Positions 1 to 64,000 of a DNA stretch of 64,000 bases are shown here, piece after piece; within the stretch, counting starts at the first letter, position 1; each line of letters starts with the position of its first letter. The stretch covers positions 21,139,681 through 21,203,680 of the forward strand of contig OU612071.1 of the NCBI GenBank assembly GCA_914767715.1, read 5' to 3'. The translations under genes and the position numbers were made by a program. This DNA comes from Membranipora membranacea (taxonomy: Eukaryota > Bryozoa > Gymnolaemata > Cheilostomatida > Membraniporidae). The notes below the pieces were generated by a model. It saw only the letters and a program-made list of their open reading frames with translations, was not told the origin of the DNA and did not search any database.

Positions 1-2650
1 ATAAATTGAGTCATTCACTATCAGACCATCTCTGGATTTAGTGCAGTGAAATCATGCAGTGCAGTGTTTTGAAATTGGGGTATTAAAGATGCTAGATAAG
101 AAGAAGTTTGTTATTGTTTGCAATTAAAATATTGCAATGGTAATTTAGGTCTATCAAAATTTTTATTTATAGTAGGGTTTGTTCCATACCACAGATCTTA
201 GATTTATCCACATAGGGACAGTAAACATGGCTGGAAAATCATAATAAAATTTAACTTATTATTCATAGTAGGGTTTGTTATAATCACAGATCTTAGATTT
301 ATCAACATAGGGACAGTAAACATGCCTGGAAAATCATAATGAAATTTTAAATAATTATTGATAGAACATTACAGTATGCTTTTTCCAGTTTTATACGCAG
401 TAACAGTTTCACGATTTATTCCAACGCTGCCGTGTTCCCTCATGAACCAATGTATGTCCGAATAAGATACTGCTGGCCACAGTGTCTTTTCATCTAGCTT
501 ATCTAGTTTTTCAGTTTGACTGGGTCAGTTTACAGCAGACGTTTAGTGTATAGACCTACATAATGTTTCTTATTTGATAGCTTCTTTTCACGTTCGCCCT
601 CAATTTCAGGAATGTGGTTGTACACCAAGATATAGGCCCTTGAGACTAGTTCTTTCTTAGATACGGAGACTTTATCTCTTCACCTCCGCAAACAAATGTT
701 CTAAACTCTCCACACTCTACATTTCGATTTTAAGAATGTTTTGTCTTGTCTGCTGTACTGCCCATGGATGATTTTGCCATTTCTATTTAAAAGCTTGTAT
801 CAAATAATGATCTGTATTTGCTCAAAATCTAACTGTAAATAGATCGCTCTAGTCACAAAAGGAACATCATCTCATCAAGCTATTGACATAGATCAGAGTG
901 TACAATACACTGGTGCACTCAATAAATTTATCAAGCATACCAAGTTTTTTTGTCCTGCAGATGTGTGAGTCCTAGTGATGAGATATAACATACTTGCAGG
1001 GCTGACCTCTTACCCACCCCAATCCATGTTATTTCTACAAATTTAGTTGAGGCTATGATCACATTGTGTTCTGAAGGAGGAGATAACTCCTAGTTCAAAC
1101 AAGGTACAGAAAACTCCACTCACCCTAACTTTCTCGCTGACTCGCTGAATCACTTTTTTTTCACATTAGTTGTTTTTTTCTGAATCCACTGTCAATTGTG
1201 TCTGAGGCCAGCCGATTAAACCTTTATGTTTTTTTTGTTGCTCATATCAGTTGCCCTTGAATCAACTTGTATCGGCGGGTAGTATCCTCTCGGCTCTTGC
1301 ACATGAAAAATAAGTTAAAAGATTCATCAACATTTCTTTACGGAAATTACACTTTGACTTGTCTCTCCTTGACTGCGAGTAGGTATCATCAATTATAATG
1401 TGGCGCCCTTTTTTTATATTTTCGGGCAAATAGCTAGTCTCTTGAACCAAAAATGGATGCACAACTTACACTATTAATTGAAAATGGTTCTCCTTTACAA
1501 AAAATGTTGTTGTAGTTTACAGTTCATTGGTGTCAATATTTGTTCGTGCCACATGGGTATGCAAAACCATTGTGCGGCAATTGAAATCTTGGGCGCTCAC
1601 AGAATGAGTTGTTTGGCCTGTTGAATAAGCGTCTCGGATAGTGTGCTGATTTTGGCAGCTGCTAGTCGATCACCATAAATGATTCGGAGCGCGAGACGTT
1701 GTGTTTTCTCCAGCTCTTTCTTCCCCCCTTACCTTCTCTGTGCTGCCTACGATACATACAGAAGAAGGCAGAATGATTTCATGGGTTCTCTTGTGGAGTC
1801 TCAGATAAGAGCTGTTACGGACATTCTCTGTCCATTGACAATTGCGCAGTAATGTGTGCACTATTTTTGTTCACTACTACATAGATATCATTGTAAAGCA
1901 TGTATCAGTTATGTGTAAAATCTGATCTCTTCTTAGTAAAACTTCATCATCAAAAGTAATACTAGAATGTGTAGCCTTACGCTGTATACGCCTTTACCTT
2001 AGCCTTCAGCTGTCTAACCTGAAAATATCATCTAACTGACTATCATCATTATACATGGATAATTTGGTTAGCAGCTTACGACCAAAAAATTATTCTGCTT
2101 GACTCTTACCAGGCGCAGGATGGGGTGTATTTCTTGTGATACTTTTGGGGTTCAGTGCCCCAATCTCAATCTTTGGTCAACGTTAATTGAAGCCTTTTCT
2201 TCATTGATGATTCAACAAGACCTTGAGGCAATTTAGGTGTACTTAGCTGTGTTTGATTGCCGAATTCTCACAGAATTTACTAAAATCCTCCGATATGAAA
2301 GCTGAATCACTTTTTTAAGTACTATTGGATTCCATAGGTTTGGAAAATTTCATCTAATATCTTTAGTGTGGTTGCAGCACTGGTCGATTTTACTGTAATG
2401 CATTCAAATATCTACTATAATAGTCAATAACAACAAGCAAGTACTGGCTAGAATGACAAAATGGACCAAAATGATCTACCCTCCATGACACTGTTGGGAG
2501 GTCAGAACTCAACATGGGTTTTCGGAGAACTTGGTTTACCTACTAATTGAGGTGCCTTGATCTGTTGGTGAACATTGTGATCAATGTTTGGTTCACCAAA
2601 CCTTCTTCCTCAAATTCCCCTCCAACAATCCCTAGATGTCCTGTTAGTGT
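1..2650. other. Gene-poor AT-rich stretch
   Basis: No open frame here resembles a known protein, and I see no structured RNA. The only clear structure is the two-copy tandem duplication near the left edge, listed separately. Confidence 0.6.
165..353. repeat. Two-copy tandem duplication, ~94 bp unit
   Basis: The segment beginning TAGTAGGGTTTGTT and ending near CTGGAAAATCATAAT occurs twice in a row (about 165-258 and 259-353). Shared landmarks are CACAGATCTTAGATTTATC and ATAGGGACAGTAAACATG. Divergence is a few percent plus small indels, so the duplication is fairly recent. Confidence 0.85.
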
Positions 2651-2856
2651 GAGAAACGGATTGGGCCGTGTACACGACAAGGTGTAGTCGGATTGCTCCG
2701 AGTCTACTCTTTGATGAGCGAGTGGGCTTTCATCTCGAGTTTAAGGTTCTATTTGGTTTTAGCACTGAAGGCCGTCGCTTGAAGCAAGGAGTGTACAATT
2801 ATTATACAACCCACAAAAGGGTCTCAACACTCCGTGATATCGATGCACTGATCCAT

Positions 2857-3072
2857 TCTGATGGGCTTTATGAGCGATATCAATTAATAGCCTGACAAAA
2901 TGTAATACAGACACTGAGTTTGTCTACTCCACTGAATTAAATGCACTAGACACATGTCTAAATTTATTCTGATGGGCTTTATGAGCGATATCAATTAATC
3001 TCCTGACAAAATGTAATACATGCACAGAGTTATCTACTCCACTGAATTTAATATACTAGACACACGGCTCAA
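2857..3072. repeat. Two-copy tandem duplication, ~110 bp unit
   Basis: TCTGATGGGCTTTATGAGCG recurs at about 2857 and 2970, each copy followed by CCTGACAAAATGTAATACA and CTACTCCACTGAATT. The two units are roughly 90% alike. The only open frame here (2668-2895) runs into the first unit and resembles nothing I know, so I do not call it a gene. Confidence 0.85.
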
Positions 3073-3074
3073 TT

Positions 3075-6040
3075 TTGTACTTAGTTTGAATTCAAGGCTA
3101 TTATAATACACAGTCTATTTAAATCATCACATGCCTCACTTTGTATGTATTGCAGCTTTTAATAGCTGCTGATGCAATTCCTGTTTTATCAGGACTGTCA
3201 AAGTGAAATATTATACATCTAACTGTGTCTTTGAATGACTGAGCTGTCGCTCTTCCGTGGTTTATGATACTTAATATGATTCAGCTCTGATACATGAAAG
3301 CGCCAACTAGGCCGTCAACAAGTGCTTGAAGTTCTAGACAGTCCTTGACTATACAATCGTGACTACTGAGTCAGGTGGATATGATTACCAACTTGCGTCA
3401 ACCAGACAGGCATAACTGTAACAGCTCCCTAGTGTTTTTTGGCTAAGTTCACGGAGTAGCAAATACTGTACGGGTTGTGAGTTTGGGTTTGTGACCTCGA
3501 CCTCGGTATTATTTACTCGTGACACTAAAATAATGTAAATATAATAAATGTGGTGCAATAAAAGTATGTTAAAATTGTAAAATATTGCTTAAACTCACAA
3601 AATACAATAAGGGTACAAACCATTATGTATGGTAAGATGGTAAAATGTGTTGATCAGATTTGTCACATTTAAAATCAAATGAAGTAGCTCAAAAAAAAAT
3701 TAAAGCAAGGTTTCATTTACACACAGATAAATCTCCAGTATAGTAGTAAAAATGTGACATCGCAAAAGGATAAAATAAAGACATACCTTCTAGCGTTTTT
3801 ACCAGAGAGTGTTAGGTTTCTGTTTAGTGTAGTAGTTTTAACTCCATAAAATGGTAAATTGTCAATATAGCAGTTGCGTTGATATGATATATATATATAT
3901 AAACTTATGGAAATTGAAATGTGAAATTTGTTGACATGGCAATTCGGCTAGAGAAAGCTATTAATGGTGGCTGCCTGGAATGGCGTCTTCTCTAACACTG
4001 AACAACAAAATCTGGGTCGGCAGAGTTAGTATGAATCAGTCTGCGGTATAAAAACAGCAAAATATCTATTCTTGGTTACATCTGTTACCATTGAATGGCC
4101 AACAAAAACATTGATTCACCCCGTAATTGATCTAAACATCTTCATCCATTAACCGCTTTGAATACCGAAGAACCACTAGATTTCAACAAGTTGTTTATAC
4201 TATAATTAACAAAGGTTTTCATAATTAGGATTTAGGAATGGGCCATCAATGTACACAGCAAAAATTCTCTACAATAACATTAATTAGTTTAGCATAAAAT
4301 TATTTATTTAAATACCCACACTATTTAATTCAATTGAGACAAAATGCATATATAAACTATTTATATAAGATTAAAACATAAAAAGGTGTTCTAAATAATC
4401 TGACCTGAATGTCTCTGCATCCGTATCCTTATTTTTATCCTTGTTATATAAAATGTTCGATGAGTGCTGATATATATTGTACTGCACATCTGGAGATTTA
4501 GTTTAAAGTCCAACAGATAGGTTGATTGATGGTTATTTCATTGTACTATACCTTAGACACCATAGACACCGTCAAAACTGTAATGAATCAATAGTTATGC
4601 GATAAAATATGATAATCAAACATTAAGTGATTGTCAGCATTACAGTATAAATTGACAGGTTAAAATAGCAATGAAAATGTAACAATTTTGTTAAAAACAA
4701 ATAATGATCAAATAAGCATGGATGCAAGCATGAGGAAAATTGTTCTTAAGTTGTCAAATTAGATAGAAGGAAAATAATACCTTGTTCGCCTTCTCCGATG
4801 ATATGCAATAAAGGTTGAGTTTAATAACAGAAGTAGATTGGTTAGTATAAATTCTCAGTCGTCTGATTTAGTTGAGACTGGTAAGTGAGACTAAGTGTCT
4901 TCAGAGTAACAGATTAGGCAGCTTGATCGAGCGATGCCTTGACTTAGAATGACCAACATCAAAAATGCTGTAGAAATGAAGGATTCTAGCGGTAAATAAC
5001 ACTGAATCACAATTATTGCAAAATAAGTATTTTTAACAAAGAACGTAACACGTTGCTGTCAAAAACGGCAGCCATAAAACCAACGGAAGCTTGATTCACC
5101 TATACCAGGACATTGATGTGACAATTGATGCTGAAATCATCTTGTTTGTTTTGATAATAATTCACTATGCGCTAGAACTAAGGGATGATTATGGTTGTTT
5201 GTGTGGCTAAATAAGACATGACCTAGTGATGGGTAATAAAACAAGGACAATGATATTTTCAATCCTACATATATATTTAGCACCGATATAGCTGATGTTA
5301 CACAGAATTACACAGCGATAAAATTATACTCAAGTATACAATCGATGAAGTCACACAATTTATCACTTGAAATCCAATTTCAATAGACACACGTCTGCAC
5401 AGAATAACGATCTGAATAGTACGCTATCACCTAAATGCTACCGTATTGGACGACGGCCCTGATGCTACTGATTGAAGCTGTACCTGCTGCATATACTTAC
5501 TGATGCGCTAATGGTGTAGAGATGATGCAGCTTTGGCAGGCAGTTTCACTTTGATGATATTAGTGCTGTATTATTGTCGTTGGCTGTTGCAGTAGGTGAT
5601 TTTTTGTAGTTGCCTTCTCTTGTTTGTACTATTAGCTGTGATGATATTAGTTGCACGATATACAGGAACCAGTAGTGATCAGAGACGGTGTGCCGTATGT
5701 GATATGATACTACTTCAATTCTCTCATTATCATATTGTCAGCACTCTGGAGTTCAGGCCATTATATATTGAAGAAGGCGGTGATGCAATAATAAGCTGAT
5801 GCTAAAAATAGAAAGCTCCACAAACCAGGGTTAATTAAACAATAAAATAAACCACTATTAAGTGTTGTTTTCATCTAAAAATACTATCTACTGATAGGCT
5901 GTTATTCAAGCAGTGTATATTAAACTCAACGTTAGTTTCATAATAAAATCCTAACACCGTAAAATTTAAACTATAATGTAAAATCACTATAATTTGAAGT
6001 GAAAGCCGATGACAGATAATTCTGAAATGGATGACAGTTA
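3075..6040. other. No gene recognised
   Basis: AT-rich DNA with short low-complexity runs, for example (AT)n near 3889. Open frames are short and have no recognisable composition or motif. Confidence 0.55.
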
Positions 6041-6045
6041 ATTCT

Positions 6046-6800
6046 TCATGCCGACAGAAAGACATTTAGCAATGCATGCTTGGCCTCAATCATTAGCTTA
6101 AGTGTAATCATATGACATAAGACGTAACACCCAGCATACAATTCTAGACCATGGTTTTGAACACGGACCCTAAATAAATGATTGTATCTAGATTCAACAT
6201 CACTAAAACTTATTGATGCATAGCTAATAGCCCGTGGTCCATCCTCCTGATCCTGAATAAGAATAGCACCTAAACCGAAAAGACTTGCATCAGCTACCAC
6301 CTTATACAGGATATTTAAGATCAAAATGACCTAAAGTCTCCCTTCCGACTAGCCTCTACTTCACTTTCTCGAACGCTGCTTTCTGCTCGTGGTTGAGAAC
6401 AAATTTATCTCTCAAAACCTTTTTGCTTGCCATCTCATCAATCTACACAGTGGTTCTGTCTTTGTCGATGAATCTGGTATAAACTTGCTACAATAATTAG
6501 CTAATCCTAATGAGAACGTAACCCCTCTACCCCTCTTAACATTGACTATAGCATCAAAGTTACCAGCCATCGGATAGATGCCCTTTGCTGATAGTTGATT
6601 ATCTACAAATTCTAACTCATCAACACCAAATGTACATTTGCCTGTTTGAGTGTCAATTCTGCTGATTTGAGCCTGTCAAAAACCTGTATCAATCTAACAT
6701 CATGCTCAGCTCTGTCTGTCCCATGTATAATAATATCATCTGCGAGGTTTGTTACACCTGAAATGCTCTATTCGATCTTTGAATCTCTGTATAAAATCTC
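6046..6800 (-). pseudogene. Ty3/gypsy-type pol relic (RT palm to RNase H)
   Basis: Read on the minus strand, this is a decayed retrotransposon polymerase. Near 6730-6760 a frame gives LADDIIIHGTDRAEHD, the position of the reverse-transcriptase YxDD motif (here LADD) and the usual 'I(H/Y)G.....HD' continuation. Downstream come a 'VDELEFVDNQLSAKGI' connection segment and then, at 6200-6310, VVADASLFGLGAILIQ and 'AISYASISFSDVESRYNH', the start of the gypsy RNase H (catalytic Asp in the DAS context). The order RT then RNase H on the minus strand fits a Ty3/gypsy element. Frames change and stops occur, for example between 6330 and 6430, so it is dead. It differs from the gypsy relic at 35-37 kb, whose RT motif is FIDDIIVFS, so at least two lineages are present. 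Confidence 0.75.
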
Positions 6801-7972
6801 TCTGGAGCCATAGAGTAACCATAAAACAACCTCTTATATCGATATAAACCGATATGAAAACTGAATGTTGTGTTATTCTTTTAACCCTCTGTAATGGCAT
6901 TCTGAACACCTATGTACAACAAGAATATCTTCACTGGATAATACTGATACAAACGTAATGGTATTTGGCACTGCATTGATGATTTTCAATTCTTGCACCA
7001 CAGATCCTCCTTTGGTTAGTTTGTCGCTTGGCTAAAGCCATGCTTTATGATGTTGTTTGTATCCTCAACACAGATAGCCTGCAGCGCCCTCTGCTTTGCC
7101 TCTCCCAATTACGGCGCTACTTTTATCCTCTGATCTTGAAATGCTGATTTGAGAGGCCTCAAGGTTGGAAAAACCTTCAACTGCTTCCTCAGTTGCAGAA
7201 ACAAGAGAGCCTTCTTCTTGCCAACATATTTCCTCAGGGTTAGCTCTACAATGAAAGATTCAGAGATATTCAGCAAATGTAACTATCATTAGAGAATTAA
7301 GCCAAGTCCTCTATTCCAGGAATTAAATATCAACCCTTACTCAGTTCATTAAAGTCAATTTGGGCAAATCTTGGGCTAAGAAGTTGTCTTCTCTTATTGT
7401 TGAAATTTGGTGGCTCATTTGCAGTATAGAGTTATCACCCCATCTGTCTATCTGTGTAAAACATTTTAGTTTCAAGCGTGTGGATAGACTGCTTCACAGA
7501 GTAAAGGGATTAAGAGTAAATTTTTTAACAATAGTCAAGGAAAGAGTTTTTTACTCCTTGGTCAAGGTACCTGCGAGCTTTGCATCAAGGGGAAAGTTAT
7601 GGGAAGCTTGATGCCAAAAACTCCTTTCATCTATTTGTCACAATTATAGGGTTCTGGAGAATGAACTGAATTCAAAGTTCTTGATTACAGTAAAAAATAG
7701 AATATGCAGGCTCTCCCGTAAAAATTTCTCTTTGTACAGCCTTACTCCACAATTAGACATGAAGTTTTATGCTTAAATTACACCTAACTATCTTAGCTAA
7801 ATTGATACGGTGGGTATAGCTAGGAAGGCAGTATTGTGGCAGTTTTTACAATAGGATTAACTATTACAATCGTTGAATGATGCTGCCACAATGCACCATT
7901 GGTCTGTGCAATCATTGAACCTTAAATTTATTGAAAGGGCCTCATATCAAATGTGTCTGCGGTCCATCGTCG

Positions 7973-8544
7973 ACTGGGCTTTGGTTGGCACCCAGGTGTG
8001 CGCCGACCTGCCTGCAAACAGAGAGCAACCTGGCGCAGATATTGTGGCCTGGCCACTAAAGCAACGAATTTCGCCGTCTATGCTCCGGGATGTGGCTTGT
8101 GACAAGACATCTGATTTAAATCAACCTTCAATTTTAATCAGTCTTGAGACACAAAGGTTATCCTCAGGTTTTGATATTCTAATATTACATTGCCTTTAAT
8201 TTGGAAAAGATAAACAAGGCACAACAGTAACAAATTCTTTCCCTGTAATGAAACACAGAGACTGCAATACAACTGGTTGTTTACAAATAAGATTTTCTTG
8301 AGGGATTAGAAAATTTACTGTGAGAAAACAATGTCTGTAATTGCTCTAACTGATATCTTCATCCAGCTTAGGTCTCAATTGTACTTGGATCGTTTCAATG
8401 CACCGCATGGAGAATTGCTTCAGATTTTGTTTGGAGGCCATCTCAGATTTGTTGTTTATTGAGGCAGCCCACCTGTTTGGCTAGCCAAATCCTCAAAAGT
8501 AACGACATTATAACTTGTTGCAGTATAGATGCAGTCCCAGGGCA
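7973..8544. repeat. Direct repeat, copy 1 (~570 bp)
   Basis: Matches 8913-9530 almost continuously, from CTGGGCT.TGGTTGG to GATGCAGTCCCAGGGCA. Open frames inside it (7873-8199 and 8459-8680 plus strand) do not stay open in the second copy, so I treat the unit as non-coding mobile or segmental repeat. Confidence 0.85.
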
Positions 8545-8912
8545 CCCTCTACTTGATTGTGCAATAACTCCCGGAAGAAGGTTTACCCGGCTAACCAAGA
8601 GTGAAGTGATCGCAACATTGTATAACTTTTTAGAAGCATGGACCATGTTTTTGTTGAGTAAAGAAAGTGTGGATAATTGAATGTCGACAAGGTGTCATGG
8701 TCGATTGCAAAAATGTAAATATATGAGTAGCCAGCCACTAAAGCCTATTGATTCAACATAATATGATATGATATTTTAGATGCAATAAAATTGGTATAAA
8801 AAAACGGGGCACCCAATATGGGCTAAATTTTTTGTATCAGAACTGGGGTTTCGGGCTTGGAATGCTGGTTGGAAAATATAATTGGACTGAGCAGGATTAC
8901 AAATTGTCTAGC

Positions 8913-9530
8913 ACTGGGCTATGGTTGGAACCCAGGTGTGCTCCGACCTGCCTGCAAACAGAGAGCAACCTGGCGCAGATATTGCGGCCTGGCCACTAAG
9001 GCAACAAATTTTGCCGCCTATGCTCCAGGATGTTGCTTGCGACAAGACATCTGATTTAATTCAACCTTCAATTTTAATCTGATGTAATAATGCTATAATA
9101 CATAAATATCATAAGAAGCAACAAGTCATGAGACACAAAGGTAATCCTCAGGTTTTGATATTCTAAAATTACATTGCCTTTAAATCCTTTGGAAAAGATA
9201 AACAAGGCACAACAGTAACAAATTCTTTCCCTGTAATGAAACACAGAGACTGCAATACACTGGTTGTTTACAAATAAGATTTTCTTGAGGGATTAGAAAA
9301 TTTACTCTGAGAAAACAATGTCTGTAATTGCTCTAACTGATATCTTCATCCAGCAGAGGTCTCAATTGTACTTGGATCGTTTCAATGCACTGCGTGAAGA
9401 ATTGCTTCCAATTTTGTTTGGAGGCCATCTCAGATTTGTTGTTTATTGAGGCAGCCCACCTGTTTGGCTAACCGAATCCTCAAAAGTAACAACACTATAA
9501 CTTGTTGCAGTATAGATGCAGTCCCAGGGC
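8913..9530. repeat. Direct repeat, copy 2 (~620 bp)
   Basis: Second copy of the unit at 7973-8544, about 370 bp downstream. It carries an extra block of about 46 bp near 9080-9126 (containing TAATGCTATAATACATAAAT) that copy 1 lacks. Both copies end in the same GTCCCAGGGCA, after which the flanks diverge. Confidence 0.85.
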
Positions 9531-9534
9531 ATGA

Positions 9535-12500
9535 TTTTTAAACAAATGTACAAATTCAACCGTAACATGAATGCTGTCAATGGTTATTTCAGAACTGCAA
9601 TTCCTTAATGGTGATTGATACACCAAGGTCGAACATACAGAAACCAGCTCACTGAAAATGCAGCAGAATATTTCACATAGAATATCATGTGTGTTATTAA
9701 GGGTGAGCCCTCCAGACACACAGTTATCATAATCCTATACGCATCCAGCATAGTTACATTAGTGTTTTTCAATAATAAAAATATTGGGATGACATTCGAG
9801 TAAAATTTAAGCTCAAACATTTGGGTGTAGTTTGAAAATGCTATCATTGAACATTATCCACTGAAAAAGCCAAATCCAAACCATGTTTCGGAATATTAAT
9901 AATATTAATTATTTTGAGGTCTATAGTCATTCTGATAGAATTTGATTGGTGACTGATGGGTCACCACGATCTATACTGAAAACTTATATCAACCAACAGA
10001 AATATTCTTTTGTTTAAGTTCAGTATAGCATCTCCATTGTCATTTGTAAATTGCTCCACTCCTTTGATAAAAGGCAATTAGAATTTGTTTGAAACTGTAC
10101 ACAATGGCATAGAAACTAAAAATATATAGGCTCTTTGCACTGCCTTACGCAACATTGCCACTGCACTGATGGATGAAATAAACACCGTAATGAAAAAGTA
10201 AATCGCAATTTTAAATATGTCAAAAAAATATTTCAAACATGCCCTCAAAAACTCATTTAGATAATGTGATGAACTGATGCTCCAAAAAAAACCAGATCTC
10301 TGTGAGTTACCATGTCGAAGTGTAGTTCTGCCCAAACAGAAAAACACGAACTTGGAGATTTTTTGTCAGATTTGGAGTTTTTTGCAGAAAGAGATAAATG
10401 AATAGTTAGCTGATTGACTAACGATCCAGGTGACCAAATGTGGTTATTCTGAATTAAAAACTGTAGGAAGGAGATAGCTTTTGGAAAAGTAAGGAGGAGA
10501 TAACTACAACTGAGCATTTTTGACTTTAAATAACTGAGTAGTGTTTGAATTACCTTTTTGTCTACAACCGACACCATAAATCAGTGAATTGTTTACCGCA
10601 GATGTAAGTATTGAATATAAAAATGTGTGAAAGTGTTTGGTCTACAACCTATGATAAAATTATATACATAAATTTATTCTATCGGGGATGAGATGCATAC
10701 AACACCATAACCACTTGCACATCGCATAACGAAAATAAACATGCCTGCAATGAATTGACCGCCAAAGTCTTGTTCCGTACTGCATCCTATTCATGAATGT
10801 AAAGCTGCAATCTTTCTCACTTAAATTAAAAAAGCAGTAAAACATCTTATAAAAATACATTTAATATATTTTCCTCTAATTATTTATGTCATCAGTATGA
10901 TGCCACGCATTGTTGGGTTTATTCCGTTTGAGGTGAATTTATGACACAATTTAGCTGAATCCGTTTGCACATACCTTGCACCCATGCTTCCACATCATAT
11001 CCGGCTTTTACAAGACATCCCACGATCAGCTTGCATAGAAGTCCAGTGTTCTTTCACAACTTTATTGAGGTAGTTTCTCTGGTATGAAGAAAATATGTGG
11101 CTATACTGGAGTGCGGATTCTTGAAAGTGGGAGGACCCCGGGAAATAGCATCGCCCTTGTGCGATTTAAATTGCCTTACATCAAATGATGAAGATAAACA
11201 CTAAAGCCTAAAAGGTTGGAATATCCAACGTGATCAAGGATAAAATTAATATATGCCGTGGTGATTGCATGAATGAAGACCAACCCCTGTAGTCTCAGGT
11301 GTAGGTTGGCACTAGTAGATGTGTTTGGTTTGTTCGGTATGACATACGCTAGATAAAAGCGTAAAATGACAGCGATCTGTGTCAAGTGAACACTGTTCAG
11401 TTAATAACATCAGCTGATCCTTGCTTTGTCTCTTTATGATTTTTTGCAATGTTTGCAATGATGATCAACAAAGATTGGTCTCCAGTCTCAACCCACACCA
11501 CTACTGGCGCAACCCTTTTTTTTTAAAACAGTGGGGGATGTATTTTGCATTTGCAGCTTTATTTTACTTTTCTTCTTTCTGAGCTGAACGTAGTGTTGTA
11601 TTCAGGGTCGAGTCAACGGGTCAGAGGGTCAACGGGCCAGAGGTCTACATCCTTACGGGTCTCGACTACTAGAGTGATGGTCAAAATGCTGCATGCACCT
11701 GGACTGAACCTGAGACCTAGTGCACTACAGTCCACGATCTTAACCACTATGCTTTGGATTTAAGGTGATGATTTTGGAAATAGAGACTATACCATCATAA
11801 AACAATAGCTATTAGTCATGCTGTGATTATTATGAGGCTTACAACACTACAAAAAGCTTTCTTTAGACATCTATAAGTCGATAAATACTTGACAGAATTT
11901 GATGAAACATGGTCTAAACATAGTTCATTATGTCTAGATGATATATTACAAACTGAATCAAACTTAACATGTACTATTAGCTGATTGCACTAGTGATTAG
12001 TGGATGAATATCCATCATTCTTTTAAATTTTGATATCTGAAGACAGTGTAGGAGTAGGACATCGACTTATGAAGTCGTAATGTAGGCCTAAATCCATTTC
12101 ACGCGCTCTTATCGACTCGCCCGTACCCGAATTTAGGGAAATTTCAGTGGCTCGGCTCATTTTCATTTTCATTTTTTCTGGCTCGATACAACACTACTCT
12201 CCGGTTAGCTGGCTGGTACATGTGTGTCACTTGTTTCTACCTTACAGAATGTTTTGGTAAAAACGCGGCTCCATGACAAGTGATGATAGAAGGCATCTAT
12301 ATGATTTATTAATCCCCTTACCTCTGTTTTACCTCAGGTGCAATTCCCTATGATGTTAAATAATAATAGGAAAATGAGGAAAAAATACGATAGTATAATT
12401 AGAAAAACATACCTAGACAGTCTCTTGACCAAGCTTTAATTTATCTTTACGTATTCGTTACTTGTTTCTAAGTACATCGCTGTATAACTTAGTCCTTGTG

Positions 12501-15200
12501 AGTGGTTTGCATTGAGAAATAAAGTTGAGCAACAACATTGCCCGCTGCCTCAACACAAACTGAAGCTGTCAATATCTGCCCAAGACAAAAGTCACCCCGA
12601 TGAAATCACAACAAGACCCAAGCTGGCGCACCCATGTCTGATTCAGAATAAAAACATCCCTTTGTAACACAATATTGCCGCCAGGGCAGTGCAGAGGAAG
12701 ACATCAAGAGGCTTTCGGTTAAGCTTTATAAACACTTGGTGTTGAAATTGATTGCACAATTGAATCATCTTCTCTAAAAAAAATCATATTGGATATAATG
12801 TTATCAACCTGCTGTTAACCAATTTTAATTTGTATATCTAAACTCATTTCGTTTGTTTTAAATAACAGCTGATTCATCTTACAAAATTTTCACATCGCTA
12901 TAAATCTAGGACACTACTGCTAGATGATGCTTACCCAATTAAGATGTAGCTTTCAGAAATCAAATTATTACAGTAACTTCATATTTGCTACCCTCATTGC
13001 ATCCCCCACTTGTTTGAAACTCATTTGTCATCTGGTGTGTGATTTCAATTGTCAATAATTCAATCAGATTTTTAACATTTTGATATCATTCTGTATCAAA
13101 AACAAGTTTTGTACATCATGAGATCTCAATGGAGGAATTGGAAGAGCAGTATGTCTGTATTGGTATAGTACCAACAGGCGGTAGGAATCAACGGACCAGT
13201 AGTAAACTCTTCGACATTTATTACTGCATCGTGCTAAAATTATGACAATGAAGACAAATAAAAGCAAGAAATTTAAATAGAAATCTATGACAATTTATAA
13301 CCATGATCTGAAAATTTACAATTCAACATTTTTAAAAAGATTTTAATTACAGTTCTTAAAGCAATAAAATTATCTGAACTTACATTAAAGCTACTGCCGG
13401 ATATGGCACCTAGCCAGATACTTCTACATATTATCTTGATACGTTGTATATATCTGCAAGGAATAAGGATAATTATAATAATGATACAACTAATTATTAC
13501 TGCTAAGTCATATTTATGAGCCGATTTAACCAACCGAGAAAGAACCGGTACTAAAAACTGTAACCACGACATCCCAAGATTAAGTTCAAGTAAAACAATA
13601 ATGACGCTATAATAAATTTTACTTCCATTATTTCTGTAGTAAGTTAAAGAAACTTGGCTCCAAGGCCGTGTAAAATGCCAGTAAAATATAGATAATATTA
13701 TTCCGATTACATTGTCGTCTATTTGCGGCAGAAATATAAGATTCTATTCAGATCAGAGAGAATGCTGCTTGTCGGTCAGAACTCTCAGGCGAAACTGTTG
13801 ATCAAAACAAGGGCATAGAAGATTAAAGATGATTCATGCCCAAAATGGGAATAAAAGACATAAAATGTGTACCGAAATTGGAACACGTAGGTGAGCCCTA
13901 CCCGAATCTTGCAAAAATGTTTCCCTTGTTCCTCCTAAAGTCAATGGCATACGCAAGGTCTTGAATGTGGAGCAGATTAACTATCAGCATAGCGGTTTAC
14001 GCTAGAAAATTACGATTGAATCTTTGGTTATGTTTCACTGATCTTTTGATTTATTCGAGACCGTAAAATCTAAAATGTATGACGACAATTTAGAAAAATT
14101 GCTCAAAAAATGTTATCATGATAAACTTGTACATCAAGTCGTGAAAATGATTATCAAAATTATCCAAGTATTGTGAAAACTATCAATTAAGCATTATTTA
14201 GTGGTTAACCCAAGGAGCTGATATCGCAAGAAAAAGTGTTATATATAAATGTTTAAAAACACACCTTTTCCCGTCTTCCTCCTCGTTGAGGTCTCACAAG
14301 TTGGTAAAATGAACTTGTCTTTTGGTAAAAGCACGTCTATTTAAGTCTGAATATTATTACGCACTGCCAGGTCAAACGGTGGATATGCATGACACAAACA
14401 CAGGGCACAGCACAAGATTGGTCACTCAAGATGGTCCGACCCTCAAAACGCCAATCACAAACCAGGCGACATTGCAACCACAAGAGACACCGGTTCTTTG
14501 TCACAACCACCAAAGCAGCCCACAAACTGCAGACCCATCAAAACAAATCCAAATAACCACCAGTCCAAGCACAATAGGCCATTATTGCCACAAGAATACC
14601 ACACTTTGGTCACAAATGTTACTGTATTCAAAACAAGATAAATTAGCTAAATAACATTCTGTTCAATTGAATTAACATTAATGTGAATCATTGATAACAA
14701 TTTTTGAGCTCCCTTCATGGATTCCTACAATCAGCCTTAACTCTTCCATCGGGTTGTCCGTGTATCTCATCAGCATTGCACATGATAATATCCCCGATTC
14801 CGAAAATAGCTTTTCTGGCTTTACTTCCAAAACCATAATACATCAGTCTCATGTTTTGTGATTATTGCTGTTGTGACTAGTGGAATTAATTTAGTTTGGC
14901 CCTTTTTTACTCGTTGCCGATGCAATTAACTTGATAACTTTCTAGAGTAGAGTAGAGTAGTCATGCCATATTGCATACTTCCTGTTGGTTATCTTAGTAT
15001 TCAGGCCTTCGATGTAAGCTGCCTTTACTGTTGTACCTGAAATGAGGAGGGTCAATGGCTGCAGTTTATTTGAATACAATTTTCCTCTCATCTATTCATT
15101 AACTTCTAAGTAAGGGAAGAAAGAAATTTTTTCGATTACATTATGGTCATCTACACCTTCAAGCTACTTTCTTCAGGCTTTTTTTACCGTTTTCTTCCAG
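9535..15200. other. No gene recognised
   Basis: Many short open frames on both strands but no motif, repeat domain or splice-consistent exon chain I can defend. The frame at 14322-14654 (plus, 110 codons) is Thr/Gln/His-rich with no recognisable domain. The short pentamer run GTAGA near 14945-14960 is trivial. Confidence 0.5.
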
Positions 15201-15205
15201 ACCTG

Positions 15206-15470
15206 ACTTGGCCAGTGCAAACAATTAGTGTGTGGGATCGGGTTTTCTAAGCGCTCCCTCCTGTTCCTGCTCTCTCAATGACTTGTCCATAATGCTGTGA
15301 TGGGAGTATGCTCTGCCTTCAACTCGTACCTCTATTCTGACCATATGTCAGATCTTCATTGTGTTCACAGACTCCAATTCAGGCTTGACCAGTGCAAATG
15401 AGTAGTGCACCCTCAATGACTTCAAGTTGTACCTCTGTTCGGACCATACACTCAGATCTTTAGTATATTT
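15206..15470. repeat. Imperfect direct repeat, ~170 bp period
   Basis: Two degraded copies share GACCAGTGCAAA..AGTAGTG (first copy GGCCAGTGCAAACAATTAGTG), then CTCAATGACTT and GT(A)CCTCT.TTC.GACCATA, then TCAGATCTT. Too diverged to date or to assign to a family. Confidence 0.6.
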
Positions 15471-15618
15471 ATGGACATGTTATAGGTACTATTGCAGTTC
15501 CAATGTCTATCTCCCCATATAGAACCATTTTATTTGTCAAACATTTACGCCATCCATATCTATCCGTCTGTTTATTATCCGGGCTCTGACAGTATCTGAT
15601 ATGGGTGCACACAGTCCC

Positions 15619-15990
15619 TTATCTATCCCAAATGCTTTTAGGACTTTGTCCTCCATTCATTGCAATTTTGCTATCCTCTTGGGGGACAATGCATCTTTCT
15701 GCGAGATGAGACCATACAGGATTTGATGTTACATCAAGTTTCACCTTGACAGCTCGATCAAACAGGAAGTTGTCATGTTTGATCTCATAATGAAACAAAT
15801 TTTTTTTGCTAACATTTGCCATACTCTGGTAGCTGAGGATGTTGGACAGAATTGCCTTTTTTGTATCTGAGGCTATCCTCTCACCTTCAGTATCGACTGT
15901 GTCTTTTATTTGAGCAGATGTTACCCTCAATTGGACCATAAATTTCGTCTCAAAATCTGGGTCAATTTTTCTCTGTTTTTTTTTTAACAC
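15619..15990 (-). CDS. Unrecognised open frame, 123 codons
   Basis: A long frame for this AT-rich context. It is Lys/Asp-rich and soluble in character, with no membrane segment, zinc ligands or motif I recognise. It lies about 250 bp from the left inverted arm of the P-like element and on the same strand as its transposase fragment, but nothing shows they belong together. It opens in a poly-Lys stretch encoded by a T-run on the plus strand, so the true start is uncertain and it may be an exon or relic. Confidence 0.3.
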   Translation of the reverse strand: MLKKKQRKIDPDFETKFMVQLRVTSAQIKDTVDTEGERIASDTKKAILSNILSYQSMANVSKKNLFHYEIKHDNFLFDRAVKVKLDVTSNPVWSHLAERCIVPQEDSKIAMNGGQSPKSIWDR

Positions 15991-16245
15991 AGTGCAGCAG
16001 GACCTTCGATTTAACGATTATTCCTATAACTGAGTCCTGGTAACCTAATTGCTGCTTAACTGTTTACTCGGAGCACACAGTAGATTGCACTGTTCGGTTT
16101 CTTGATGCATGCCAGACAATATTATAGGAATGATCCAGCCTTTCCTCCAACTTCAGTTTGTTCCTGCTTGTAGTACTAAATTGTCGCAGGAAGTTTACCT
16201 TACCGTTGGAGCTGTCGACATATTTATGATTTTCTGTAGAAAAAA

Positions 16246-16600
16246 ATGAGAATTATACATAGACCTACTAATAATAAACCTAGACAGGTGACAGATATAG
16301 AGCTTATACAGTGAGCAGTGAGGCCTATAATAACTGGAATTCCCCAATGACACAACGTTACTGTGTTGTGCACAGTGCATGCTGCAATGAATGGTTTTAC
16401 TATATGAGCGTGACTGATTATTATCTATAATGGCATTTTTCCCATAGAGATATCGTAGACCGATGCCTACAAGTTAATTTTATCTGAATGGTGATGTACC
16501 AAGCAACGCCATAGTCTCTGAATATTTTCTCTAGCTTAAATATTGAAGGAGAAGCGACCATTAGAAGTCGGCAATATCTGTAAACGTATTGGTTGTAATA
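16246..16600 (+). repeat. Left inverted arm of a P-like element
   Basis: The reverse complement of 18340-18675 matches this segment. Shared blocks include ACTAATAATAAACCTAGACA, GGAATTCCCCAATGACA, CGTTACTGTGTTGTGCACAG, CAATGAATGGTTTTACTAT and GCCTACAAGTTAATTTTATC. Similarity is roughly 85-90% with small indels, so arms of this length are not a chance match. The P-type transposase relic lies between the arms. Confidence 0.85.
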
Positions 16601-16702
16601 ATAAATGAGAAGTATTATTCTTATTATGCAACTGAACATCCAGAAGTACCACTAGAAGTACGAGTTGCGTACTTTATATCATGATATGCATAGATAGACC
16701 AG

Positions 16703-17164
16703 TTACTGATGCTGAAATATTACCAATCTATTGAGTTTAGATCGGATATTTTCATTTTTCTCTGATTTTATCTTCTGGGTTTCGTAATGAACTCGTATCA
16801 TTATGTATCGGTGGATAAGGGAACTGATTGTTGAAGTGGAATGCACAGCACATTTCATAAATCCATGCAAATTTCCTAAAAGAAAATGGTTGAGGACTCT
16901 GTTTCGGGTTTTGATAAGTATGTTTGTGTCAACACCATTGCATGTTATATAATTGCGGAGCAGTTGCTCGCTCACTACGAAGAGCTCCTTTGTGTTGGGA
17001 GAAAGTACAACAAGCCCGCCCCTATTCTTGACGGACACCAGTGTAGTATCATCATTCGGGTCGTTAGTGTCTGTATCTATAAGTGAATCTCTACAGTCTG
17101 AACAACTAACAGTTTTGTCGAGCGGATGACATACCCTCCTACAAAGTAATCGAATAAGCCCATT
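16703..17164 (-). pseudogene. P-element/THAP9-type transposase, C-terminal fragment
   Basis: About 153 open codons on the minus strand, with a stop in frame just upstream, so only the end of the protein remains in this frame. It starts 'NGLIRLLCRR', then CSDCRDSL, then NRGGLVVLSPNTKELF, and closes with 'IRSKLNRLVIFQHQ' after 'YIMIRVHYETQ'. This order (a G-(I/V)-R-L helix, a Cys pair, a K/N-R-G-G-L..PS block, then a basic '(R/H)LHY...' tail ending 'L.(I/L)F..Q') is what I know from the C-terminal part of animal P-element-like transposases. The catalytic core and THAP domain are not recognisable here. A plausible minus-strand splice donor (GGTAAGTC) lies at about 17520, preceded by an open exon-like stretch, but I cannot link it. 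The assignment is from memory of the family. Confidence 0.55.
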
Positions 17165-18159
17165 CAATCAATGTTGGTCCCTACAGAAGGTGAGGTTTAT
17201 GCATGTGGTAATTTTCTAAATCTAGAAGGGTGGTTAGTACTAGTTGCAGATCTTTCATGAGTGAAAAAAAAGTAAACTAAACTTAGAATCATACCAGAAC
17301 ATTATGTTTGGGGTTTTTGTTACACCCCCGTCATAAGAAACGTCAAGTCCAAGCCTCTTAAAATTTTTAGCAACACTATCTTGCTTTTGTTAGTTTTTTC
17401 AATATTTAGCTTGTTGTGTGATTTGAAAATTTAAAAGGAGTATAAATTTCAAATGAAAGTTTGCTGTTATAAAACTAAGCAACTGAAATGTTATTTATGC
17501 TAATTGGGGCCATGACTTACCGATGTAGTCTGCTATGTCGATGATGGGTTTTGTTATGGTGAGATCCAACCGTCCTCCTTCATCCTCAAAGCCAAAAGCA
17601 CAGCAGCAGTGTCGACTACTTTCACTGGACTGTCAAATTGAGAAACTCATAAACATCACATCAATCTTTCTCCTACTTTGCGAAAGTGAAAAAAGAGCAT
17701 AATGTCGCGCCTGTCATTGCCACCTTTACCTGACAGTATTGAAAAGTAGAGCATACCATACCATGGAACTGAAACAAATTAAAACACAAGTATAGTTATG
17801 AATCTTATCTTACCGATTGCGATGTTGATGCCATGTCAGGTGTGCAAGAAATCCACTGAGCAACTTGACAGTTTAGTCTCAATAAGGCAAAGCCCACCAA
17901 TGAAGAGTATGTAAAAATTAAGCTAACCCAAAATCCTACAGCGATAACTTTCAACATCATGCTACTTATGGGGACATGTCACAAACCCCTTGAGCTACAA
18001 TACAGATGGACACAGCATGTGCAAAGTTGACCAAGGTTATAGCTATTTTTAGCTAGACATGCTTTGAGTCATCAACTGATTGCAGCACACCCACATGGTA
18101 AGGCCTGTGTCTTTCAGAACGCATAAACAAATATTTTCATGCAACAGTCAGCCATTGAG

Positions 18160-18500
18160 TCATGATATTTCCGACTTCCAATGGACGTAACTCTCTCAAT
18201 ATTTGAGTCAGATACAAAATTCAAAGACTTACAGCTGGCTTGGTCCATCACATTTCACATGAAATTAACTTGCTTGCATAATTTCTCGATGAATCTGTGA
18301 GAAAAATGCTATTTTCTTGCTGCAATGCTTAAATAATGTATCACCGTTTACAGATATTGCTTGGTTCTAATGGTCGTAACTCATTTAATATTTGAGCTAG
18401 AGAAAAAATTCAGAGACCATGACGTTGCTTGTTACATCACCCTCCAGATAAAATTAACTTGTAGGCATCAGTCTTCGATATCTCTATGAGAAAAATGACA
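18160..18500. repeat. Tandem pair inside the right arm of the P-like element
   Basis: Two diverged units of about 175 bp (about 18160-18320 and 18345-18500). Each has T.GTCGTAACTC followed by CAATATTTGAG or TAATATTTGAG, then AAAATTCA.AGAC, AAATTAACTTG and TGTGAGAAAAATG or TATGAGAAAAATG. Only the second unit is matched by the left arm, so the first is an extra subterminal copy. Confidence 0.65.
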
Positions 18501-18675
18501 TTATAGCTAATAATCAGTCATGCTCATAATAGTAAAACCATTCATTGCAGCGCTTACTGTGCACAACACAGTAACGTTATGTCATTGGGGAATTCCGGTT
18601 ATTATAGGCCTCACTTCAGCTGCGCAGGTCACCTGTCTAGGTTTATTATTAGTATGTCTATGGAATTATAATACC
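18340..18675 (-). repeat. Right inverted arm of a P-like element
   Basis: Inverted partner of 16246-16600. The outer edges fall near 16246 and 18675, giving a ~2.4 kb unit. I could not find a convincing flanking target duplication, so the exact ends are uncertain. Confidence 0.85.
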
Positions 18676-18679
18676 AGAA

Positions 18680-20400
18680 CGCATGACGACTTTTTTCAAA
18701 TTGCATGTTAATATATGCAAACTCAAACGCTAGCGGTGTGAAGTGAAATATGTCAGTTAATGTTTGAATTATTGTTACCAGTTTTTGTCCTGCGATCGTT
18801 AGTTTCGTGACTTACGTTTGCCTCAGCTGTTGTTTTTGTCCTTTTCTTAGTCTCTAATAAGAGCTCTCACAGATATCTTCTATCACTTCTGAATAGTTTA
18901 AATGCATCCTTGGTATATTGGTATCCTGCACTAGTGTTGTTTAAGCTATAGCCATAGTGCAAAATTTTAGTACTAAATAGTAGTTAGAATCAGCTGACTG
19001 GATGAATTATTATGTAATGCAGCACAGCTACATTTTTATGCTTCTGCAGTTGTTTTAGATATCAAGTGAAGGCAATGTTGGATCCTGCTAATAGTGTAAC
19101 CAGTAACCTGACAAAGACTGAGCTCATATCATGATTTTACAATGCCAATTAATGTTATAATATTGAGCCAACCACATACATCATTGCGTAAACAAAAATG
19201 CTGCTGTGGCAGAAACTTCTATGCGGCTTATTTGTGGTATGCTTAATATACTATACAAAGTTTTAGAGCGGTAGCAAACTTCTTGAGTTATAAAACTCCT
19301 TTAATTTTTCAACGTTTGGTTTGAGGTTGCGTAACGATTTTTTCTCATCATCAATGAATGTGGATTGAGACTAAGTTTTAAACAAAAAAAAGGTTAAAAA
19401 TCTTCTGTAAACAAAATGAATTAGGATCATTCAATATTTTTGGCAGGAGGAGATAAAGATTCCTATTTATGACACTGAGTATGAGTCGGGTTGGTTGTAT
19501 CAGACTCAACTGGATCTTTAGGATCCTGTTGAGAGTTTGTCTGTAGCAGATTTATAGTAGGCCTATTTGGAAGATTAATTTGACCCAGTGTTATAACGGG
19601 CATATCAAATGAATAGGTTCGGTCTCCTAGAGGGTTTATCAAATTAGTCCCAAGCTCCAAAGTTGAGACTGTGCACATTTCAAAAAAATACAATCATCTA
19701 ATTTTAGCAAGTGACTATATTTATATATTTGTATAACTGTATGATCATCATGAAAATTATCAATTAGGTTTCTTTCCCTTCAGGCCTGTTGCCAAACTGT
19801 CAATATGGCGGACATTCTGCAATTCACTTAATTTGCCTATATTTGCCAATTTTTTCTCCTGAATTCATATTGGAAGAAGGTTATGGGCTGCAGATATTGT
19901 TCTATCTTTGATCCTTCAACTCAAGAATCAAAAACCAATCCAACATTCTCACAATCCGAAATACATCATTTTGTTAATTATAATACTGAATAACAACTGA
20001 TCTACTGACATACTGCTGATATTTTGTATCATCCTTTTTTAGTTGCTCGTCGTGCCTCATGAGCTCCTCTGGAGATTCCAGAGGGCTCTCAAACATGTCC
20101 AGTATGTTTCTGTCGACTGCAGAGCAAATGCTACTCTCTCCTCTCTCAAGGTGTCTGATTATGTTGTTAAACTTAATGACAGGGTTGATAAGCAACCCTA
20201 GAGACGAAGAATAATAATCCAACCTACCATTCATGAAGTTATTTACGCGCCGTGCATGTGATTTTTTTTCAAATTTATTTGAATGATTTTGCCATTATCC
20301 CTTGTCATGGCATTATCCAATTATAGCTAAATAGAGCAATGGTTCCTTTCTCTTCGACGATTCCGCTTCTAATAGGTGCAACATAGAATCCCGAATCCAT
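18680..20400. other. No gene recognised
   Basis: Contains an open minus-strand frame at 19974-20234 (86 codons, acidic, with 'LDMFESPLESPEELMRHDE') that I cannot assign. A 28 bp block in it (near 20182-20210, AAGCAACCCTAGAGACGAAG) recurs almost exactly at 20592-20620. Confidence 0.45.
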
Positions 20401-20409
20401 GATATGGTA

Positions 20410-20450
20410 GGAGATTTATTATTTATTTATTTATTTATTACTGGTTAAAA
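20410..20450 (-). repeat. (AAAT)n tract, possible retroelement 3' tail
   Basis: TTATTTATTTATTTATTTATT on the plus strand, i.e. TAAATAAATAAATAAA on the minus strand. Many LINE and SINE copies end in such a tail. No coding remnant is recognisable upstream on the minus strand, so the retroelement reading is only a suggestion. Confidence 0.4.
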
Positions 20451-20749
20451 ATTGTAACAAAAAGTAGATGTTGATACAAATGAGGAAGACATACACATAC
20501 ATACCAATATTACATTCCACAAAGTTGTCACATCGATAAAAGTGGCAGGACTCAAAATTTAAGGAAGAGCTCCAAAACTACATGTAGTTCCTAAAGGTTG
20601 ATCAGCAACCCTAGAGAGGAAGAATGAAAACAATGAAATCAATAACAACCATATGTTTTTTACCATGCTACAACCGAATACAAGGTTTCTTTTTTTCAGT
20701 AAGAATTCCGAAGCACACCTCTGTCCTGTATGTGAGGGAAGTCTTCGGT

Positions 20750-21745
20750 CTGCTCGATGAATTATTTTGCCTGAATGTTTTGGTGACAGCACAAAGAAGC
20801 AAGAAATTTGTGTCTAACCATACCAAAGTCTTGTTTCAAAATATATTATAAATTACAAAAAGTCAAGAAAGGTCATCTGTACTTCAGGTTGATTTATATA
20901 ATAGTGGCTTAACTATTTATTAATATTTAAAGGACCAGAAAGCGACAAATTATCAATAAATGTTGTGACTTTGATGACCAATCAGACTCCAGAGTTTTCT
21001 GTTGTAGTTGATTTGGATGACAGGATGTATGTCATTGTAAAAGCAATCTGCGAAGGATTTTAGTTGGTACTTTCTTGCAACTGTGAGGGGGGATATTCAT
21101 GAAGTTAAATGTGAGGCTACCTGTGATTTTAGCTATCTGGTGTTTTGATTCCGATCGAATGTCTGCAGAGTTTTTGGAGGCAGTCCTTTGCACGAATAGC
21201 TTCTCTGCAATGGCATAGTTTGTGTTGCTTGGGAGTGAGTGGGTTCTCAGGACACAGCTTCATAAATAGCAAGTGATGTTCCTTATCTCGATGATCTAAA
21301 AAGTGAGTTGATTCTGTGCTGTGAAAGAGCGGAACGCAAGAGAGCTGACAGCAGAAAGTAATCTGTTGTAAAATTCCAATTCCTCAAAGTCTTCGTTTAT
21401 GTAGATCCAAGTCATAACTGGGAACATACACCACGTGGTGGATGCAGATTGCTTCATTATTGTTTTTCCTCGAATTTCGAAGGAAGGCGGGGCTGATTAG
21501 TCTGATTACGTCAGTATATCTATAGTTGAAGGAATTATTTTGCCTGCACTTTGGTGTTGGCAGTATGAGACTGCAAAAAGAGACAAACGTTTTTTTTTCA
21601 AAGAATAAGAGATTAAAAAATTACAAAAATTATAAAAAAAATTCATCTGTACTCCAGCTCAATCAATATAATAGACGCTTAGGTATTTATTTATTTATGC
21701 AGAAAACGACAACTTATCAGTAAATGCTGTGACTATGCTGTTTGA
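20750..21745. repeat. Diverged direct repeat pair, ~210 bp units 780 bp apart
   Basis: Units at about 20755-20975 and 21530-21735 share GAATTATTTTGCCTG, then a CATCTGTACTTCAG or CATCTGTACTCCAG block, ATATAATAG.., TATTTATT, and GACAA.TTATCA.TAAATG.TGTGAC. Similarity is perhaps 70-75%, so these look like old copies of one family. Confidence 0.6.
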
Positions 21746-22044
21746 TGTTTGATGTTTGATTTTAAGCCTGCATAGTACTGTACCAAGGTCATTGAGATTA
21801 TTTAACTGGTAATGAGTTGCCAGAAAATGATTCAGGCTGAAAAATGCAGCAAAAGGTCCTGCAGTTGTGTGATCTGAAACTGTTTCTACTACTTGATTGT
21901 CAGCCATGTAATCAAGATATGGCATTAAAGCTGACTCATGTTTCCACTCATTGGAAATGCCCAGTTTATTTTTTGTCTATGAAATGAACAGCAGCTGTGG
22001 TCATGTTATGTATTGTTTGGCTCCCAATTTTCTATATCATAAGT

Positions 22045-22485
22045 GCACAAAGCAGGCGCCCACCTTTATTTGTTGGTTTCGGATTCACATTCTTGGTCTG
22101 AGAGAAATCCTCATTCACCAAAAATTGTGGTGAGCACAGGGAGATTGTCAACCAAGTCAAGTGCTGTTTGTGGTTAAATTTGATCTTGTAGTCTGTCTGC
22201 CATTTATATTACAAACTGCTCCCCATATGGTGGTCTTCGGTGTTGCTTCTGTATCTATGCTCCATCAGCAGATCGAAAATTCTGCGTACTTACCTCTGGC
22301 AAAGTTGAGTAATATGAAAAGGCACTGTTTGTTAACAGCAGTGGTACAGTTTTCGCCTTTTCAGCCTTTGACAGATGACAGAACGGTTTTTCATTGCTAA
22401 AATCTGCCCGCATTAACTTTGAGGCAGAAAGGGAGGTCTTCCATCCCTTAAAGAAAGGGATTTTTTTATATTTTTGGGCCACCAC
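22045..22485 (-). pseudogene. Internally deleted Ty3/gypsy relic (gag-like piece plus RNase H-integrase spacer)
   Basis: On the minus strand, 22255-22485 is an open stretch (KIPFFKGW, then HLSKAEKAKTVPLLLTNSAF and YYSTLPEV) with the pattern of a gypsy Gag N-terminal region: P-F-x-G, a W, an aliphatic run, A-x-x-Y-x-x-L. Immediately downstream, 22045-22160 matches at nucleotide level the spacer between RNase H and integrase of the element at 35-37 kb: shared CACAGG.AG.TTGTCAAC and CAAAATTGTGG.GAGCACAG, compared with 35820-35870. Gag-side and pol-side pieces keep the same orientation and order with most of pol missing, so this is a deletion derivative of the same family. Confidence 0.6.
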
Positions 22486-22489
22486 ACAT

Positions 22490-23420
22490 GGTTACTTGAT
22501 CAGTGTCTCGTTGAGAAATTGCCAATGGCATGAATCTGCCGACAATGCACAACTAACAGGCTTTGGGGAATGGTTTCTAGCTATGCTGAGATGAAGTGGC
22601 TTTGATCGTCGAGCAGATAAAGAATATCAATTATCAATTATATTTATACATAATATTATAACTGCAAATGTATGTAAAAAACCTTAAAGAAAATCGTAAT
22701 AATTATAATAATTCAAGCTGGCATATTTTTGTTATTTCACATTTCTGTGCTGACAGCACAGCCCCAAATTTTCAAAATCACCAGGATAACCCCATGAAAA
22801 GCTGTAAAATTGCAATGTCAAAGCCATAAACCATTTACAATACCAATAACACACATGTAGGGGGGGGGGGCAATAAACTGTATGGGACATAATAAGAAAC
22901 AACAAAAGAAAATACATGTAACAGAAGACCAAAATCTTAATCAAAGACTAACCATTTCAATGAACAGCATTCACCATCACTTAAGAGCATTATAATGAGT
23001 CCGTTGAAGTGTCGGTGGCAGGAGAAAATCTTCACCAAACACGCTGACTGAAAAAAAAAGGAACCCACATAGGACAACGGTGACTGGGGTGGTGGTGGGG
23101 GTGGTGGATGAAACGGGAAACGACTTGGTTGGTATGTGAATGTATGATGATGTATGGGCAGAGCAGGCAAATCCTCCATCTGTGAGCCCGTGTCTGCCAT
23201 GCTCCTAGGCTGCGTGTCAGTAACTGAGATGTAATTTTCAGCGCGGATGGCGACGAGACCCTGTCACGGCATAGTCATAAACATGACTGGTCTATCATCC
23301 ACTCCATATTCGATGAGTATATACACTCTTTTTACAATTTCTAAAATAAAAATATGATTTCGTTCATTCCAGGCGTTGTCATGTCCCTCCCCATGTCATG
23401 TCATGGGGAAGAATTTCGTG
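22490..23420. other. No gene; poly-G and GGT-rich tracts
   Basis: Holds a G10 run at about 22861-22870 and a GGGGTGGTGGTGGGGGTGGTGG tract at 23088-23109. No coding signal. Confidence 0.5.
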
Positions 23421-23424
23421 TAAC

Positions 23425-23820
23425 ACAAAAACTTATCAAGTAAGGTTATCCCCCTGATTTAATAACACAAAAAGATACTAATTAAGGTTATCTGCCCCTG
23501 ATTTGAATCATGAAACTTATTAAGCAACGTTATCTGCTCCTGATTATAATTATTAAACATACTAAGCAAGGATTAAACAGTTCAATTTTGCACCACAGTC
23601 TTCTCATCACGGTCTTCTGTACACATGTACACACATACACATGTACTCGCGTTTGTATCCAAGAGAGTGTAACTCCTGCATATTCAATTGAATTTATATT
23701 ATATATTCAGTACTAGACACTCATCTGATTACGGTCCTCTGTACACATGTACACACTTACACAGGTACTCAGGTTTGAATCCAAGACAGCGTAGTAGTCA
23801 ACGGACTATATATCAAATCG
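23425..23820 (+). repeat. Composite repeat copy 1: head plus ~2 tandem units
   Basis: The head (about 23425-23600) starts TTTCGTGTAACACAAAAACT and contains about three ~43 bp subrepeats built on AAACTTATTAAGCAA.GTTATCTGC.CCTGATT. It runs into tandem units carrying CTAGACACTCATCT, TGTACACATGTACACAC, AGGTTTGAATCCAAGA and TAACTCCTGCATATT. Only about two units follow before the match ends near 23800. The same head-plus-units order recurs at 25768-26765. Confidence 0.85.
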
Positions 23821-23824
23821 AAGC

Positions 23825-25765
23825 TAAGACTCTGGGGAATAAGAATATCTTGGTAGTAAAAAAATTAAGTTGGGGCGCACCCGGATCAGAGGGTTGAAGA
23901 GGGGATAACTACAAATTTGTCAAAAATACGCCTATTCACATTAAACATCACACAAAGTTTTCCTGTAACAATAAATGTAATCTAAACAATTAGTATAGGT
24001 CAAAACATAGTAGATGACATAAAAATAGTTGAAAAAACTTTCTCTGATTTTTATGCTGCCGGATATTCCAAGGGCACCAACAAATTAGTATGATTTGGTT
24101 TTGCTGTAGACCGCTACTTTTTTCTGTGTGTCAGATCCACTCAAAAATAACACAGAGCCTAGATAGACATGCCTGCATGGCTTCCTTAAATTTCTAAAAC
24201 CGCAACTTAAATATTTTCAAAGCTATTGTCGTATTAAATCCGAAGTATTCACTCGAAGTTGTCCCGACAGCGAAATTCAAATGGTTTTCACCCGCCAATC
24301 TCTGAATATAAGTAATTTTCCATCAAATAAATAACTTACTGCTACCCTACTCAACATGATTGAGTACAATTTTTATCTGGTAAACTCTCAATAATGTATT
24401 ATTATGATCCTTCACAAGTTTCTGAATAGTTTGATTGATTGATGAGTACTTTATTATCGATCAAAATACAATTGCAACGAATGGCAATGTATATAGTGGA
24501 TCTGATTTGACATAAATTGATAAAAAGACTTCAGTACGTTGGTTAGAACAAAAAAAAATTGAAATAAAACAGGATTTGGTCACATCATCGGTTACAGAGT
24601 CTATATATAACTGCCATATTTAATGAAAAGGCATTTAGCTGCAGTGGCAGTAGTGTGCTTTATGATTTTTGATTTATTGCTCACTAGTCTCTTAGGTCTG
24701 CAGTTCTGGCTTTCTTCGCTGCGAGTGCTGTAGACATGCCAAACCCCAATGAGGTGAATCAAAAATTGTTCCAGGAAATAAACTCTCACTCACTTCAATC
24801 CTGTGGCGAAGGGCTTGATTTATCCTCGTACATCGTTTCAGTCCACAGGCACCTTTAGGAAGGGATTTGTCCTTTTCATTGGTACCTTAGTTGATGATTG
24901 GCAGGATTTTTTGCAGATGAATATTACTATCCCTCCTTCCGATTTAATAGTATCACGTAGGTCCTAAAAGTACTTGACATTATAAGGGCTCAAGATGGTG
25001 AAACAACATTGGAACATGGTTGACACATGTAAAAAAAAGAAGCAAACATTTGTATTTCATGTGTGGACGTACAAGGCAAACCTACACGATGAATAGGAGC
25101 AAATCGTGTTTGGAGCAGTACAGCTGCTGAGAGATGACCAGATTAGTTTTCGTCTGGTGATGAAGTTTATTGAATATTCTTGAAAGTCAAAATGCATGAG
25201 GATCCAACCGGCCGCCTTGCTACCATAAGAAATGCTACAAATCTTACACAAGCAAACAACCCATATCCAGGTTTACTCTCATAGAAATCTCCTACATAGA
25301 AAATGGTATGAATGACCCGCAAGAGATGTGCCTTCGGTTGTCAGCCTCAAATTGACGGGTTCTGAGAGCCTAAAGTGTATATTCTTCATAGGCAACAACA
25401 TGAATGTGAGTTGATCAATTTTTCAAGCGCCTAAGGGTGTGACTGAGATTCAGCAGAGAAACCAGAAATATCGTTATTTACATGCACAGCCTGATCAGCT
25501 TCTTCTAGCTATTTAAGCACAATACAACACCAAAGATACACAATCAGTATGATATAATGAAAAGACTCGAGAAAGTAGACACAGATCAAGACAAGAAAGA
25601 CCATGCAATTACCAAATTGATCCAAGTTCAAGCGACTGGTCACTGGGACTGATTCACTATTCTTTCAAAATCATCCATTTTCACTTCTACCAAAGTTGTC
25701 CTTGACCTTATCCTTTATACAACCTTGGGCATCTAGTGTAAATTCGCTTTTAAAGATAATTGTGA
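23825..25765. other. No gene recognised
   Basis: AT-rich spacer between the two head-plus-array repeats. Apart from the LINE-like 3' tail at 24432-24600 I see no supported feature. Confidence 0.5.
24432..24600 (-). repeat. Probable LINE/SINE 3' end on the minus strand
   Basis: Read on the minus strand it gives GATCGATAATAAAGTACTCA followed by TCAATCAATCAA. An AATAAA-type signal directly before a short (TCAA)n run is a common 3' end of LINE copies in marine invertebrates. No coding remnant is recognisable upstream. Confidence 0.45.
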
Positions 25766-25767
25766 AG

Positions 25768-25914
25768 ATTTTCGTGTAACACAAAAACTTATTAAGTAAG
25801 GTTATCTGCCCCTGATTTCAATCATGAAACTTACTAAGCAAGGTTATCTGCTCCTGATTATAATCATCAAACATACTAAGCAAGGATTGAACAGTTCAAT
25901 TATGCTCCACAGTC
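25768..25914 (+). repeat. Composite repeat copy 2: head region
   Basis: Matches 23425-23600 from TTTCGTGTAACACAAAAACT through CAAGGATTGAACAGTTCAAT. It contains the same ~43 bp subrepeats (ACTTACTAAGCAAGGTTATC) but fewer of them than copy 1. Confidence 0.85.
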
Positions 25915-26765
25915 TTCTCATCACACTCTTCTGTACACATGTACACACGTACACAGGTAATCGGGTTTGTATCCAAGAGAGGTAACTCCTGCATATTTAA
26001 CTGCATTAATATTATATATTCAGCACTAGACACTCATCTCATTATGGTCCTCTGGACACATGTACACACGTACACGTGTGCTCAGGTTTTAATCCAAGAG
26101 AGTGTAACTCCTGCATATTTATTTGAATTAATATTATATATTCAGCACTAGACACTCATCTCGTTACGGTCCTCTGTACACATGTACACACGTACACAGG
26201 TACTCAGGTTTGAATCCAAGAGAGGTAACTCCCGCATATTTAACTGCATTAATATTATATATTCAGTACTAGACACTCATCTTATTATGGTCCTCTGTAC
26301 ACATGTACACACGTACACAGGTTTGAATTCAAGAGAGGTAACTCCTGCACATTTAACTGAATCAATATGATATATTCAGTACTAGACACTCATCTCATGA
26401 CGGTCCTCTGTACACATGTGCACACGTACACAGGTTTGAATTCAAGAGAGGGTAACTCCTGCATATTGAAATGAATTAATATTATATATTCAGTACTAGA
26501 CACTCATCTCATGACGGTCCTCTGTACACATGTACACACGTACACAGGTACTCAGGTTTGAATTCAAGAGAGGGTAACTCCTGCATATTGAATTGAATTA
26601 ATATTATATATTCAACACTAGACACTCAACTTATTACGGTCCTCCGCACACATGTACACACGTACACAGGTACTAAGGTTTGAATTCAAGAGAGCATAAC
26701 TCCTGCTTATTTACTTGAATTATTATTATATAGACCAATACTAGACAATCATCTTATAGTGGCCA
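25915..26765 (+). repeat. Composite repeat copy 2: ~8 tandem units of ~120 bp
   Basis: Unit landmarks CTAGACACTCATCT appear near 26027, 26149, 26271, 26383, 26501, 26625 and (diverged) 26743, giving a period of about 112-124 bp. Each unit has a long alternating purine-pyrimidine core (GTACACATGTACACACGTAC), then GGTTTGAATCCAAGAGAG, TAACTCCTGCATATT and an ATTAATATTATATATTCA spacer. Some units lack the CAGGTACT segment, which explains the shorter period. The last unit is clearly eroded. Short open frames in it are repeat artefacts. Confidence 0.9.
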
Positions 26766-26769
26766 TCTG

Positions 26770-27085
26770 CATACAGGCACTAAGGCTTGAGAAAAATTAT
26801 AGCTTAGAGAGCAAAGTGAGCAGCCTTTATGATATTATTTATTCATTTGAATATAAAACTATATGAACAATATTAGAGGTTGTTGAAGCATTAGATTTAT
26901 TGCATGAGCCAACCATCAAGAATATGTGATAAATAACATAGGAAAGTTACGGTTAAGCAAGTAAAAACATTATATAAACAAAAGTTAATTCTAACCTTCT
27001 GACTTTTATGCAGGAATGATTCCTCTTATAGGGCAAAAGTTAAACAACATTAATCAACAAAAGGATTGCTCAACAACGTGTTTTG
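26770..27085. other. No gene; probable 3' flank of the minus-strand gene
   Basis: Lies just downstream of the stop of the 27.1-32.9 kb gene. AT-rich, with no clear polyadenylation context I would defend. Confidence 0.4.
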
Positions 27086-27088
27086 GCC

Positions 27089-27484
27089 TCAAGTCTTGCA
27101 TGAGCTGTGCACCTCAGATGCATTTGGCGCATCCATTGGAAACGCAGCCAGATATGCTTCAGAAAATATTTTATTTGCTTTTTCTGACAGCTTATCACAT
27201 GGCTTCTGTAGTTGGCTGAGGTATTCCTCAGCCGTCAGACCTGTTAACTCCAACATATAGTCACTCAGTTTTGGGGCTTTTAAAAACCCTTTAGAGAACA
27301 TTTTGCCGTATCCGGCGTCAGCCAACTTGGTCATCTCCCCATCTACTATCGATGAGTCTGGCCTGTTGCATATATTGTAGGATAACCGAATAAGCCGTGT
27401 GATGGCAACCCTCCCATCACACATCATGATGTTCTTCACCAGCTTGTCCTTCGCCGAGGTTGCCGGCCGATGGTCCCTGACAGT
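27089..27484 (-). CDS. Probable terminal exon of the DUF3987-like gene
   Basis: About 131 open codons following an acceptor-like TTCTTTATTGAAG at 27485-27497. The sequence is charged and helical in character: 'SAKDKLVKNIMMCDGRVAIT' then 'LADAGYGKMFSKGFLK' and 'LTAEEYLSQLQ'. The K-D-K-L and D-G-Y-G-type blocks suit a C-terminal helix-turn-helix module as in replication-type ATPases, but I infer this from position and strand. It ends with TGA-side codons 'SEVHSSCKT'. It could be a separate gene. Confidence 0.4.
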   Translation of the reverse strand, partial: TVRDHRPATSAKDKLVKNIMMCDGRVAITRLIRLSYNICNRPDSSIVDGEMTKLADAGYGKMFSKGFLKAPKLSDYMLELTGLTAEEYLSQLQKPCDKLSEKANKIFSEAYLAAFPMDAPNASEVHSSCKT

Positions 27485-30400
27485 CTTCAATAAAGAATAT
27501 TGGGGTCACAAAATTTATTGCATGATCTATTTAAGAATGTAGATGCTGTGTAACTGCTTGTCTATTAGGAAGTTAATAATAATAGCTTGAATACTAGATC
27601 ATGTTGTTAGCTATTGAGGCCTATGCTCTCAGATATTTTGTTTCACAAGAACGTTTCAATTTAAGGGGCGTGTAAACACCTGGAACAATTTTCCAAAATA
27701 CTTATGATGTAGAAAGAAAATGCAATGTTCTAGGGGTAATCTGGGCTCAGGAATCCATTTCTGCAATCAGAATTAATCTAACTGTTATAGAAATTTTGTT
27801 TTTGGATGTTATGTGGTAGGTATAGGCCTCCCCTAGTGTGCATGCTGACAAAAATTATGATGTAGTGAACAACTGAAACATAGATTTTCTGAGCCTCCAT
27901 GCATCATTCGGTGAAGTGTTGGAGGCATCTTTGTGATAAAAAGTTGTAGATGGAGTACCCCATTGTTCATAAATAGTAGTCCGATTTTGGAAATGGAGGT
28001 GTCATTGCATCAATATTGGTTTGGAAATGGGACCAGTTATTGGGAAACTAAAACCATCAAAATACTCGGTGTAGAGTGAATGCTGTGTATTCCAAATTTC
28101 AAGAAGATTCATCGTATAGTACTCTCGTTACAGAAAAACTAAGATGGTGAAAACGGTGAAAATTGCCATATTGAGATATCGCCAGTTGAAAATTGAAAAC
28201 GTAATATCTGTACCGAAGCGATTAAAATAAGGCCCTTTTTACGACTTGAAGGGTTTATATAATATTCTGTATGTTTCTACACTATGTGAAAGTTATTTCT
28301 GAGTCTCTCTGTGACTTTAGCTTCACACTACTCTTCTAGCATCTTTCCTCGGTCTCTCGCATAATCTGAAACACATGAGGAAAATTTCGGTCACATTTCG
28401 CAAGTTCGAACACTTTGGGTTTTCAGAATTTCTCTCATTTCTGTTTCGATCTTGATGCCATTGCTATGGCACCTCCGAAGTACATGGTATTATTTCAATG
28501 TTAGTTAGGTACATACTGACATTTGGTTTCTGTTATTGATGAATGAAGAAACTTACCAGTGACCACCAGGATTGTAGTCTTTAGTAGCCTACTTCTTGCC
28601 CTTCTTCTCATATCTTTGCTGACGAAGGCAGAGACGATTGGGATGGTGTGGTACACTGATTTAGTGGGCTAGCAGCCGGTTGTTGGGACTGTGAGTGAGG
28701 AGGCTCAACAGATTGGGCATCATCTGATAACAACAATGACAATGAGTGTGGCTGCTCCATCAGAGCTGCAGTTGTTGAGCAGCTTGGTGAGCTCTCAGGC
28801 TGAGTTGCAAGTGGAGTGCAACTACTAGACTTGGTTTTTTTGAAGTTCTGTACTCTGTTCTTAACTCTCTTCTTGCTGCCATAAGCTTGCACAGTGTGCT
28901 GTTTTCTTTTGACCATCTTTCACTCCTTGCTTTTGCTACTACATGTACTACTATAATGTTCTCTCATCATGTGCATTGTTCTTTATTATAGTAGACCAAT
29001 CAGCAATGATAGAAAAATTTGATTGGCTTACTGAAGGAAAACTTCTCAACAGATTGTTTACATAGCCTCTGATCTGAAGAGAGCACATGTGCAGTTTTCT
29101 TTTGATATGTGGAAAGTTTGTGTAGAGGCCATTAGAAAAGGTGTGTTGACCTGGGTGGATTATGGTCTGTTAGCACCATTTGCAGGAATATTTAGGGCAC
29201 ACCCTGGTGTGAGAGGGTTATGTAAACATGTTTTGTGGACAGAGCATTATATTTTACACCTTCACCCATGTCATTAATGAATTCTACACACTTCAAAGTA
29301 TATAAAGCTGTAAAAACCTGGAAATCATTTAAATTCTCTAATTTTTCATAATTTTGGTGTTTACATGCCCCTTAAGAGGCAGCTTTGTTACAGTGTACAT
29401 TGTGCCATGTCATTGAAAGTATGCTGTCAATGGTACAAGGGATATCATCGGATAAATCTTATGGCGACTCATCATACTTGATTTGAAGCAGGGTAACGAC
29501 AATGAAATGTCTTATGGGTAGATAACTCCGAGAAACAACAACAACTCACCTGGAATAGTATGTGCCGCTGGCTTGCAAAGTATTAAGATAATTTAGCAGC
29601 CCTGTTGAAAGTTTCAGCTTGGATTTCTCTTCTGATTTGAGGCACTCCATCTATTTCTGGCACAGAAACTAACAGTCTATAACCTTCCTCCAAAAGATGT
29701 AATGCCGCGCTCAACCTATATAATTATAGGACAAAAATATCATTAAGAAGGAACAGGATGGTATTTATGTGTTTTTTTTACAGTGCTGTGAAAAAATCAT
29801 CACTGCGATATTGTGCACTTTTCCAAAAATGGTCTTTACATGTGAATATCTCGGCAACCAGTTATTCAAATTTGATCCTGTTTTTTTCATTATATACACA
29901 AAAACATAAACTTTCCTAATATTGCTCGAAGCCCCGTAAATTAATTAAGATAAATTAAAAATAAACAGCGAAGATTGGAAATGGACACCATTTTTAAAAC
30001 ACCTAAACAGCTAGGTTAAAAATACCTTCAGAAGTTTGTTTGATATGATCTATCTCATAGTACAATCAAGGGGTCTTTTGATCGGATTATCCGAACCAGA
30101 GATAATCTACTGCCTGTACAGCTATGATGGGAACAATTGGTAAAGACAAATTAAATTTAGCTGTAGAAGACATAGCTGAGTTTTATGATGAAAAAAATAT
30201 ATAGCTGTATCTCTCTTAGAAAAAAAGCTAATCACATATTAATCATCATTAAAGAATCGGTGTGAATGAGGCCTCAGTTCAGTTTGTGTTAACTAAGGGA
30301 TGGTTCGTTTACAATCTTCAATTTAATAAGATTTTGGCTATAGAATTCACTGCATTAGCTTCTTATACCAGCAACGGACATTGACACCGGATGAGTTGAA

Positions 30401-32871
30401 TAGATTTGATGATTGACTTTCTATTCATGCATATGTAAAATTAGGGAATAATATACCTCACTGTCAATAAACACATCGGCTAACTTTTTTATTCGCACAA
30501 AATAATATTGAATGAAATTAGCTGGGTACAATGTAACTGTTGGGTCAGAGGGTGCTTCACTTGATAGTAAAGATTTTAAATTAATTTAACTGTTGCTTGG
30601 TAGATTTTGATGGATTGAAAAGTGTGCCAACATGCACAGGATCACTGTGATGCAACATGTCATCCCAGCTCTTCTACACCCCCCCCCCCCTCCCAGCGCA
30701 ACACCAAAAAATCCAGCCTGACATAGCACTTTATACAAAGTATGCCAAGTCCTTATTACCTTAAAAATCTCAGCTTTGACCATCATTAATTGTCGCTAAT
30801 TGTCAAATGGGTTTTGTTCCATTGTATCTTTATTCTGCATGGTTGTGTATATTCGTTGACAACTTAGCCCATATCAAGACTATCAACTGATATATAAATA
30901 GTTTTTGTCTGCATGATATCTGATGAAAATCCACTCACTTGAGAATGCTCCGTACATATTTAGTTTCTCGGACATCCTCATCGGTTCCTCCACTCCCCTC
31001 GCCCGCTCGTGCAGCATCCATCTTCAGCTGAATACTCGCGTTAAAGTCGGCAGTCCACTCCTCCGACAACCTCTGGTATTCCTCATTGCTCTCTCTGGAC
31101 AGACTAGAAATGAAAATAATAAAATAATGTCAAAGAAATGCCATGGGTATCTAAACCTACTGTAATTTTTTTAGGGATTGATGAATTGCAGTGTTCAATA
31201 TTGGATTGTATGTAAACAATTACCTTGTTTACTACCAGGTAAACACCTTTTTTCAAATGAAAAGTTTATTTTGATATGAAGGCTGAGTAGAGACAGGTGG
31301 TCTTTAACAGCTCAAATGGTCGAATATGTTTGAAGAAACACAATGCGCTCTACACATCAGACAGTATTAGTATGATAGCATTGCTGTTGAAAATGAAATA
31401 CGGGAACATTTTTGACCTGGTTTAGTATTCAGTTAGAGGACCAAGTTCCAAAGAGCCACTCTTAACTGCAATATTCAAAATCCTAAGAACTTACCTCAAC
31501 GTAATGCCAGTGCTGCATCTGTCGTGGATGATGGAGTAGATGGGGGAAATGTCTCTCATGTTTTCAGGAAAGTTCTCTTCAAGGTTTGTATGCGCCTTCT
31601 CCATGACATTGCTGGCAATTCTAGTGCTGTTTGGGCAGCAAATAAGAAACCTCTCCATAAAGCCATCATTTCGCTGCTTTATATCGTAGAAGTTGGTGAG
31701 AAAAGGTTCCGGCTGATGATACCCAATGATACAGGTTGAAGTGGCTGGTATCTCTGACTGTATCATTTTGCCATCTGAGGTTGACGTTAGCAGCGTTTGT
31801 TCCCTTCCATCGTATAACTCGCAGAAGAACGTCCTCTCGGATAAACCTTGCTTTTCCATTCTGAAAAGAATAAGAGGGGATGTGTGTGTGTAGGGTCGTT
31901 CTTAAGGTGGGGGGGGGGGATACACTCAAGAGGGCTTTTAAGTCTCATCAACTTAATTGATGCTTTTTGTAAACTGAACAATAGCATCTGATTCTTTGTG
32001 ATAACAACCTCCTACTGTATTGCAAACAAGAATGAACCCTATCCTAAAACTTTCAAGTACATCGACAAGACAAGGGAGGCGATTACATATACAATGTGCA
32101 TAAATCAATGGATGTGCCAACACATTCTCATGCTACATTCCCTTCAGCATTGGGATGAATTATTTTTACTGCTCCTTGCTGATATCTCAGACCTGCTAGA
32201 TTCTGTTTGGCGATTTAAAATCTTACCTGACTACGTATGCGAAGAAGGTGTCCATCTCTTCATAGGCCATTAAACAGTGACCGTTGGACCGCTGTATATG
32301 AGACAATAATCCGTTCCTGCTCCAGTTAGAGTCCACCAATATCTCTTTCGTTCCGTCCACCTTCTTTATAACTTGTTGTGCCAGATCAAACGCACCAGAT
32401 TTATCTGCAAAATTAAGTTGAACATAAATATGGAATAATGAATAAGGTTCTCGATATAGGTTGTACTCAAACCATATCTGTCCAATATTTTAAGTTATAA
32501 ATCATACAGTCTGGGTTCCTGGCTTTCATTATTGATGAGTAGGCATATCCAGTGGTAGCAATTAATTTAGAATTTTATTTAATAACCCAACTTTCTATAC
32601 TTGGTTTTATCAATAATAACAAGGTCCCCTCACTCCTATTCTACAGCTGATCAGACAGTCATGACAGTAAATATAAACCAAATCCTATGTACTTACTGGC
32701 ACCACTTTCTCCAAGGATGCACATATAGAGGTTGAACCGTTCCTCATGGTAACCTTTGGCCAACTCAAGTTTCCCTTCAGATCCACATATTGCTGCCAAT
32801 GTGGGGAGTACGGATAACAAAACAAATTCAGGTCTCACTCTTTTAGCATGGGATACAAGTTCTAGCCATTC
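27089..32871 (-). CDS. Multi-exon gene with DUF3987-like ATPase region (partial)
   Basis: Four consecutive minus-strand exons have clean GT/AG borders and matching phase: 32697-32871, 32227-32404, 31495-31860 and 30939-31103. Exon 1 carries 'EWLELVSHAKRVRPEF' and ends GESGA; the next codon is split, so that G-x-x-G-x-x-K-S, a P-loop, is assembled across the intron. Exon 2 holds 'HCLMAYEEMDTFFAYV', a possible Walker B region (YEEMD). Exon 3 has TSTCIIGYHQPEPFL and 'RNDGFMERFLICCPN', matching the Q-P..L and R-(N/x)-D-G-F-x-x-R-F-L pattern of DUF3987 proteins, a family known from phage and plasmid primase/helicase-like proteins. Exon 4 starts LSRESNEEYQRLSEEW. Likely later parts (29.55-29.7 kb and 27.09-27.48 kb) are listed separately. 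No first exon or promoter was found to the right of 32871. Role unknown; a mobile-element or virus-derived replication ATPase is my guess. Confidence 0.65.
28608..28916 (-). CDS. Open frame, basic N-terminus with Ser/Gln-rich tail, 102 codons
   Basis: Starts MVKRKQHTVQAYGSKKRVKN, a strongly basic, nuclear-localisation-like stretch, then becomes Ser/Pro/Gln-rich ('PPHSQSQQPAASPLNQ'). It lies between the putative 5th and terminal exons of the DUF3987-like gene on the same strand, so it could be an internal exon, the start of a nested gene, or a transposon ORF1. No domain is recognisable. Confidence 0.35.
   Translation of the reverse strand: MVKRKQHTVQAYGSKKRVKNRVQNFKKTKSSSCTPLATQPESSPSCSTTAALMEQPHSLSLLLSDDAQSVEPPHSQSQQPAASPLNQCTTPSQSSLPSSAKI
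29550..29690 (-). CDS. Exon-like piece with one in-frame stop
   Basis: Ends at a consensus donor (CCAG|GTGAGTTG). The frame VPEIDGVPQIRREIQAETFN continues 'RAAKLS', meets a TAA, then continues YFASQRHILFQ to the donor. The 'I..E....A..L..YF..Q' spacing fits the end of a DUF3987 domain. Its phase does not join exon 30939-31103 directly, so an exon between them is missing or lost. The stop suggests decay, or that this exon is not used. Confidence 0.4.
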
Positions 32872-33169
32872 CTATAAAATAAACAAGCCTCAGTTCAAAT
32901 CAATATATTGTTCCTTCCCCATAATCATTTCTATTGTGATTTTAAGATAATAAATGTCAATTTTCATTCATAATGTTACTGCAATGGCATAAAAATGTGG
33001 TTGTATAAGGTGTATTGGGATGTTTTCTTGAGCTGCAAATTTAATTAGCTTATTCATGAATTATCGAATTATTATTATCTCCTGTGTTGTTATGCAGCAA
33101 CCGCAGGTGTAAATTGTCAGGTGTCTTATCAGTATCAATTAAAACTTTGACAAATTGTTTAAATTTGTG

Positions 33170-33330
33170 GCATCAGGTTAGGTCAGGTCAGGTCGCCATC
33201 AAAACCATGAGGCCAAATTTGTGGCATCAGGTCAGACTGGACATCAGGTCAGACTGGACATCAGGTCAGACTGGGCATCAGGTCAGACTGGACATCAGGT
33301 CAGACTGGACATCAGGTCAGGTCAGGTGAG
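33170..33330 (+). repeat. 17 bp minisatellite, about 6-7 units
   Basis: CATCAGGTCAGACTGGA is repeated with little variation at 33239-33312. It is flanked on both sides by a shorter AGGTCAGGTCAGGT motif and by duplicated TTTGTGGCATCAGGT and AAAACCATGAGGCCAAATTTGT blocks (33201 and 33344). The short plus-strand open frame across it is repeat-derived. Confidence 0.9.
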
Positions 33331-33334
33331 AATT

Positions 33335-34920
33335 GTCGCCAGCAAAACCATGAGGCCAAATTTGTTGTGACCTCACTCAGATTGCTGCAGAATTCATATT
33401 ATCATTACTTTAGTCATATTGTCATTATCTAGAGAAGAAAGTCAAAGCAGGACGCATTTTCTCTCTCGTTATTTTACTCTCTGCACATTCAATCAGAAAA
33501 ATGAAGCCAGAGTTTTATTAACAAAGTTTATCGGTTATCAATTCTTTGATTGCTGTATTTACCTATGTTTCAGGGTACAATAAATAAAATGATTCGTTGC
33601 CAAACTTCTAGATCCGATACAATACCTTAGTGGCTTACGTTATGTAACTTGCACCATATAATATTCTATTTTTGGTGGAGATGATTACACCAATGGTTGT
33701 CCATTATTTCCTGAGAAAAGGAAACCTATGAATTTGAATTTAGGGTAAATGTAAAATATAGGTAGGCAGTATAGTACTGCACCAAAATGTACTGCCTAGA
33801 TATGTACTCTAATTTTCTTGTCCAAAATTTCCCATGGTAGGAAATGAATAATCTTGCAATGGTGGTAGCTGCTGTTTTTTTTGAAAAAATTTAACATCGA
33901 GTGTGTACGTTTTAAAGTAAAAAAATTGTTTCTATAGCAATGTTAATTCATATTTGATGGTTCATTTGCAGGTATATGATTTGCATAAGCGTTCGTATAG
34001 ATGGGAATTGCAATTAAGACGGCAACTGGATATCATTTGTTGGAGACTATCAAATCTTAGTAAGTTGCTACACGCTATTGGGTTCACTCCTAACTAGAAT
34101 AATATACTTACCTGCTGCTGACTTATCAATTAAGCTTTAAATATTTTTGGCATTGTTATGAAAATAACCAGGGAGGGGGGGATGGGTAAGACAATACTAC
34201 TAAGAAATTTCCGGAAGTATATTTATGCAAGCATTTGATGTGGCTATATAGAGGTATTTAATTAAAAATTATCTGGGTTTATTGGATCATAAAAAAATGC
34301 ATTGCAGTATTTTTGTATTTTACGCTGAACTCTGCTGGTTTTCATCTTCGATTAGAATCATGGTAGGTATATCAGTGCCAGTTATGAGCTATGGCAGATG
34401 ACCAGCACATTACTCCTCCCCCTTGTCAATGGAAAATGGCAGCGGCTATACCGATCATTGAAGTGACTCACTAGTCAAGGCCATGATGTTTACACAGTGC
34501 ATGAAAATCAAGTCAGGACTACTGTTGCTGTTGTTATGGCCTTCATGATATCGGTATAACAGTAGATTTGTATGATGCATTCCATCTCACTTTCCACAGG
34601 GAAAATAAAAGCTGTGTGCTGGACGACATAGTTGCAATGCTTGATGCCCGTAATGGTTTGCACTTCAAGAAAACCATAAAACATTGCAATTTCATACAAG
34701 TGAAAATTTGACAACAACTTTATGTACCTCAGGAAGGGTACTATGTACAATTAATTTAGTATACTGATCTAGGCTTCCAAATAAAATCAGCATCAATGTA
34801 TAGTATGAATCATTTTTACAATTGTTAACCTCTGACCCCTCAATCATTTTAATCCTTTATATGCATGCTATGTAGTATTCAATAGAACATGAATCAGTTA
34901 GTGTTTACCCGGCAGCTCCA
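33335..34920. other. No gene recognised
   Basis: AT-rich. The minus-strand open frame at 34508-34750 has no family resemblance that I can see. Confidence 0.5.
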
Positions 34921-34925
34921 CCATA

Positions 34926-35435
34926 TATGATATTGTTGTTCATTATGAATGTTGAATGAGGGCTGATGCAGTACGTGTTTGATTGATATAGATAGAATTA
35001 TCTTCACTTGGGGTTGTAGCTTATAGTGAGAGGTTTAAATAAACGTGCTGACTTGTATAGGATTTTTGTCAGGATCTTTGTGTTGACTTGTCAGGTCGTT
35101 CCCTTATACATCATCTCCAGAAATAAAACAAGAGATAACACGGCTGGTCAAAGAACTGCTAGACCTATGTATCATTTATGAAAATGATGACTGCCAATGG
35201 TGCAGCCCGATAGTGTCCGAAAGCGAATGGCAGTAGATTACCGCAAAATTAATGCAGTCACAAAAGCAATGATTTGACCATTACCAAACTTCACAGAGGT
35301 TGTTGAAACCTTAGGCCATGCTAAAGCGAAGGTATTTATTAGTGTGTTAGACCTCAAAGGTGCTTTCTATCAGGTCCCACTAGACCCTGAAACCAAAGAA
35401 ATATCTAGTTTTATTACTCATGACTGAGTATACAC
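34926..35435 (+). repeat. Left arm of inverted duplication of a gypsy LTR-RT segment
   Basis: Reverse-complement match to 36794-37293, about 95% by eye, over ~500 bp. It begins at TATGATATTGTTGTTCATTA and ends at ACTCATGAC.GAGTATACA. The outer ~190 bp is non-coding and includes an AATAAA (near 35039) and looks like the end of an LTR. The inner part codes the reverse-transcriptase N-terminal region (plus strand), with stops. It abuts the integrase-side sequence of the minus-strand element at about 35436. Confidence 0.9.
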
Positions 35436-37135
35436 CTTGATGACCAGCCATGTGATTACCGTGGTATGATTTCATTACTGTTGTTTTTAGATTTGATGGG
35501 ATTACCAATTGTTTTATTATATCCATGTTCCTACCCCTTGGTTGATAAATGTTGTAAAGCACCCCATCAGAAATGACCATATCCTTTGATCTTGAAATAA
35601 CAAGTCTTGCAGTCTTGTCATCATCTGGTACTTTACTAGGTATTCAAAGTATGGTATTAAAGCTGGATCATCACTTAGATCCTTTGAAATGTCTATGAAA
35701 TCAACAGCAGCTGCTGTTATTGTATTAATGCTTTTGCACCCATACTCTATATGTGTGTGTTTAGCAGGCCCCCTACTTTGTTTGCTGGCTTGTGATTCAC
35801 ATTTAATGTCTGATTCACCCAAAATTGTGGGGAGCACAGGAAGGTTGTCAACAAGGTCAAGCGGTGTTTGTGGTTCTGTTTGCTTATAAGGCCTCCTGGA
35901 AAGGCAATCAGCTGCATTGGTATTAGTTTCTTTTGTGTGTTTGATGTCATAGTTGTAAGGCTGAAGCAATAGTGACCAGCGACCTAGTCTGCCCTTAGTG
36001 TCCTTTATGCTTTTCAACCATTTGAGGCTAATGTGGTCAGTGAGCACCAAAAAGTGTTTATCAGCAAGGTAATGTTTGTATTTCTCTACTGCTGTAACCA
36101 GGGCTAGTCCCTCCTTGTGTGTTATAGAATAATTTTGTTCAGCCCCTCTATATGATCGCCCACCATATTCGATAACAGTTTCTGCTCCATGTGAATCAAC
36201 CTGGCCCAAAATGTAACCAATTGCAGTGTCAGAAGCATCAGTGTAAACCACAGGTTTATGGTCAGGATTTGGCAATGTCAATATTGGTGCTGATATCAGT
36301 GCTTCCCTTATACTTACAAATGATGCCTGATGTTTATCTTGCCACACAAAATCCTCATCCTTTTTCAGGGTTAGGAGTTCATGCAGTGGATTAGCTATAG
36401 TGCTGTACTTTTATATCAATCTCGAATAGTAGTTAGCCATGCCAAGGAAAGACCTTACATCACTCACACAAGTTGGAATTGGAAATTTAAGCACCGCTTT
36501 AACTTTATTCACAGATATTCACAGATAATCCCTTGTCACTTATTTTATAGCCAAGATATGGGACCTCGGAGCAAGCAAATTTACATTTGTCTGGATGCAG
36601 TTTCAGGTTAGCCTGCTCCAAGCGATCAAACACTTGTTTTAGGTGTGTTTTATGATCATCCCAGGTCTCAGAAAATACAATGATATCGTCGATAAATGCC
36701 AGACAATGGTTCCAGCTTATGCCTTTCAACGTCTTAGACATCACGGCTTGGAATGACATGGGCATATTCATTAGTCCAAAGCTACACCTATTAAAGATGT
36801 ATACTCCGTCATGAGTAATAAAACTAGATTTTTATTTGGTTTCAGGGTCTAGTGGGACCTGATAGAAAGCACCTTTGTGGTCTAACACAGCGAAGGTATT
36901 TAAACAACCTCTGTGAAGTTTGGTAATGGTCAAATCATTGGTTTTGTGACTGCATTAATTTTGCGGTAATCTACTGCCATTCGCCATGATACACCGTCCG
37001 CTTTCGGACACTATCGGGCTGCACCATTGGCAGTCATCATTTTCATAAATGATACCTAGGTCTAGCAGTTCTTTGACCTGCCGTGTTATCTCTTGTTTTA
37101 TTTCTGGAGATGATTTATAAGGGAACGACCTGACA
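35380..37135 (-). pseudogene. Ty3/gypsy pol relic: RT, RNase H, integrase zinc region
   Basis: Minus-strand order: RT N-terminal half (about 37135-36800, with stops), RT palm 36505-36771 with 'CLAFIDDIIVFSETWDDH' (the YxDD box as FIDD) and a K-L-H-P-D-K-C-K-F thumb-side block, RNase H from about 36300 with 'PVVYTDASDTAIGYIL' and VLTDHISLKWL, an 'ADCLSRRP' end, a spacer, then the HHCC side of integrase at 35430-35580 ('YHGNHMAGHQG'). The integrase core is missing: the sequence breaks at 35436 into the inverted arm. The main open part (35517-36347) is 276 codons. The LTR-like end joins RT directly at about 37135, so gag and protease are deleted. Cannot transpose by itself. Confidence 0.85.
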
Positions 37136-37293
37136 ATTCAACACAAAAATCCTGACAAAAATCCTATACAAGTCAACACGTTTATTTAAACCTCTCACTA
37201 TAAGCTACAACCCCAAGTGAAGATAATTCCATCTATATCAATCAAACACGTACTGCATCAGCCCTCATTCAACATTCATAATGAACAACAATA
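36794..37293 (-). repeat. Right arm of the gypsy inverted duplication
   Basis: Inverted partner of 34926-35435. In this arm the RT coding sequence is continuous with the rest of the minus-strand pol, so this is the resident copy and the left arm is the added one. Confidence 0.9.
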
Positions 37294-37299
37294 TCATAA

Positions 37300-38880
37300 A
37301 TGTTTCCCCTGGCCACCTTTCACCTCTCTGTAATTAAACCATGTCACAACAGTGAAATGACTCATTAGAATTGCTCTTTGTCCTGGTGACTGGTATTAAA
37401 ATGGTGATATCATTTAACGACATGAGATTTTTGATCAGGTGAAGTAATATGCATGTTATTTTAAATCTATCAAAACTCAAAATCATATTTTCTGTTTTTG
37501 TTAGAAGGAGATATCTATTATTGAAGACCAATATAGTGGTCCATTGATCAGGAAGACACATCTGCTACATTTGTTTTATTCCTTCACCTGGAGATATGAT
37601 GGACAGCAGTACGTTATTGTTGAAAGGTAATACCGGCAGTATCCCCCTCAGAAGCGGGTTTATTTTCCTGTACCAATAAGTCCAATAATAATAGACTTGC
37701 TATTGCATAGCCAACTGTTTTTTGGAATTTATCTCTGCCAAATAAAGACAACTCGTGGTGTGTGTGTGTCATGCTTTAGAATGATAGCTAAGTTCCGGCA
37801 AATACTAGCACACTGCTGTTGCCAATCTTTGAACGATAGCCAGGAGTGTTGTTTTATTTAAATGTAGTGATAGGGTAATTAAGCTATTTCACATCCTCAT
37901 TATTTATCTATGGCTCCAAGCTCCATCAACCATCCCCTGACAAATCAAAACTAATTTATATGGCTTCTCTGGAATCATTACTATAGAGAAGATATTTCTT
38001 TGTTGATATTAAAAAAATCCTGATTAGCAAGGAAGCAGTCTTGAGTTAACACATTTCTGCAAGCGGAAGAAATATGTTCCTATCAAACCTTTGGAGTACC
38101 AACTATGAATGTTTCTACAGTTGTTAAAGTGATGAATTGCTGTCTGAAGGCCTTTTTATGTTTTGAATGAGATGGATATCCTTAGTTTACTATTGACATA
38201 GCCTTATTATCAACTGTCTATTCAATTCAATTCCACAGAAAAATCATGAATTGAAAACTGTGGCCAAATTTTGTTATGGCTTATAACTATATGTCAACGT
38301 GTAAATTATCTATAATTTTAGCTCTAGTAATAGTGATAGCTCTCTTTCATCTGATGGTGCAATGTACGGACATTAGCAAGGAATTAGAGGGTGCAATTAA
38401 GAAGACTATCACTGATTTTGAGGACTGCTGCCAAGAAGAAAGAGGATCATTATTTGACCAAATATGTTATGTCAAAAATCAGAACACAACAACAGGTATA
38501 ATTCTGCATAGCCCAATGTTGCGGTATAATGAAATCCTACTGTTTTGTTCCACTCATCGGGTTCTACTAAGACCTGCGCACTGAACAAGTAAGATAAGAG
38601 AAGGCTGTCAACCAAGAAGCATCCATCATACAACCTCCAATATTCTTTTGATTGCCCAATATTATTACTGCTCCGGAGAAAAATCTCAACTTGGCCAGAA
38701 AAGTCATAAAATAATATCCACTTCTCCTCAAATTACTATGCAATTGCCTGTAGCAATAAGATCTAAGATACTTTTCAGTTGAGCTCGCTTACTGGATAAC
38801 TGTTCACATCAGTAATGGCTTCTCATTCTCTGCTCTACATGACCTTTTATCGCAAACATTTATGGAGTCAGTTAATGCAG
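37300..38880. other. No gene recognised with confidence
   Basis: A plus-strand frame at 38276-38584 begins with a hydrophobic stretch (LSIILALVIVIALFHLMV), like a signal or membrane segment, followed by an acidic Cys-containing part. It has no family match and may be chance or upstream debris of the transposon gene that follows. Confidence 0.4.
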
Positions 38881-38889
38881 GCAAAGTAT

Positions 38890-39461
38890 GGGAAGGTGAT
38901 ATCCCCTCACAAGATGCAATCTTTGGCGTGGAAATTGATCTTGCCACTCCACCATTTAAGGGACCGCAGACTAGACACCGCTAGCCCAATAAATATAGTT
39001 CAAAATATTGACCTTTTCACTTTAAAATGGGAAAAATCGGGATTGTTTGATGTGACACCAAACACCAACTTGAGCTATTAAAAGGACATGCCAAAGAAAG
39101 TTGTTAAAGTTTTATCCCTCCGTCATGTGGAACTAACAAAAACGAAAACATTCACAAACAACTCAATAGAACTCTTCTGACCCATTCATGCACTATAGGG
39201 CCTGAGTTAGCAGAAGCACTTGTAACTCTATTATTCATTCACCTTGGAAGGAAGAAAAAAATATTTCCAATAAACATGAATTATGATCCAATGTGTCTTC
39301 TGAAAATTTCAGACGGGCAGACTAAATCGCCCGAAAAATCTGTAGTTGATACCCTAATCAGTATTCCTCAGTCTTCAATTGAGAAGTTACTGCAGCTCAC
39401 CAATAAGCTTTTGACTATGCTTGCGTCCATACCTGGCAATAGAATGAATGATCCAACATAA
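38890..39461 (+). pseudogene. Decayed DNA-transposon transposase region upstream of the OTU domain
   Basis: In frame from about 39108 the sequence reads SFIPPSCGTNKNENIHKQLN, then 'IGPELAEALVTLLFIH', and stays open to 39461. The 'C/P-G-T-N-K-N-E-x-x-H-x-x-L-N' block is a hallmark I associate with the end of a transposase core in several animal repeat-encoded proteins, where the Glu is a candidate catalytic residue. Upstream, 38887-39000 gives short in-frame pieces (VNAGKVWEGDIPSQDAIFGV) broken by stops. Superfamily not assigned. A +1 frame change separates it from the OTU frame. Confidence 0.45.
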
Positions 39462-40591
39462 TGCTGCAATTAGACAAAAAATCATTCGACTCATCAAGAT
39501 TATCTAACGAGCACGACCACAATTCAGTTTTAATCGATACCTTGAAAAAGTATAACAAGAAGCTAGTTCCCATTGCTGCTGACGGAGATTGCGCATTTGC
39601 GAGCATTGTAAGATACCTGATTGGTCACTGGGCGATTGTGAAGGAAAACATCACCTTGCTAAACCACCTAGAGTCTAACCTGTGTATAGATATCGATAAT
39701 GAAAACCTATCTATTTTTAAACTTAGAAGTTCATACGTTGACTACCTTATTGAAAATGAGGAAAGCATTTTTCCTCATACAACACACACTACCAGCGAGA
39801 ACTATTTAGTTGAGCTCAATAGCTACAGGAAGTCTGGGATATGGGCTACAGAATTGGGAGATATGGTTATGGAGTTGCTACCAAATATTTTGGGCTGTCC
39901 AGTTATAATATTTACCCCCATAGCAGGTTATGAAATAGCAAAATTTATTCCAAGCAAGCCATTGTTTGAGAATTTTCCGATTTTCCTTGCACACACTCCT
40001 GGACATTATGATAGCACTATGGATGACATCCCTCGATGCAAAACGGTAGATACTTGTAACAATTCATTGAGTATTACAATTAATCAAAAACTACAAATGC
40101 ACTCCTCATGCCGTTGCGGAATAAATTAAAAAAATGCAAACAGTATAGCTTGTCGCTCAACAGCCAATCCAGGCTACAGATCACGATGCCCCTGCCTAAA
40201 AAACAGCAGTGCCTGCAAAATTACGTGTCAGTGCAAAAATTGTGGCAACCTGTATGGCTCTGACATTGTTCAAGTAAAGTCGAGTCACGGATCTTTTACA
40301 CCTAGACAAAGAGAGTGCCATTCACAGTACCAGCATGCAAGTGGTAAAGACTTTGTTGCAGATGCAATCAACAAAGGGTGTGGGAAATGGTCAAATGCGG
40401 AGACAGCACTCCTGTACAATGTGTATGTACATTCTCGTGAGGGATTTTATCTCCGTGCACCTACTAAAGAGGCAATATTCAAAACTTTCAATGAAGCAGC
40501 CTCATCAGAGTTAAAAATGCAGTTCGGACTTGGTGCCATCAGAAACAAGACAAAATCACAAATTGTTCCAAAATTGTCCTCAATGCAGTGA
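39461..40591 (+). pseudogene. OTU-type cysteine protease plus Cys-rich (CXC-like) domain, one nonsense codon
   Basis: Residues about 35-50 read LVPIAADGDCAFASIVRYL, the OTU active-site block (Asp, then the nucleophilic Cys in G-D-C). About residue 180 gives 'PIFLAHTPGHYDST', the His block. These are the two diagnostic halves of an OTU deubiquitinase fold, at the usual ~150 residue spacing. After 222 codons a TAA (40127-40129) interrupts the frame inside a Cys-rich region: CRCG before the stop and, in the same frame afterwards, RCPCLKNSSACKITCQCKNC, then open again to a TGA at 40589-40591. That cysteine spacing resembles CXC (tesmin/TSO1-like) zinc modules found in transposon proteins. The ATG overlaps the stop of the preceding frame (TAATG), so the start is arbitrary and the protein was probably longer at its N-terminus. 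Likely carried by a DNA transposon. Confidence 0.7.
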
Positions 40592-41088
40592 TAGTTTGAC
40601 CAGAAAAATTCTTTAAGTTTTTATTCACAACTACTAAGAAAAAATAAATAAGAGCCCTTATTACGCTTCCAAAATTGAAGAATAAGTTTATCAAATTATT
40701 ATTTACCATAATCAAGAAAATATCATTTACAACACAGATTTATTACTTAGCCAGGCTTGAATTGATGGCAAGAGGCAAACATCAATGATTGTGACCTACA
40801 TTATCAGCTTATTTATGCTTGATAGTCATTATTTAGAGATACTGCTTTTTTCAAATATGTAACTAATTTCAATTCAGCTTTTTGTGTATTGTCTTTTTAT
40901 TTTCCTAGCTTAAGTTTAGTATTTTTTTTGTGAATTTCATTATCATGCAACATTTGACATACTCCTGATGGTTAATTTGTGAAATAAGTAAGTCTGTAGA
41001 TTTTTATCCACTGTTCAAATATAAATATAAATATTGAAACCTGTAAGTTTTTCCTGTGTAGTGCCTGTGTGTGTGCAGAGGGTAATAA
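40592..41088. other. No gene; 3' flank of the OTU pseudogene
   Basis: AT-rich, no open frame of note. AATAAATAAG at 40644-40654 could serve as a polyadenylation region for the OTU gene. Confidence 0.4.
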
Positions 41089-41089
41089 T

Positions 41090-42132
41090 GAGTTGAGTGT
41101 CTAGTATCGAACATATAATATTAATTCAATTCAATATGCAGGAGTTACCCTCTCCAACAAACCTGCAAACCTGAGTACCTGTGTACGTGTGTACATGAGT
41201 ACAGAGGACCGTCATGAGATGAGCGTGTAGTATTGAATATATAATATTAATTCAATTCAATATGTAGGAGTTACCTCTCTTGAATTCAAACCTGAGTACC
41301 TGTGTACGTGTGTACATGAGTACAGAGGACCGTCATGAGATGAGTGTCTAGTATTGAATATATAATATCAATTCAATTCAATATGTAGGAGTTACCTCTC
41401 TTGAATTCAAACCTGAGTACCTGTGTACGTGTGTACATGAGTACAGAGGACCGTCATGAGATGAGTGTCTAGTATTGAGTATAATATTAATTCAATTCAA
41501 TATGCAGCAGTTACCTCTCTTGAATTCAAACCTGTGTACGTGTCTACATGAGTACAGAGGACCGTCATGAGATGAGTGTCTAGTATTGAATATATAATAT
41601 CAATTCAATTCAATATGTAGGAGTTACCTCTCTTGAATTCAAACCTGAGTACCTGTGTACGTGTGTACATGAGTACAGAGGACCGTCATGAGATGAGTGT
41701 CTAGTATTGAGTATATAATATTAATTCAATTCAATATGCAGCAGTTACCTCTCTTGAATTCAAACCTGAGTATGTGTGTACATGTGTACAGAGGACCGTA
41801 ATGAGATGAGTGTCTAGTGTTGAACATATAATATTAATTCAATTCAATATCCAGGAGTTACCTCTCTTGAATTCAAACCTGAGTACCTGTGTACGTGTTC
41901 ATGTGTACGTGTGTACATGTGTACAGAGGACCGTAATGAGATGAGTGTCCAGTGTTGAACATATAATATTAATTCAATTCAATATGCAGCAGTTACCTCT
42001 CTTGAATTCAAACCTGAGTACCTGTGTACGTGTGTACATGTGTACAGAGGACCGTAACGAGATGAGTGTCTAGTGTAGAACATATTATATTAATTCATTT
42101 CAATATGCAGGAGTTACCTCTCTTGAATTCAA
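41090..42132 (-). repeat. Inverted third array of the ~120 bp tandem repeat (~9 units)
   Basis: On the minus strand the units have the same parts as at 25915-26765 (TGTACACA, AGGTTTGAATTCAAGAGAGG, TAACTCCTGCATATTGAATT, ACTAGACACTCATCTCAT). Plus-strand landmarks (GAGTGTCTAGT or GCGTGTAGT) fall near 41095, 41222, 41344, 41464, 41573, 41696, 41810, 41944 and 42065. Units are more alike here than in the 26 kb array. No head region is attached at either end. Confidence 0.9.
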
Positions 42133-42134
42133 TG

Positions 42135-42890
42135 AAGTCTTGAAAATAAATGAAGTCAACATGACTCACTGTTACGCTTTCAGTGGCAAAGTCATCGCAT
42201 AAACGGCAGCAATTCACACAGTGTTTATTCTTTATGTAGGTGCAACAACTTGGTTTAACTATATTTCGATTCATTCTTATCGCTATCCAGCCTGGACACA
42301 TATATACATTTGTATCCTATACGAGTGAATGTTAGCTTTAGTTTATTTTGGCTAGCTGAATGTTAGCTATCACTAAACAATATCACGGTGAAGATGGAGA
42401 CAATGAGGGAGTGGAAATTCATTGCCTTGTCAGACAGATAATAAATCAGCAGCTCAATGAAGTCACAAATAAGTAAAAATGCTCGAGTTCAGTCTACTAA
42501 TCAAGGAGTCAGAAGGAGTCTAACTAATTCATGGATTGATTCAGCAGCATTAGCCTCTTCACTGTACAAGTATAACTATATTATGTTGTCAGGACATGCA
42601 TTGGTTGGGAGTAACCCTTGGGTCACCACACAAACAAACAAATAAATTAAAAACAGCCGGAGAGAATCTCAACTTTAATATTTAGTATGTTCACTATTAT
42701 TTATCATTATACATTCCAAATGTTTGATTTATTACACTTACTTACTCCCTGAGCTGGTAATACTTGTTTCTGTAGTAGGAAGTAGTTGCTGTTCTTCACC
42801 CACTGCAATCTGTCCATGGCAACTAGTGTGGTGTAGTGGTAGGTAGTAGATGCAAATATTATTTAGCTGCTCTATTGTAACTGAATCCGC
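42135..42890. other. No gene recognised
   Basis: Short open frames only. The end near 42880 is the boundary where the minisatellite element begins. Confidence 0.5.
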
Positions 42891-42892
42891 TA

Positions 42893-43632
42893 CAATTCGC
42901 CAATGCACATTTTGCCAATGCTATGTTTTGCCAATCACAAATCGCCAATCACATTTTGCCAAAGACATTTCGCCAATCTTATTTTGCCAATCACTTTTCG
43001 CCAAAGATGTTTTGCCAATCTTATTTTGCCAATCACATTTTGCCAAATACATTTTGCCAATCTCATTTTGTCAGTCACATTTTGCCAAAGACATTTTGCC
43101 AATTTCATTTTGCCAGTCACATTTTGCCAAAGACATTTTGCCAATCTCATTTTGTCAGTCACATTTTGCCAAAGACATTTTGCCAATCTCATTTTGTCAG
43201 TCACATTTTGCCAAAGAAATTTTGCCAAAGAAATTTTGCCAGTCACATTTTGCCAGAGACATTTTGTCAATCTCATTTTGCCAATCATATTTTGCCAAAG
43301 ATATTTTGCCAATCATAAATTGCCAATAACATTTCGTCATCGCCGATTGCCAATTAAGGCGTACAAATATTCGTTCCAAAAAGGCTTCATGATGATGGTA
43401 AGGAATGCGTACTGGGTCAACTGTCGGGATGGGACGAATCCATTGGTTTTGAGCACGCGCAATCAGCACTTATTGATTGTTCCCTCCTCATGGTTCTGGT
43501 TTACTATCATCATCCCTTTTTGCTGTGACCATTACCATAACCGATATCAGCTCCTATATTTTATCCAAAAAATTCAAATTTCAGACTAGATCGTTGACCG
43601 CAAATCTGGTTTTGTATTTGCTATCATCAAAT
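42893..43632 (+). repeat. TGCCAA minisatellite element, copy A
   Basis: About 450 bp of ~14 bp half-units (ATTTTGCCAATCTC and ATTTTGCCAAAGAC, alternating to give a ~28 bp higher unit) is followed by about 280 bp of unique sequence: CTTCATGATGATGGTAAGGA, CGCGCAATCAGCACTTATTG, CCCTTTTTGCTGTGACC, CGCAAATCTGG. All three plus frames and one minus frame stay open because the unit length avoids stops; the apparent 130-230 codon proteins (for example 42903-43589) are artefacts. Confidence 0.9.
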
Positions 43633-43634
43633 GT

Positions 43635-44550
43635 GTAATGTCAGATGGTAAGCCATATAGTTTAGTGATGGCATCATATCTATTCTGGAAATTACTCTTT
43701 ATGTTTATTGTGCTGCTCGTTCATAAATCAATTAGGAACCTATTGAAATCATTTCAATAATATGTTGAATGCACACATTTTTGTTTTAATACTTTATTGG
43801 AAGAATTTTCATTCTCAAAGAATGTTTTACAATATAAGCCTTGAAAAGAAAAAAAAATTAAATAGTAGATTGACAGAAAAGATATTATCGTGTTACCTGT
43901 GAAAAATAATGTTGGGAAGAATGAATTTCAAATAAACTGACGGCCATGGTGGCAACCAAGGTTGAAGGTAAGCTGTTTTAACAGGACGCTATAATATTGT
44001 TTAAAAGATTATTTGTTGACATAACATTGACATAACGTGTGAAGTCAATGGTTGCAGGCCAGAGGCCTAGCCTACAGAGGAAAGGAAAATCTATCATTTT
44101 TTCTGCAACAAGTTATTGTATTTAAAATAAATGCACTAAAATAGTGAAATAAAATAAAGCAGCGGCATGGTAGGATAAGTCCAGGAATAGTGAGGCGACC
44201 CTGTCAGGACAATGAAGCTTACTTTCTACAAGGCTAGCCTACTTTGGATTCAAACCACACCCCGCAGCGAGGACGCCAAACTCTCACGCAAGGCAAAAGG
44301 AGCCGCCCCCTCCTCCCCCAGTTGGTAGGAATTCAACAAGTTTGCACCAAGTGGCTGTTACGGCTGGGGTTTTGATTTCTAACTCGCCATTATTATTAAA
44401 AAGTAACAATTTACGGTATTTAACAATCATTTCAATGGGCACAATTTGATTCACAGAAAAGAAATAGGTCACATAACTATGTGGGCGGATTTTTGAAGTG
44501 AATAGGTGTGATTTAGATGACAATATGCGACATGACCATAAAACTCAATA
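43635..44550. other. No gene recognised
   Basis: AT-rich, no supported feature. A short minus-strand frame at 44284-44523 has a Gly run from a CCCCTCC tract and is not convincing. Confidence 0.5.
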
Positions 44551-44558
44551 CCATAAAT

Positions 44559-44822
44559 TTAATGTGGATAAAACAATGTGTTATACAATTTGATCATCGT
44601 ATGAATATTATGATATGGTTGTACACAACGCATTAAAAATAGGATGTACTTCAATTTCCGACAAACTTTTAAAATATTTGTTTTTAAAACTATGCTCTCA
44701 TCAAGGTGAATGCCGAGAAATTTTATGACCTTTTTTTTTAATTTCGTGATCATTAGAAGATATATTTGTGTCGTCGGCAATTTGACTTCCACTGGGGGAT
44801 GCTTTATAGATTGCCTGTTCAA
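44559..44822 (-). pseudogene. LINE reverse-transcriptase fragment (post-palm region)
   Basis: The minus-strand frame reads KVIKFLGIHLDESIVLKTNI, then 'RKLKYILFLMRC' and IKLYNTLFYPH. The 'K(F/Y)LG(V/I)..D..L.....I' block followed by '(L/I)..LY..L.YPH' is the segment after the YADD box in LINE reverse transcriptases. No palm motifs remain upstream. Orientation is opposite to the LINE that starts about 180 bp to the right, so these are two separate insertions. Confidence 0.6.
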
Positions 44823-44989
44823 ACCACCATTTTGGTCGTTCTAGTCTCCAGCATCCTTTGAGATGTATGTTATTAGTATTAATATGACAATACAAATTTA
44901 ACTTAATTTGATATTTTTCCATTTTAAGACAGTTATTAGTTATTTCACATGGGATAAAACTATTGTCCAATAAAAGTTACTCAGGCTTT

Positions 44990-46765
44990 GATAATGATAA
45001 AGCTTTCAGTTTTCCAAAATTTGCTTTTCAAGAAATTACATCGAGTGAGGTGTCTAAATATCTGCGCACATTGAAATCACGTAAAACTGGGGGAATAAAA
45101 TCAGATCCCTGCCTTTATTTATAAAATCCTAGAGCCTTTGATTCTGAATCCATTGACACATATTGTTAATCTGAGCCTTAAATGTCAAGAGTTTCCAGAT
45201 GTGTGGAAAAAAGCCTTAGTAATTCCAATTTTCAAAAGTGGCAAGAAAAGTTTGCCAAATAATTATAGACCAATTTCGCTATTGCCAATATTAAGTAAAG
45301 TCCTAGAAAAGATAATAAATTACCAAATTCGTGATTACCTGGAAATTAATGATCTAATAGCCTCTCGCCAATTTGGTTTCAGAAATGGAACATCCACTGA
45401 TCAAATTTTAACTCAACTAGTCAACAAATTTCGTTCCCTGCTGTCAAAGCACGAGTCAAAATTTGTCACAGTTTCTGCACTTGATATCCGTAAAGCTTTT
45501 GATTGCGTAAACCATAAGATCCTTGCCAGTAAACTGTTAACGAAATTCAATTTCCACTCTAATGCATCAAATTTAATTAAAAATTATCTTTCAAGTCGAG
45601 AGCGGGCCATGAAAGTTAATGGTTGTGTATCTGAATGCAGTCGAGTTATAACTGGTGTGCCGCAGGGGTCTGTACTTGGACCACTCCTGTTTATCATGTT
45701 TATTAACGATCTGATGGAGCTCAAAAATTGTTATCTATATGCTGATGACTGCCTACTAGTCACCAGTGGGGAAAACCCAGACATTTCCACAAAACTTATG
45801 GAAAAAAGCATTCATCAAGCATCCAGTTGGTACAGTGAAAATTGCCTTGTTCTAAACAGCGGTAAAACGGATGTCATGACCATTTCTAATAAACGTAACA
45901 TCAAACCTCCGGTACTTAAATTTAATAATCTCATTTTCAAACAATCTGACAAAATTAAGTACTTAGGTGTGATTCTTGATAACAAATTAAATTTTAAATC
46001 TCATACCAGTAAAATTAAACAAAAACTTTATCCAATAGTCACCAACTTTCAATGTAATAAAAAATTCCTGACACCTAAATTAGCTAAGCTTTGGTACATT
46101 GGACTTATACGTTCTAATCTGGAAGACAGCTCTCCTGTTTTATAAAAGAATTTTTAAAAATTGAGAATAGATGTTTGAAAATTATAGACTATAACAGTTC
46201 TAAAGATAATACTCGAAAGACCTACAACATCCCTGTTTTAACTTTGCGTTTCGAATATTTGTATCTGCTGACGTTTTATAAAATTGTTTATAGTTTAGTC
46301 CCAATAATTGATACAAATCTGCTCCCCGAGAAATTAACTAGTGAAACTCGGCTTGCTAAAAGTTCTGGGTTTAGACTATCCAAGGAAAATTTTAGATTTG
46401 CTTTAGCTAATTTTGGTGCTCAGAAGTTTAACGAATTACCCAATCATGTTAAGCTGAGTCAATCCCTTGCTACATTCAAAACTGCCACTCGGAGCCACGT
46501 CCTCAAACTTCTCAATTAATGAGTCAGTTCTTTTCATTTCATTTTAGCCTACTGCTACATTGTTCTAACTTTTCTTTTCCTAGCTATTGTGTATCAACTT
46601 GTGTAATGTTTTACTGCTAATTAATGCCTGCGTGTACGTTGTAATTTTACCTGTCATTGTTCTTGATTTTTAGTTACATGTCTTTTTAATTCTACACCAT
46701 ATTTTTATCAATTTTCTGTTTTCTGGGTACAAGTCCTAAGGACTTATTCTTCTCCAGAATAAACA
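44990..46765 (+). pseudogene. 5'-truncated LINE (non-LTR retrotransposon), RT and 3' end
   Basis: The open frame 45138-46145 (335 codons) holds the reverse-transcriptase core: 'NYRPISLLPILSKVLEKII', 'RQFGFRNGTSTDQIL', SALDIRKAFDCVNH (catalytic Asp), TGVPQGSVLGPLLFIMFIND, LYADD (catalytic box) and KYLGVILDNKLNF. Upstream, 45000-45105 continues in another frame ('SKYLRTLKSRKTGGIKSD'), so there is a 1 bp shift near 45107. A second shift near 46135 separates the RT from the C-terminal domain at 46145-46519 ('RFALANFGAQKFNELPNHV', 'LATFKTATRSHVLK'), the tail typical of CR1/Jockey/L2-like elements. The endonuclease and ORF1 are absent (5' truncation). The 3' end runs through CCAGAATAAACATGGAATA into (TA)n. 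Clade not decided. Confidence 0.85.
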
Positions 46766-46792
46766 TGGAATATATATATATATATATATAAG
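46766..46792. repeat. (TA)n microsatellite at the LINE 3' end
   Basis: Alternating AT of ~24 bp directly after the LINE AATAAA-type signal. Consistent with a simple-repeat tail that grew after insertion. Confidence 0.8.
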
Positions 46793-47377
46793 TCCTGGTT
46801 GTCTTCTCTCTCGACAGGGGAAGCAACTCTCATTCCAACAAATGTGCATGCCAAAAATAGTGTTTTTATGTAAAGAATTTGTTGTGATCTTACTCCTCAT
46901 CATAAACAGATGTGAGTGCCTTTGTGAATGATCATCATTAATTTACACAATTATTTTGGGGAGTTGCTCTTGCGTTGATTCTATATACTAATGTAGTCTA
47001 CATTCAATCCAGCACTTTTTATGTTCATTCCAGGGTTTTCGACTTTCATACCAGTCTACTTTCATTCCAGCTAATTGCAATCGTGTGGCGTTCATCCCAG
47101 CCGACAGTAATTCCAATCCGCTGCGCACACCAGCATATGATATGATCAAATTCTAGGGTGCATGACCTGATATGCCGATTTGTATTTTTAACAGGAATTT
47201 GATCACAAATAAATGTATTTGTTTCGCCAATTCTTGTTTGAAATTGGATGAAAATTTTTAAATTAATGGTTTTCAATCGAATTGCTTTATTCTTCTGAAG
47301 AGAAGACTAAATACTTTTCTGCGTTTAATCGATATTAAGTCACTAACAAGGAGTGAGTACGAGCTGAGAGAAGGAAG

Positions 47378-47784
47378 ATATATATACTTTTATTGTCATT
47401 CTACATCATCTTTAGGAATGTTTTTCATGCAGTGACAGAACAAAAAAGAAAAAACTTAAGCGGAGAGAAAAAGAAAAAATACTCAAGTAACAAGAATTAA
47501 TAGGATATAAAGTGCTTTGATAGTTGTTGTTTAAAATGAGTAAGTTTGGTTGCTGAGCGTATCTGAATTGGAAAAGAGTTAAAAGTTGTAGTGATTTTTT
47601 GTCTTAATTGATCAGTGTGATAATGTAATAAGTATTTGTCTCTAAAAAAGGTTTTAGAGCTAGCTGGAATAAAGCCTTCCAAAAGAAAGTCAGGTTCAAT
47701 CAAATGCAAAATCCTCCGATCCTCCGGTAAATGCCAGATCCTCCGGTAAATCTGGCGAAGTGCACAAGGGCGCCCGGAAAACAA
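47378..47784 (-). pseudogene. Second LINE 3' end on the minus strand
   Basis: The frame 47497-47784 ends 'FNSFPIQIRSATKLTHFKQQ', the 'W/F-N-x-(L/F)-P-x-x-I-R...FK..L' C-terminal signature of LINE ORF2. After the stop the minus strand has about 110 bp of 3' sequence ending in GACAATAAAAGTATATATAT (about 47378-47397). The rest of ORF2 is gone. It belongs to a lineage different from the 45-46.8 kb LINE, judging by the unrelated 3' UTR. Confidence 0.6.
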
Positions 47785-47789
47785 GGAGC

Positions 47790-48465
47790 ACTGTGCGTAT
47801 TTGAAACAATTTTAATAGAAATAGATCACATCATTGTTTTTCCTCTAAAATGTTTCACCTTAGTATTGCAGGTAGTTGTCCCTTCTTTTTACAAGTGGAA
47901 ACAACTCTAATGTTTCAAACTGTTGATATGGTAAAAGCAGGGAGGCAGGGATATACCTCTCCCACCCTCCCTGGTAAAAGCAGGAAGGGTCCCTGGTGAA
48001 AGCAAATAATTGTTGAAACTTTCTTATCCTTCATTGTCATCTCGGAAAGGATCTTGTGCGTAAATATACATAGAGTGGAAATTTCTTTACATTGTTTGGT
48101 GGTTGATTGATAAAAGCTTGTAAAATGGTATGTGGCGGATAACATATGATGCAAGCTTAATTTTGTAGAGTGATATGGCCAATAACCGTAATATGATAAT
48201 CTCTTCAGCTCGGGCAATGATTAAATGGCTCAAAACTTTTGAGAATTGGCATGAGCACCATTAATTTGTTTTGTCGAAAAAGAAGTTTATAACAAGGAGG
48301 CAATTTTGATGAAATCAACCACTTGGACTAACTTGTGCAATAAAGAACTCAAATCAAAATCAACCCATTACTTATAAAATCAACTCACATCTCCATTTCC
48401 AAAGCTATAACTTTCTCCAGTGCTGGCTGGATGTGAACATTGTTAACGTATTTGTGGGTGGAGAA
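47790..48465. other. No gene recognised
   Basis: Contains a short imperfect repeat of CTGGTAAAAGCAGG or ATGGTAAAAGCAGG near 47928-47990. Nothing else of note. Confidence 0.5.
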
Positions 48466-48662
48466 ATGGATTGGTGGGAAAACGTGCAGGTGGGAAACTA
48501 GATTGGTTGGAAAACGTGCAGGTGGGAAAATGGCACAGTGGGAAATCAACCAGGTGGGATAATGGCTCGGTGGGAAAATGTCCAGGAGAGAAAATGGCAC
48601 AGTGGGAAATCAACCAGGTGGGAAAATGGCTTGGTGGGAAAATGACATTGGGAAAATGGGGC
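48455..48662 (+). repeat. GTGGGAAAAT minisatellite (~17 bp unit)
   Basis: Variants of GGTGGGAAAATGGCACA or TTGGTGGGAAAACGTGCAG repeat about 12 times, with a higher-order block (AATGGCACAGTGGGAAATCA then ACCAGGTGGGA) occurring twice at about 48534 and 48596. Both strands stay open by composition; the open frames are not genes. Confidence 0.9.
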
Positions 48663-48902
48663 AGATTCATTTTTGTACACATTGTCCACTCTAGAGTATA
48701 TAATAACTTTATGTGTTCAAACATTGACATTATATTATATTATATCAGTGTGTGCTTATAACATATTATCATAATTATTCCTGTAGGTGCTTAATTAATG
48801 TATGACTGAACGGCAGAATAAACGTTCATAGTCCCCCCCCCCCCTGAATAGATATGGTGTCTAATACCAAACTATATTGCTTACTATCTGTCATTAAACT
48901 TT

Positions 48903-49583
48903 AGATCACAGCAAATACAAATCCAGATTTGCGGTCGACAATATAGTCTGAAATCTGAATTTTTTGGAAAAAATACAGGTGCTGATATCGGTAATTGTAA
49001 CGGTCACAGCAAAAAGGGATGAGGATAGTAAAACCAGAACCATGAAGAGGGAACAATCAATAAGTGCTGATTGCGCGTGCTCATCAAAAACAATTGGAGT
49101 CGTCCCATTCCTTACCATCATCATGAAGCATTTATGGAATGAATATTTCTACGCCTTAAATGGCAGTTAAATTTAATTGGCAATTAAATAATTTGGCCTT
49201 AATTGGTTGACGAAATGTTATTGGCAATTTATGATCGGCAAAATGAGATTGGCAAAGTATCTTTGGCAAAATGAGATTGGCAAAATGAGATTGGCAAAAC
49301 ATCTTTGGTGTAATGTGATTGGCAAAATATGACTGGCGAAATGTCTTTGGCAAAATGTGATTGGCAAAATAAAATTGGCAAAATGTCTTTGGCAAAATGT
49401 GACTGGCAAAATGAGATTGGCAAAATGTATTTGGCAAAATGTGATTGGCAAAATAAGATTGGCAAAACATCTTTGGCGAAATGTGATTGGCAAAATAAGA
49501 TTGGCGAAATGTCTTTGGCGAAATATGATTGGCGAAATGTGATTGGCAAAACATAGCATTGGCAAAATGTACATTGGCGAAAT
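48903..49583 (-). repeat. TGCCAA minisatellite element, copy B (inverted)
   Basis: Reverse complement of the element at 42893-43632: unique part 48903-49165 (CGCGCAATCAGCACTTATTG and GCAAATCTGGATTTGTATTT on the minus strand), then the array 49195-49583. Both start with the same TTCGCCAATG.ACATTTTGCC and share the unusual unit CAATGCTATGTTTTGCCAAT, so both copies come from one parent including its end structure. Confidence 0.9.
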
Positions 49584-49589
49584 GTCTGC

Positions 49590-50095
49590 CACCCATTGTA
49601 ACTTGTTGCAGAAAGCAAGTTTCATTGTCTGTCTAGTGAGCAGAAGCTAGAGCTTTGGGAAGCCTAAAGAAACTCCCAGAGAAATTCCCTGTCCTGTTGT
49701 TGAAACTAGCAAAAATGCACTGAACCATTCTGTCTCTGAGTTCGTCTGAATTTGTAATAGTGAAGAAGTTCTCTGACTACTAACATTACTGAATGAATCA
49801 GAACTGAAAAATGTGCTCTAGCCTAGAATGTCTGTCATGTGTGGATGGGGGATACACCCATCCACCCACCCACACAACACAGCCTGCCTAAGATAAATGT
49901 GTTTATGGTAAATCCACATAGACATAATTATGTCTATGGAAATCCAAATTACTAGTCCACTCCATTCATTGGCTGAGCCGCCTTCTTCTTCTTCTTCTGC
50001 TTTCTGGCCAGAATCAAGAAGGGGCGCCTTAATATTTATGCAATTAATACACCAAATATTTTTTTCCAAAAAGACTTCATTTTTATTTTTCTTTA
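49590..50095. other. No gene recognised
   Basis: Low-complexity (CTT)n near 49983-49998. The 49818-50102 minus frame covers it and has no family resemblance. Confidence 0.45.
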
Positions 50096-50098
50096 TTT

Positions 50099-51110
50099 TC
50101 ACATTATTTCACATTTCAGCTGAGATTTAGACCAGTGAGCTTTAATACAATCAAGTTGTTTTTCTCTGTGTAGTTGCACTTTAACTGTATGCTGATCTGC
50201 TTGATAGTTCGAGGTTGCTATGATCGGTGGAATTCTAGCTGTTATGGGGTCCCTATTTTTAGCCTCAACACTACAAATCCCTCCATCTAGTTCAGACCTA
50301 TATCTTGTATCCAGTAGCTTCCATTTGTCAATGGTTACCTAATCTAATGTATAAACCCTTGGTTGGTCAGTCAGCTCTTTAGCCAATGATGTTAAGGTAA
50401 ATCTGGCATCCTGTGTTAAAGATAAAGCCTCATGTTCGCCCATGGCCTATGCCATGAGATGTGCCAGGGTGGTCTTCATGCACCTTGGCTCTCAATAAAG
50501 GCATAACGTACTGACTCTAAACTTAGTGTCCACCACTATGAGCTTAAAAATCCTATAGAGCTCCATGAACCTATTGATACACCCTAACAATGATGCCTGT
50601 TCTTTTGGCATCAGGCCCATAATCAAAATAAATATGGCAACAGAATCAGCCATCTCCCCAAACAACAGATTAAACATGTAATAATGTGGTCTATTTTTCA
50701 GGCCTTCATCATCCATGTGTTCCTCGAAAATTGTTTGAGAGGCTGCCTGATTCATGTTTGAGCAGACACTTGCTCTAGCATGGATTGTACCTTGCCATAA
50801 CATGTCACAAGATTATCTGGTACCCTTGTGATTGCCTTGCTGCTTTGGACTCATGAACTCAAAAACAGCTGTCTCAATAAGGCCCTGGTCTCTAGTTGTA
50901 TGTGGCAATGCTTGATACACCCCATGCCTTGACAAAACCGAGGTAGAACACTTGGACAGATAGTTTCCTACATAATATGGCACTGAGTCAAGGAGAGTAT
51001 TGTCGAACCACTTTTTGAGTTCTATTTGGGACCATTCATTGATGTCTACAGTGGACCATAAGTTCTGGTAAGTGAAGGCTCCAATAAAAAAACCCACATC
51101 CTGATAGAGC
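50099..51110 (-). pseudogene. 3' part of an SF3-helicase-like gene, separated from its 5' part by an hAT
   Basis: A single minus-strand frame runs from the transposon edge to a TGA at 50099, broken by four stops and no frameshift: TAA 50813-50815, TGA 50492-50494, TAG 50447-50449, TAG 50339-50341. Just after the second stop lies MKTTLAHLM (50465-50479 codes MKTTL), in the position of a Walker A loop whose Gly residues are lost. About 40 codons later VYTLD is followed by a stop where a second acidic residue would be expected (Walker B). Then come LDGGICSVEAKNRD and PPIIATSNY (50207-50230), which fit motif B' and motif C (hydrophobics then T/S-N) of superfamily-3 helicases. The order and spacing A, B, B', C fit that family. 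The D-D-like B motif and PP..-T-S-N favour the papilloma/polyoma-like branch over the parvovirus one; this is motif reading only. It would be a replication helicase; as it stands it is broken. Confidence 0.5.
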
Positions 51111-51174
51111 TTACAGCAGGGGCGGATTTTCAGAAAATTCAATAGGGGTCTTGGCCAGGAATTTTAGTGTTTCT

Positions 51175-51300
51175 CTGAGGTGCGAAGCGCCTCAGCCGTG
51201 GGCACGTAGCGCCCGAGCCAACCCAGCTGGGGGTTTGGGGGGCGCTGTAAGCCCCCCGACAGGGTCCGGGGCGGAGCCCCGCCCGCCAAGGCTTTTTAGG
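51175..51300. other. GC-rich subterminal region of the hAT
   Basis: Contains short inverted words (GAGGTGCGAAGCGCCTC, GGGGCGGAGCCCCG, GGGGGGCGCTGTAAGCCCCCC) that can fold into hairpins. Such subterminal structure is plausible as transposase binding sites. Composition differs sharply from the AT-rich surroundings. Confidence 0.6.
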
Positions 51301-51656
51301 GTGTATTTTGGGCTCAGGAGGGGTATTTCGGACATTATCAGCTAAGCTATGCCACACTGGCAAATGGTCAACAAAACACAGACATACCTAAATCGTCAAT
51401 AAGTGTTGTGTAGTCAAATCAGCTGGGGGGTTTGGCCGCTGAAGAATTCAACAAGTTTCAGAGCTCTAGATTTTAATGTAAGCGTGGTAAAGCTACATAC
51501 CTGATGATTGATATACATGAGACATATGATGAGATTGTGATACATTTAATATAGGATAATACTTTCCATCGATCTCCAAAACAAAAGAAAACATGAATTA
51601 ATATTAATGCCAGAAATGTTGGTATGATTAGCATGACAGGTGTCACTACTCCGCTA

Positions 51657-54600
51657 GTGGATTAAGCAGGAGTAACCTCCTTCTCTTCATTGCTATAAAT
51701 GAATTTACGAGAGTTTTGCCATCGAGGCTCTGAAGAATGTCCCTGTGTTTATAACCTAGCACAAAAGCATTTAAAGAAGCCTGGCTCAATGAAGACCGGA
51801 GTCGTGTCTTGACAAATTTTAAAGTCGAGTTGGCTCTTTCAGTAGAAGCACTGGTAGCAGCAATTTGAGGAGATATGTGACATTAGGGTAATTCACACTA
51901 GCCTCTGCCGCCTTGTATGCTTTCAATAAATCATCTGGTAGGGCTGTTCCTGCCTGTTTGTACTTAACATACCATGATGCTAGCTCCTGCTCTGTCTCCA
52001 GAGAGGGTAAATCGTCTCTATGAAGAGCACATATCTCCATAACCTTCTCCAGAAAATGTCTCAGGTCAGTAGCTGACATTATGCTGGGTACCAGGTAGAA
52101 GCCTAAATAAGCAATCTAGCTTGTTTTCTGTAACAAACGAAAAGACGAATACAAAGCAAGTTCATTAAATATTTTCTATGGCGGCTATTAATCACTAGAC
52201 GTATTGAAGTCAGTGACATGAAAAATAATGTTTAATAAATGGTGTCAACTAAAGAGTCGCGGATTGAAATTATATTCTGATTGGATAGAATCATGAACAT
52301 GTGAAGTTGTCTCACCTTTGACAAGCTCTGGAGACTGTACGAATCTCCTTTTCAGGTCAGTCAGGAGATGGTCTATGTAGGGCAGAAAATAGGCAAGCTT
52401 GTAATACTCCTCTGCAGTGTCACTTGAGTGGTTGGCCCTTAGAGTCTGCCGACTTGCTATTCTAGGTATTGGCACATGGTCGCCATATAAGGTCTCAACC
52501 TTATGGAACAGCCTTGTGTATTCATCACTCTCTCTAGCTGCAGCCACAGCATCTATTACCTCCCCTACATCTCCATATGCACTATGGATATCTTTGGTAG
52601 ATCCTAGATGCGATTAGAAAGCAACACTTCTTAACAACAATAGAAAATCGTAGTCAGAGTTAATCATTGTATTTGCATTCAAACCTATCTGACAGACTTC
52701 ACTCCTACATATACAATGTTTTCTTGATCGTAGCATAACTAATTTCCCTAATATTTCAGATTGCCAATCAGGAGAAGGTGAACTGCACGCATCAATTTGC
52801 AGGATCTTCTACTCTCGACTGGATAATGAAATCACAGTTTATGATAGTCAACAGAATGAACTGCCAACTCACCTTGCAATTTAAGGCTTAGCTGCTTAGT
52901 ATAACCTAACATGTGTTCTGAGATCACAAATGCCACAAGAAACTCTGGCCGCTTTAGATAGCTGAGAAGTCCACTGGCTTCAGAGACAGTCTTTGTATCA
53001 TGACATTGACCTGATAACTCCTCTAAAGCTGTTAGTACATATTTGTACATTGTCATCAGTTCTGTCAGTTTTGTATGTCTTTCTACCCAGCGTGTTGTAG
53101 ATAGCAGCTTCAGCTGTGGTGAGAAAGAAGATTTCAAGCTACAAAATTAGAAACCTGTGAATGTTGTGGAAAAATCAAAAACTGGTTTAGATTTGCAACA
53201 CACTATTGGATTGGATAAAATTATGACACACATGTCAATTTTAAAATAATGACAAGAGAAGGACTTGATCGGGATTTCAAAGCTCTGATTTGGCTTGTAT
53301 TATTGCTTCATTGTTATTATGGCTGATTTTGGAGTTGCGAAAGAGTAATATTTTAATGAAAGGTACATCCCTTCGATTCAAAATTTGCAAAATTTCCTTT
53401 GTTACAGATATAGGTGGGTCAGCTTTTTCTAATATTCCTTGCAAGATGTTGGACTGTTTTGGAGAGTACTTGAAGAATATCCCCAGTTTCTTGATATTCT
53501 CCATCATCACACGGAATTCCTGCACGGTGGAGGTGGCATTGAGTGATAGATTGAGGCGATGGCTACAGCAATGAGTGAATACTGCCTTGGGTTGAATATG
53601 TTTGATATGTGCTTGAGCACCATTGAGATGCCCGCTCATGTTAGAGGCACCATCATATGTCTGACCACGACAGTCCTCTATGTCATACCCCAAGCGTTCC
53701 AGGCACGAGATGATCGCTGTTGCTACGGTCTGCCCTCTGATGTTCTCCAGATCAATGTATTCAATTAGGCGCTCACGGATTATCCCACCCTGTTGTACAG
53801 TACGAATTACAATCGCCAGCTGCTCTGTGTTTGAGCAATCAGTTACTTCATCCGCTGAGACGGCGAAGATGAACTTCCCTTGTTGATTTCGTGACTCAGT
53901 CACTATGCTTCTTTGTAGCTCCTTCAAAAATACACTTACGAAGTCAGCTTGTGCACATTTGCTAAGGTAGCCTGCATATGTGCTTGTCTGGCACTTCTTC
54001 AGATGTTTTGTAACACCAGATCAAACTTGGCCCTGCTCCGTATATCTTCTTTGAAGTTGCCCAAGTTGATATAATCGTCTTCATCTATCGAAGGAATGCT
54101 ATCATCTCGATGACCACGCAGAGCACTTCCCTTCGATACACAAGATCGCATGACCTCAATTAGCCGTTCTAACACCTGCTGGTTGTGTTCAGCTGTCTCC
54201 TGTTGACCATTCAACAGCTTTTCCTGAATTGAATTCTTTTGACCGCTAAATACACCCTCGAACGACTCCATGCGAGTCGGAAAATATATCAGCATTGTAA
54301 GTTCCAGCAACTTACATTAGTACTGTAAACACTATGTTACTTCCTGCTATGGGTACCAGTGCGAAATATGGTCATTGGGGCAAAATACTTGCGGTTTTGT
54401 AACTATGTCTACTCATAGAAATTGTTTTAGTAAAATTTGTAATGTGAGGACTCACCACACAATGGAAATGACTTCTGTTACTGTCCGAGGTGTGCAGCTT
54501 TATTCTATCATAGAATTTCTTCCAGTTATTAAAGGGCTTGTTTACTAACTGTTCAGGTTTACGTCCTCTGTCATCTCCTTGTGTTGGAAATAGGCGACAA

Positions 54601-55129
54601 GGGACACAGTATACCCAATCATCCTTCTTACTGTAGGCTAGAAACGGATAGGTTTTAAGTTTATCCACAGAACACCTTCTCTTCGTAACCCCACGGCTGT
54701 TTCTACTCTCCGTGAATTCCCGATCTGGGAACTGATAACTGTAAAATATTAGAATAAGATATAATATATGATGGTCACTATATGTGGTGTGTTACAATTT
54801 TCATGCTAAAGACTGACTTTCACAAGTATGCTTACTCTTCCATGATCTGGGCGGTTATCAAAGTTTGGTCATAAAGGTTTGTCACTGGCCAAAAACAAAA
54901 CTATGTCTGCAATCATATCACGTTGACCATACCTGGCATCATAATACGGCTTGTTCTTTATGAAGCTATACTTTAGGGCAGGTTCAGATTTGGATGTGAT
55001 GGATGTTATATCATTGGTGTCAGATTCAGCGGTGTCTGCTGATGTACCCTCCAGTGGTTCCTCTACTATTTCCTCAATCTGCGGGACAGCCACATGGACA
55101 CTGCCACCTTTATCTGTTTCATCTATCAT
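51657..55129 (-). pseudogene. hAT transposase (TTF zinc finger, DUF4371-type core, dimerisation tail), multi-exon, frameshifted
   Basis: Exons visible on the minus strand: an acidic N-terminal piece about 55129-54846; 54456-54738 with a TTF-type finger ('YCVPCRLFP', then NNWKKFYDRIKLHTSD and a His), ending at a GTGAG donor; 54310-53277 with SALRGHRDD, 'GNFKEDI', 'FIFAVSADEVTDCSNTEQLA' (core Asp region), GQTYDGASNMSG and CCSHRLNLSLN; 52873-53138 with 'STTRWVERHTKL' and a GTGAGT donor; about 52315-52609 ('IPRIASRQTLRANH'); and 52079-51657 with YPNVTYLL and, in another frame, STERANSTLKFVKTRLRSSL, the C-terminal dimerisation block, to a TAG at about 51657. It would cut and paste its own element. 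Breaks: a 1 bp shift near 53990-54005 and another near 51850. Introns are consistent with hAT genes of invertebrates. Confidence 0.8.
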
Positions 55130-56569
55130 ACAAAGAAAGATTAGACAGAAAGCTATAATATATTGTGAATGGTGATCGCCTCTGACTGAGAATGTCGGCC
55201 CATGTAAAGCAAACTATTCTTTGCTTGAGCATTTCAGCTGAGCTGGCTTGGTATGATCTGTAAAAGGACTCCATCAGGCCATTTACAATCAAAGTATGTA
55301 GTGAAGTATATAGAACATGCAGGAACATGCAATCAAGAAGCAGCATGAGATACTTTTACACACAACCTGTAGTAATTAAAATATTATCACACTCAACTAA
55401 GGCTTTCTGCATTGATAGCTACTGAGTCATCATCATAATTACTGTATGCTATTCTCAACTGTATTTATTCCAGTCATTATCTCCTCCAGCAAGCACAATA
55501 GCACACTATTTAAGTTGTAACTTGGAAAAGGTGGGGTCAAAACATTGGCATAGCTCTGGGAACTGGCGCGTTCTGGGCTGTCGCTGACACATAGTCGGAA
55601 AACCCTGACTGGCATTCTGGGATGCCATCGGCTTAGCCGGGAAAACCCATGGCTGGTGGTATTCCACTACATATATCGAGCATACATACAGATGGTCAAC
55701 TGGCCATTACAACTAACTAGCTCACTTATATGACCTAACAAGGTTACACACTTAACACACACCATTGGTATCCAATCCATTCCATTCATACTCTCACCTG
55801 GACATACTGACAGACACACTCGATATCTATCTCTCTGGTAATTATTATTTACATCTAAACCTTCTGGCATACTGATATAAATCTTAGCTGGGCTAAGTTG
55901 AACCACCTTGCGATTGCTTCCAACCACGTATCACACAGCAAACTTTGTAACTACTTTTACCTGATCTTTCTGCTATGGTAGCTGAGCTATATAATGGATA
56001 TGATGTTATGATCCATGTTATGAGGCATGAGACAGGTGTAAAGCAAGGATAACCAAGAATCATAGTAGAGCTCTTTCAATTATGCATTAAATCAGAGGAT
56101 TGAATAGAACAGTTTACAATCTCTCTTTAGTTTTTTTAGGAAGAGGATGATAGTAGTCTTAGTAACTGTAGTTTAGTAGCTTGATGATGTAGCAAATGAT
56201 CTATTGCTGTGATGATGCTTTGATCAGGCTTTTGGATCTATCTTATGCTAACTTTCTGTCAACCAACAATACAGATGACCTTAAACACATATTTGGTATC
56301 AGAAGATCCCAGTAACATACCTTGTGAAGAAGTTTAATAAAGTCTTTTGCTTCTTTCTCTGTGGTTCAGACATGGCTCCCAAGTCTGGATGGCTCTAGAA
56401 GAAGTTAACCTTGACCTGGGCTTGACCTAATAAATCTAGACAAGAGGAGCTTCAAATCTTTCAGTTTTGGTAGAGCAGTTCAAATAGAACCCTGGATTCT
56501 TTGAGGATTACTGGCTATACAATTGCTTCCTGTTAGTTGCTAGGAAACATTAGAAAAACCCACACTTAA

Positions 56570-58006
56570 TTATAAACAAATCACTCGAGCAGTTGCAAGC
56601 AATGTGAAAACATGGAAACAATTTTTTTTTTTTTCAAATGACGCCATGCGACCATAGCAAAATCCGCCCCTGTTACAGTTGTGCATAAACCTGCTCTTAT
56701 TCCATGCATAGAACCCCTGGTTAGTGGCCGCTTTCTTTGTTTCAGTATATGCAAGATTAACATATTGCTTGGCCTGCTTTAATAGTGTTAGCTTTGTTGA
56801 CATCTGGTCTAGCTGTGACATCTGTTCCTGATACTTGTTATGAAACTCATTTATCTCAGGGGCATTCATATCAGTAAAGGATAATCCATCTTTAACAAGC
56901 CTATATTCTCCCCAGTTTTTAGGTATGGTGTCAAGGCATGTTTCACAGGATTCAGCTTTACAGGGGAGCCTTAGACTTTTGATCATTGCAGCTAAGAGAC
57001 TATCAGACACTGGGAGAAAGAGGTTAGCATTTAGGAGTGTGTCTATAAGCTCCTGTAGTGTGGTAAATGGCAGTATATTAGAGATAAGGTCAGGGCCTCC
57101 ATAATATTTGGTCATAGAAAGAACATTGACAGCTGTTGTGGTGGTAAGTGTTGCTAACCCAGTAAATTCTACCCCTGTTTCCTTAGTGAGCTTTTCACAT
57201 GCCAACTGAACCTTCTTTGTAGCCTCAACCACCCTGACTGATTTGTTAAAATACAGGAAGACCGAAATACCTCTATATCTAGGATTGGCTATAAGAGGCT
57301 GAACTGAGCTGGGAGCCCCACCTGAAGCACTGATAAAAGATATATTCCCTACTTCTAGATGGTGAGAATTAGGAGCGCCTATGATCTTAACTGGGGGCTT
57401 AATGGATTTCCCTTTTGACACATGCACAGGATTATGCAATGACGACAAAAAGGGTTTCCCAGTTTCATCTTTCCTAATTGAACATGAAAGGACCTTGGAC
57501 GTTGTAAATTTGGCCAATGGCCTGGACATGTTGTGGGTCACCTTGACAACCCTTTTAACCATAGCAGTTGTCGAATGAGCAAGCACATCAGCAGTCCTAT
57601 ATAATACAGCACATGCATTAGTAATAGCTAAATGTGACATAGAAAGATCATCCTCAAAAAACATATTAACCATGATACATTTACCCTGCTCCCTCCTAAT
57701 ACATTGATCATAAATATCTCTGTGATATTTTTTGTTTACAGAGCCTATAAAACACTCAAACTCACCGGCTGTGTCATTGGCAGAAGATATGTAGATGATA
57801 TCCTGAGGAATCTCAGCAGCAGGTATGTATGGGCCAGTATATGGCTGTATATTAATGTCATACATATCCTGTGATAGGATTTCGGTCTCAATGTCTGTTT
57901 TGCTGGTCACATCTATCGAACTCTGAGACTCGAACACCTTTTGATCTGTTTCTGATGTCTGTGTCAGTGTAATATCTATATCAGATCCAATCTGGCTGGC
58001 ACAAGG
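56570..58006 (-). CDS. 5' part of the interrupted SF3-like gene (long open exon)
   Basis: An exon that opens after a strong acceptor (TTATTTTATTTTAG at 58007-58020) and stays open for 443 codons to the hAT edge at 56673, then for about 34 more codons of transposon sequence to a stop at 56570. No known domain is recognised. Visible features: an acidic N-terminus ('TDIETEILSQDMYDINIQPY'), a basic stretch (MVKRVVKVTHNMSRPLAKF), 'KGKSIKPPVKIIGAPNSHHL', an ISASGGAPSS loop, a Cys cluster CKAESCETC, and 'MNAPEINEFHNKYQEQM' running into a helical region. The frame continues beyond the hAT at 51110 (feature 50099-51110). Upstream exons are not identified; an open piece at 58033-58254 on the same strand is a weak candidate. 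Not a single stop in ~1.33 kb of AT-rich DNA implies recent activity or selection. Confidence 0.6.
   Translation of the reverse strand, partial: PCASQIGSDIDITLTQTSETDQKVFESQSSIDVTSKTDIETEILSQDMYDINIQPYTGPYIPAAEIPQDIIYISSANDTAGEFECFIGSVNKKYHRDIYDQCIRREQGKCIMVNMFFEDDLSMSHLAITNACAVLYRTADVLAHSTTAMVKRVVKVTHNMSRPLAKFTTSKVLSCSIRKDETGKPFLSSLHNPVHVSKGKSIKPPVKIIGAPNSHHLEVGNISFISASGGAPSSVQPLIANPRYRGISVFLYFNKSVRVVEATKKVQLACEKLTKETGVEFTGLATLTTTTAVNVLSMTKYYGGPDLISNILPFTTLQELIDTLLNANLFLPVSDSLLAAMIKSLRLPCKAESCETCLDTIPKNWGEYRLVKDGLSFTDMNAPEINEFHNKYQEQMSQLDQMSTKLTLLKQAKQYVNLAYTETKKAATNQGFYAWNKSRFMHNCNRGGFCYGRMASFEKKKNCFHVFTLLATARVICL
56673..56678. repeat. Right target-site duplication of the hAT
   Basis: TTACAG, identical to 51111-51116 on the other side of the element. 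It falls inside codons of the SF3-like gene. Confidence 0.9.
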
Positions 58007-58009
58007 CTA

Positions 58010-59405
58010 AAATAAAATAATATAACATTAGATCACTGTGTTAACTTGTATATAGATATTAGGTAATAGTAGCCCTGTTCACACGGCCACGGGTTTTGGT
58101 ATCGTTCGCTATAGTATAAGTAGTTGTCTTCTGCTGTTTTAGCTCTAATCTTCGCCACTTTGAGCTTTGACTTTTTCCCTGTTCCATAGGCAAATAAATT
58201 AAATTTGTCATTTATCATATTCAAAATAAATATAAATAAGTTGATTGCACTCAATTTTGCAGCAATAATGTGAAAACATGGCTGAGCTAAAGGTTTTTAA
58301 ATAACCATGCATGCTCAAGGCGCATGCACATGTTAATTTTAAATCACCATGCATCACATGTGTAGGCTGAGTACACTAACAAAGCACACAAACTTATGTC
58401 AATACACTGCCCCATTGTTCTATCATACTAACTCTCGTGATCTGACTGGGCATGTAGATCACTGATAAACTAGGCTATCATTACCACAAAGCAGGTGTCG
58501 TAAGGCTAAGTATGCATCATGCGTGACTTGAATTTGCGCATGTGCAAGAACAATGAGTTTAGTTTGGGTTCTGATTGCAACTTTGGAAAGGGAAAATGGG
58601 ATATCCCCTGCATAAACTGTCAATCAAAATCAGCTAATAATGACAAGAGAGGATAACTATTAATAACAAATCCGCACGCTTTGGGGAGTATGACACCAGA
58701 GCAGGTAGCCAATCAGATGGCTTCGGAATTCCGAGACTCAATTTTGCAGAGATCAGCTCATGCCCAGAGCTGAGCATGCGCAGAATGTTGTTATATTGTG
58801 ATATAGCCTAAGCATCCTAGCCACTACACAACTCACGCTCATGCAAACAAATACTTTGATATAAAAGCTATCCAGTAGGCCTTATATTTGTGAAAGTTGA
58901 CATTATGACCACAGCAATTATAGCTTCTTGATCTCAGTCACTTGGTTAGGCAAACAGATATAAACATGCTTTGATAGGGTGAGTAGGAACAGGGCAAATT
59001 ATAACTGTTTTTTTATTTGGATTCATATTTTCAGCTTGCAATCAACAGTCTATCTATGTATTTTGTTTATATTCTATCTAACTAAGGAAGGTATTTGCTA
59101 GCAAACGTGTTGGCTCTGATCAAAGAGTACTCCTTGCTGTCATCCCATCAATCAGAGCCAACCCATTTGCTGGTAGGCTACTTGCCTCTCACATTGTTGT
59201 GTAGGAAAACACAGGTTTGTTGCTTTCAAGAATAAATGATACACAATGATTTTTGGAGAGAGAGGGCAGCTGTGATTTCTAATATTGTTAACTTTCCCTC
59301 TACCATACTGAATCAATAACAGTGAGCAAGGCTATTCCATTCATATAGAAGTAAACTGCCACACATCAGATCAGAACAAGGATTTACTCTGTTTTACTGC
59401 ATGGA
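58010..59405. other. Divergent intergenic region between the SF3-like and DUF6589 genes
   Basis: The two genes point away from each other here. I see no defensible promoter element. CATGCAT/GCATGC-type words cluster at 58300-58380 (CCATGCATGCTCAAGGCGCA, ACCATGCATCACATG), and CCAATCAGA occurs near 58710. Undetected 5' exons of either gene may lie here. Confidence 0.4.
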
Positions 59406-59410
59406 ACATT

Positions 59411-61828
59411 ATGACAGCTTTATTATTGTTCCAGGCAGCTGCTAAGAGACATTTATTCACAAGCTCAGAGGACGGATCACCAAGTAATACCCCAGCTGCC
59501 AAGAAGACTAAAAATGACCTTGAGGTTAGTTGTGACCATGATATAGCTTTGGGCTATTATTTGATATTGTCAAAAGAACAATGAAATTGCCGAACAGTCT
59601 AGTTTGCCTGATTATTTTGAAGTTATTAGTTGTAAAAGATGAGTTTGACACTGATCTAACAAGAAAAAGTATATGTATGTGCTCCGTTGGAGTAGATTGG
59701 TCAGAGGTGAGTGCGTTTCCACAACTTATGTCCATACATTTTGTTATAGCTATTCCTGCTCGATAATTTCGAATATGGTCATATGGCCACATTTGGAAAA
59801 CAGGAACTGCTTGATACATGCAAGCTGGCTGGGTTTCCAGAGCAAATGTTATCTTACGGAAACTTCCTCTCTCGTTCCATAAAACGATTGTTTTCAGACG
59901 TGAAGAGTTAGTTGAGCTACACCGTCGCCAGTAAGTTGTATTGTTATTGAGTAGAAAAAATATTGCACAGAAATTAATATGTACAGATGTTATTTAAGAA
60001 GCTTTAGACCTCCACATTCTGTTTCTCTAATGTAATCTTGCTTCTGAGCGTAGCGGATGGGTGAGAGCTCTTAGCAGACTACTTCACAATATTATAGATT
60101 TGATTCACAAACTAAATAATATCACATGTATGTACATTATGCTACGTCTGAATTTCATTACCTTCACGAGGTGTTTTAAAGTTGCTAAAATTGTATTGTC
60201 TATTTTCAGTCCAAATATGCTATGGATGCATCTCCGGCAGCAACACAAAACCAGAAACATCGTATTCCTCTCCGCTGAAGTTGACTCCACAAAAAGTTTC
60301 ACCTGCTGCTGATCATGCAGATTTCATGGAGTACCCGCCCCAATCACAGAGTGAGAAAACTTCTCCAACTAAACCGTATGTGGCTACTCCAAGAACACCT
60401 CAGAAGCAGGAGTACAAAATTGAGATGGTAGGTTAGATCATGTTATTGTGTGACCAACCAAACTTAATCTCCCTTAGATCCCAGAAGAATATTGCATTGT
60501 GGATAATTATTTTGTTGTTAATATTTTTAACAGTTCATCATGTTGTAGTTAGTGAGCTCTGTTGAAGCGATAGTCCTGTAACTGATATGCAATAGCAATT
60601 ATTCGCCAAAAGAGATATATATCATTGTTGGTCGTATAATTATTCTAAGCAGCATAAAGAACACAGGCTAAATACCTCATTGTAGTTTGTGAGCTCTGTT
60701 GGAGCAATTATTTTGATTAAAAACAGTGGCTATTATTGTCAGTCAATTTATTACTACATCGTGGGCCATTTTCATCAGTATAATGAACACAGGCTAACTA
60801 TCTCGTTGCAGTTTGTGAGCTCTGCTGAAGCAATAGCCCTGAAGCAGTTACGTACGGGACGTCTATCGGCTGGTTTCGTCACGCTGATCGGGTTGCAGCA
60901 GTATAATGACCTCTGCTTCACCACGTGCAGCCGTATCCTCAGTCAAGAAGTAAAGGCATATTCTCACGGTCAGTCATTGCTGAGCGCCACCTCAGCGGAT
61001 GACCTCAAGAACTTCAATATGACTGTAATGTCCAATGCTCAAAGGGATAGAAAACTCGTGGACTTTGTTGGAATCTTCGACACTATCAAAGACGAGTGGA
61101 AGGGCCGCGTCCCATTTCAGGTTGTATTTGACAATGTGGATAAGCACATCACCCGCAGACACCAGAGCAAGGACAAGAAAAGTCAACTCTGCCATATGGT
61201 GCAAGCTCTATGTGTCAGTGATCGAGTCACCAAACTGCCAGGCCCTCCTGCATCTGATATCGACAAAGTCACACCTGAGGTACTGCTCATATCTCCAGCT
61301 GACACATCCTGTGTCATGAAGCGTATGGTTTTCAATGTTAGGGAAACATGGTCTAAACTGGTACCAGCGCTGCAGTGGATGTCCCCAAAACCATACAGTC
61401 ATGAATTCACCAGGGACATGAAGAAGAAATCTGAGAAGGTTAGTTATATTTCTGACATCAGTAACATAAGAGTAATAATGAGACTGATATCTAATTTTGC
61501 ATACTTGCTAGCTTCGTCACATGGCATAAGTGATTGTGGCTGGCTGAGCATTCAAGCCAAGAAAACCTTGAGCAAACTGTGAACTAAGATTAGGGTTGGT
61601 GCTTTGCCACCGCATATTTATGCAAATCTTAATATTTATTAATTAACAGCATGAAATGCTTGTATTATCATCTGCACACTTCCACTTTAGATCAACATTG
61701 GTGTTTTCATGAAAAGTGAGACAAAGCACAGTGATATGGTGGACCTGATGGAGGAGTTTCACAGTTACGTGAAGACTGATGATGATGGAAATCTTCAACC
61801 CGTTTTACTGACTGGTGTAGTTTTGTAA
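59411..61828 (+). CDS. Spliced DUF6589-type gene, 3'-truncated
   Basis: Exons with consistent borders: 59411-59524 (possible start ATG at 59411; the alternative is an acceptor at 59434), 60210-60427, 60812-61438 and 61691-61828. Exon 60812 begins FVSSAEAIALKQLRTGRL; its middle has 'PFQVVFDNVDKHITRRHQSK' and QLCHMVQALCVSDRV, and its end VRETWSKLVPALQWMSPKPY. The last exon has INIGVFMKSETKHSDMVDLM and LQPVLLTG. The 'F..V.DN.D', 'H..QA..V.DRV', 'S(D/E)M(V/I)' and P-(I/V)-L-L-x-G order fits DUF6589, a family of unknown function common in repeat-encoded proteins of aquatic invertebrates and fungi. In the family the last block leads into G-D-Q-(L/x)-T; here the frame ends TGVVL-stop at the edge of a tandem repeat, so the 3' half is missing, or spliced at the GGT|GTAG there. 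The N-terminal exons are Pro/Ser/Lys-rich. A 34 bp micro-exon at 59898-59931 is possible but does not fit phase. Confidence 0.6.
60543..60835 (+). repeat. Triplicated intron/exon boundary of the DUF6589 gene
   Basis: The start of the 60812 exon plus upstream intron occurs three times: TTGTAGTTAGTGAGCTCTGTTGAAGCGATA (about 60544), TTGTAGTTTGTGAGCTCTGTTGGAGCAAT (about 60682) and TTGCAGTTTGTGAGCTCTGCTGAAGCAATA (60806). Spacing is about 138 and 124 bp. Only the third keeps TTGCAG and an open frame; the first two have TAG acceptors and quickly lose frame. Confidence 0.85.
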
Positions 61829-61985
61829 ACTGTCCCCCGCGCGAAAACAACCCCGGGACACTTTACAATATTGTAAACTGTCCCGGGAAACTTTACAATA
61901 AAAACAGGCCTATTGTAAACTGTCCCCCCTATTGTAAACTGTCCCCCCCTATTGTAAACTGTCCCGCCTATTTGTGACTGTCCAT
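61824..61985. repeat. Tandem and inverted ATTGTAAACTGTCCC repeat
   Basis: Five direct copies of (A)TTGTAAACTGTCCC at about 61823, 61871, 61914, 61933 and 61953, plus two inverted or partial copies (GGGACACTTTACAAT and GGGAAACTTTACAAT near 61856 and 61888). An internal palindrome is centred at CTTTACAATATTGTAAACTG. It directly abuts the truncated DUF6589 exon. Confidence 0.85.
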
Positions 61986-61989
61986 ATCA

Positions 61990-64000
61990 CGGGCCCAGCT
62001 GTTTATCACCATTCTAAATGGGTCAGATTATCTAACTGGCTGCCACTATGATGGCCTAAGTTGTACCATGGGATGGTGGTGGTATCTCATTGACATTATG
62101 AATGAGTGTTTAAAGCCTCTTTTTCATATGTACTTTGTAGATCTATTTTTCGCAAACACTAGTTGTTATTTGAAGCTCCTATGATTTAGAGATGTCTGGT
62201 TTGCGAAGAAAGGTGCATTAAGCCAACAGTGAATTGATGTGTAGTTGCCACATCACATAACTGTGAGGAAGGGAATTCTAACTAACTCACTGTGCGCATA
62301 TACTCACTGTGCATATACTTTAAGAGAGTATATGCTGTGAGGGACGGAAATTGTCGTCCTGCTTTTAAATTTGGTTCTAATTATGTTTGTAGTTATGGTT
62401 TTAAATCTTGCACTCCGGACACTTCAAAATGTCACTTTATTGTTGTGTAATTTATTTGTTGTTCTAATTGTGAGTTACCTCCTCTTTCATGGACTGAAGA
62501 AAGACAAGATCGCTCAAATCTATTAAAACGTGGTTCCAATTGGTAATGCTAGCACTCTGGTGAGTACGAGGTATTTAACTTATTTATTTCTAGTGACGAA
62601 CAGCTGGTTCCCACTACTCCACAAAGCAATTTACTAAGGGGTTGTTATTGAGCCTGACCTCTTCTTAGCTTCACTAGAAGTTGCCTTCAAGTTGTTTAAG
62701 AAAGGCTAAGACCCCTGTCTTGTTCTAACAGTAAAACTCTTGATGAGTTTCGAGACAATGCTCTTACACCACAAAGTCAATATTGTCCTTAGATGTTAGT
62801 ACGACACAATCACTATTTATGAATGTGTTCAGGTACGTTTGATATTTTTGTTATTCAACTTAGGTGACTGATTTTAATTATGAGCACCTACTTGATCTCT
62901 GTATAGTGCCTGGAAGCCCAATCAGGTAATCAAGGCGGTGTATCAGTATCACAGGCCTCTTAGCCAAGTTAAATTAGCTAAAGACTCCAACCCAATTTCT
63001 AGTGAAGGAAAGAGGTATCAGTCTGTGGTCACTCTAAAATTGATGTTCAATTTCTATATTCGATGTTGAATTAATGTTTCACAGATTAGAGGTATCTTAT
63101 CTTAAACCGGTAGCGTCCTACTTCTTTAAAACACAAGAATCTAATCCTAAACTATTATTCCGAAACTTAATCTATTTAACCCCCAAGCAAATATGAATAC
63201 TAATGAATTCTTGTTATAGTAACAATTAACAACGACTTACTTTAGTTGATTGCAAAATTGCCTTATAAACTCTTAGTGAATATGACCTAACGTCTGAGTA
63301 CCTGACGAACTGTCCCTAATTACTTTGCCAATTACTATATGCATAGAAATCAATTACAACAGTATATTCACTAAAGTTATTGTTTATTGTCTTGATACTT
63401 ATAAAAAAAATGATAAAGTAATTCAAATGATACTCACAGTATATATTGGTCCTTAGACTCCACTTTAGTTTTAGCGTTCCAACAAAGATCTTTGATTTAA
63501 AACTAGTATTTATTAAATCAAAATATAATGTCTTTTACTAGCTATGTAAAAAGTTGACTGTGCTGCTCAAAGAATTAAACTGTACTGATTTACTGATCAA
63601 AATTTCGGCCTTTATATAGGTGCCGATTTTTGTGCTGACTCTGCTTGTTGTCGTTTGATTAGCTGTCAGCGGATTAGTGTATCTTGTGGCTTTGTTATAT
63701 GAAACCGTTCTGTGGTCACAGCACGTGGTATATTGCTGCTGTCCCTCAGTCTACCTTCTGGAATTTGTTGTTCTATTTTTGGGCTGACTTTGTTGTTTTT
63801 ACTTCCTGGTTAATTACTTCTGTGTCACCCTGAAGATTACTTGGTACTTGGTACTATGACGTGTCGGAAAACCAAATTACTGCGTCACTGGAATTCCTAT
63901 TTTCTGACCGGAACAGCATGCTCCGGTTGTCTTCGTTACATCTTTGATGGATTACTTCTGCGTCTCTCTGCTCGTTGTGTATGCTTGTGACTACTAAATA
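61990..64000. other. No gene recognised
   Basis: AT-rich, short open frames only. If the DUF6589 gene has further 3' exons, none is recognisable here. Confidence 0.5.

What the first reader, a model, noticed from the sequence alone, without database searches (positions are those of the whole stretch)
50099..58006. Long helicase-like gene split by an intact hAT, with frame preserved across the break
The minus-strand frame of the exon 58006-56679 is interrupted by the hAT and continues in the same frame from 51110 once one copy of TTACAG is discounted. The downstream part carries the ordered remains of SF3 helicase motifs (MKTTL at the A position, VYTLD, LDGG, PPIIATSN). The upstream ~443 codons have no domain I recognise. 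A large protein with an unknown N-terminal region and a C-terminal SF3 helicase in animal DNA points to an undescribed large mobile element or an old DNA-virus integration. Seen: frame continuity, motifs, breaks. Inferred: helicase identity and origin.
Basis: partly seen in the sequence, partly recalled or inferred. Interest (0 to 1): 0.88.

Follow-up and report, generated by a model that had tools for sequence, protein, structure and literature searches.

The report
Fossil papilloma-type viral replicase gene
An animal chromosome carries the decayed replication gene of what was probably an old virus, with a DNA-unwinding enzyme like that of papillomaviruses; a jumping gene later cut it in two, and two much younger relatives with further virus-like genes lie on other chromosomes of the same genome.

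Summary
A 441-codon minus-strand frame (58006-56684) runs into a 5.6-kb hAT-like transposon (51117-56672) and resumes in phase at 51110. A second copy 178 kb away lacks the transposon and is open across the site. One 3' piece passes Pfam's cut-off for papillomavirus E1 helicase; its best structure hits are E1.

The same genome holds two younger relatives, on C3 and C4. C4 has an open 847-codon replicase frame that the window's pieces match in order. On the opposite strand lie a 573-codon frame and (whole only in C3) an 832-codon frame, both without known relatives. C3 and C4 carry the same segments in circularly permuted order, mostly 99% identical, in different flanks. C3 has ten 496-bp repeats between early and late genes.

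Best reading: a decayed integration of a circular DNA virus with an E1-type replicase, whose relatives integrated recently. E1-type replicases in invertebrate viruses, some integrated, are already reported (PMC11071296, sections 12 and 14 read); this gene set I did not find there. That the late frames are capsids, and how replication works, is inferred.

The parts
56684..58006 (-). N part of the replicase gene: 441 open codons, probably the start of a second exon
   Evidence: Open frame; 29% identity over 425 aligned positions to the C4 protein, 9e-43; AG acceptor context at 58007
58036..58218 (-). Candidate leader frame upstream (61 aa); membership in the gene doubtful
   Evidence: Present in the near copy, but also in an inverted repeat at L010:6931-7098; no significant match in the C3/C4 loci
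51117..56672 (.). hAT-like transposon that splits the gene
   Evidence: 14-bp terminal repeats identical; DUF4371 frame 54020-53280; absent at the same site in L002
51111..51116 (.). TTACAG target duplication, left copy
56673..56678 (.). TTACAG target duplication, right copy
50816..51109 (-). C part, piece 1 (98 aa)
   Evidence: 25% identity over 64 positions to C4 residues 443-505, 3e-4
50495..50812 (-). C part, piece 2 (106 aa), region before the P-loop
   Evidence: 41% over 76 aa to C4 residues 568-643, 3e-19
50450..50491 (-). C part, piece with the remains of the P-loop (MKTTL); bounded by stops
   Evidence: same place in L002 frame
50342..50446 (-). C part, piece ending in the Walker B remains (VYTLD)
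50102..50338 (-). C part, piece with LDGG and PPIIATSN: papillomavirus E1-type helicase
   Evidence: PF00519 1.1e-7, 31.8 bits; PDB E1 chains about 1e-3; 64% over 55 aa to C4, 2e-25

Best explanation
The split gene is the decayed replicase of an endogenised circular DNA virus with a papillomavirus E1-type SF3 helicase. In the young relatives the replicase gene and the late frames lie on opposite strands and their 3' ends face each other, the layout known from polyomaviruses (recalled). By analogy with E1 (recalled) the protein would bind the origin through its N-terminal half, form a hexamer and unwind circular DNA for host polymerases; now and then a circle was built into a chromosome. Shown: frame, motifs, family match, collinearity, transposon-free copy, circular permutation. 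Inferred: origin binding, hexamer, replication as a circle, capsid nature of the late frames. Not shown for the window copy itself: that it ever had late genes.
For: PF00519 over cut-off in 4 of 4 genome places found and in 0 of 14 control genomes; E1 as best PDB hits; window pieces collinear with the open C4 frame; transposon-free copy open across the site; C3 and C4 in circularly permuted order and with different flanks; old divergence with third-position excess, 32:26:65 of 123 differences; host repeats inserted in C3 and C4, so these are chromosomal and not contamination.
Against: The 573- and 832-codon frames have no Pfam or PDB match over any cut-off, so their virion nature is unproved; they occur on C3/C4 only and have no match in the C7 loci examined. 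No relative in six IMG/VR scans. The P-loop lacks its usual second glycine in 4 of 4 copies. The circle rests on two copies. Of the 14 differences between the C3 and C4 573-codon frames 10 are at first codon positions and 11 residues differ: no sign of purifying selection since they parted.
Confidence: 0.8

Rival explanations
1. A capsid-less mobile element: a plasmid-like or transposon-like circular replicon with an E1-type helicase that copies itself as circles and re-integrates; the two late frames serve something other than a particle.
For: Late frames without recognisable relatives; several places in one genome; integrated forms only were seen.
Against: PF00519 is a viral family; opposed early/late layout with two large late frames resembles small DNA viruses (layout recalled); no transposase or integrase match among the frames scanned.
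Confidence: 0.12
2. It belongs to a virus group already described, the RepE1-bearing cressviruses or the RepE1 adomaviruses of PMC11071296, and is only a further endogenised member.
For: That preprint reports E1-type replicases in cressviruses, with probable integration in two sea anemones, and in adomaviruses including one from a clam (sections 12 and 14).
Against: No Pfam match of the late frames to adenovirus-like virion proteins; the cressvirus names there carry numbers of about 3.5-4.5 kb, smaller than the three frames here together (about 6.8 kb). Its sequences could not be compared.
Confidence: 0.3
3. A domesticated host gene: the open N part is kept by selection for a host function.
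For: 441 codons are open in the window while the C part holds four stops.
Against: Since the segmental duplication the N part differs from its copy at codon positions 19:12:16, as densely as flanking DNA (47 of 1287 against 83 of 1966), and the copy's frame is broken. The C part shows 13:6:20, a weak third-position excess that I leave open.
Confidence: 0.04

Closest known systems
Papillomavirus E1 replicative helicase (PF00519; PDB 1tue, 2gxa, 2v9p, 7apd)
   Same: C-terminal SF3 helicase with Walker B, LDG...K and PP(I/L)(I/L)xTSN region in the same spacing
   Different: About 560-640 residues stand before the P-loop and match no known domain; P-loop without its second glycine; late frames on the other strand and not recognisable as papillomavirus L1 or L2
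RepE1-bearing cressviruses, some probably integrated in sea anemones (PMC11071296, section 12)
   Same: E1-type replicase in invertebrates; rearranged integrations
   Different: Three large frames here; late frames not identified; sequences not compared
RepE1 adomaviruses (PMC11071296, section 14)
   Same: E1-type replicase joined to other late genes, one case from a clam
   Different: No adenovirus- or adintovirus-like virion match found here by Pfam; sequences not compared
Polyomaviruses (layout recalled)
   Same: Early and late genes on opposite strands, a spliced early gene probable
   Different: Helicase is E1-type; no large-T or VP1 Pfam match

Membership tests
Papillomavirus E1-type SF3 helicase (PF00519) | Profile score over the curated cut-off of 26.5 bits | tested here: met
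   Window piece 31.8 bits, near copy 39.4, C4 54.3 and C3 57.7
Papillomavirus E1-type SF3 helicase (PF00519) | Walker A GxxxxGK[ST] (recalled) | tested here: not met
   Position 6 is F in C4, H in C3, M in L002 and M in the window; the window's P-loop is also cut by a stop
Papillomavirus E1-type SF3 helicase (PF00519) | E1 DNA-binding domain before the helicase (recalled) | tested here: inconclusive
   No Pfam match over cut-off in the N part; the fold could not be predicted
Papillomaviridae | L1/L2 capsid genes on the same strand as E1 (recalled) | tested here: not met
   Late frames lie on the opposite strand and have no Pfam match over cut-off
Polyomaviridae | Opposed early and late genes (recalled) | tested here: met
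   Seen in C3 and C4
Polyomaviridae | Large T antigen and VP1 (recalled) | tested here: not met
   No such Pfam match
RepE1 cressviruses / adomaviruses of PMC11071296 | Replicase branching with the RepE1 proteins of that paper | not testable with these tools
   Its sequences are not held; IMG/VR scans found no relative
Virus in general | Virion protein | tested here: inconclusive
   573- and 832-codon frames without sequence relatives; structure not predicted
hAT transposon | Short terminal repeats and, as a rule, an 8-bp duplication (recalled) | tested here: inconclusive
   14-bp repeats identical but the duplication is 6 bp; DUF4371 hit, no hAT dimerisation domain in the pieces scanned

The most novel reading that the evidence does not exclude
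This genome hosts a new family-level lineage of circular DNA viruses of invertebrates that joins a papillomavirus-type replicase (large unknown N-terminal half, altered P-loop) to a polyomavirus-like opposed layout and virion proteins of unknown kind; it has integrated from old times (the window copy) to the recent past (C3/C4) and may still circulate in the host.
Probability: 0.45. Interest if true: 0.87.

Novelty: new variant of a known kind. Interest (0 to 1): 0.74.

Why it matters
Papillomaviruses are known from vertebrates, and where their replicase came from is open (recalled; PMC10433990, passages seen, argues for an origin from invertebrate parvovirus-like sequences). An E1-type replicase present in one animal genome both as an old fossil and as near-identical young copies gives fixed points for that history, and the two late frames may be virion proteins of a kind not yet described. 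The host could be sampled for the free circle.

Tried and rejected
Neighbouring DUF6589 and RecQ-like genes (L010, inside a 13-kb stretch bounded by inverted repeats) were considered as parts of the same element; I set them aside because neither shows among the frames listed around the C3/C4 relatives, though those frames were not all scanned for domains. The copy at C7:21.37 Mb was first taken for an independent insertion; it is part of a segmental duplication (pieces 89-97% identical from 50178 to 72387). A 244-bp gap of C3 against C4 was considered as a lost intron; its edges do not fit splice sites exactly. Lone-sequence fold of the N part: useless (mean pLDDT 33.8). Search of the 5.8-billion protein set: nothing for the N part at E 0.1 nor for the near copy's helicase piece at E 0.01. 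Phage collection, N part: nothing. The host species stayed unnamed; a paper search meant to find it failed.

Full report
What was claimed and what is there. This is in the sequence. The N part is open for 441 codons up to the transposon; 100 first-order Markov windows never exceeded 215 open codons. The transposon occupies 51117-56672 with identical 14-bp terminal repeats and a 6-bp duplication, TTACAG; by phase arithmetic, nothing being joined, the frame resumes at 51110 when one TTACAG is left out. The C part has 4 in-frame stops in 336 codons; 2000 shuffles average 21.9 and none has 4 or fewer. It is a decayed coding frame.

The relative without the transposon. The window is C7:21139681-21203680 of a 339-Mb genome in 18 contigs. 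A DNA search with 1001 bases of the N part gave 6 matches: the window itself, a 91% match 178 kb away (L002), a 102-base inverted fragment beside that (L004), and three places of about 70% further along C7 (L003, L005, L006). L002 has no transposon: the N and C parts are adjacent, and 101 codons are open across the site. It lies in a segmental duplication whose pieces are 89-97% identical from window 50178 to beyond the window's end (72387 and further), next to a 12.4-kb inverted repeat (99.45%). The transposon is absent there, so it most simply came after the duplication. The three other places are copies of one block, 97.5-99.0% identical in long pieces, and hold about residues 60-201 of the N part only.

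What the protein is. Of the window's pieces one has a family match over cut-off: the 79-codon piece with LDGG and PPIIATSN, PF00519, papillomavirus helicase, 31.8 bits against 26.5. The matching piece of L002 gives 39.4 bits and hits the E1 structure 1tue at 3.1e-7. Parvovirus NS1 is far behind in L002 (0.14) and in C3 (0.014). A whole-genome search with PF00519 gave 4 matches, 4 of 4 over the cut-off, and 0 in 14 control genomes: the window, the L002 copy, and new places on C3 and C4. C4 has an uninterrupted frame of 847 codons. Against the 819 of these that lie in one locus (L028) the window's pieces align in order: N part 29% over 425 positions, 9e-43; 98-aa piece 25% over 64, 3e-4; 106-aa piece 41% over 76, 3e-19; 79-aa piece 64% over 55, 2e-25. 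A genome search with the C4 protein gave 9 matches, 9 of 9 in these four places; it did not list L003, L005 and L006. Counts are lower bounds by the tool's own words.

The young relatives. In C4, on the strand opposite to the replicase, lies a 573-codon frame and before it the last part of a longer frame, which is whole (832 codons, stop to stop) in C3. In C3 the order along the chromosome is replicase C part, 573-codon frame, 832-codon frame, ten 496-bp repeats (L034:2390-7349), replicase N part. On a circle the two orders agree, strands included. Matching pieces: 99.4% over 3454 bases, 99.3% over 752, 99.1% over 648 and 95.4% over 368. The 573-codon frames differ at 14 of 1719 bases, 11 of 573 residues. 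Outside the element I saw one 251-base match of 79% between the two 40-kb regions (matches of 100 bases or more), so the flanks are otherwise unrelated. Both are interrupted by other repeats: in C4 about 4.4 kb with PIF1-helicase frames (3e-16), in C3 about 6.9 kb that holds a repeat 93% identical to window 43023-44721. Neither has the three genes whole: in C4 the 832-type frame starts only at residue 354 and holds a stop; in C3 the replicase lacks its middle. The 573-codon frame gave 2 matches in the genome, C3 and C4. It and the 832-codon frame had no match in the window or the C7 loci, so late genes are not shown for the old copies. A candidate acidic first exon stands before the C4 frame, with a splice-like junction in phase and an acceptor at the frame's start (my reading, no RNA); the window frame begins behind a similar AG. 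The window's own upstream frame 58218-58036 has no significant match in C3/C4 and sits in an inverted repeat, so I do not count it as part of the gene.

Selection. Window against L003: 123 differences fall 32:26:65 on codon positions 1, 2, 3, so the family evolved under protein constraint. Window against L002: N part 47 of 1287, 19:12:16, as dense as nearby DNA (83 of 1966); C part 39 of 930, 13:6:20. The N part thus shows no constraint since the duplication; the C part's weak third-position excess I leave open. Between C3 and C4 the 573-codon frame's 14 differences fall 10:1:3: no sign of constraint since they parted.

How it most likely works. On the E1 model (recalled): origin binding by the N-terminal half, hexamer, unwinding, host polymerases. 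Only homology and motifs are shown here. The P-loop is odd: the residue before the lysine is F in C4, H in C3, M in L002 and M in the window, where glycine is usual (recalled). As the young copies share this it looks like a trait of the lineage; its effect on ATP use is untested. The tandem array between the early and late genes of C3 is where a control region would lie; a look for palindromes of 10 bases or more in two units found AT runs only.

Known or new. PMC11071296 (abstract and outline; sections 12, 14, 17; passages) reports E1-type replicases in cressviruses, with probable integration in two sea anemones, and in adomaviruses, one from a clam. So the kind is known. The combination here (long replicase, opposed late frames without known relatives, tandem array, old and young integrations in one genome) did not turn up in six answered paper searches, of which I saw listings (one search was on other terms); two failed. 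Six IMG/VR scans found no relative, nor did the phage collection (N part only). I could not compare with the preprint's sequences.

Limits. The virion nature of the late frames is untested by structure. The circle rests on two copies. The genome search with the N-part protein did not complete.

Noticed in passing
C7:21356000-21395999 (L011, L007, L008, L012): A 12.4-kb inverted repeat, 99.45% identical, around the near copy: a recent palindromic duplication or an assembly artefact.
   Followed up: partly
window 58071-58406 and L010:6743-7099: Inverted repeat of about 92% some 12.7 kb apart, with DUF6589 (3.4e-16) and RecQ-like DEAD-helicase frames between its arms; no target duplication seen at its outer ends.
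   Followed up: partly
C7 22.00, 23.22 and 24.17 Mb (L014-L019): Three copies of a long block, 97.5-99.0% identical in pieces, each with a fragment of the same N part: C7 has many recent segmental duplications.
   Followed up: partly
window 35520-36410 (-) and 45099-46142 (+): Retrotransposon frames (RNase H 4e-32; reverse transcriptase 1e-35); the second lies in a stretch with a 97.4% copy to the right of the window.
   Followed up: no
window 31494-31901 (-): Piece with DUF3987, 1e-6, over its cut-off.
   Followed up: no
window 39108-40588 (+): Three neighbouring frames, one with an OTU-like protease match just under cut-off and one with a weak Tesmin-type CXC match.
   Followed up: no
window 42899-43334 and 49213-49585: The same 42-bp tandem repeat in opposite orientation, also found in the insert within the C3 element.
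   Followed up: no
C7:21373413-21377385 (L002), about 21.376-21.382 Mb: A 5.65-kb insert upstream of the near copy's gene, with a transposase-like frame recognised by eye only.
   Followed up: no
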